A DNA stretch of 33,787 bases from Chloroflexota bacterium (lineage in GTDB: Bacteria; Chloroflexota; Ktedonobacteria; Ktedonobacterales; Ktedonobacteraceae), in assembly GCA_005881495.1 (NCBI GenBank), contig VBHI01000206.1, positions 1 through 33,787 on the forward strand. Direction: 5' to 3'. Of this stretch, positions 1 through 33,787 are shown piece by piece. The notes below the pieces were generated by a model. It was not told the DNA's origin, did not search any database, and saw only the letters and a program-made list of their open reading frames with translations. A program made the position numbers and the translations under genes. Each line of letters starts with the position of its first letter. Within the stretch, counting starts at the first letter, position 1.

Positions 1-239
1 GAGATTTCATTTTTGGTCATAGTCATAAGTCTATACTACTACAAAATAGCCTCTCTCGCAAGGATTGCAGGAGCTAACGGCGTCTTCAATTTGCCTGTCT
101 TCTCCGTGCCGAATTTACAAAAATGGTGTGCAAATGTTCGCTTGTGGAGCGGCTTGATCTGCTGCCAATAGCTGTGCTGCTCATGATTGGGGGCAAACTG
201 CCCGCTCAGAGGGCAAAATCCGCTCACTTCGTAGGGCAT

Positions 240-452
240 TTACCAGGAGCGCAAAGCGCCCTTTCGTCGCCTCCCTTTCGTCGCCTTTTGCAGGTCGTCA
301 CGCGTGGGCCAGGGAAGTTGATGGTGGCGCGCTGCCTGGTGCAGATCACGGCACAACGTCCAGACACGGGCCGCTTCCATCTGCGCGTCACGCAGCCGAG
401 CGGCCAGTACCCGTGGAAGATGATCCAGTCGGTAGATGCGTACCGTTTCCAT
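240..452 (-). pseudogene. IS200/IS605-family TnpB remnant (N-terminal piece, frameshifted)
   Basis: Read from an ATG at 452, the first ~57 residues look like the N-terminus of IS605 OrfB/TnpB proteins: METVRIYRL, then the pattern AARVWTLCRDLHQAAR and PWPTRDDLQKATKGR. In related proteins ATKGR/Q is followed by FAL; here the frame runs into RRKGALRSW and stops. The cause is visible: the 14-bp unit AGGCGACGAAAGGG (minus strand) occurs twice in tandem near 268-295, shifting the frame. Removing one copy restores ATKGRFAL, but matching sequence ends soon afterwards and no RuvC or zinc-finger part exists down to base 1. An ATG 42 bases upstream (494) is also in frame; 452 is chosen because similarity begins there. 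It is a dead fragment. Family assignment is from pattern recognition, not a search. Confidence 0.6.
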
Positions 453-865
453 GATGTCTCCTTCTGCACGAGTAGGATAGCACATTCGTTCCATACATGC
501 AAGGATCGCGCCTCGAGAGGGGACGGTCTGCCTGTGGGCAGCGGTGCTTTCATCCCAATCCCTTCAAAGGGATGGGAATTCCCGCACCGACTTTTAAAAG
601 TCGAGTAAATGAGCGCAATTTTGCTCTGTTCTCTCGTGAGATTTGACCTCAGATTGCTCGACGTGTAACGAGCACTGGCTCGAACCCGTGATCCCTGGCT
701 AAGATGAGCCAGGGATGAGTATAATAAATCTTGTCATGACGCTGCGGCGAGCGTATATAGTTGCCTACTGCCCGTCGGAAAGTTTTCCTCTTTCCTGCTG
801 TCCGGAAGGAAAGCCGGCGCAAGATAGAGCGGTATAGTGATATAGTACTAAAAAAGGGGGATTCC
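453..865. other. Non-coding stretch between TnpB remnant and methyltransferase
   Basis: No credible gene seen. Besides the palindromes at 542-603 it holds a perfect 10-bp hairpin, ATCCCTGGCT (691-700) with AGCCAGGGAT (707-716) and a 6-nt loop, followed directly by TATAAT at 720-725. GCTCG/CGAGC pairs flank an 8-nt loop near 656-673. Just beside them the minus strand reads GGGTTCGAGCC, reminiscent of a tRNA T-arm, but no full tRNA could be folded. A structured leader for the methyltransferase is possible. Confidence 0.4.
542..603. repeat. Cluster of nested palindromes upstream of the TnpB remnant (candidate IS end)
   Basis: Four inverted repeats lie within 62 bases: CGGTGC (542-547) pairs with GCACCG (584-589); ATCCCTT/AAGGGAT (558-573) forms a 7-bp stem; GGGAATTCCC (574-583) is a perfect 10-bp palindrome; CGACTTTTAAAAGTCG (588-603) is a perfect 16-bp palindrome. 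They lie ~100-150 bases upstream of the remnant's start, where the left end of an IS200/IS605-type element, which carries subterminal hairpins, would be expected. The exact element boundary cannot be placed. Confidence 0.4.
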
Positions 866-1675
866 ATGGAAAAGCCAAACGATACGATAACGGGTTTTGA
901 CAGAGTAGACCAGATGGCAAACCCTGCTTTCTTTACGCAGTTCATGGATAAGTCGCACACCTTGCAGTCAGCAAGCATTTACAGGCAGCGGATGTTTGAT
1001 CTGCTCGATGTAGGACTCGGGGCGACGCTCCTGGACGTTGGCTGCGGGGCGGGAAATGATGTGCAGGACCTGGCGAAGCAAGTGGGGCCGAGCGGGCGCG
1101 TGGTGGGGATAGACTCGAGCGCGACGATGATCCAGGAGGCGCGCAGGCGGACGGCGGACGCGCATCTCCCGGTGGAGTATATACAAGGGGACGCCTACCA
1201 GCTCCCTTTCCAGGAGAACACCTTTGATGGCTGTCAGTCGTCACGTGTCTTCAAGCACCTCGCTGAGCCGGGCCGCGTGCTGGCCGAAATGGTGCGGGTC
1301 GCGCGACCTGGCGCTCGGGTGGTGGTGGCGGAGGCCGATTTTGACCTGACGATCGTCGATATCCCGGATCGCACGCTAGCTCGCAAGATGATCCACCTGG
1401 CTTGCGATAGCTTGCGGCAGGGCTGGATGGGACGCCAGCTGCCCAAGCTCTTCAGCGAAGTGGGGCTGAGCGACATCGTCATCACTGGCCATGTGCTCTC
1501 GTCAGACTATGCTTATTTCCAGATGGTCTTCGGTGGTCTCTTGCAAGATGCGCAGGCGGCGGGCAAGGTGTCTGCTGAGGAGTTGACACGCTTCTGGGAC
1601 TTGCTGGAGCAAGCTGATCGCCAGCAGCGCTTGCTCGGCTATGTCGGCTTCGTCGTGGGCGGGCGCAAGCCCTGA
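866..1675 (+). CDS. Class I SAM-dependent methyltransferase (Methyltransf_11 type)
   Basis: A 269-aa protein that probably transfers a methyl group from S-adenosylmethionine; the substrate cannot be read from sequence. The nucleotide-binding motif I LLDVGCGAG lies at residues 55-63, followed by VVGIDSS with the acidic residue of motif II, then FDGCQSSRVFKHLAEPGRVL and VARPGARVVVAEADF typical of motifs IV-VI. This resembles the UbiE/Methyltransf_11 group. The frame is open back to 761, but 866 is chosen because an AAAAAAGGGGG ribosome binding site lies just upstream and similarity begins after it. It stands alone: the next gene begins 165 bases later behind its own likely operator. Confidence 0.8.
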   Translation: MEKPNDTITGFDRVDQMANPAFFTQFMDKSHTLQSASIYRQRMFDLLDVGLGATLLDVGCGAGNDVQDLAKQVGPSGRVVGIDSSATMIQEARRRTADAHLPVEYIQGDAYQLPFQENTFDGCQSSRVFKHLAEPGRVLAEMVRVARPGARVVVAEADFDLTIVDIPDRTLARKMIHLACDSLRQGWMGRQLPKLFSEVGLSDIVITGHVLSSDYAYFQMVFGGLLQDAQAAGKVSAEELTRFWDLLEQADRQQRLLGYVGFVVGGRKP

Positions 1676-1723
1676 TATTGGCTCCTCGCTCTCTCCCGGG
1701 TACCGGAAAAGTAGGGATGACAA

Positions 1724-1757
1724 TTTACTTACATTTTGTTATATAATAACAAGTAAA
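1724..1757. promoter_or_regulatory. AT-rich dyad, candidate operator of the dioxygenase gene
   Basis: TTGTTAT (1736-1742) and ATAACAA (1746-1752) form a 7-bp inverted repeat with a 3-bp centre. A second pair, TTTACTT (1724-1730) and AAGTAAA (1751-1757), overlaps it around a different centre. The region is much more AT-rich than its surroundings and lies ~85 bases before the dioxygenase start. The size and spacing fit a MarR- or TetR-type operator; no regulator gene for it is adjacent. Confidence 0.4.
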
Positions 1758-1840
1758 TAGTATTACGAGCACGGACAGAGGAAGTAGATAAGCGTCCTAC
1801 TCGTAACGATCGCACACGGTGCGAGAATGGAGTCAATGTC

Positions 1841-2737
1841 ATGTCCACAGAACAACAGGCAGCATCAGCGTCCCCATCGATCCATCCCGGAACGGCTATT
1901 GGCCTGATTACTCTACGCGTCTCTGAACTTGAGCGCTCACGCCACTTTTATGAAGGGATTCTCGGTTTCCAGCCTATCGAGCAGACGCCTGGAAAGATTG
2001 TCCTTGGCGACCAGGAGAAACAACCCCTGCTGGAACTGATTGAAGTCCCAGGAGCTACGCCTCAGCCACGGCGGGCAACGGGTCTCTATCACGTGGCTAT
2101 CCTCTTCCCAACGCGAGCAGACCTCGGTCGCGCGCTCCTGCGTCTTGCCAGGGCCGGTTTACAGATTGGTCAGGGCGATCATCTGGTGAGTGAAGCGTTA
2201 TATATCTCCGATCCCGATGGCAATGGCCTCGAACTCTATCGTGATCGCCCCAGAGATACATGGCGTTGGACAAACGACCTGGTCGAGATGGCCACCGATC
2301 CAGTCGATATGCGCGGCCTGGCTGAAGAAGGCACACGCGATGCAGAACCATGGGAAGTGATACCGGCGGGAACTCGCGTCGGACACATTCACCTACAAAT
2401 TGGAGATATCAACGAGGCCGAACGTTTCTATCACACTATCTTAGGTTTCGATGTCACCTGCCATTATCCTGGAGCGCTTTTCGTCAGCGCCGGTGGCTAT
2501 CATCATCACATCGGTTTGAACACCTGGCACTCGCTCGGAGCGAAACCCACACCCGCGAACTGCGCCGGTTTGCAAACCTATGTGGTCGCCATCCCTACGC
2601 GTGAAGGATTGCTGGCAGTCAAAGAGCGCCTGGTTGCCCATAAGGTTGCCTTTGAAGAACAGGAAGACCTCATACGGGTCAATGATCCCTGGAGCAATCA
2701 GATCCTCCTCAATGTTCAGCCAGCACGCACCATGTAA
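1841..2737 (+). CDS. Two-module VOC (glyoxalase/extradiol dioxygenase) protein, CatE-like
   Basis: A 298-aa protein with two vicinal-oxygen-chelate modules, similar in length and layout to Bacillus CatE-like catechol 2,3-dioxygenases. Module 1 (~residues 18-135) carries VSELERSRHFYEGILGF, LYHVAILFPTRADL and DPDGNGLELYRD; module 2 (~178-295) carries VGHIHLQIGDINEAERFY, HHHIGLNTW and a degenerate NDPWSNQILLN. Metal-ligand positions look incomplete in each module: module 1 has Thr where the first His is expected but keeps the second His and the Glu; module 2 has both His but Leu in place of the Glu. Either ligands come from both modules or the chemistry differs. The ATG at 1841 follows GGAGTCAATGTC, a weak ribosome binding site. 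A role in ring cleavage is only inferred. Confidence 0.8.
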   Translation: MSTEQQAASASPSIHPGTAIGLITLRVSELERSRHFYEGILGFQPIEQTPGKIVLGDQEKQPLLELIEVPGATPQPRRATGLYHVAILFPTRADLGRALLRLARAGLQIGQGDHLVSEALYISDPDGNGLELYRDRPRDTWRWTNDLVEMATDPVDMRGLAEEGTRDAEPWEVIPAGTRVGHIHLQIGDINEAERFYHTILGFDVTCHYPGALFVSAGGYHHHIGLNTWHSLGAKPTPANCAGLQTYVVAIPTREGLLAVKERLVAHKVAFEEQEDLIRVNDPWSNQILLNVQPARTM

Positions 2738-2794
2738 AAAGTCGGGACTGCTTCAGGTATAGAGCAGTCTCAACTTTGCTTATACCGCTTCTTC

Positions 2795-2971
2795 ATGACC
2801 GGCCTCCTGGTCATCTACAACGAAAAAGGATTGGATCGCCTTCTGCAAGGCACCACCTATGGCGCATACCCGCAGGAGGTCTGGATGTCTCGTGGGGAAT
2901 TGGTCAAGAGATATGCCCACAAAACAGCAAAGGAGCAAGGGAAGCAACTTCCTGAAATAGTGCCGGATTAA
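2795..2971 (+). CDS. Small ORF of unknown function (58 aa), possibly a gene remnant
   Basis: An ATG-started frame of 58 codons in the gap between the dioxygenase and the M20 peptidase. It begins [16 protein letters not shown] and ends [13 protein letters not shown], with a basic helical segment [16 protein letters not shown]. No good ribosome binding site precedes it. The composition is protein-like but I do not recognise it; it could be the 3' tail of a lost gene. Confidence 0.25.
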
Positions 2972-3021
2972 ACTCTACAATATACTTTTGCGTAGGCTAT
3001 AAGAAAAAAGGAATACTGTCT

Positions 3022-4161
3022 ATGATACCGCCATCTGAGTTGAGCCAGCTACGCGCTGCCGCCGTGAAACGCACCGAAGCGGTCGCCGAACTCGCTCAAC
3101 GTATCTGCGAGGTTCCAGCGCCGACGGGCAATGAGTGGGACCGCGCACAATTGGTAGCCTCGCTCTGGAGAGAGCGGGGCTATGCGCCAGAGATCGATGA
3201 CATCGGTAACGTCTACATCCGGCGCGGCAAGCGCGAGCATGGACCGGTGTTGATGCTACTGGCTCATATGGACACGGTGTTCCCGCAAACAACGCCCGTC
3301 TCTGTCGAGCGCCAGGCGGACATCTTGCGCGGACCTGGCATTGGTGACAATAGTGTGAGTGTTGCTGCCATGATCAGTGCGCTAGACGTACTCGACGAGT
3401 TAGGGATAGAGACCGGTACCGCTATTGTCGCGGTTGCCGACGTAGGCGAGGAGGGTCTGGGAAATCTCCTCGGCGCTCGCACTGCCGTCGAGCGCTACCG
3501 CGAGAGGCTGGGCGCGGTCATCGCCATCGATGGCAATCTCGGCAGCATCGCCCATATCGCGGTCGGCTCCAAACGCTGGCGCATCACTGTACGCGGACCA
3601 GGTGGTCATTCGTATGGAGCCTTCGGAACGCCAAGCGCAATCCACGGGTTGGGGCGCATCATCGCGGCCATCGCGGACCTTGAAGTTCCGCAGCAGCCGA
3701 AGACTACCTTCAATGTCGGCATCATCGAAGGTGGCACCAGCGTCAACACCATCGCGCCGCGTGCAACAGCGCTGCTTGATGTCCGTTCAACGGACATCAC
3801 TGCCCTTGATCGCCTTGCTGACGAGGTAAGGACAATCGTTGAGCAGCGTGCCGGCCCAGGACTGCAGACAGACATTGAGGTACTTGGTGAGCGCCCAGCG
3901 GGCGAGCGCAGCCAATCAGACCCACTGGTGCAACTGGCAGCCGCAGCAATCAGCTGGATTGGGTTGGCACCAAAATATCAGGCCTCCAGCACCGATGCGA
4001 ATATCCCCATCAGTCTGCATATTCCAGCGGTATGTATTGGCATCACACAGGTAGCACGATCGCACACACTTGAGGAGTTTCTCTCTGTACCGCCAATTGG
4101 TGATGGGCTGGCCCAGCTAACCCGCCTCTGTATCGAGGCATGCACGTTGATTGCACATTAA
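3022..4161 (+). CDS. M20 family zinc metallopeptidase/amidohydrolase (carboxypeptidase G2-like)
   Basis: A 379-aa cytoplasmic M20 hydrolase. Motifs in order: LLAHMDTVF with metal-ligand His82 and Asp84, GPGIGDNS with bridging Asp109, VADVGEEGLGN with catalytic Glu143 and ligand Glu144, then the dimerisation lid starting at the VRGPGGHSYGAFG segment (~residue 195), and SHTLEEF near the C-terminus with the last His ligand. All expected ligands are present, so the enzyme looks active. M20 members hydrolyse peptides, N-acyl amino acids or related amides; the substrate is not evident. The start is supported by AAAAAAGGAA upstream. A terminator hairpin follows at 4202. Confidence 0.85.
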   Translation: MIPPSELSQLRAAAVKRTEAVAELAQRICEVPAPTGNEWDRAQLVASLWRERGYAPEIDDIGNVYIRRGKREHGPVLMLLAHMDTVFPQTTPVSVERQADILRGPGIGDNSVSVAAMISALDVLDELGIETGTAIVAVADVGEEGLGNLLGARTAVERYRERLGAVIAIDGNLGSIAHIAVGSKRWRITVRGPGGHSYGAFGTPSAIHGLGRIIAAIADLEVPQQPKTTFNVGIIEGGTSVNTIAPRATALLDVRSTDITALDRLADEVRTIVEQRAGPGLQTDIEVLGERPAGERSQSDPLVQLAAAAISWIGLAPKYQASSTDANIPISLHIPAVCIGITQVARSHTLEEFLSVPPIGDGLAQLTRLCIEACTLIAH

Positions 4162-4201
4162 ACACGCATCATAGCTCCACACCCCTTGTGCTCGTGGGTT
4201 T

Positions 4202-4224
4202 GGCAGCCTTTAAACTGCCTTTTT
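4202..4224 (+). terminator. Rho-independent terminator after the M20 peptidase
   Basis: GGCAG (4202-4206) pairs with CTGCC (4215-4219) across an 8-nt AT-rich loop and is followed by five T residues. It lies 41 bases past the peptidase stop, between convergent genes. Confidence 0.55.
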
Positions 4225-4314
4225 CGCCGCAGGCGACACACACCTACTTTGCACTTCATGAAAGCTACCGTAGCTCTGGGCCATTTAGGGATGAAGTAAA
4301 TCCTAAAGCCAATT

Positions 4315-5772
4315 TTAGCCCCTGTACAGCATAATATCCATGGTTGCAAGGCTCTGAATAGCCTGGAAAATCCATTCAACACCCTCCTGCATGTTACCCG
4401 TGACCGGATTATTCTCGCCATTCAGTGCGAAACTAGCTTTGGTTGCCATGTCATTGAGCAAGGTCAACGCTTGCTGCTGGTGTTCATCTAACATGGTAGC
4501 AAGTTGTTTGGCGTCCTGACGAATCTGTTCGAGCCATCCATTCACAGTATTTATCGCCGCTATGATCTGCGCTGCACGTTGCTGCAGAAAGGAATTTGCA
4601 CCAGGTGACGAGGTTAAGCCATGTAAATGGAGGACAATATGGTCGAGGTATCCAGGCGGGTTTTGCAGGAGATTAAACTGGAGTAACCCAATACGGCCCA
4701 TTCGGCTATCAACGAGCACGGGAGAAGCGATCGTTGCTGGTAGATCCCTCCCAACGTATGGTATCCCATCGAGGTAATCCAGTACGCGTATGACGTCTTG
4801 ACTCATCAAGCTGACGTTGGCACTCCCACCAGCTTGCCAATCATCTCTCGCAGTGATCGACCACCCATAGACTGCCTGTGTGTTGCGGTACAGCCAGATG
4901 CTAAGACCTCCGGGCAGATTATTTGCTTTGAGCTTGGGGTCTTCGGCCAACAAATGGCGAAGATGATCCAGCAAACTATATGGTCCTCCTGGAGGGATGG
5001 TTTGCGGAATCTGCCCAATGTAACGCCAGTCGCTTCTATCCATGGACGGATAAAGCGGTGTGACTGTCGCATCCTGCTCTGTAATAAGGAGACGACTGGT
5101 GATGGCGAGCAGATTGGTATGCTGTGGGTCGCTATAGGACACCATACCTGTTCCCGCGCTGATCACGACCTTCCCAAGCAGCACTACCGGATTTTCTACT
5201 TTATTTTCATCAGGCAACAACCACGCATAATAGCTCTTCCCAACGGAAGGATCTGGAAGGGATGGTAGATTCAGCTGTACTGCATCGGCAATGCCCATGC
5301 TGCTGGTGTCACTCGTCTGTCCAGAACTGAGGAAGTACAGATGGCCAACGACCGAACTCACCGGCATCGGGCTAGCCCGGCTAAAGAGGATGGTTCCCAA
5401 TCCGGCACTGAATAGAACAAGGATTACAAGAGCCTGCAGCACCGGGGATTTACCCTTTCGTTTCGATCGAGGCTGTTTCAGTGTCTGTGCGAGGGGGGTC
5501 GGATATACCTGAGGCTGAGGGAAAGGCAATTGTTCGACTATTGGTGGATCCACTGGCTGTGTAAGAGAGGGTGTCTGTAGCATGCCCAACTCTTCTGCAG
5601 TCTTTCCAAAAACTTCACACAGTTTTTGCTGATAATAAGGACTGGGTAATACTTCGCCTCGTTCCCATCGGCTAATGTAATAATCAGGTACATCAATTTG
5701 TTCTGCAAGATGCGCCTGTGACCAACCACGCAGTTGACGTTCATGTCTCAAAAGCACATTTGGAGTTGGCAT
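4315..5772 (-). CDS. Membrane-anchored XRE-family regulator with a large outer domain
   Basis: A 485-aa protein. Residues 1-65 form a Cro/C1-type helix-turn-helix (RQLRGWSQAHLAEQIDVPDYYISRWERG). A Pro-rich linker and a basic stop-transfer patch (KRKGK) precede one membrane segment at ~111-131. The rest should lie outside the membrane: GHLYFLSSG and AWLLPDENK recall the outer beta-rich domains of RskA-type anti-sigma proteins, followed by a C-terminal helical part (~380-485). By analogy with one-component transmembrane regulators it could bind DNA in response to an outside cue; that is inference. It is convergent with the M20 peptidase and has a dyad in its own upstream region (5961-5977). Confidence 0.75.
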   Translation of the reverse strand: MPTPNVLLRHERQLRGWSQAHLAEQIDVPDYYISRWERGEVLPSPYYQQKLCEVFGKTAEELGMLQTPSLTQPVDPPIVEQLPFPQPQVYPTPLAQTLKQPRSKRKGKSPVLQALVILVLFSAGLGTILFSRASPMPVSSVVGHLYFLSSGQTSDTSSMGIADAVQLNLPSLPDPSVGKSYYAWLLPDENKVENPVVLLGKVVISAGTGMVSYSDPQHTNLLAITSRLLITEQDATVTPLYPSMDRSDWRYIGQIPQTIPPGGPYSLLDHLRHLLAEDPKLKANNLPGGLSIWLYRNTQAVYGWSITARDDWQAGGSANVSLMSQDVIRVLDYLDGIPYVGRDLPATIASPVLVDSRMGRIGLLQFNLLQNPPGYLDHIVLHLHGLTSSPGANSFLQQRAAQIIAAINTVNGWLEQIRQDAKQLATMLDEHQQQALTLLNDMATKASFALNGENNPVTGNMQEGVEWIFQAIQSLATMDIMLYRG

Positions 5773-6178
5773 CTCTGTAACTCACTTCCTCTGCCTGCTC
5801 AATGTGCTACTTCTCATCGACACTTTGCAGTTTGAATCAGTACAAAGTGCTCAACATCTATCACAGGTAGGGCTTTCATCTCTCAATGACTGCTAGATGA
5901 CTGGGAATGATATGTTATCAAGGACCTAAAATCAGGCATACTATACATAAGAAAGAAAGCATACAGAGTGCCTGTATAGCAGTATAACATGTTTTTATGC
6001 TTCAATCTACTCTTTTATTCATGCGGCTCTACATTCTTTCAGGTGATTTTGATTGAAAAAATCAAAACGCCATAGAATCATTGTTTGAACGATGGCAGAT
6101 GTGATTTTTAAAGTATGCCCTTAAGAAGATCGGTCCATTCTTGCATAAATCAATCGTGAGCAAGAAAGAGCAAATTCG
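5773..6178. promoter_or_regulatory. Upstream region of the XRE gene with inverted repeat
   Basis: A 406-base AT-rich non-coding stretch. ATACAG (5961-5966) and CTGTAT (5972-5977) form a perfect inverted repeat with spacer AGTGC, flanked by TATAC/GTATA sequences. Small XRE proteins often bind such short dyads, so this is a candidate autoregulatory site, but it lies ~190 bases before the start codon. Nothing else recognised. Confidence 0.3.
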
Positions 6179-6421
6179 ATGTCCTATCAATTCAATCGTT
6201 GGATAATCACCCTTGGAGCACAAGTTCGATCCCTTCACGAGAACATGTCGTGTAAAGAACTCGAAAAGGTCAAAAGAGAAGCAGAAACGTCTGAAACTGA
6301 GCTTCAGCAACTCTATGCCTATGCAGAACTACACCATATTGATCTTATCGAGTACTATCATCCGTTCGCTGAAATCGAGAAGCATCTGCTTCTTATTAAT
6401 GAGTACTTGCACTGTGGGTAG
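6179..6421 (+). CDS. Hypothetical small helical protein (80 aa)
   Basis: An 80-codon ATG frame rich in charged residues, predicted by eye to be mostly alpha-helical: CKELEKVKREAETSETELQQ is coiled-coil-like, followed by a hydrophobic/aromatic tail (IDLIEYYHPF, LLLINEYLHCG). The upstream purine stretch AAGAAAGAGC is a weak ribosome binding site. No family recognised. It is chosen over the overlapping 109-codon frame because that one has low-complexity, shadow-like composition. Confidence 0.35.
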   Translation: MSYQFNRWIITLGAQVRSLHENMSCKELEKVKREAETSETELQQLYAYAELHHIDLIEYYHPFAEIEKHLLLINEYLHCG

Positions 6422-6799
6422 GCAAACCGAGGATCATGTGGTCAAGACTTTCGATTATCCTTCGCCGTATGAGGAACCACCTACTCCCTTTTCTGTGCTG
6501 CCTGATACACCCTTTACTAGACTGGTCGTATTTTCTGTATGACTTCTGTATGACTAGTCATCCTCTATAGAATTAGACAGATGATATCCCAATCTATCAG
6601 TACCTGCCTTCTTCGTGATATGTCTGTGATATGCCATTATCAGCTTTCTCCGATTACACTGAAGATGTCAGCCAGTTATACTTTTTCAACCAACAAGGGG
6701 ATAATGGAAAGACATGATCGATCTCGAGTAGTCAGAGAACGGAGCGGACGTAAAGCCATGTCGGCAAAGCGATCAGTGACTGAAAGGAAGATGAGCACC
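6422..6799. other. Leader region before the sigma-like gene
   Basis: The frame of the next gene is open back to 6581, but those codons have unlikely composition and no ribosome binding site, so I treat this as non-coding. TGTATGACTTCTGTATGACT at 6536-6555 is a direct repeat of the unit CTGTATGACT. No other structure recognised. Confidence 0.3.
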
Positions 6800-7654
6800 A
6801 TGACACATCCTATAATCTCACCAGGTAGCGATGGAGCAAACTCTTCAGATGGTCATAACTCTTCCAAGCTCGATGCCGTTCAGGCAAACAATCATGGCGC
6901 GAAAACAACTATGCCTGGTGGATCTACGTGTGAGCGAATGTATGCTCTGCCTCTATCACAAGGATTCGCACTAAGTAACATGAGCATTGCGGAACTGGCA
7001 GCCCAATGCATGAATGAGATCAATCTCTACCATAGAGGAGTTCTTCTCAGTGATAGTTATTATGCGGAATTGCTCTTCCGTGCAATCTTGCAAGGAGACC
7101 AGGATGCCTGGAAAGCCATGCAACAGTGCCTCAGCGAGACCGTGCGAGGATGGCTGGATCGTCATCCCAAAAGAGAAGCGGCGTGTCGCCTGGACAGCGA
7201 AGAAAAATATATCGCCCAGACCTTTGCACGTTTCCACCAAGCTGCCGTCCTGCAGCAAGTAGAATTCAGTCGGCTTCCTTCCGCAATACAGTACTTGCGC
7301 GTGAGTCTAAATAGTGCTCTTCTCGATAAGCTGCGTGCCTCCTCAGGACCACTAGCAATCCTCTTACCGAAGCTAACGCCGTGTAACTCAGTTATGTCAA
7401 CAACAGGGAGCGAAGTTTGGGAAATGCTCAAGAAAATGCCTCTCGACAATCGAGAGCAGCGCTTGGCCTATCTGCTCTTTAACTGTGGTCTCAGGCCAAA
7501 AGACATTGTCCATACTTTCCCAAAGGAGTTTTACGACGTGCATGAAATCTCTCTTCTTCGATGTACCATAATCGGGCGATTGCTCGATCTTGTGGATCAA
7601 CACATGAGGCCGATAGATACCACCAGGATCGGAAACAAACACATACGAAAGTGA
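6800..7654 (+). CDS. Sigma-70-like protein of Ktedonobacteria type (group-specific)
   Basis: A 284-aa protein if started at the ATG at 6800, which has GGAAG nine bases upstream; 6791 and 6581 are in-frame alternatives. The first ~50 residues are polar and poorly ordered (HNSSKLDAV, GAKTTMPGG). The core resembles a group of Ktedonobacter proteins annotated as sigma-factor-like: LLFRAILQGDQDAWKAM (a region-2-like start), SEEKYIAQTFARFHQAA, LPSAIQYLRVSLNSALLDKLRA, and a region-4-like tail LDNREQRLAYLLFNCGLRPKDIVHTFPKEFYDVHEISLLR with HTH character. A role in alternative transcription initiation is plausible but unproven. It is not obviously co-transcribed with the envelope genes downstream. Confidence 0.6.
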   Translation: MTHPIISPGSDGANSSDGHNSSKLDAVQANNHGAKTTMPGGSTCERMYALPLSQGFALSNMSIAELAAQCMNEINLYHRGVLLSDSYYAELLFRAILQGDQDAWKAMQQCLSETVRGWLDRHPKREAACRLDSEEKYIAQTFARFHQAAVLQQVEFSRLPSAIQYLRVSLNSALLDKLRASSGPLAILLPKLTPCNSVMSTTGSEVWEMLKKMPLDNREQRLAYLLFNCGLRPKDIVHTFPKEFYDVHEISLLRCTIIGRLLDLVDQHMRPIDTTRIGNKHIRK

Positions 7655-7826
7655 GGGCTTGACTGGGGAGAGCAGAGCGAGAGGAGTAACATGATCGAGA
7701 GCATTGGCTTATCGTACTCCTAGTTCTAGCTTGTACGGAAGATGTTCTTGTACGGAAGAAGTTTTGAGGTGATCAGTAGAGATGACAATATGCACAGTCT
7801 TCAATCGTAAGAACAGGAGGCCAATG

Positions 7827-7922
7827 ATGGGCATAGAAACAATTATGATCCTCATGCTGCTAATTTTCATTCTAGGAATGATTATTGGCGTGGTGTTAGC
7901 CCGTCCAACTCACGTTCATTAG
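7827..7922 (+). CDS. 31-residue single-span membrane peptide
   Basis: A short frame with AGGAGG at 7815-7820, six bases before the ATG at 7827 (another ATG lies one codon earlier). It reads MGIETIMILML, then LIFILGMIIGVVLARP and THVH before TAG: a short polar start, ~20 hydrophobic residues with GxxxG-like spacing, and a basic/His tail. The strong ribosome binding site and clean membrane span argue for a real gene. It ends 39 bases before the M48 peptidase start and may be co-transcribed with it, possibly as a partner or regulator of the membrane protease. No family recognised. Confidence 0.5.
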   Translation: MGIETIMILMLLIFILGMIIGVVLARPTHVH

Positions 7923-7961
7923 GAAGCCTGGTTCAGGCTGGCTCTTGAGGAGAGAAAAGAT

Positions 7962-10193
7962 ATGGTAAACAATATAGAGGTGAGTTCCCGGCGCGCCCGT
8001 CTCAACCCATTTGCCTTTCCGTCGGATACCGACTTGCGCTTCGTGCTGTTGATTGTCACCGTGCTTGGGGCAAGCCTGTTCATCTATAACTGGATATGTC
8101 TGCAAACGCATTTTCAGGAATTCTTGGTCTCTGTCAGTTGTTCACTACGTAAGACGTCAAATGTAGGTCAGAATATTTTGACTCTGAATGTTTCGGCACT
8201 CCAAAAAGCCACCGACGCTGCTAGACAGTGCGAGATACCCTATCAACGCATTTCGACAGTCTATATGATAAGCGGTGTCGTGCTGGTAGGAGCGGTTGCG
8301 GTAGTGATCTACTGGCTCTTCCCGTTGTGGAATCTCTGGCGTGGAAAACTGATGCTTCTGAGTGCTGAGGACTCGCCAGAACTAATGGTGTATCTGGCAG
8401 AACTCTGCCGCGAAGCTCAACTTGCTCGGCCACCGTCATTTGTCTGCAATCCCTTCAATCAAATCATCACCGGGCTCGCTTTTGGGCGCGTTGGGCGCTA
8501 CTACGTTGCTCTTTCTGGCGGATTAGTGACGCTGTTTTCCACGGATCGAGCCAGCTTCCGGGCCATTGTCTTGCATGAATTGGCTCATTTGCGCAATGCC
8601 GATGTCAGTAAGACCTATTTTGCCATTGCCTCCTGGTGGGCATTCGTCATAGTCGCTCTTGTTCCTTTTATCGTCATCTCTGCTGTGGGATTTGTGAAGA
8701 ATCCCGATGTTCTTCTCACTCTCGATAAAGCATGGCGCGTGCTGGTGATGGCTGCGCTCGTGTTCCTGGTTCTGGCGGCGACATTACGTGCCCGTGAATT
8801 CTATGCCGACGTGCGTACCGCCATCTGGGAGAACTCAGCAACTCCTCTCCTACGGGTATTGAACAGGTTGGCGATGCCAAAGAAACGCTGGCAGAGGGTG
8901 ACACAGTTTCACCCTAACCCGCATGAACGTGGTCGGACGCTCAATGAAACAGATCGCTTGTTCCGTATGGGCCTCTGGGACACTCTTGGCTTCGGCATTG
9001 CCGTTGGCATCGCGGCTCCAAACGTCCTGGCGCTTGTGAACTCACTCTTATACTCGCTGCCTCTGATACCTTCAGACCTACCCGACTGGCAAACGTTCGG
9101 TGCCGCGCTGATTTTTGCCCCATTGATAGCAGTGACGGCGGGACTGAGCGCATGGCGTACGACGTTTGCTGCTCTGTTGCAAGGCCAGGCGCCGCTCGGC
9201 ATCGGGCGTGCAGGTCTTTGCGTAGGCGTAGGGCTCATCCTCGGCACCTTCCTGTCATTGTCCTTTGATAATATATTGGTGAATCCCCTGTTCCCGTTCG
9301 TCCTCAGTCTTCCATGGAGCCTTGTTGTTCTCATGAGTCTATTCCTCTTTCTGCGTTGGATCGCGACTGGAACCTCGGCGTGGCTCGACGTCATGATCTC
9401 AAGCCGTTCGCCCCGCCTGTTCTACACCATCGGCCTGGTGATTGCCAGTGTCGTTCTTGTTGTCGTACTGGCACAACTCTTCCTCTTCCACCAGGTTGCC
9501 ACGGCTATCACACCTTTCCTCAGTACCCCATTCGACCTGCTGATAGGATTTGCAGGAGTTATCGTCATAAGCATACTTCTTATCATCGATACCCTGCTAT
9601 CACCAGGAGTGCTCGTGGCTTTCGTGTGTCTGTGGGCATTTCCACTTGCCACCTGGTTCTGGCGCAAGAAGGTGAAAACGCAAGCCGGATCACATTGGGC
9701 TTTTCTAGGCACATCATCGCAGCCCATAGTGCTCCCACGCCAGGAGCCTTTTCGTCTCCGCTTCGCACTCACCCTCGGTCTGGTAGGCGGGTTGGTCTTC
9801 TGTAGTCTTTTCCTCGTTATCGACATCGGTTGGCACCTGAGCGTACCTGCAGCAAGCAGAGGTACAGTTCTGTTTGCATCGCTCTTCTTCTATGGCAACA
9901 TCATCCTGGCTGCGCTTCTCCAGGCAACCGCAGCGGGGATAGTATCAGGCTGGGTAAGGCGATTGGGTGTTCTACACGGCCTCTTCGCCGCGTTCGTCGG
10001 CGGCTGTGTGATGACGGTTGGAATACTCGGTATCAACTTGCTCTTTGGAAATAGAGATACCGCTGGCTTCATCTGGATAACCTCTAGTTCTGTGATCAAT
10101 TCAGGAGCATTGCTAGCCTTGCCAATAGCGCTCATTGTGTCAGTAATTGTCCAGGAGATTCGCGAGCCACATCGTGGAGGAGTAACTGCGTGA
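7962..10193 (+). CDS. M48 family integral-membrane zinc metallopeptidase
   Basis: A 743-aa membrane protease. The zinc motif HELAH is at residues 205-209 and the third ligand is Glu279 in REFYAD, as in HtpX/Ste24 (M48) enzymes. Membrane spans lie at ~28-46, ~102-122, ~225-245 and ~258-275, with at least eight more from residue ~340 to the C-terminus, so it is far longer than HtpX (~290 aa): an M48 catalytic part plus a large polytopic C-terminal domain. M48 enzymes act in membrane-protein quality control or processing; this long form has no assigned substrate. GAGGAG lies before the start codon. The preceding 31-aa membrane peptide may belong with it. Confidence 0.85.
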   Translation: MVNNIEVSSRRARLNPFAFPSDTDLRFVLLIVTVLGASLFIYNWICLQTHFQEFLVSVSCSLRKTSNVGQNILTLNVSALQKATDAARQCEIPYQRISTVYMISGVVLVGAVAVVIYWLFPLWNLWRGKLMLLSAEDSPELMVYLAELCREAQLARPPSFVCNPFNQIITGLAFGRVGRYYVALSGGLVTLFSTDRASFRAIVLHELAHLRNADVSKTYFAIASWWAFVIVALVPFIVISAVGFVKNPDVLLTLDKAWRVLVMAALVFLVLAATLRAREFYADVRTAIWENSATPLLRVLNRLAMPKKRWQRVTQFHPNPHERGRTLNETDRLFRMGLWDTLGFGIAVGIAAPNVLALVNSLLYSLPLIPSDLPDWQTFGAALIFAPLIAVTAGLSAWRTTFAALLQGQAPLGIGRAGLCVGVGLILGTFLSLSFDNILVNPLFPFVLSLPWSLVVLMSLFLFLRWIATGTSAWLDVMISSRSPRLFYTIGLVIASVVLVVVLAQLFLFHQVATAITPFLSTPFDLLIGFAGVIVISILLIIDTLLSPGVLVAFVCLWAFPLATWFWRKKVKTQAGSHWAFLGTSSQPIVLPRQEPFRLRFALTLGLVGGLVFCSLFLVIDIGWHLSVPAASRGTVLFASLFFYGNIILAALLQATAAGIVSGWVRRLGVLHGLFAAFVGGCVMTVGILGINLLFGNRDTAGFIWITSSSVINSGALLALPIALIVSVIVQEIREPHRGGVTA

Positions 10194-10586
10194 AGGAGGA
10201 GACTTCCATGTTGCCGTCACGGTATGGGCCTATTTCAACTTCCTGCCCAAATGCACACTGACGATTCCTTCGGTAACTACGTGATTGACCAGGAGATCCT
10301 GGAAATAATTATTCAACCTCATGAAAATGACCTCCCTCTTGCTGGATTAGTTTGTACTTTGCCCTCAAATTGAGCACAAACTGATCCTGATAACATTACT
10401 GGAACGCTCAAGCTGCTGTTTGAAGGTCAGTTCAGGTTTTTTATTTTCGATGAGCCTCCATAACAATGATGAGAAGTCTCTCATATCTTTCCAACGAAAA
10501 CCCAATGACCTCACTGTAATATTGGGCTTAAAAGGGAAACAGTCTCTTGAATAACAATACACGACAAACATAGAGGAGAAATAGAT
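10194..10586. other. Gap between M48 peptidase and glycosyltransferase
   Basis: AGGAGG at 10196-10201 precedes an ATG at 10208 that opens only a 17-codon frame. In another frame an ATG at 10224 opens 49 codons (separate entry). The remainder (10374-10586) is AT-rich with no recognised gene; the promoter of the glycosyltransferase should be here. Confidence 0.3.
10224..10373 (+). CDS. Possible small ORF or gene remnant (49 aa)
   Basis: The frame begins MGLFQLPAQMHTDDSFGNYV and continues with an acidic stretch (IDQEILEIIIQPHENDLPLA) before TGA. The composition is protein-like, but there is no ribosome binding site at its own ATG; the good AGGAGG upstream serves an overlapping +1 frame. A frameshifted small gene is one explanation. 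No family recognised. Confidence 0.22.
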   Translation: MGLFQLPAQMHTDDSFGNYVIDQEILEIIIQPHENDLPLAGLVCTLPSN

Positions 10587-12638
10587 ATGTCTAGTGCCGT
10601 AGAAGTGAACGCCGGTATTCAGCCTGGGAGCGTTAAAGAACACCAGAACGCTCCACCAATCCGGTTATGGCGACGCTTAGCCCTGGCTGGCGTCATGCTC
10701 GTCTCGATTTTCATGAACTTTTATCAACTGGGGCAGAATGGCTTCGGCAATCTGTACTATGCCGCCGCAATCAGGAGCATGCTCGATAACCTTCATAACT
10801 TCCTGTACGTCTCCTTCGATCCCGGCGGCTTTGTCTCAATTGACAAACCGCCCCTGGGCTTCTGGTTGCAAGCCGCCAGCGCCAAAATCTTCGGCTTCAC
10901 GCCTTTTAGCATCTTCCTGCCGCAGGCGCTGGCCGGGGTGCTCTCGGTGTTGCTGCTCTATTACCTGGTGCGGCGCCACTTCGGCGTGGTAGCCGGCCTG
11001 CTGGCCGCGTTGGCACTGGCAATCAGCCCGATCAGCGTGCTAACCAACCGCAACAACACCATCGATAGCACGCTGGTGCTCGTCATGCTGCTGGGGGCCT
11101 GGGCGGTGCTGCGGGCGGCGGAGTCGGGCAAGTTGCGCTGGCTGCTGCTCTGCGCCGTCTTCGTAGGCCTCGGCTTCAATATCAAGATGCTAGAAGCCTA
11201 CCTCGTTGTGCCCGCCTATGGCCTGCTGTACCTGCTGGCCGCGCCCAGGCGCATCTGGGTGCGTATCGCCCACCTGACCGTGGCAGCACTGCTCCTGCTC
11301 ACGATCTCCCTCTCCTGGGCAGTCGCGGTAGACCTGACTCCGGCCGCGAGTCGTCCCTACGTCGGCTCGAGCCAGGACAATTCAGAGATCAGCCTGGCTC
11401 TCGGCTACAACGGCATCCAGCGCCTGCTGGGACAATTCGGCTTCGGCGGGGGGAATTCCGGCAGTACGAGTGGAAACACGACCAGGCAATTCCCTCCTGC
11501 CGGCACAGGGAGTGGAACATTCAATGGAGGAAACTTCCCACAGCCAGGGGCAGGCGGCACAGGTCAACCACCGCAGAATCTGGGAAACGGCGGTGGGGGT
11601 AACAGTGGAATGTTTAATACTGGCAATCCCGGTCTGCTGCGGCTCTTCAACGAGCCGTTGGGTGGGCAAATCGTATGGCTTTTGCCGATGGCACTGCTGG
11701 GCATGCTCGCCCTTGCCTGGCAACGCCGCCCCCGTTTCCGGGAGGACCGACAGCAGCAATCGCTGATCTTGTGGGGCGCCTGGCTGTTGACTATGGCAGC
11801 TTTCTTCAGCGTGGCAACCTTCTTCCACCAGTACTACCTGTCGACGTTCGCCCCGGCCATCTGCGCCCTCTTCGGCATCGGCGTCGTCGTGATGTGGCAG
11901 GATTACCGGCGTTCCGGCTGGCGCGGCTGGCTGCTGCCCCTGGCGCTCCTGCTCACCGCCCTTGAGCAGATCCACATCATCGTGAGCGACCCATCCTGGG
12001 GGACGTGGCTCATCCCGCTGATCGCCATCCCTTGCGCGCTTGCGGCAGTTATCCTGTTCGCGGCACGCCTGGTCCCGCGACTCCGGCATAACGTGCGCGT
12101 CCTGGCGCCGGCGCTCTGTCTCGGTCTGCTGGCGCTGATGCTTACCTCAGCCGTGTGGTCGACGATCCCCGTGCTGGCGAATGAGGCGTCCATGCTGCCG
12201 GTCGCCGGGCCAAGCGGGCAATCCGCCGGTGGCCTGGGAGGAAGCAGCGCCACCGATACCGCGCTGATCCGCTACCTGCAAGCGCACCGGGGCAGCGCGA
12301 AGTACCTGGTCGCCGTGGTCAGCTCGAACGAGGCCGATTCCATCATCCTGGAGACCAACCAGCCGGTCATGGCGCTGGGCGGCTTCTCCGGCAGCGATCC
12401 CATCCTAACGACGACTCAGCTTGCTGCGCTGGTCAAGAGTGGGGCGGTACGCTTCTTCTTACTCAACGGCTCCGGCGGCGCTGGTCCTGGCGGTAGCGGC
12501 CAGAGCGCGCTGATCACCTGGATTAAGCAGCACAGTACGGTAGTCTCGTCGAGCCAATGGCAATCCAGTTCGAAGAGTAGCATTTCCAGTGGATTCGGTG
12601 GCGCTGAGCAGTTGTACGCATTCACGTCAATCTCGTGA
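10587..12638 (+). CDS. GT39-type (ArnT/PMT-like) membrane glycosyltransferase
   Basis: A 683-aa integral membrane protein of the GT-C fold. After a short cytoplasmic start, TM1 is followed by the first outer loop with NFYQLGQNGFGNLYYAAAIR and VSFDPGGFVSIDKPPLGFW, strongly conserved in lipid-linked-sugar-dependent GT39 enzymes. About ten further spans follow. Residues ~290-350 are an extended Gly/Asn/Pro-rich loop, and the C-terminal domain (RYLQAHRGSAKYLVAVVSS, VMALGGFSGSDPI) should be outside the membrane. The family transfers sugars from polyprenyl phosphate carriers to lipids, proteins or polymers at the outer membrane face; the acceptor is unknown. GAGGAG precedes the ATG. A hairpin terminator follows at 12665. 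Confidence 0.85.
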   Translation: MSSAVEVNAGIQPGSVKEHQNAPPIRLWRRLALAGVMLVSIFMNFYQLGQNGFGNLYYAAAIRSMLDNLHNFLYVSFDPGGFVSIDKPPLGFWLQAASAKIFGFTPFSIFLPQALAGVLSVLLLYYLVRRHFGVVAGLLAALALAISPISVLTNRNNTIDSTLVLVMLLGAWAVLRAAESGKLRWLLLCAVFVGLGFNIKMLEAYLVVPAYGLLYLLAAPRRIWVRIAHLTVAALLLLTISLSWAVAVDLTPAASRPYVGSSQDNSEISLALGYNGIQRLLGQFGFGGGNSGSTSGNTTRQFPPAGTGSGTFNGGNFPQPGAGGTGQPPQNLGNGGGGNSGMFNTGNPGLLRLFNEPLGGQIVWLLPMALLGMLALAWQRRPRFREDRQQQSLILWGAWLLTMAAFFSVATFFHQYYLSTFAPAICALFGIGVVVMWQDYRRSGWRGWLLPLALLLTALEQIHIIVSDPSWGTWLIPLIAIPCALAAVILFAARLVPRLRHNVRVLAPALCLGLLALMLTSAVWSTIPVLANEASMLPVAGPSGQSAGGLGGSSATDTALIRYLQAHRGSAKYLVAVVSSNEADSIILETNQPVMALGGFSGSDPILTTTQLAALVKSGAVRFFLLNGSGGAGPGGSGQSALITWIKQHSTVVSSSQWQSSSKSSISSGFGGAEQLYAFTSIS

Positions 12639-12664
12639 GGGCCGGGATAGCCAGGATACCCTGA

Positions 12665-12694
12665 GAATGGGATGTGAGGAATCACATTCTATTC
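12665..12694 (+). terminator. Stem-loop after the glycosyltransferase
   Basis: GAATGGGATGTGA (12665-12677) pairs with TCACATTCTATTC (12682-12694) over a GGAA loop; the only two mismatches become G-U pairs in RNA. No clear U-run follows, so it may be a terminator or an RNA-stabilising hairpin. Confidence 0.45.
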
Positions 12695-12721
12695 CAATCA
12701 TCTTCACATTGTACCAAATTA

Positions 12722-12757
12722 TACTGGGGGTGCGGCGGACGAACCGCCGCACCAGTA
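12722..12757. repeat. GC-rich REP-like hairpin
   Basis: GGTGCGGCGG pairs with CCGCCGCACC around an ACGAA loop, flanked by TACTG/CAGTA for a longer imperfect stem. It lies in an otherwise AT-rich spacer just before the AAGGAGGT ribosome binding site of the next gene. It could end glycosyltransferase transcripts or be a mobile palindromic repeat. Confidence 0.45.
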
Positions 12758-12782
12758 CACTCTAAGAAAAGGAGGTATACCA

Positions 12783-13310
12783 ATGAAAGACTATGAAGAG
12801 ATGGCCTCGACCCGGCTGGATCAACCAGCTGCTCCGCACTGGCGCGGGCGCAGATGGCTCCTGATGGGGGGCCTGGCCTTTGCCTTCATGCTCGCCCTGG
12901 GCGTAGGTGCGCTCATGGGTTCATCGACCAGTGCCACCCAGGCGGCGGCCCTGGTGTCTGGAAGCTCCAATAGCTCCCAGACGCTGGCTGTCACGCAGGG
13001 AGGCTCCAGTGGCTCCCAAACGCAGGCCGTCGCTCAGGGAGACTTCAATAGCGCCCAGGCCCTGGCTGCAACGCCGGGAGCACATGGCCAGTGCGAGGCG
13101 CTGACTGTGTCGAGTGTGAATGACAATACGATCGTGGCCAAAACGCCGAGTGGCAGTTCGGTCACGGTCCACACGACAGCGAGTACCCGCTACTCACAGG
13201 CGGGCAAGACTGTCGCCGCGAGCGCCATTACAGTTGGCACCAGGATTAGCGTCATGGGGACGCATAACAGGGATGGGAGCATCACCGCGACAAGCATTGA
13301 CATTGGTTGA
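12783..13310 (+). CDS. Membrane-anchored DUF5666-type protein
   Basis: A 175-aa protein. Residues ~25-45 form one membrane span (RRWLLMGGLAFAFMLALGVGAL) after a polar start with basic residues, so it is likely N-in, C-out. A Ser/Gln-rich stalk (~55-95) contains three imperfect copies of a ~13-residue unit around SSQTLAVTQG, SGSQTQAVAQG and NSAQALAATPG. The C-terminal ~75 residues (CEALTVSSVNDNTIVAKTPS, TVGTRISVMGTHNRDGSI) match the small beta-barrel DUF5666 pattern. Molecular function is unknown. AAGGAGGT precedes the start. It may be co-expressed with the glycosyltransferase, although hairpins lie between them. Confidence 0.7.
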   Translation: MKDYEEMASTRLDQPAAPHWRGRRWLLMGGLAFAFMLALGVGALMGSSTSATQAAALVSGSSNSSQTLAVTQGGSSGSQTQAVAQGDFNSAQALAATPGAHGQCEALTVSSVNDNTIVAKTPSGSSVTVHTTASTRYSQAGKTVAASAITVGTRISVMGTHNRDGSITATSIDIG

Positions 13311-13314
13311 TAGC

Positions 13315-13371
13315 GTGCCGCAGAACACCAGCGACTAGATCACTCCGATCAGCGGTTGCTGGCTGCGGCAC
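13315..13371 (+). terminator. Long stem-loop after the DUF5666 gene
   Basis: GTGCCGCAG (13315-13323) pairs with CTGCGGCAC (13363-13371), and inside it CCAGC (13328-13332) pairs with GCTGG (13358-13362). It starts five bases after the stop codon. There is no U-run, so its role as terminator is likely but not certain. Confidence 0.5.
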
Positions 13372-13448
13372 TCGCCCCCTGACGGGTCCAGGTCTACCCT
13401 GGATCCGCCAGGGACCAATATGTAAACCCTTGAGCTAGCCGGTGGGAG

Positions 13449-13589
13449 CTAATGTATCACTCGATCCAACACCATGATGGCGAAGAGCGTCGCCAGGTAC
13501 ATGTTCGAGTACCTGAAGAGCGTGCGCGCCCATTTCTTCGATTGATCGTGCCACAGGCGTATCGCGAGGTAGACCAGCCCACCACGCCG
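13449..13589 (-). pseudogene. ctaB: C-terminal remnant of heme O synthase (protoheme IX farnesyltransferase)
   Basis: In the minus frame ending at the TAG at 13449-13451, the last ~46 residues read GGLVYLAIRLWHDQSKKW then ARTLFRYSNMYLATLFAIMV and LDRVI. This matches the C-terminal end of CyoE/CtaB proteins, where a Trp/Arg-rich loop is followed by a final helix of the type ARRLFRYSLLYLALLF-x-MVxDR. Upstream the frame turns into Arg/Lys-rich nonsense and no ATG with a ribosome binding site exists, so only the 3' tail of the gene survives. Heme O synthase farnesylates heme B for terminal oxidases. The rest of the gene is not in this window. Confidence 0.6.
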
Positions 13590-13637
13590 ATCTCTTTTTT
13601 CGCCTCGCCCTCTGCCTGCTCCATCTCCTCTGATTTT

Positions 13638-13666
13638 GTAGGGGCGCAATGAATTGCGCCACCTAC
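13638..13666 (-). terminator. Strong hairpin two bases past etfA
   Basis: GTAGG-GGCGCAAT (13638-13650) pairs with ATTGCGCC-A-CCTAC (13653-13666), a 13-bp stem with one bulge and a 2-nt nominal loop. It begins just after the etfA stop codon. It also resembles the palindromic repeats dispersed in Chloroflexota genomes. Confidence 0.5.
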
Positions 13667-13668
13667 GC

Positions 13669-14637
13669 TTACTGAGACTTACGCTGCTTCACTTCTTGTG
13701 TGAGTTGCGGGAGAATGGTCAGAACATCACCAACAACGCCGAGGTCAGCAATCGCAAAGATGGGCGCATGCTCATCTTTGTTGATCGCTACAATGTATTT
13801 GGAGCCTTTCATGCCGGAAATGTGCTGAATAGCACCGCTGATGCCACACGCGATATACAGGCTTGGTTTCACGGTCTTACCCGTTTGACCAATTTGATAG
13901 CTGTAAGGCACCCAACCAGCATCGACGATAGCACGAGTAGCGCCGGTCGCTCCCTCTAAGGCAGCGGCAAGTTCCTCCACCAAATGGAAATTCTCGGCCT
14001 TACCCAGCCCGCGACCTCCGCCAACGATGACGCTGGCATCCTCAAGTGATGGACCCTCACTTGGCAACTCGACGCGATCAACGATCTTCATTTTCTGCGA
14101 TTCGGCACTCGACGTGATGTTGAGTGTCTCAATTTCTGCGGTCTTGCCCGAGTGATGCTCCACCGCAAAAGCTTTCGGCAGCGTCAGCACAATGCCTGTT
14201 CCCGCATTCGGCAGGGTTGCGGTCACAACGTTCTCGCCGCCCCAGGGAACGGTGACCTGGAGGGTATCGCCCTCAAATTGCAGGTCAGCAGCATCAGTAA
14301 TCAGGCCCATATTGTGGCGTACATTGAGACGAGCCGCAATATCGCGCAGCTCATAGGTGTATGCAAGCATCAGTAACCTGGGCTGATGCTGCTTGAGCAG
14401 TTCACTGATCGTGTCTACGGCAGGAAGCGTTAAATAATGGTCGTAGATGGCATCAGCATGCACATAGACCTTGTCTGCTCCAAATTCGCCGAGCGTGGGA
14501 GCGACTGCTGCTGCTGCTGAACCCAGCACGATAGCTTCGGCACGACCCAGCTGGGCAGCTTTTCCCAGAACCTCCAAAGAGGAACGAGCAGGCTGACCTT
14601 TCTCCAATTCAACCAGGACCCAAATCGTGTTTGCCAT
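13669..14637 (-). CDS. etfA: Electron transfer flavoprotein alpha subunit
   Basis: A 322-aa protein when started at the second ATG (MANTIWVLVE); the ATG at 14646 abuts the AGGAGG, whereas 14637 has a nine-base spacing. The N-terminal ETF fold is followed by the FAD-binding C-terminal domain: VGGGRGLGKAENFHLVEELA, then DAGWVPYSYQIGQTGKTVKP, YIACGISGAIQHISGMKGSK and AINKDEHAPIF. With EtfB it carries electrons from acyl-CoA dehydrogenases to the membrane quinone pool. The etfB stop is 13 bases upstream and overlaps the ribosome binding site region, so they are one operon with the upstream acyl-CoA dehydrogenase. Confidence 0.95.
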   Translation of the reverse strand: MANTIWVLVELEKGQPARSSLEVLGKAAQLGRAEAIVLGSAAAAVAPTLGEFGADKVYVHADAIYDHYLTLPAVDTISELLKQHQPRLLMLAYTYELRDIAARLNVRHNMGLITDAADLQFEGDTLQVTVPWGGENVVTATLPNAGTGIVLTLPKAFAVEHHSGKTAEIETLNITSSAESQKMKIVDRVELPSEGPSLEDASVIVGGGRGLGKAENFHLVEELAAALEGATGATRAIVDAGWVPYSYQIGQTGKTVKPSLYIACGISGAIQHISGMKGSKYIVAINKDEHAPIFAIADLGVVGDVLTILPQLTQEVKQRKSQ

Positions 14638-14650
14638 AATTTCCATCCTC

Positions 14651-15436
14651 CTAGAGCAACTGGTAGCGCCGCAAAAAGTCAGCGATAACCTGTGCTGCGT
14701 CGCCCTCGTCTTTCATCACTTGTCCCGCTGCACGGGTTTCAACTTTGCCAATGGTCAGGACGCGCTCGCGTGCGCCTGCTTCACCAACCTGTGAGGGATG
14801 AATCCCCAGGTCAGCCAGTCCCAACTGGGTAAAAGGTTTCTTCTTGGCCCCCATAATGCCTTTCATGGTGGGGTAGATCGCTTCAATTGAGCCACTGGCG
14901 ATGGTCAGCACAGCAGGTAAAGGACTTTCGACGATCAGGTAGCCAGTTGGCGTGACACGTTTGACGATGGCTTTTTGACCCTCAATCTTCACCTCACGCG
15001 CAAAGGTCAGTTGTGGTAGACCAAGAAACTCTGCGATGCCGCCGGGCACCATACCAGTGTAGCCATCGGTACTCTCAGTGGAGCACAAGATGAGATCAGC
15101 GTTTTCCTTTTTCAGGACCGCTGCAAGGACACGAGCTGTACTGAGTGAATCGGACCCGGCCAATGCTGGATCGGTCACAAGGATGGCACGGTCTACGCCC
15201 ATTGCCAAAGCGCGGCGCAGAGCCTCCTGGGCGCTTACTGGTCCCATGCTCACAGCGGTAACTTCGCTATTGCCAATGGTATCCCGCAGTTTGATCGCTG
15301 CTGCAATGGTGACTTCGTCACCGGGGTCGAGCACAAGCGAGACCCCGCTGCGCACAAGCCGTTTCGTGTTTGGATCGAGCTGACTCACGACGGTGTTCGG
15401 ATCTGGGATCTGTTTGACACAGACAAACATCTTCAT
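14651..15436 (-). CDS. etfB: Electron transfer flavoprotein beta subunit
   Basis: A 261-aa protein, normal length for EtfB. It begins MKMFVCVKQIPDPNTVV, a hallmark start, and contains LDPGDEVTIAAAIKLRD, VSMGPVSAQEALRRALAMGVDRAILVTD and the region corresponding to the ETF beta signature around VKRVTPTGYLIVESPLPAVLTI. It heterodimerises with EtfA and binds AMP in the canonical family. It lies 170 bases downstream of the acyl-CoA dehydrogenase, a gap containing a small hairpin, and immediately upstream of etfA. Confidence 0.95.
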   Translation of the reverse strand: MKMFVCVKQIPDPNTVVSQLDPNTKRLVRSGVSLVLDPGDEVTIAAAIKLRDTIGNSEVTAVSMGPVSAQEALRRALAMGVDRAILVTDPALAGSDSLSTARVLAAVLKKENADLILCSTESTDGYTGMVPGGIAEFLGLPQLTFAREVKIEGQKAIVKRVTPTGYLIVESPLPAVLTIASGSIEAIYPTMKGIMGAKKKPFTQLGLADLGIHPSQVGEAGARERVLTIGKVETRAAGQVMKDEGDAAQVIADFLRRYQLL

Positions 15437-15495
15437 TTGTTTATTGCCTCATCTTTATGTATGCAGGACGCAGGAGAACAGGCAGCAAATCCGTG

Positions 15496-15516
15496 CGCAC
15501 TTACGTTTCAAGTGCG
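15496..15516 (-). repeat. Inverted repeat between acyl-CoA dehydrogenase and etfB
   Basis: CGCACTT (15496-15502) and AAGTGCG (15510-15516) form a 7-bp stem with a 7-nt loop in the 170-base spacer. It could be a processing or partial-termination hairpin that sets the ratio of dehydrogenase to ETF. Confidence 0.3.
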
Positions 15517-15606
15517 AATGCGCTCATGGATACGCTTCTCATGCCCTCCCCACACTTTCTCGCGTTACACGTACTTCTGCACTCGTGAAAGCGATGGTAT
15601 GACCTG

Positions 15607-16749
15607 CTATTTCAGCAAATCGCGTGCGACCACGAGTCGCTGGATCTGGTTCGTCCCTTCATAGATCTGCGTAATCTTCGCGTCACGCATCATGCGCTCG
15701 GCAGGATACTCCTTCATGTACCCATAACCGCCCAGGATCTGGATCGTATCATTGGTGACTTCCATTGCAACATCCGAAGCGAACGTTTTGGCCATCGCTG
15801 AGTATTTGCTGAAGTTTTTCTCACCGCGATCCATCATCTCTGCCACGTTGTAAACAAGCAGACGTGCCGCCTCGATCTTCGTGGCCATATCGGCCAGCAT
15901 AAACTGAATGCCCTGGTTGTCGGCAATCGGCTTACCGAACTGGATACGCTGCTTGCTGTAGGAGACCGCCAGGTCGAGGGCAGCCTGGGCAATACCGAGC
16001 GCCTGCGCAGCAATGCCAGGGCGGGTACGATCCAGCGTCGACAGTGCAATCCTAAATCCATCGCCTTCGCGCCCCAGCAGGTTCTCCGCTGGTACCTGGC
16101 AGTCCGTGAAGATCAGTTCAGCCGTCTGCGACCCCTTGATACCCATCTTATCTTCGATGCGACCCACCGAGAAGCCAGGAAAATCCTTGTCGACGATAAA
16201 AGCGCTGATACCGTGCGTTCCTTTCGCCCGATCAGTCATGGCAAAGACGGAGTTGACCTGCGCTAGACCTCCATTGGTAATGAAGCGTTTGGAGCCATTG
16301 AGGATGTACGTATCCCCCTTGAGGACAGCCTCCGTCTGCATGGCTGCTGCATCCGAGCCAGAACCTGATTCAGTGAGCCCATAGGCTGCCAACCACTCAC
16401 CACTGGCCAGGGGTGGCAAATATTTGCGCTTTTGCTCTTCGGTACCGGCCAACAAGATGGGAGTTGCTCCAAGTTGCTGACAACAGAGGATGAGGGCAGT
16501 CGTTGCACAGTGGCGCGCCAATTCTTCAACTGCCATCAAGATTGCCAGTTCGCTCGTTCCGATACCGCCATATTCGGTGGGAAACGGCATCGCCAGAATA
16601 TCTTGCTGCGCTAGCAGTTCTTTCATATCCCAGGGAAATTGCGCGGTATGGTCGATCTCTGCTGCGCGTGGGGCTACTTTCTCCAAGGCGATCTCACGAA
16701 GTACTTCAATAAGTGTCTGTTCGTCCTCTGACAGGTGGGATACGGCCAT
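15607..16749 (-). CDS. Acyl-CoA dehydrogenase
   Basis: A 380-aa flavoenzyme, family-typical length, that introduces the alpha-beta double bond in acyl-CoA thioesters and passes electrons to ETF. Motifs: MPFPTEYGGIGTSELA, the FAD/substrate signature YGLTESGSGSDAAAMQT (~125-141), KRFITNG, and the C-terminal QILGGYGYMKEYPAERMMRD and IYEGTNQIQR with catalytic Glu364. Glu at this site is typical of short/medium-chain enzymes; exact chain length is not readable. AAAAGGAG precedes the ATG. Being directly upstream of etfBA, it is the probable electron donor of that ETF. Confidence 0.93.
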   Translation of the reverse strand: MAVSHLSEDEQTLIEVLREIALEKVAPRAAEIDHTAQFPWDMKELLAQQDILAMPFPTEYGGIGTSELAILMAVEELARHCATTALILCCQQLGATPILLAGTEEQKRKYLPPLASGEWLAAYGLTESGSGSDAAAMQTEAVLKGDTYILNGSKRFITNGGLAQVNSVFAMTDRAKGTHGISAFIVDKDFPGFSVGRIEDKMGIKGSQTAELIFTDCQVPAENLLGREGDGFRIALSTLDRTRPGIAAQALGIAQAALDLAVSYSKQRIQFGKPIADNQGIQFMLADMATKIEAARLLVYNVAEMMDRGEKNFSKYSAMAKTFASDVAMEVTNDTIQILGGYGYMKEYPAERMMRDAKITQIYEGTNQIQRLVVARDLLK

Positions 16750-17306
16750 GTTAATACTCCTTTTCTAAACATGATTGAAAAGATGATCGAAGGGAAGCAA
16801 AAATAGTGTAACGTATGTCGAAAGTGCCACGTGTGACTTGATGCAATCCTAAGAACCAATAACGAACGTTGATTTGATGGAGTACTTTCGGATCGCTGCG
16901 TAGTATATGGCTTGTTCCTTCCTCCTTCCACTTCTTAGCCATTATGAAGTCTATTGCTTCAACATCACTATCCGGTCACATCTTACCGCTTCGCTCTCAC
17001 AAGGCGGTCACAATTTGTATGCCGTCCTTCTAGCTGGTTCATGGTTCATCTTTGGCATCCGGTCCGCTTCACCCATGTAGTGGAAGCGGCACAATTGATG
17101 CGGCACATCGGGAAACACCACTGCTCCCGCTGCCCGCATCAAGAGCTGTCTATCTGAAACGATCCCGCTTACTAGAGCACACATGAGGTGTTCTCAGAAA
17201 GGGAAAGCCATCGGACTCGTCTCTTTGCTGCTGAGAACACCTCCGAAACGAGGGTTGTTCACGGGAAAGATCAACCCCTTCACCTCAGTGAACACGCTTC
17301 AAGAGG
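16750..17306. other. Non-coding region with two stem-loops between phasin-like and dehydrogenase genes
   Basis: A 557-base gap in a row of minus-strand genes; short frames here have no motif or ribosome binding site. GAGGTGTTCTCAG (17185-17197) and CTGAGAACACCTC (17231-17243) are a perfect 13-bp inverted repeat with a 33-base loop, and GGGTTG/CAACCC plus GTTCAC/GTGAAC pair just beyond (17250-17295). These probably end the phasin-like transcript. The dehydrogenase promoter should be in 16770-16900; TTACACT at ~16807-16814 (minus) is a possible -10. Confidence 0.4.
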
Positions 17307-17729
17307 TTATTTCTTTGCTCGCCCGCTTACAGCCAGATCTGACTGTGGCGTTGCTTTCCCAACGTCCTCCATTGCCTGCTCAAAGACCTTGAATCCCTGT
17401 CGTGTGGTCTGCTCAGCCGTCTCGAACGCCTGCTGATAGGTGGAGAGCGGAGCGCGGAACATTTCCAGGTAGCTTTCCATCCACTGACTCTCTCCCCATC
17501 CCGGTATCAGCTTCTGGAAGGCGCTTTGCTGCTTCTCCCACCCCTGCAGCAGAGCATGGGTCACCTCGATATAGCTCTGCATAACCTCCATAGCACTCGT
17601 CATTGTACTTTGGACAAATTTCATGTTGCCTTCTTGGACGGCAACGAAACTCTCCGTCAGAATCTGGGTGGTCTCACGAAAAGCATCCACCAGATGTTCT
17701 GTAGGCTCTGTGATCTTTTTCTCTGCCAT
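17307..17729 (-). CDS. Phasin-like helical protein (probable PHA granule-associated)
   Basis: A 140-aa, almost wholly alpha-helical protein without Cys. The start at 17729 is fixed by AAGGAG seven bases upstream; the frame is open to 17801. It reads as amphipathic helices: LVDAFRETTQILTESFVAVQ, STMTSAMEVMQSYIEVTH, a Trp-containing middle (LLQGWEKQQSAFQKLIPGWG) and FRAPLSTYQQAFETAEQTTR near the end, ending in basic GRAKK. Length and pattern fit phasins, which coat polyhydroxyalkanoate granules; the call rests on pattern, not a strict motif. It is divergent from the thiolase gene and may share a control region with it. Confidence 0.5.
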   Translation of the reverse strand: MAEKKITEPTEHLVDAFRETTQILTESFVAVQEGNMKFVQSTMTSAMEVMQSYIEVTHALLQGWEKQQSAFQKLIPGWGESQWMESYLEMFRAPLSTYQQAFETAEQTTRQGFKVFEQAMEDVGKATPQSDLAVSGRAKK

Positions 17730-18118
17730 AATCTTACTCCTTTTTATCTTAACAAACAACATTCCTAATATCGAATAGGCCCTTGCTTCTATGAGCCCCA
17801 TCCATTCCTCAAAGACGGGAGGCTCCTCCTAGGGGTCAATACCAGTGTAGCGGATCGGTCTCACACGGTCATCACGTGCAGGTGCCTGGGCAGCACAAAC
17901 CTGTCACAATCTTCACACGGCATAAGCGCCATTGTGACGGTCCTGTAAGAGTAAGGTGCCCAACCGTGATAGCTTTGTGATCTGAGCCTTTTATATTTCT
18001 AAACAGTGAGTTGTCTTCATTACCTGGTGGCTCTTTCTTCCAGGTTGTTGGTATCGTTGCAAATGTTGTATAGTAGGTTCGTTACCCATCGTTTCACGAC
18101 TAGTTCAAGGAGAACACT
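17730..18118. promoter_or_regulatory. Divergent control region of the phasin-like and thiolase genes
   Basis: A 389-base gap. GTCACAAT (17903-17910) and ATTGTGAC (17931-17938) form an 8-bp inverted repeat with a 20-base spacer. From 17930 to the thiolase start the sequence is a diverged copy of 31671-31864 upstream of paaK, sharing blocks such as CATTGTGACGG, CGTGATAGC, TTGTGATCTGA and GTTACCCAT. Conservation of these blocks in two copies suggests binding sites. Confidence 0.5.
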
Positions 18119-18160
18119 ATGCCAGAGGTGTATATTATTGACGGGGCAAGAACCCCGGTC
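17930..18160 (+). repeat. Direct repeat copy A: thiolase control region and first codons
   Basis: Pairs with 31671-31910. Around the start codon I count 14 differences in 78 bases (82% identity); upstream blocks align with a few small indels. Start-to-block distances are 189 and 194 bases. See the paaK locus. Confidence 0.75.
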
Positions 18161-19303
18161 GGGACCTTACAAGGTTCCCTTTCCGATGTTAGCGCTATTG
18201 AGCTGGGCGTCATTGCCGCTCAAGGCGCTATCCAGCGCAGCGCCGTGGACCCGCAACTGATCGATTTCGTCGTCCTTGGCAATGTCATTCAGTCAAGTAA
18301 AGATGCCATTTATTTACCGCGACATGTCGCGCTCAAGGCCGGCGTACCCGTCGATATTCCAGCCCTGGGGGTCAACCGCTTGTGTGGTTCCGGCTTGCAA
18401 GCGATTGTGAGCGCGGCACAGGCGCTCAAGCTGGGGGAAGGACAGATTGCCCTGGCTGGCGGGAGCGAGAACATGACGCAGTCCCCCCATGTGCTGCGGG
18501 GCGCTCGCTCCGGCTATAAATTCGGCCAAGCCCCCCAGCTCGAGGATAGCTTGTGGGAGGCGCTCATTGACACCTACACCGGCTGCGGCATGGCGATTAC
18601 GGCTGAGAATCTGGCGGAGAAGTACGCGTTGAGCCGCGAAGTGGTCGACGCCTATGCCCTCCGCAGCCAGCAAGCCGCGCGCCGGGCACAACAAGCGGGA
18701 TGGTTGGCCGAAGAGATCGTGCCGGTCACGATCAAGGACCGCAAGGGCAACCCGGTCGAGTTTCAGCAGGATGAGGGGATCCGCGACACCTCGATGGAGT
18801 CCTTAGCCAGGCTCCCGGCGCGGTTCCGCAAGGGCGGGGTCGTGACGCCGGGGAATGCCAGTGGCATCAATGACGCGGGCGCGTGTGTCATTCTCGCCAC
18901 CGCCGAGGCCGTGCAGCAACATCACTTGAGGCCCCTGGCCCGACTCGTTTCCTGGGGGGTGGCCGGGGTCCCGCCGGAGATCATGGGCATTGGACCGGCC
19001 CCGGCTATCCGCCAGGCGCTCAAACGGGCCGATCTGACCGTAGAGGAGATGGACCGGGTGGAGGTCAACGAGGCCTTCTCTTCGCAGTACCTGGCGGTGG
19101 AGAAGGAATTGGGCTTGAACCGCGACAAGACGAACGTGAATGGGGGCGGGATTTCGATCGGCCATCCCCTGGCGGCCAGTGGTGCGCGACTGACCATTAC
19201 GCTGATGTATGAGCTGCGGCGCCAGCAGCTGAAGTACGGCGTTGCCTCGCTGTGCATCGGTGGCGGACAGGGCATTGCTGCGGTCCTCGAGAATGTCGCT
19301 TAA
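18119..19303 (+). CDS. Thiolase (acetyl-CoA C-acyltransferase/acetyltransferase)
   Basis: A 394-aa thiolase of normal length with all catalytic residues: nucleophile Cys89 in NRLCGSGLQA, NEAF at 317-320, His349 in [10 protein letters not shown] and Cys379 in CIGGGQG. It condenses two acetyl-CoA (first step of PHA or acetoacetate synthesis) or cleaves 3-ketoacyl-CoA; the sequence does not decide between biosynthetic and PaaJ/FadA-like roles. AAGGAG precedes the ATG. After the stop, CTGAGGAGGG looks like a ribosome binding site with no gene behind it, as if a downstream partner had been lost. Its control region and 3' end are duplicated around paaK at 31.7-33.5 kb. Confidence 0.93.
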   Translation: MPEVYIIDGARTPVGTLQGSLSDVSAIELGVIAAQGAIQRSAVDPQLIDFVVLGNVIQSSKDAIYLPRHVALKAGVPVDIPALGVNRLCGSGLQAIVSAAQALKLGEGQIALAGGSENMTQSPHVLRGARSGYKFGQAPQLEDSLWEALIDTYTGCGMAITAENLAEKYALSREVVDAYALRSQQAARRAQQAGWLAEEIVPVTIKDRKGNPVEFQQDEGIRDTSMESLARLPARFRKGGVVTPGNASGINDAGACVILATAEAVQQHHLRPLARLVSWGVAGVPPEIMGIGPAPAIRQALKRADLTVEEMDRVEVNEAFSSQYLAVEKELGLNRDKTNVNGGGISIGHPLAASGARLTITLMYELRRQQLKYGVASLCIGGGQGIAAVLENVA

Positions 19304-19320
19304 GCTGAGGAGGGTAGCGT
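19113..19320 (+). repeat. Direct repeat copy A: thiolase 3' end
   Basis: Pairs with 33323-33530 at a constant offset of 14,210 with no indels. I count 6 differences in 208 bases (97% identity). The match begins abruptly at GCTTGAACCGCG and ends ~17 bases after the stop codon. Confidence 0.95.
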
Positions 19321-19497
19321 ATCCTTTGCTAAGGGGTGAAATTTTCAGCGAGCGGGGGGTTTTGCCCATGGCATCCTGCACCAGTGGGCATTGGTTCGTT
19401 GCACTTGTAGATAGATAGCGACCTCAATGTAGAATGGCTCATGGTATAGGGGTATTCTCCTCCGCCATGATACAGTTGCCTGGTGGATGTCAGCATA

Positions 19498-19539
19498 GCG
19501 GAACGCGCTTTCTGTACGCTTACAGGGAGCGCGTTCCGC
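19498..19539. terminator. Strong bidirectional hairpin between thiolase and tnpB
   Basis: GCGGAACGCGCT (19498-19509) and AGCGCGTTCCGC (19528-19539) form a perfect 12-bp stem; CTGT/ACAG (19512-19515, 19522-19525) extends it inside. It lies between the convergent thiolase and tnpB genes. No T-run on either side. Confidence 0.5.
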
Positions 19540-19559
19540 ATATAGGGCGGACGGGACTC

Positions 19560-19720
19560 ATCCCTGAAACCTCCCCGGCCTAAAGGCACGGAGGTTCTTG
19601 TTCATCGTCCAACGCTTCCAACCGACCTCTCCGGTAGAGAGAGATTGGCTCTTGTCGGAGACTCCCAAGACTTTTTGGCCGACGCGCTCTGGCTCCGGAG
19701 ATGCCGAAGCTTCGAGGCAA
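19560..19720 (-). ncRNA. Probable omega (right-end) RNA of the tnpB element
   Basis: In tnpB elements the guide RNA overlaps the 3' end of the gene and ends at the element's right boundary. Here AACCTCC (19568-19574) pairs with GGAGGTT (19590-19596), with GCC/GGC and a TAAA loop inside; the tnpB stop codon (19580-19582) lies in this hairpin. A further stem-rich stretch with CCGGTAGAGAG lies at ~19626-19645. The sequence after the hairpin on the minus strand, from about 19560 downward, would be the guide. The 5' end is a guess. Confidence 0.45.
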
Positions 19721-21199
19721 GGACTGCCCCTCTTTCGCACGTTGTTGTACATGCTCCATTGCGGCCACCAGGCGCGGTTCCGCACCTTCCCACTCTTTCA
19801 GGGCAATGGAGGGAATAGTTTCTGCTGCTTGCAGATGGGCCAGCAAAAAGGCCGAGTACAGGTCACGCTGCACCGGGCCAATGCCGCAAGCACAGTGATG
19901 CCAGCGCTCGGAGAGCGGCTTTTTCACGTAGCGCTTGCAGCCATGGCAGTACTGCGACAGTTTGGTTGTCCGTGTGGGAACTTCATGCAGGGTGCCGCCG
20001 GTCCTTGCAACCGTGCGTTTCAGCCTGTCTACAAACATCCCTGGGGCGTGCAGTCCCACACTTTTCCCATACTGCTTTTGCCACGCTTTGTACGAGACTT
20101 TTTCGAGGTGAATGGTGTTGCCCTCACGCACGATCTCGTTGGCGAGCCGACCATGCAGACTTTGGCGATGGGCAGCCAACTTGCGTTCTTGATGAGCGAG
20201 ACGGCGTCGGGTGGCCAGGTACCCTCGACTGTCTTTCCACATGAGGCGCTGATGGCCATGCTTCTTGATACGTCCTTGCGTATCGTAGTTGGCTGGATTG
20301 GTGGCCCGACGCTGTCGATCGAGCTTGCGCGCTAAGCGGCGCCTGGTGCGTGCATCGGCTCGCAGTTCTTCGCCCAAGGGGACCAACCGGGCAGGACCCT
20401 GCCGTGGCACGCTAGCAAGGCTCGCCGGACCCAGATCCAGCCCGATCACGTCCGTCCCTCCCGCGTTCCTGGGTTTCTGATAGGGCTTGCCTTCTAAGAC
20501 CAATTGTACCGCATAACGAAAACCCTGGCTATCGGCCCCTTTGGCTTGCGGACTGGAGGCCTTGCGTCGGATGAGCCGTGCATACTTGATGCGATGCTCC
20601 AGGCCGTATTTTACGACGGGGTCGTTCCAGTCAATGATGGCTGGGAGGCGGTCATCGCCCCACACCAGACAGCCGGCGTTGCCTTCTTGGGGAGCTTGCA
20701 GGACAAAGCGCAGCCCGGTATCATTGCGCTTGTTCTCCACACTATCCAAGCCGCGCCCTGTACTTTTGAAGCGCACCTTCTTGGCTTGCCCCACGCACAC
20801 GCGATTGACAGCGTGATAGGCGCGGCTGGCCAGTGTTTGGGCCAGCACCGAGTCGATGTGATCGGCGATCCAGCGGCAATTGGCCTCTTTGGCGAAGTCA
20901 TGCAGGGCAAACTCCGAGAACCCGGAGGTCTTGCGCAGTTGAGAGAAGGCGGCGTGACGCTCGTGTTTGCGCGAGCGTGGGATAGCACTGGCGGCTTGCC
21001 AGGCCGGGTCGGTCCGCATGCGACGTAAACGCTTGGTGGCTTCCCCAAGCAACGCATTGTAGAGGCAGCGGGCGGCTTCCAAATGGGCACGCAGGCGTTT
21101 GGCCTGCCCGGCATCGACAGCTAAGGGCAGTTCCAGCAGAAAGGTCGTCGTCTGGCTCTTTTTCACCTCGCGTCTCGTCCTTTGAATGTTTGTTCGCAT
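19580..21199 (-). CDS. tnpB: RNA-guided nuclease TnpB (IS605 OrfB family)
   Basis: 539 aa from the ATG at 21199 (MRTNIQRTRREVKK); the frame is open to 21274 but that start touches the end hairpin. The N-terminal helical domain is followed by the split RuvC nuclease with every acidic residue present: VIGLDLGPASLA (Asp, RuvC I), TIHLEKVSYKAW (Glu, RuvC II) and GPVQRDLYSAFLLAH (Asp, RuvC III). Between II and III the zinc ribbon has CHGC and CAC-type cysteine pairs (YCHGCKRYVKK, RWHHCACG). The protein therefore looks nuclease-competent. TnpB proteins use an omega RNA from the element end to cut DNA next to a short motif. The C-terminal tail of ~90 residues is Arg-rich and partly overlaps the omega RNA region. 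Confidence 0.88.
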   Translation of the reverse strand: MRTNIQRTRREVKKSQTTTFLLELPLAVDAGQAKRLRAHLEAARCLYNALLGEATKRLRRMRTDPAWQAASAIPRSRKHERHAAFSQLRKTSGFSEFALHDFAKEANCRWIADHIDSVLAQTLASRAYHAVNRVCVGQAKKVRFKSTGRGLDSVENKRNDTGLRFVLQAPQEGNAGCLVWGDDRLPAIIDWNDPVVKYGLEHRIKYARLIRRKASSPQAKGADSQGFRYAVQLVLEGKPYQKPRNAGGTDVIGLDLGPASLASVPRQGPARLVPLGEELRADARTRRRLARKLDRQRRATNPANYDTQGRIKKHGHQRLMWKDSRGYLATRRRLAHQERKLAAHRQSLHGRLANEIVREGNTIHLEKVSYKAWQKQYGKSVGLHAPGMFVDRLKRTVARTGGTLHEVPTRTTKLSQYCHGCKRYVKKPLSERWHHCACGIGPVQRDLYSAFLLAHLQAAETIPSIALKEWEGAEPRLVAAMEHVQQRAKEGQSLPRSFGISGARARRPKSLGSLRQEPISLYRRGRLEALDDEQEPPCL

Positions 21200-21344
21200 T
21201 CTAGCAGAGGGGGCTTGTTCTGTCAATCCCGCGTATTCCCCCACCGCACAAACCTCCAGATAAGGAAGAGCCATTCATCCCCCGCATAAATTTATGACGG
21301 GGGCTGTCTGGCTCGTTTGCAGTAAGGAGTTGTCTTACCCCTTC

Positions 21345-21644
21345 CTACACGGTATCGGCAAAGGCAACGATAATGTTGTCCGGAGCGACGTTATTTTGCG
21401 TATCCGCTGTTACTGCCTGTCCTTCAGGTGAATTCATCAGCCCAGCCTTTCTCTCCTCCTTGTCGTTGAAGTAGAGCGTAACCATAAGGTAATACGGAGC
21501 ACTTTTGCCGGTGAAGCGATGCACCTCCATCTTCACCAGGCCAGGTATCTTCTGTACGAGAGGAAGATGCACCTCGAAAAGGTGCTTATCGAATTTCTCC
21601 CGGTCAGGAGGCTCTTTGTAGAATGCAATCATAGTTGCGGCCAT
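21345..21644 (-). CDS. EthD-domain family protein
   Basis: A 99-aa protein of the small ferredoxin-like-fold EthD family: MIAFYKEPPDREKFDKHLFE, HLPLVQKIPGLVKMEVHRF and YYLMVTLYFND are typical, including the HLPL-type motif. GAGGAG lies nine bases before the ATG. It lies 95 bases downstream of the aldehyde dehydrogenase on the same strand, so probably shares its TetR-controlled promoter. EthD proteins are dimeric alpha/beta barrels whose roles vary; association with aromatic catabolism is inferred from context. Confidence 0.8.
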   Translation of the reverse strand: MAATMIAFYKEPPDREKFDKHLFEVHLPLVQKIPGLVKMEVHRFTGKSAPYYLMVTLYFNDKEERKAGLMNSPEGQAVTADTQNNVAPDNIIVAFADTV

Positions 21645-21739
21645 TGTTTCATTCTCCTCTGAAAAAGTCCTTTTTCATACTGGGTGGTGTACCCCCTACG
21701 TGACTGTCTCCTTTGTAATTCGGAAGTTGTCCAGGTTTC

Positions 21740-23233
21740 TTAGCGCAGGTTGATCCACGCAGTCTTTGTCTGAGTATAGGTATCCAGCGCGGCATGGCCC
21801 ATCTCTCGACCATAGCCACTCTGCTTGTAACCACCAAAAGGCGCAGCCGCGTCAAACTGGTTATAGGTGTTGACCCAGACCACGCCCGCTTTGAGGGCTG
21901 CCACCATTTTATGGACCTTTTTCACATCATTAGTCCACACGGCCGCCGCCAGCCCATAGGTCGATTGGTTGGCGCGAGTTGCGACTTCCTCGACCTCCTC
22001 AAACGGCATCACCACCACTACTGGACCAAAGATCTCTTCACGAGCGATGGTCATCTCGTCGGCGACATGATCGAATACAGTAGGTCGAACGAAGTAGCCT
22101 TGCGCCAGATCACCGTTGGCTCTTTCGCCACCTGTAGTCGGACTTGCTCCTTCACGTTTCCCTATGTCAATGTAGTTCATCACACGTTCAAGTTGTTCCT
22201 GTGAGATGAGTGGTCCAATATCGGTAGCCGGATCGATCCCCGGTCCAAGACTCATCTTGCGTGCAAGATCGGTCAGCCCACCCAGCACCTGATCATACAT
22301 CGATGCATGGACAAAGAGGCGGCTGCCAGCAGTACACACCTGGCCCTGGTTGAAAAAGATGGCATTCATCGCGCCACGAACTGCGAACTTGAGGTCGGCA
22401 TCGGGAAAAATGATGTTCGGTGACTTGCCACCCAGTTCCAGTGTCAGCTTCTTTAAATTGTCTGCACTGGCACGCACAATCCTCTTACCCACCTCAGTTG
22501 AACCGGTAAAGGCAATCTTATCCACGCCGGGGTGTGCTGCCAGCGCTGCACCTGCGGTTTCACCGAAACCTGGAACAATGTTCACGACACCCTCAGGGAA
22601 ACCTGCCTCGCAGATCAGTTCACCTAGACGTAATGCTGTCAGTGGGGTTTGTTCCGCGGGCTTGAGGATGACCGTGTTCCCACAGGCCAGGGCGGGAGCC
22701 AATTTCCAGGCAGCCATCTGCAGCGGAAAGTTCCAGGGAATGATCTGACCCACGACCCCCACAGGTTCGCGAAGCGTGTAGGTGAACATATTCGGGATGG
22801 AGACTGGAATTGTCTCACCTTCCAGTTTAGTTGCCCAGCCTGCGAAATAGCGGAAGTGGTCAGCGGTCAGTGGCACATCGACCGCCCGGGAATATTTTAT
22901 CGGCTTGCCATTGTCCAACGTCTCGAGCTCAGCAAGTTCCTCAGCATGCTGTTCTATCAGATCGGCAACCTTCCAGAGCAACCGTCCACGCTGTGACGGA
23001 GTGAGCCTGGACCATGGCCCATGCTCAAATGCCCCGCGGGCAGCCGCGACCGCCCGGTCGATATCTGCGGCATCACCTTCTGCGACCTTCGCCAGCACCT
23101 GGCCAGTTGAGGGGTTGATGGTATCGAATGTCCTGCCGCTAGCTGCTTCGACCCACTCCCCTCCGATGAGCATCTTGATGGTCTGCTGTCCCAAGAAGGT
23201 ACTCAATGTTGTTTCTGTTGCGTTGTCCGTCAC
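21740..23233 (-). CDS. NAD(P)-dependent aldehyde dehydrogenase (likely phenylacetaldehyde)
   Basis: 497 aa from a GTG at 23233, chosen because AGGAG lies seven bases upstream; the GTG at 23251 lacks a site. Features: [25 protein letters not shown] (cofactor), general base Glu266 in LELGGKSP, catalytic Cys300 in GQVCTAGSR, and EEIFGPV. The class is the aldehyde dehydrogenase family of ~500-residue tetrameric enzymes. Substrate: its operator is shared with paaA, so oxidation of phenylacetaldehyde to phenylacetate (FeaB/StyD role) is the best inference; betaine-aldehyde or other aliphatic substrates remain possible. It is divergent from the TetR gene. Confidence 0.9.
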
Positions 23234-23260
23234 CTTTGATCTCCTGCTCACTAAAACTAA

Positions 23261-23276
23261 TTTACCGAACGGTAAA
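23261..23276. promoter_or_regulatory. TetR operator 1 (aldehyde dehydrogenase promoter)
   Basis: The palindrome TTTACCGAACGGTAAA has 7-bp perfect arms and an AA centre. It lies just downstream of a minus-strand promoter with TTGACT at 23307-23302 and TACTAT at 23283-23278 (18-base spacing), and 28 bases before the GTG start. It is the best copy of a four-site set. Confidence 0.8.
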
Positions 23277-23322
23277 AATAGTACAAGATAAAAAGCCCAA
23301 AAGTCAAGACCTTTTCATAATT

Positions 23323-23340
23323 TTTTACCATGTGATAAAA
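23323..23340. promoter_or_regulatory. TetR operator 2 (tetR promoter)
   Basis: TTTTACC-ATGT-GATAAAA: the same TTTACC-N4-GGTAAA geometry with one mismatch. It lies ~65 bases before the tetR ATG and overlaps a possible -10 (TAAAAT), fitting autorepression. Confidence 0.6.
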
Positions 23341-23404
23341 TAAGGAAAATCTGATCTATTTGCTTCGGCCATGAAAAATGAACGAAGAGTGAAAAAGAGG
23401 ACAG

Positions 23405-24049
23405 ATGAAGCAGAATCTAGAAAAAAATCAAGCGTACAGGAAAAAAGAGGGAAGATCAGGCGAAGGGAAGCGCGCACGATTGACGCAAAAAGCCATCGTA
23501 GCGGTGGCTGCTGAACTTTTCGCGCGCAATGGTTTTGGTGCCACGAGCCTGGATGACATTGCCGAGGTGCTCGGCGTGACCAAACCGGCACTCTATTATC
23601 ACGTCAAAAACAAAGAGGAGATCTTGCGCCTTATCTGCCTGCTCATATTGAGCATCGCTGAAGAGCCACTGCAACGTATCGTCGAGTCTGATCTCCCCCC
23701 TGCCGAGAAGTTACGGCGTGCTATAGAGCACCATATAGCTATCGCAGCAAATAGATCACCCGCTCTCACGGTCTTTTATCGCGAACAACAGCATCTCACT
23801 GGTCCATTCGCGAAAGAAATTATCCTTCGTCAGAAAGATTACGAACATTACTTCGAGCAAATCCTTGAGGAAGGTCAGGCGACTGGCGCTTTTAGAACCG
23901 TTGATTCCAAGATCATCACCTTTGGGCTGTTAGGAATGTGTCATTGGCTTTCTATGTGGTATAAGCCCTCCGGTCGTTATACTCCTCAGCAAATCGCAGA
24001 GATATTTGCAGATACGGTTGAGCGTGGCCTTATTCCTTCTCCCTGCTAA
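23405..24049 (+). CDS. TetR/AcrR-family repressor of the phenylacetate genes
   Basis: A 214-aa regulator. A basic N-terminal tail precedes the HTH at ~residues 27-72: QKAIVAVAAELFARNGFGA, TSLDDIAEVLGVTKPALYYHV, with KNKEEIL starting helix 4. The ligand domain (~75-214) contains FYREQQHLTGPFAKEI and FGLLGMCHWLSMWYKPSGRY, a layout seen in acyl-CoA-responsive TetR proteins. Position and operator set (two sites in its own divergent promoter region, two before paaA) indicate local control; phenylacetyl-CoA as inducer is inference. A 9-bp stem-loop terminator follows at 24065. Confidence 0.85.
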   Translation: MKQNLEKNQAYRKKEGRSGEGKRARLTQKAIVAVAAELFARNGFGATSLDDIAEVLGVTKPALYYHVKNKEEILRLICLLILSIAEEPLQRIVESDLPPAEKLRRAIEHHIAIAANRSPALTVFYREQQHLTGPFAKEIILRQKDYEHYFEQILEEGQATGAFRTVDSKIITFGLLGMCHWLSMWYKPSGRYTPQQIAEIFADTVERGLIPSPC

Positions 24050-24064
24050 TTCACGACAAAACGG

Positions 24065-24092
24065 ATCGCAAGCCCTCAATTGAGCTTGCGAT
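24065..24092 (+). terminator. Stem-loop after tetR
   Basis: ATCGCAAGC (24065-24073) pairs with GCTTGCGAT (24084-24092); the loop CCTCAATTGA is itself partly palindromic. It starts 15 bases after the stop codon and separates tetR from paaA. No U-run. Confidence 0.5.
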
Positions 24093-24185
24093 GTTCCCTC
24101 GCTGACTCACTCCTCGCTAGTGAGGGCATCAAGGCTCCACAACGCTATTCTCTGGTAGGCCATACTAGCCTAATAGCCCAAATAT

Positions 24186-24201
24186 TTTACTCATTGGTAA
24201 A
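24186..24201. promoter_or_regulatory. TetR operator 3 (upstream of paaA -35)
   Basis: TTTACT-CATT-GGTAAA: one mismatch from the TTTACC-N4-GGTAAA pattern. It lies 19 bases before the paaA -35 box. Confidence 0.65.
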
Positions 24202-24219
24202 AGTTTATGTCAACAACTC

Positions 24220-24267
24220 TTGACTTTTGACGATTTTTGTTTCACAATGTTTTTACCAGGCATTAAA
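24220..24267 (+). promoter_or_regulatory. paaA promoter with TetR operator 4
   Basis: TTGACT (24220-24225) and CACAAT (24243-24248) are spaced by 17 bases. TTTACC-AGGC-ATTAAA at 24252-24267 is a weaker operator (two mismatches) over the expected transcription start. The distance from TTGACT to TTTACC is 32 bases here and 31 at the aldehyde dehydrogenase promoter, and both continue TTGACTTTTG, so the two promoters share one architecture. Confidence 0.6.
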
Positions 24268-24319
24268 TTAATTGTCCTGGATGCTCCTCGGTACCCTACG
24301 ATCAGAAACGAGGTTTTCA

Positions 24320-25264
24320 ATGTTATTACAAGAGAATGAAGCAGAACGCACTGAACGCTTCTTTGACTCTGTCAAAAACGGTGGCAAGGTTGAGGCGACA
24401 GATTGGATGCCTGATGCCTACCGCCAGTCGCTTATTCGCTTCATTGAAATGCATGCAAACTCCGAATTGATGGGCGTTTTGCCGGAACGCGACTGGATCA
24501 TGCGTGCACCCACTATCCAGCGCAAACTTGCGCTCACGGCGAAAATCCAGGACGAAGCCGGGCATGCCGAATTGCTCTATCGCCTGGTTGAAGACCTGGG
24601 CAAACCACGCAGCGCCTGCATTGAAGATCTGATTGCGGGAAAAGGCAAATTCCATAATGCATTCCATTACCGCACCAAATCCTGGGCCGATACTGGCATC
24701 ATCGCCTGGCTCGTGGATGCTGCGGCCATTGTCTCACAACACGCTCTGCGTGATAGCAGTTATGCCCCTTATGCCAGGACGATGCAAAAGATCTGCTGGG
24801 AAGAATCGTTCCACATGATGTATGGTCGCGATGCTGTGATTACGATGATGAATGGTACCCCTCGACAACGCGAGATGGCGCAAGAGGCACTCAATCGCTG
24901 GTGGCCGGTGCTGATGGTCTTCCATGGACCCAACACTCCCGCTGAAAAAGATAGAGACCTGCAATGGCGCATTAAGTCCAAGACGAACGAGGAACTACGC
25001 CAGGAGTTTTTGGACACCCAGGTGCCCCGGCTGCGCGAAATCGGCCTGGTGATCCCCGACCCTGAGTTGCGTTACGATGCGGAAAAGGGCCGTTGGGTTT
25101 ACAGCGAGCCGAACTGGGATGAACTTCGCGCTGTTGTACGCAATCAGGGCCCCGCCACGGCAGAGCGGGTCGGCTTCCGCCGCATGACCTACGAAGAAGG
25201 TCAGTGGGTGCGCGACCTCATGCTTTATCGCCGTTCAGCCTCCAGGTCAGTGAGCGTTGCCTGA
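24320..25264 (+). CDS. paaA: Phenylacetyl-CoA 1,2-epoxidase catalytic subunit PaaA
   Basis: A 314-aa diiron protein; 24320 is chosen over the upstream ATG at 24272 because ACGAGG precedes it and PaaA similarity begins at once. Iron ligands appear in HANSELMG (Glu49), QDEAGH (Glu79, His82) and CWEESFH (Glu162/His165). DWIMRAPTIQRKLALTAKIQ and KSWADTGIIAWLVDAAAI are PaaA-like. With PaaC and PaaB it epoxidises the ring of phenylacetyl-CoA using O2. It is the first gene of a paaA-B-C-D operon under TetR-type operators. Confidence 0.95.
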   Translation: MLLQENEAERTERFFDSVKNGGKVEATDWMPDAYRQSLIRFIEMHANSELMGVLPERDWIMRAPTIQRKLALTAKIQDEAGHAELLYRLVEDLGKPRSACIEDLIAGKGKFHNAFHYRTKSWADTGIIAWLVDAAAIVSQHALRDSSYAPYARTMQKICWEESFHMMYGRDAVITMMNGTPRQREMAQEALNRWWPVLMVFHGPNTPAEKDRDLQWRIKSKTNEELRQEFLDTQVPRLREIGLVIPDPELRYDAEKGRWVYSEPNWDELRAVVRNQGPATAERVGFRRMTYEEGQWVRDLMLYRRSASRSVSVA

Positions 25265-25283
25265 GCCAGCAAGGAGTACTGAT

Positions 25284-25892
25284 ATGTCAAACCTCGTGGA
25301 ACTCGCCCCTGGAGCCGCTGTGAGCAGTGATGCGGATGGGGAGGTCTTTGAAGTCTTTCAGCAGGATCGAAGAGATTCTTTTCCGCACCACGGCGGCAAT
25401 CTGCGTGCGCCTGATAACGAACTGGCCATTCACTATGCCAGGGAGTTTTATGGGCGGCGACAGGAAAGTCAGAAGCTCTGGATTATTCCTCGCGCAGCCT
25501 TGTGGGAAATACGTGACACCAGGCAGCTCCCTGCTATCTTGCATGCCCTTGCTAGAGGAGATACAACACCTGAGGAATACAGCCAGACCCGCGGGACCTT
25601 TGCCATATTCGGACAGAAGCAGGACGGGAAGCCTTTTGTGTGGCTGCAAGACCTGGAGCAGGTGAACCTGCTTGAGGCCGCAGAGGCAGCGGTGGGGCTT
25701 GCTCATCTTCGTGAAGAAGGCTACCTCAGGCTCTGGCTCTGCCCACGCAGCGCCATCAGTGAACTCACCGATCCGGATCTCCTACAGCCGCCATTCGACC
25801 GCTCCTACCGTCGCTTGGATGGCTACAACATTCGCGAAAAACTGCGCATTGCACGCCAGCGTGTGCAAGATGCGGGAGGGAAGCTGCTATGA
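25284..25892 (+). CDS. paaB: PaaB-like subunit, tandem-duplicated (double PaaB)
   Basis: A 202-aa protein, about twice the usual ~95-aa PaaB. The start at 25284 has AAGGAG eight bases upstream. Unit 1 (~21-77) is a clear PaaB domain: FEVFQQDRRDSFPHHGGNL, RAPDNELAIHYAREFYGRRQ and LWIIPRAALWEI. Unit 2 (~105-161) repeats it with little sequence identity: FAIFGQKQDGKPFVWLQDLE, LLEAAEAAVGLAHLREEG and LWLCPRSAISEL. The two FxxF...LW(I/L)xPR(A/S)A frames are separated by 84 residues. PaaB bridges PaaAC units in the epoxidase, so a fused pair could change assembly. The C-terminus overlaps the paaC start by 4 bases. Confidence 0.85.
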   Translation: MSNLVELAPGAAVSSDADGEVFEVFQQDRRDSFPHHGGNLRAPDNELAIHYAREFYGRRQESQKLWIIPRAALWEIRDTRQLPAILHALARGDTTPEEYSQTRGTFAIFGQKQDGKPFVWLQDLEQVNLLEAAEAAVGLAHLREEGYLRLWLCPRSAISELTDPDLLQPPFDRSYRRLDGYNIREKLRIARQRVQDAGGKLL

Positions 25893-26719
25893 GTGAAATT
25901 GCCGGCTCTCAGGCTGTTGCTCCAGACCTCAAACGGCCTCTTATAGACTTTTTACTGGCTCTGGCTGACGACGAGTTCGTGCTCGGCTACTGGGACTCCG
26001 AGTGGACCGGCGTGGCGCCGATACTTGAGGAAGATGTTGCAAGCAGTTCTATTGCTCAAGATGAGATTGGTCACGCTCGTCTCTTCTACCAGGAAGTTGC
26101 CACTTTGACGGGAATGTCTCTCGACCGGATCGCCTATGGACGCAAGCCGGAGGAATACCGCCAGGTGCAGCTGGTCGATCATCGTCGTGGTGATTGGGCC
26201 TTTACCATTGCCCGTCAATTTCTCTATCATATCGCCGATCAGCTTCGTCTGGAGCATCTCAGCACCTCAACGTATCTGCCCATAGCCCAGGCGGTAGCCA
26301 AGATCCAACGAGAGGAAGTCTATCACCAGATGCATGTCCATGCCTGGCTTGAACGGCTGGCCGAGAGCACTCCCGAGGCGCGTCAACGCCTGGAGCAAGC
26401 TCTTGAATGTTTATGGCCTGATGCCCTGGGCATGTTTGAGCCATTTCCGGATGAAGAACTTCTGCTGCGCGCAGGTATTCTTACGCTCGCCTCTGCGTCC
26501 TTGCAACAGGAGTGGCTAGCAGCAATCGCTCCAGTTTTTGAGCGATTACAGCTACCTTTTCCCGTATCACGCATGGAGTCTCCCACAGGTGCTCCAAAGT
26601 ATCAACCGGTGATCGCGCCACGCCTGGGTGGACGTCGTGGACAGCATACGCCCGACTTTGTTGGCTTGTGGGAAGAGATGACGATGGTGTATCGCGTGGA
26701 ACCACAGGCAAGTTGGTAG
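25889..26719 (+). CDS. paaC: Phenylacetyl-CoA epoxidase structural subunit PaaC
   Basis: A 276-aa ferritin-like protein, slightly longer than E. coli PaaC (~248). ATGA overlap with the paaB stop indicates translational coupling. It has FLLALADDEFVLGYWDSEWT, LEEDVASSSIAQDEIGHARL (Glu59, His62) and KIQREEVYHQMHVHAWLERL, the latter matching the second helix-pair region. PaaC partners PaaA as a non-catalytic subunit. The last ~25 residues (LGGRRGQHTPDFVGLWEEM) recall the PaaC C-terminus. Confidence 0.93.
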   Translation: MSEIAGSQAVAPDLKRPLIDFLLALADDEFVLGYWDSEWTGVAPILEEDVASSSIAQDEIGHARLFYQEVATLTGMSLDRIAYGRKPEEYRQVQLVDHRRGDWAFTIARQFLYHIADQLRLEHLSTSTYLPIAQAVAKIQREEVYHQMHVHAWLERLAESTPEARQRLEQALECLWPDALGMFEPFPDEELLLRAGILTLASASLQQEWLAAIAPVFERLQLPFPVSRMESPTGAPKYQPVIAPRLGGRRGQHTPDFVGLWEEMTMVYRVEPQASW

Positions 26720-26744
26720 CATTACGCACAGAAAGAAAAAGAGC

Positions 26745-27263
26745 ATGTCCAAATTGATAGCTGAATCTTCACATCCAGCGCTTGACGAACAGCGGGTTTG
26801 GGATACACTCAGCAATGTTCCCGATCCTGAACTGCCAGTCATCTCCGTGGTCGATATGGGAATTGTGCAACACATCCGGGTTGACGCTGCACGCTCTTAT
26901 ATTCATGTGGATATCACCCCTACGTTTGCTGGCTGCCCGGCTATTTCCCAGATTCGCGCCGAAATCCGTAATCGCCTGTTACAACTAGCTTCGACGGTGG
27001 AAGTCGATGTCACGGTGCAGCCCTGGACGAGTGATCTGCTGAAAGAAGAGGCACGGGAGAAACTGCGCAGAGTGGGCATTGCTCCTCCACCCAGAATCGG
27101 TCGAGGACGCGCTGTGCCCATGCTTATGAACCAGCCCTTAACCTGTCCCCACTGCGGTTCACAGCAGACGACACTTGAAAATACCTTTGGCCCAACGCCC
27201 TGTCGAGCTATTGCCTATTGTGCTCAATGTCACCAACCTTTTGAACAGTTTAAGCCGCTATGA
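26745..27263 (+). CDS. paaD: PaaD (MIP18/DUF59 family, Fe-S maturation for the epoxidase system)
   Basis: 172 aa. The MIP18 domain covers residues ~12-105: LSNVPDPELPVISVVDMGIV and TPTFAGCPAISQI with Cys64. After a Pro-rich linker comes a zinc-ribbon-like C-terminus with CPHC (134-137), Cys153 and CAQC (159-162), typical for PaaD. PaaD is thought to help iron-sulfur or metal assembly for the PaaE reductase, but no PaaE is present in this window. It lies 25 bases downstream of paaC; the next gene starts 28 bases after its stop. Confidence 0.92.
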   Translation: MSKLIAESSHPALDEQRVWDTLSNVPDPELPVISVVDMGIVQHIRVDAARSYIHVDITPTFAGCPAISQIRAEIRNRLLQLASTVEVDVTVQPWTSDLLKEEAREKLRRVGIAPPPRIGRGRAVPMLMNQPLTCPHCGSQQTTLENTFGPTPCRAIAYCAQCHQPFEQFKPL

Positions 27264-27291
27264 TGACTGGCAGACAGGAGATTGTTTAGTT

Positions 27292-28248
27292 ATGACTACC
27301 CTGATTACAGGTGGCACAGGCTTCATCGGGGCAGAAGTCGTGCGCATCCTTCTTGAAAAAGACGAGAAGAAGCCCGTTGTTTTCGATATCAACCCTGCGC
27401 TAAACCGGCTGGACGACATAGCAGGCCAGACCGAAGTAGTGCGAGGAGACCTAAGCAACTTCAGCCACGTCCTGAATCTCGTCAAAGCCGTCAGGCCGAG
27501 CACGATTTATCACCTGGGAGGAATGTTGTCCGTTCCTTCTGATGCCGACCCGCCAGCGTCATTTCGTACCAATGTTATAGGCACCTTCTATTTGCTGGAG
27601 GCTGCCAGGCTCTTTGAGGTGCCACAGGTGATATTTTCCAGTACCATCGGTACCTACAGCCAGGATATCCAGGAGGACGTGATTACGGACTACACGCTCC
27701 AGCGACCGGAGTTATTTTACGGTGCCACCAAAGTGTTCTGTGAACATATTGGTCTCTTTTACAAACGCAAGTATGGCCTGGATTTCAGGGGAGTGCGTTA
27801 TCCATCCGTCGTAGGACCGGGAGTCAAAACACCAGGGGTGGTCCAATACACCTCCTGGGTGATTGAAGCGTCAGCCAGGGGCAAGCCTTTTACCATCTGG
27901 GTGACGCCGGATACCAGGATTGCAGTGATCTACTTTAAGGATGCGGCTCGCTCCGTCGTGCAGTTGGCAGAGGCACCGGCGCAAAACATCAAAATGGTCA
28001 ACTACCTGCTCAATGGCCCGACGCCCAACCCCAGTGCGGCAGAGCTGGCTGACCAGGTGCGGGCAAAGGTTCCTGGGGCGCAGATTGACTTCAAACCCGA
28101 CATGGCGATACAGGCCATTCTCCCGCTGCGGCCACTGGATGACAGCAAAGCGCGCGAGGAATGGAACTGGTCCCCTCAATACGATACGAAGCGCATGGTC
28201 GAAGACTTCCTTCGCGAACTCGAAATCCACCCACACCGCTACGTCTAA
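27292..28248 (+). CDS. Extended SDR (NAD-dependent epimerase/dehydratase), L-threonine 3-dehydrogenase-like
   Basis: 318 aa from the ATG at 27292, with AGGAG upstream; the frame is open back to 27175 but overlaps paaD. The Rossmann motif TGGTGFIG is at ~6-13, SSTIGTY carries the Ser/Thr of the triad and FYGATK the Tyr-x3-Lys. YKRKYGLDFRGVRYPSVVGP and PDTRIAVIYFKDAARS strongly recall the SDR form of threonine dehydrogenase rather than sugar epimerases. The reaction is not certain. It is in the paa operon by spacing (28 bases), so it may process an intermediate or belong to linked amino-acid breakdown. A long palindrome follows. Confidence 0.8.
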   Translation: MTTLITGGTGFIGAEVVRILLEKDEKKPVVFDINPALNRLDDIAGQTEVVRGDLSNFSHVLNLVKAVRPSTIYHLGGMLSVPSDADPPASFRTNVIGTFYLLEAARLFEVPQVIFSSTIGTYSQDIQEDVITDYTLQRPELFYGATKVFCEHIGLFYKRKYGLDFRGVRYPSVVGPGVKTPGVVQYTSWVIEASARGKPFTIWVTPDTRIAVIYFKDAARSVVQLAEAPAQNIKMVNYLLNGPTPNPSAAELADQVRAKVPGAQIDFKPDMAIQAILPLRPLDDSKAREEWNWSPQYDTKRMVEDFLRELEIHPHRYV

Positions 28249-28256
28249 ATGCAGAC

Positions 28257-28279
28257 AAGGTCACCGCAGCGGTGACCTT
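28257..28279. terminator. Perfect palindrome between SDR and acetoacetyl-CoA synthetase genes
   Basis: AAGGTCACCGC (28257-28267) and GCGGTGACCTT (28269-28279) are perfect 11-bp arms around a single A. It starts 9 bases after the SDR stop and lies 31 bases before the next ATG. It could be a partial terminator or, given the near-absent loop, a protein-binding site. Confidence 0.45.
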
Positions 28280-28310
28280 CCGTTATACCCGTTATGGAGG
28301 AGAATGAAGC

Positions 28311-30323
28311 ATGGAATCTTCCCTTGAAGAGAGGGTGCTCCTCTGGGAGCCTTCAGAGAAGTTGAAGCAGCAAGCGAATATCACACGCTACATGAAGTGG
28401 CTTGAAAATGAGAAAGGACTGAGCTTCCGCTCTCCTGAAGAGTTATGGGCATGGTCGGTCAACTATCTCGAAGATTTTTGGGCCTCGCTCTGGGAATACT
28501 ACCATGTTAAGGCCTCGAAGCCATATACGACAGTGCTGGAAGAACGCAAGATGCCTGGCGCAAAATGGTTCGTCGGCGCTGAACTGAATTACACTGAGCA
28601 GGTCTTTCGGCACATGGCTACGGACCATCCGGCTCTGCTTTTCCAATCGGAGCGGCAACCCTTGACCGAGGTCACATGGGAGGAGTTACGCCGCAAGGTC
28701 GGCCTGATAGCCAATGCGCTCCGTGCGATGGGCGTGCAACGCGGCGATAGAGTCGTCTCCTATATGCCAAACATTCCAGAAACGGTGATCGCGTTTCTGG
28801 CCACGGCCAGCCTCGGGGCCACCTGGTCGAGTTGCTCGCCGGACTTTGGCAGCAGTAGCGTGATCGATCGCTTCAAACAGATTGAGCCAAAGGTGCTCTT
28901 TGTTGTGGATGGCTACCAGTATAACGGCAACAGCTTCGACAGACGCCCGATCATCGCCGAGCTGCAAGGGCATCTGCCCACCCTGCAAAAGACGGTACTG
29001 CTGCCCTATTTATCGCAAGACACGACGACAGAGGGACTCACAAATGCTGTGTTGTGGCAAGAATTGCTCCAGGGAAGCTCGGAGTTAACGTTCGAGCAGG
29101 TGCCCTTCGATCATCCTCTGTGGGTGCTCTATTCCTCGGGCACGACTGGCTTACCGAAGGCTATCGTTCAAGGTCAAGGCGGCATCGTGCTGGAACATCT
29201 CAAAAGTCTCGACCTGGGTCTGGATCTGAAACTGGACGACCGCTTCTTCTGGTATACCACAACCGGTTGGATGATGTGGAACTTTGTCGTCGGTGGGTTG
29301 CTGGTCGGCTGCACGATCCTCCTCTACGATGGGAGCCCTGCTTACCCAGATATGGGCAGAGTCTGGCAATTTGCCCAGGATAGTGGGATGACGTTCTTCG
29401 GCACCAGCGCTGGATATCTCACTTCGTGTATGAAGGCGGGAATCGAACCAGGGCAGACCTATAACCTGAGCAGGCTCAGAGCGATTGGCTCGACGGGCTC
29501 TCCTTTGCCACCAGAGGGCTTCCACTGGGTCTACGAACACCTCAAGAAAGACGTGTGGCTCGTTTCCGCCAGTGGCGGCACGGATGTCTGCACACCTTTC
29601 GTGGGCGGCTGTGTGCTGCTACCCGTCTATTCCAGCGAAATTCAGTGCCGCGCGCTAGGGGTAAAGGTGGAAGCCTTTGATGAACAAGGTAAGCCGGTTG
29701 TTGATGAGGTAGGAGAACTCGTCATTAGCTCACCTATGCCCTCGATGCCCCTGTTCTTCTGGAATGATCCTGAGGGCAAACGCTATCAGGAGAGCTACTT
29801 CGAAATGTATCCGGGGGTGTGGCGACACGGGGACTGGATCAAGATTACGCCCACGGGCAGCGCCATTATCACTGGGCGATCGGACTCCACGATTAACCGG
29901 ATGGGAGTCAGAATGGGGAGCAGTGAGATCTACCGAGTCGTAGAGGCGCTTCCAGAGGTGCTGGATAGCCTGGTTGTGGGCGTCGAGCAACCAGGTGGGA
30001 AATACTACATGCCACTCTTCATAGTGCTTCGGGATGGTGCCGAATTGGACGACGCGCTCAAGAAGAAGATCAAAGATAGCATCCGCAATAACCTCTCCCC
30101 CCATCACGTGCCAGATGAGATCCTTGCCATCAAGGAAGTGCCTCGTACCCTGAATGGCAAAAAGACCGAGGTCCCCGTGAAGAAACTCTTTATGGGAGTG
30201 CCGGTGGAGAAAGCAGTCAGCCGGGACGCGTTAGCAAGTCCGCAAGCCATCGAATTTTTCGTCGACTACGTTCAGCAGGCGCGTGCCGCAGGGAAGGTGA
30301 GCAGTTCCGTCGACAGGAGCTGA
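28311..30323 (+). CDS. Acetoacetyl-CoA synthetase (acetoacetate-CoA ligase)
   Basis: A 670-aa ANL-family ligase, family-typical length. N-terminal MKWLENEKGLSF, WAWSVNYLEDFWASLWEYYHVK and MPGAKWFVGAELNYTEQVFR are diagnostic of AACS versus acetyl-CoA synthetase. Core: YSSGTTGLPKAIVQGQGG (A3), TTTGWMMWNFVVGGLL, SASGGTDVC (A5), RHGDWIKIT (A7), GRSDSTINRMGVRMGSSE (A8) and catalytic Lys in LNGKKTEVPVKK (A10). It activates acetoacetate to acetoacetyl-CoA, which thiolase can split to acetyl-CoA or which can feed polyhydroxybutyrate. GGAGGAG precedes the start. Confidence 0.92.
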   Translation: MESSLEERVLLWEPSEKLKQQANITRYMKWLENEKGLSFRSPEELWAWSVNYLEDFWASLWEYYHVKASKPYTTVLEERKMPGAKWFVGAELNYTEQVFRHMATDHPALLFQSERQPLTEVTWEELRRKVGLIANALRAMGVQRGDRVVSYMPNIPETVIAFLATASLGATWSSCSPDFGSSSVIDRFKQIEPKVLFVVDGYQYNGNSFDRRPIIAELQGHLPTLQKTVLLPYLSQDTTTEGLTNAVLWQELLQGSSELTFEQVPFDHPLWVLYSSGTTGLPKAIVQGQGGIVLEHLKSLDLGLDLKLDDRFFWYTTTGWMMWNFVVGGLLVGCTILLYDGSPAYPDMGRVWQFAQDSGMTFFGTSAGYLTSCMKAGIEPGQTYNLSRLRAIGSTGSPLPPEGFHWVYEHLKKDVWLVSASGGTDVCTPFVGGCVLLPVYSSEIQCRALGVKVEAFDEQGKPVVDEVGELVISSPMPSMPLFFWNDPEGKRYQESYFEMYPGVWRHGDWIKITPTGSAIITGRSDSTINRMGVRMGSSEIYRVVEALPEVLDSLVVGVEQPGGKYYMPLFIVLRDGAELDDALKKKIKDSIRNNLSPHHVPDEILAIKEVPRTLNGKKTEVPVKKLFMGVPVEKAVSRDALASPQAIEFFVDYVQQARAAGKVSSSVDRS

Positions 30324-30375
30324 TGCCCCTATCGACCGCAAGAGTCGCCAGGATAATTCGCGGGCCTGGGGCATC
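30322..30375. terminator. Inverted repeat between convergent AACS and S41 peptidase genes
   Basis: GATGCCCC (30322-30329), overlapping the AACS stop codon, pairs with GGGGCATC (30368-30375) across a 38-base loop. A bidirectional terminator is possible but weak. Confidence 0.3.
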
Positions 30376-30426
30376 GTGGGGGATCACCTCATCAAATTCA
30401 CCTTTGCGTTTGCATATCCAGGCCTC

Positions 30427-31443
30427 TCACGCCTCATGATTCGCCCTTTCCAACCTAGCAAGAGTCTCCTGTAATTCTTGCACAAAGAATTCCTGCGCTT
30501 GAGTTGGCATATCACCAATGTCCTCAAGTACCTTCTTGAGCGCCATGACATGGGCTACTTTCAGCGCTTCCTCCTGTAGCACCTCAATATCTGGTATCAC
30601 TCCCGTTCCTTCCCAGTTCGATCCTGTGATCGGATTGATGGCACGCCCTGTTGGTATGAAGATCGTGAAATGAGCGTTGATTGTGTATATATCTCCTGGA
30701 TGAGCACCGCCACCGGTAATTTCACCGATGATGGTAGCACGTTTCAGACTCTTGAGGTTGTAAGTAAACTCTTCTGCCCCTGAAAACGTCTCGTGGCTTG
30801 TCAGGACATAGACGGGCTTATTGAGGTAACGCCTGCCAGGAACATAAGGTAACGTCCAGAATTGCTGAGTTCTATTGCTTGCACGCCAGTAGATGCTATT
30901 GAGGTGGACTGGCTCTGAATCGAAGAAGTAGCTGCACATTAAAGCGACCAATGCAGGTTCACCACCGTGATTTTTACGCAGGTCGATTATAAGTGCAGTT
31001 GTGTTGGCAAGAAAGTTCAGTGCGGCAATAGCAACTTCCCCGGCAAGTTCGACAGGGTAGAAGGCGCGAAAATCGAGGTAGCCGATGTTACCAGGCAAAC
31101 GTTCCACTTTCTCAAAACCATAGTTTTTGAGAAGCCAAAGCGAATTCCTGTATGTTTCGGAAGGTGTTGCAACGTCCTTCTTCGCAGGCTCCTGAGCAGA
31201 ACTGTAAAATACCTGGAGGTGCTTATCTTTACTGATCTCTTGCAGATGTACAGTAAGGGTTTCAGCGAAGGCTTCCCCTGTGGTAATGTCATTGTATTCG
31301 CCACCGCTCAGTCGTCGACGCATGGACTCTTCCATCTCTTCTGCGGCATTGGGAAAAACATAGTTTTCGCGTAGTTTGCTGAGCAGAATTTCAATTATCT
31401 CTGAGCGTGTGGTGGCGTCAAGCAAGGTATTGGCAATATCCAT
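30427..31443 (-). CDS. S41 family (IRBP/tail-specific-protease-like) serine peptidase
   Basis: 338 aa from the ATG at 31443, six bases after AAGGAG; the frame is open to 31494. The N-terminal helical bundle (IEILLSKLRENYVFPNAAEEM) is the IRBP-type domain, then a beta domain with NIGYLDFRAF, ALIIDLRKNHGGEPALV and the nucleophile in TSHETFSGAEEF (Ser221), followed by TGGGAHPGDI. No PDZ domain and no signal peptide, so probably cytoplasmic, as are the IRBP-like bacterial members whose substrates are unknown. It is convergent with AACS and divergent from the paaK locus; no functional link to the pathway is evident. Confidence 0.85.
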   Translation of the reverse strand: MDIANTLLDATTRSEIIEILLSKLRENYVFPNAAEEMEESMRRRLSGGEYNDITTGEAFAETLTVHLQEISKDKHLQVFYSSAQEPAKKDVATPSETYRNSLWLLKNYGFEKVERLPGNIGYLDFRAFYPVELAGEVAIAALNFLANTTALIIDLRKNHGGEPALVALMCSYFFDSEPVHLNSIYWRASNRTQQFWTLPYVPGRRYLNKPVYVLTSHETFSGAEEFTYNLKSLKRATIIGEITGGGAHPGDIYTINAHFTIFIPTGRAINPITGSNWEGTGVIPDIEVLQEEALKVAHVMALKKVLEDIGDMPTQAQEFFVQELQETLARLERANHEA

Positions 31444-31864
31444 CTCTGTCTCCTTCTTTTCTGACATGTGCAAGTTTGCAGTTATGTCATGCATAAGACA
31501 AGCACTCCTTAATTAATAGTATCATGCCTTCAGGCTTTAAGATCAGCCCAAGCCTATAAATCCTCTTTTAGCCTGGCTTTCTTGCTGTGTTTCAAGGTAT
31601 AGTATATTTCAAAAAAAATCGGTCAGAGGGCCGTCATGTCTAAGGGAGAGGTGGAAGGTGAGGAAGGTGACATTGTGACGGTTTTGTAAGAGAAAGGCGA
31701 CCAACGTGATAGCATTGTGATCTGAACTCTCTATACTTCAATACAGATGAGTTGTCCACGTCAGTTGGTGGCACTTGCTGCCAGAATGCAGATAGTTGTC
31801 TTCGGCAAAAGTTGTACAGCGGGTTTGTTACCCATTGTTTCACCACTAGTTAGAGGAGGACGTT
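31444..31864. promoter_or_regulatory. Control region of the paaK locus (thiolase-derived)
   Basis: 421 bases without a normal gene. The first ~220 are AT-rich and should hold the S41 promoter. From 31671 onward the sequence is a diverged copy of the thiolase control region (17930-18118), sharing the blocks CATTGTGACGG, TAAGAG, CGTGATAGC, TTGTGATCTGA, GTTACCCAT, GTTTCAC and ACTAGTT. paaK is therefore expressed from a control region that matches that of the thiolase gene. Confidence 0.6.
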
Positions 31865-31910
31865 ATGCCAGAAGTGTATATTGTTGACGGGACATGGACC
31901 CCTGTCGGCG
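31671..31910 (+). repeat. Direct repeat copy B: thiolase control region and first codons
   Basis: Partner of 17930-18160; about 80% identity around the start codon, lower upstream. Confidence 0.75.
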
Positions 31911-31933
31911 TATTATTCGGCATATTACAATGA
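31865..31933 (+). pseudogene. Thiolase 5' remnant acting as a 22-codon leader ORF for paaK
   Basis: After AGAGGAGGA, an ATG opens MPEVYIVDGTWTPVG, matching the intact thiolase start MPEVYIIDGARTPVG, and then diverges (VLFGILQ) to a TGA at 31931-31933. The Arg of the thiolase ART motif is Trp. The stop is 12 bases before the paaK ATG, and GGGAGG of paaK overlaps the end, so translation of the leader could couple to paaK. Confidence 0.75.
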
Positions 31934-31945
31934 GGGAGGTTTCTT

Positions 31946-33316
31946 ATGGCATGGAACGAGCAAGTCGCCAAGCGCGACTATATGCCTACTGAGGAACGGC
32001 GTGCTCTGCAGTTCGAGCGTCTGCAGGCAACGGTCCACCGTGTGTATGAGCATGTGCCTTTCTACCATAAAGCACTGAATGATCAGGATATCGAGCCGAC
32101 GGCGGTAAGAAGCCTGGACGATCTCACTCGACTTCCCTTCACCACACGGCATGATCTACTCGATAATTACCCCCTGGGTCTCCTGGCGGTGCCCAGGGAA
32201 CAAGTGATTCGGATCCATGCTTCATCGGGCACCAAGGGCAAGCCCAAGATTGTCGCCTATACCCGGAATGATATTGATATCTGGGGTGAGGTCGTTGCCC
32301 GAGCGCTCGTATGTGCGGGCGTGCACCCCGGTGAGGTTGTCCACAACGCCTACGGCTATGGCCTGTTTACCGGTGGGTTGGGCGTGCATTACGGCTGTGA
32401 GTACCTGGGCGCAACGGTAGTCCCGATTTCCAGCGGCAACACCCAGCGCCAGATCATGCTCCTGCATGACCTGCAGGCGACCACGCTCACCTGTACGCCT
32501 TCTTATGCCTTGACTATTGCCGAAACCCTGACCAATATGGGGCTGGGACCGGATGACCTGTGCCTGAAACGCGGCATCTTTGGGGCTGAGCCCTGGACGG
32601 AAGGATTACGCTCCCAGGTTGAAAAGGGCCTGGGCATCCAGGCCCTGGACATTTACGGGTTGAGTGAGGTCATGGGACCGGGTGTGGCGATGGAATGCGC
32701 CGAGGAGGGGCAAATCAGCGAGGGAGGAACGCGCACTCTGCATGTCTTTGAAGACCACTTCCTCCCCGAAATCGTTGATCCCGATACCGGCGAGCCGCTT
32801 CCCTATGGGCAGGAGGGTGAGCTTGTTTTCACCGGCATCACCAAGGAGGCGTTGCCTCTGCTGCGCTACCGAACTGGCGATCTCTGTACCTTGATCCCGG
32901 ATCGTTGCGTCTGTGGACGCACCCTGGTTCGCATGAGCCAGATTAAAGCACGCGTGGATGATATGCTCATTATCCGAGGGGTCAATGTCTTTCCTAGCGA
33001 GATCGAGCGCGTGCTGTTGGGTATATTCGAACTGGCACCTTACTATCAGGTCATACTGGATTACAAGCTGACGTTAGATGAAGCCACGGTGGAAACTGAA
33101 GTAACCAGGGAATTTCAGGAGCAGCTAGGCGGGGCTGTGCTCACCAGTGACGCCGACGGATGGACGGCCCACGAGCAGGTAATGGGGCTCCAGCACAAGA
33201 TAGGTACAGCCTTATATGAAGCATTGGGCCTGCGACTGAACGTGCGTGTGTCCAGTCCTGGCACCTTGCCTCGTAGTGAGGGAAAGGCAGTTCACGTTGT
33301 AGACCGACGTCGATAA
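31946..33316 (+). CDS. paaK: Phenylacetate-CoA ligase
   Basis: A 456-aa ANL ligase that converts phenylacetate, ATP and CoA to phenylacetyl-CoA, the substrate of PaaABC. Motifs: the N-terminal half with [13 protein letters not shown] and [21 protein letters not shown]-loop SSGTKGKPK at 93-101 (canonical SSGTTGKPT, here Lys97 and Lys101); [10 protein letters not shown] (A5); RYRTGDLC (A7); and [17 protein letters not shown] (A8), typical of PaaK. The C-terminal domain has normal length. GGGAGG lies before the ATG. It sits in the interior of a thiolase pseudogene whose 5' and 3' pieces flank it. Confidence 0.95.
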
Positions 33317-33318
33317 AA

Positions 33319-33513
33319 GTGTGCTTGAACCGCGACAAGACGAACGTGAATGGGGGCGGGATTTCGATCGGCCATCCCCTGGCGGCCAGTGGCGCGCGTC
33401 TGACCATTACGCTGATGTATGAGCTACGGCGCCAGCAGCTGAAGTACGGCGTCGCCTCGTTGTGCATCGGTGGCGGACAGGGCATTGCTGCGGTCCTCGA
33501 GAATGTCGCTTAA
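33319..33513 (+). pseudogene. Thiolase C-terminal remnant
   Basis: Sixty-four codons equal to residues ~333-394 of the 18.1 kb thiolase, including [13 protein letters not shown] (His349) and [14 protein letters not shown] (Cys379) but lacking Cys89 and the whole N-terminal fold. It begins seven bases after the paaK stop. Not functional alone. The match at DNA level is 33323-33530. Confidence 0.92.
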
Positions 33514-33530
33514 GCTGAGGAGGGAAGCGT
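33323..33530 (+). repeat. Direct repeat copy B: thiolase 3' end
   Basis: Partner of 19113-19320: 6 differences in 208 bases, no indels, ending abruptly on both sides. Confidence 0.95.
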
Positions 33531-33584
33531 CGAGCGAAAGAGATAGGAACACCCTCTCCAAAACTGAACCCTGGTTTCAGCTTG

Positions 33585-33603
33585 GGATGTGGTGATTACA
33601 TCC
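33585..33603. promoter_or_regulatory. Short hairpin upstream of the last gene
   Basis: GGATGT (33585-33590) pairs with ACATCC (33598-33603); the following AAGGAG is the ribosome binding site of the next gene. A weak CTGAA/TTCAG pair lies just before. Role unknown. Confidence 0.25.
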
Positions 33604-33618
33604 AAGGAGTTAACCACT

Positions 33619-33787
33619 ATGAATGAAAAAGCATCGAACGGAGCGCAAATTGTAGAGTCCTGGGTCGACCTGGCTGATACTACGACAGCTGGCTATCCTA
33701 CCGGACCCATCGTAGAGGCCCTCGCCCAGGCCCAGCACGGCCCCAAGGAGGATCCCTGGGTCACCCTCATCGACCGGCTCTGGGATG
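33619..33787 (+). CDS. N-terminal part of an unidentified protein, cut by the window end
   Basis: AAGGAG lies nine bases before the ATG. The 56 visible residues begin MNEKASNGAQIVESWVDLAD and include PTGPIVEALAQAQHGPKEDP and VTLIDRLWD at the edge. The composition is that of a soluble protein, with hydrophobic/Trp spacing that could fit a helical protein of the phasin or PHA-synthase-subunit kind, but this is too short to assign. Confidence 0.6.
   Translation, partial: MNEKASNGAQIVESWVDLADTTTAGYPTGPIVEALAQAQHGPKEDPWVTLIDRLWD

Follow-up and report, generated by a model that had tools for sequence, protein, structure and literature searches.

Thiolase gene relics around a paaK-like ligase gene in a Ktedonobacteraceae contig: a possible case of promoter capture

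Introduction

How does a complete paaK-like gene come to stand between two pieces of a thiolase gene? The question is raised by a contig of a Chloroflexota bacterium of the family Ktedonobacteraceae (VBHI01000206.1), analysed here as one stretch of 33,787 nucleotides, which is called the window below. It carries a phenylacetate-type cluster encoding PaaA, PaaB, PaaC, a PaaD-like protein, an acetoacetate--CoA ligase and a paaK-like ligase, and also an intact thiolase gene, thl1. An earlier note on this DNA proposed that recombination had replaced the interior of a second thiolase gene, here thl2, with paaK. We re-examined the locus against 47 genomes of the class and against database proteins.

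Results

The intact thiolase (18119..19303, forward strand) belongs to the acetyl-CoA C-acyltransferase family (TIGR01930, 437.7 bits against a cut-off of 240.55, residues 6-391 of 394) and follows a leader, or control region, at 17930..18118 on the same strand. It is accompanied by a phasin-like gene, an acyl-CoA dehydrogenase and electron-transfer flavoproteins. A TnpB-like gene (19580-21274, 564 residues; NF040570, 95 bits, cut-off 100) separates the 3' end of thl1 from a gene that, below cut-off, was best matched in NCBIfam by a phenylacetaldehyde dehydrogenase.

The paaK-like gene (31946..33316, forward strand) encodes a ligase whose best match among 18 families was TIGR02155 at 555.9 bits, under the NCBI curated cut-off of 646.3; it is therefore called paaK-like, and its substrate is putative. 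Its AMP-binding (PF00501, 62.7 bits) and AMP-binding_C_2 (PF14535, 73.7 bits) domains both scored over their cut-offs, and close relatives are named phenylacetate-CoA ligase by several sources. There are 26 database relatives at 65% identity or more, near ones being P0001 (97%) and P0008 (80%), and the four that carry an organism name come from Ktedonobacteraceae or Dictyobacter. The phenylacetyl-CoA epoxidase genes lie at 24272-27263 on the same strand as the paaK-like gene; PaaA and PaaC passed the cut-offs of TIGR02156 and TIGR02158, and PaaB and the PaaD-type protein were recognized by Pfam domains. The acetoacetate--CoA ligase gene (28311..30323, forward strand; TIGR01217, 880 bits, cut-off 520.9) is separated from the upstream relic by an S41-family peptidase gene on the reverse strand (30427..31494), which found no match in the relatives' stretches scanned with it.

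Both flanks of paaK derive from a thiolase gene. Upstream, 31671-31908 aligned with 17930-18162 at 185 of 232 bases (79.7%; blastn E = 5e-47 over 239 columns). This copy consists of a thiolase leader (31671..31864, forward strand), with a GAGGAGG ribosome-binding sequence at 31853-31859 and 147 of 188 aligned non-coding bases in common with the thl1 leader (the sum of five blocks), and of a relic of thiolase codons 1-22 plus a stop (31865..31933, forward strand), in which the GART motif has become GTWT. At the protein level the relic reaches codon 22, past the end of the DNA alignment (MPEVYIVDGTWTPVGVLFGILQ*), and ends with TGA at 31931-31933, 12 bases 5' of the paaK start. Downstream, paaK stops before the thiolase tail, which comprises the 3' end of thl2 and 17 bases past its stop (33317..33530, forward strand; stop at 33511-33513) and matches 19107-19320 at 206 of 214 bases; from 33323 to 33530 the identity is 202 of 208 (97%; blastn E = 1e-99). 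A chance match of either flank is ruled out by these E-values, which came from searches restricted to 30324-33787 and lie far beyond chance. The locus is a well-preserved genomic relic of a thiolase around paaK.

These alignments bear out the earlier note's reading of the region before paaK as a diverged thiolase control region with first codons, and of the 208 bases after it as a near-identical copy of a thiolase 3' end. Its complete paaK with a ribosome-binding site of its own was likewise found: the gene encodes 456 residues, and AGGGAGG at 31933..31939 (forward strand) overlaps the relic stop codon by one base. Its figure of about 990 missing thiolase bases came out lower, at about 930-945 (18185-19112 of thl1, or 18163-19106 by DNA alignment alone).

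The tail is still open in frame, forming a 64-residue ORF (33319-33513) from a GTG two bases past the paaK stop, and might yet be translated through coupling. Homology between thl1 and the tail stops at 19320, 17 bases past the thl1 stop, beyond which unrelated DNA and the TnpB-like gene follow thl1. Movement mediated by TnpB was considered and set aside, as on a plain reading the likely ends of that gene seem not to coincide with the 19320 breakpoint. The tail is followed by the start of gene X (33619..33787, forward strand), cut by the window end.

Thiolases at E <= 1e-100 were found in 24 of the 47 class genomes, the best match (85%) being in genome G213. Its contig C439, of 6,980 bases, carries a ligase (74%), a paaK remnant, the end of the leader, a complete thiolase (the 85% match) and a start of X similar to that in the window; the first gene of the contig encodes a putative keto-acid cleavage enzyme. 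The paaK remnant covers residues 367-431 in two frames, a pseudogene broken at both ends. Before the thiolase stands TGTTTCACCACTAG, which by eye agrees at 14 of 14 positions with the window's upstream copy and at 12 of 14 with the thl1 leader. When 17850-18180 served as a DNA query, one of the 47 genomes, G213, gave a match, confined to the final stretch of the leader and the first codons (query 242-331 of 331); the remaining leader part is absent before the G213 thiolase. Gene X in G213 (locus L136, about 2544-1700, minus strand) meets an early stop after the common start; a later stretch in another frame resembles the same protein by eye, with no significant Pfam match.

Because G213 has an intact thiolase between the paaK remnant and X, an intact thiolase very probably once stood at this place in the window as well. 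The two lineages mirror each other: paaK has decayed next to an intact thiolase in that of G213, and the thiolase next to an intact paaK in that of the window. PaaA was found at E <= 1e-20 in 31 of the 47 genomes (four at about 80% identity, the others at most 41%), with none in G213, and the paaK-type matches elsewhere in G213 were, among the matches listed, 35% and 28% identical; both are in keeping with loss of the pathway, although the G213 assembly is small (3.2 Mb) and fragmented.

Other comparisons yielded less. The order of paaK remnant, leader end, thiolase and X start was seen in one relative, G213, among the matches listed, and G213 has deletions of its own. The thl1 side gave nine matches in G213, the longest outside C439 lying in an acyl-CoA dehydrogenase where a contig ends, and a second ligase contig of G213 offered little of use. 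Genes like paaK at E <= 1e-150 occurred in three of the 47 class genomes, and in the 20 kb paaK neighbourhoods of G322, G329 and G335 paaK was the sole match among 23 window proteins. The paaK relative in G329 (locus L103, about 10357-10378) is split in two frames and looks broken or misassembled. Among the viral contigs searched there were two loci at 45% and 44% only, and among 323 plasmid records all matches were below 60%.

Discussion

The order in G213 bears first on whether the arrangement is real. Two thiolase tails nearly identical over 214 bases are a likely place for a misjoin, and the earlier note had itself allowed for a chimera at 33323. The tail, however, has substitutions of its own (six in 208), and it runs into X much as in the independent G213 assembly. 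The thiolase-to-X side, to which this agreement applies, is thus not an assembly chimera; the agreement does not extend to the junction of paaK with the tail. There, at 33317, no repeat common to the paaK end and the thiolase was seen, so repeat collapse would not readily create the junction, and the upstream relic, being 20% diverged, is not a misplaced copy of thl1. We consider a misjoined window very improbable.

It bears equally on the replaced interior of the earlier note. A second thiolase before X, and paaK directly behind a thiolase-derived leader, both stand. A single insertion of paaK is not supported, since the G213 remnant lies upstream of the thiolase leader; with paaK upstream of the thiolase and not inside it, replacement is not the best history. 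A precise exchange that kept paaK whole together with its ribosome-binding site would also need a donor, and none is known here.

We prefer, tentatively and at somewhat short of even confidence, a tandem duplication amounting to promoter capture, followed by deletion of the thiolase front. The ancestor would have had the order acetoacetate--CoA ligase, paaK, leader, thl2 and X, resembling G213 in outline. A tandem duplication would have joined codon 22 of thl2 to the bases just 5' of the paaK ribosome-binding site, so that a duplicate of the thiolase leader came to precede paaK; the upstream paaK copy would then have been lost, the S41 peptidase gene coming to occupy its place. A deletion starting a few bases past the paaK stop would have taken away the second leader together with the opening 330 or so codons of thl2, so that its tail stayed in front of X, while the complete thl1, 14 kb away, could cover the lost thiolase function. 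No significant trace of a first paaK copy was found in 30324-31670 (best tblastn E 0.24, best non-self blastn E 0.36). Duplication and deletion would account for the layout without bringing paaK from elsewhere and offer a better explanation than replacement, which would arrive at an identical arrangement but with paaK supplied from outside.

The two flanks seem to differ in age. From 33323 on, the tail differs from thl1 at five coding positions, a small number, and every change is synonymous by the codon table, where random changes in the tail would be 27-32% synonymous; this suggests that the tail belonged to a gene working until recently. The differences at the junction edge (33319 and 33322) are both non-synonymous, and these bases may not be thiolase sequence at all. 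Of the three sites polarised by G213, the change fell in thl1 at two and in the tail at one, and the two tails are equally distant from G213 (145 and 146 of 191). The upstream piece, with seven non-synonymous and five synonymous codon differences from thl1 over its 22 codons, and without the A and R of a GAR motif kept in 19 of 19 related thiolase loci, looks older. Over these 22 codons it matches thl1 and G213 alike at 44 of 66 bases, and over the first 15 it matches thl1 at 38 of 45 and G213 at 35 of 45. Taken alone, the divergence of relic and tail would indicate an old front and a young tail.

Such a contrast would also be expected if the flanks came, at separate times, from two copies of the thiolase: a partial duplicate of old date in front of paaK and, behind it, a neighbour truncated only recently, neither being tied to paaK by a duplication. 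Over its first 15 codons the relic departs from thl1 at seven of 45 bases, compared with five of 191 for the 3' end (Fisher P = 0.002; taking 10 of 48 gives 6e-5, and 19 of 63 gives 5e-9), and the intact thiolase after the paaK remnant in G213 fits as well. The same difference can, however, be explained by gene conversion, and the origin of the upstream piece is left unaccounted for. We hold this history to be doubtful, slightly less probable than the replacement discussed above.

Gene conversion between paralogues is a general process, and the tail, 97% identical to a distant copy where the front is 80% identical, resembles its outcome. The mosaic itself was seen in a database protein, P0123, a thiolase of 95% identity, and not in the paaK locus. 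Parents and breakpoint were picked after looking. With P0139 taken as the second parent, the 15 differing sites as far as residue 139 side with P0139 in 13 cases, with thl1 in none and with neither in two, whereas all 22 sites after residue 139 follow thl1. When P0135 or P0137 served as second parent, the counts were nine against five with four following neither up to residue 139, and 0 against 22 and 0 against 23 past it. P0123 looks like a sharply divided mosaic of two groups of paralogues, the switch falling somewhere between residues 139 and 170. A coarser comparison, of N-terminal identity with that of the remaining protein among 120 relatives, gave it the second-lowest residual (-2.7 sd; P0150, -3.3). 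Its cluster contains 15 sequences, and P0123 may itself be a product of chimeric assembly.

P0123 suggests that the two kinds of thiolase may exchange sequence. Gene conversion between paralogues can therefore explain the 80% and 97% identities of the relic pieces, and can mimic a recent date for the tail. We rejected the contrast in identity as proof of two separate events on account of the P0123 mosaic, and for the same reason make no claim that the two pieces had different owners. They need not be the ends of one gene; gene conversion keeps that possible. One recombination exchanging the thl2 interior for paaK would leave the flanks as two ends of a single gutted gene, its 5' end only seeming older because the 3' part had been overwritten from thl1 beforehand. 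P0123 is a mosaic of just this kind, and residue 16 of the relic is V, as in 79 of 120 database relatives including P0123, against T in thl1. Given the position of paaK in G213, we nevertheless regard replacement as unlikely.

Under the preferred duplication and deletion, the paaK mRNA would now begin in the thiolase-derived leader, and control of paaK by this leader is plausible from its position; it might then couple the ligase to acyl-CoA metabolism, as the earlier note proposed. A ribosome ending the 22-codon relic ORF at its TGA would stop on the paaK ribosome-binding site, an anatomy that is directly observed and would give coupled translation; the relic codons may act as a leader ORF. 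A scan of 31400-33787 for promoter motifs gave three promoter-like sites against a shuffle mean of 1.6, none within the leader proper (31671-31864), and the thl1 leader had no standard promoter match either, so the organism may use other signals. The Rfam search of the window returned no structured RNA at gathering score, and folding of 31840-31990 was no better than shuffles (z -0.43). A further reading is that the relic has been kept as a working regulatory device, in which the leader and a translated 22-codon peptide, ending on the paaK ribosome-binding site, would put phenylacetate activation under the signal that governs thiolase/PHB or acetoacetate metabolism, G213 having lost paaK and the window's lineage, conversely, the thiolase; we consider this rather improbable.

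In bacteria, deletions and tandem duplications are established routes to promoter capture, one account citing an Escherichia coli citrate transporter and Salmonella histidine cases (PMC11111574). As there, a local junction has put a gene behind its neighbour's control region and first codons: in the window, donor leader and first codons are joined 5' of a complete recipient gene. Unlike those cases, the paaK locus is known from sequence relics alone, the event looks old, and the donor thiolase was later cut as well. Deletion-born fusions (PMC12803068) similarly join pieces of separate genes by deletion, whereas the paaK locus yields no fused protein. No paper screened by its title and the opening of its abstract dealt with such a paaK/thiolase arrangement.

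Conclusions

Although clear, the case seems an ordinary one: a gene has apparently acquired its neighbour's control region by local rearrangement, a known kind of event. It is a clear natural fossil, probably of promoter capture, that can be read against a relative with an intact thiolase, and it illustrates that dates read from such relics can be misleading when paralogues undergo gene conversion. Should the captured leader be active, activation of aromatic acids in this bacterium would be linked to thiolase control.
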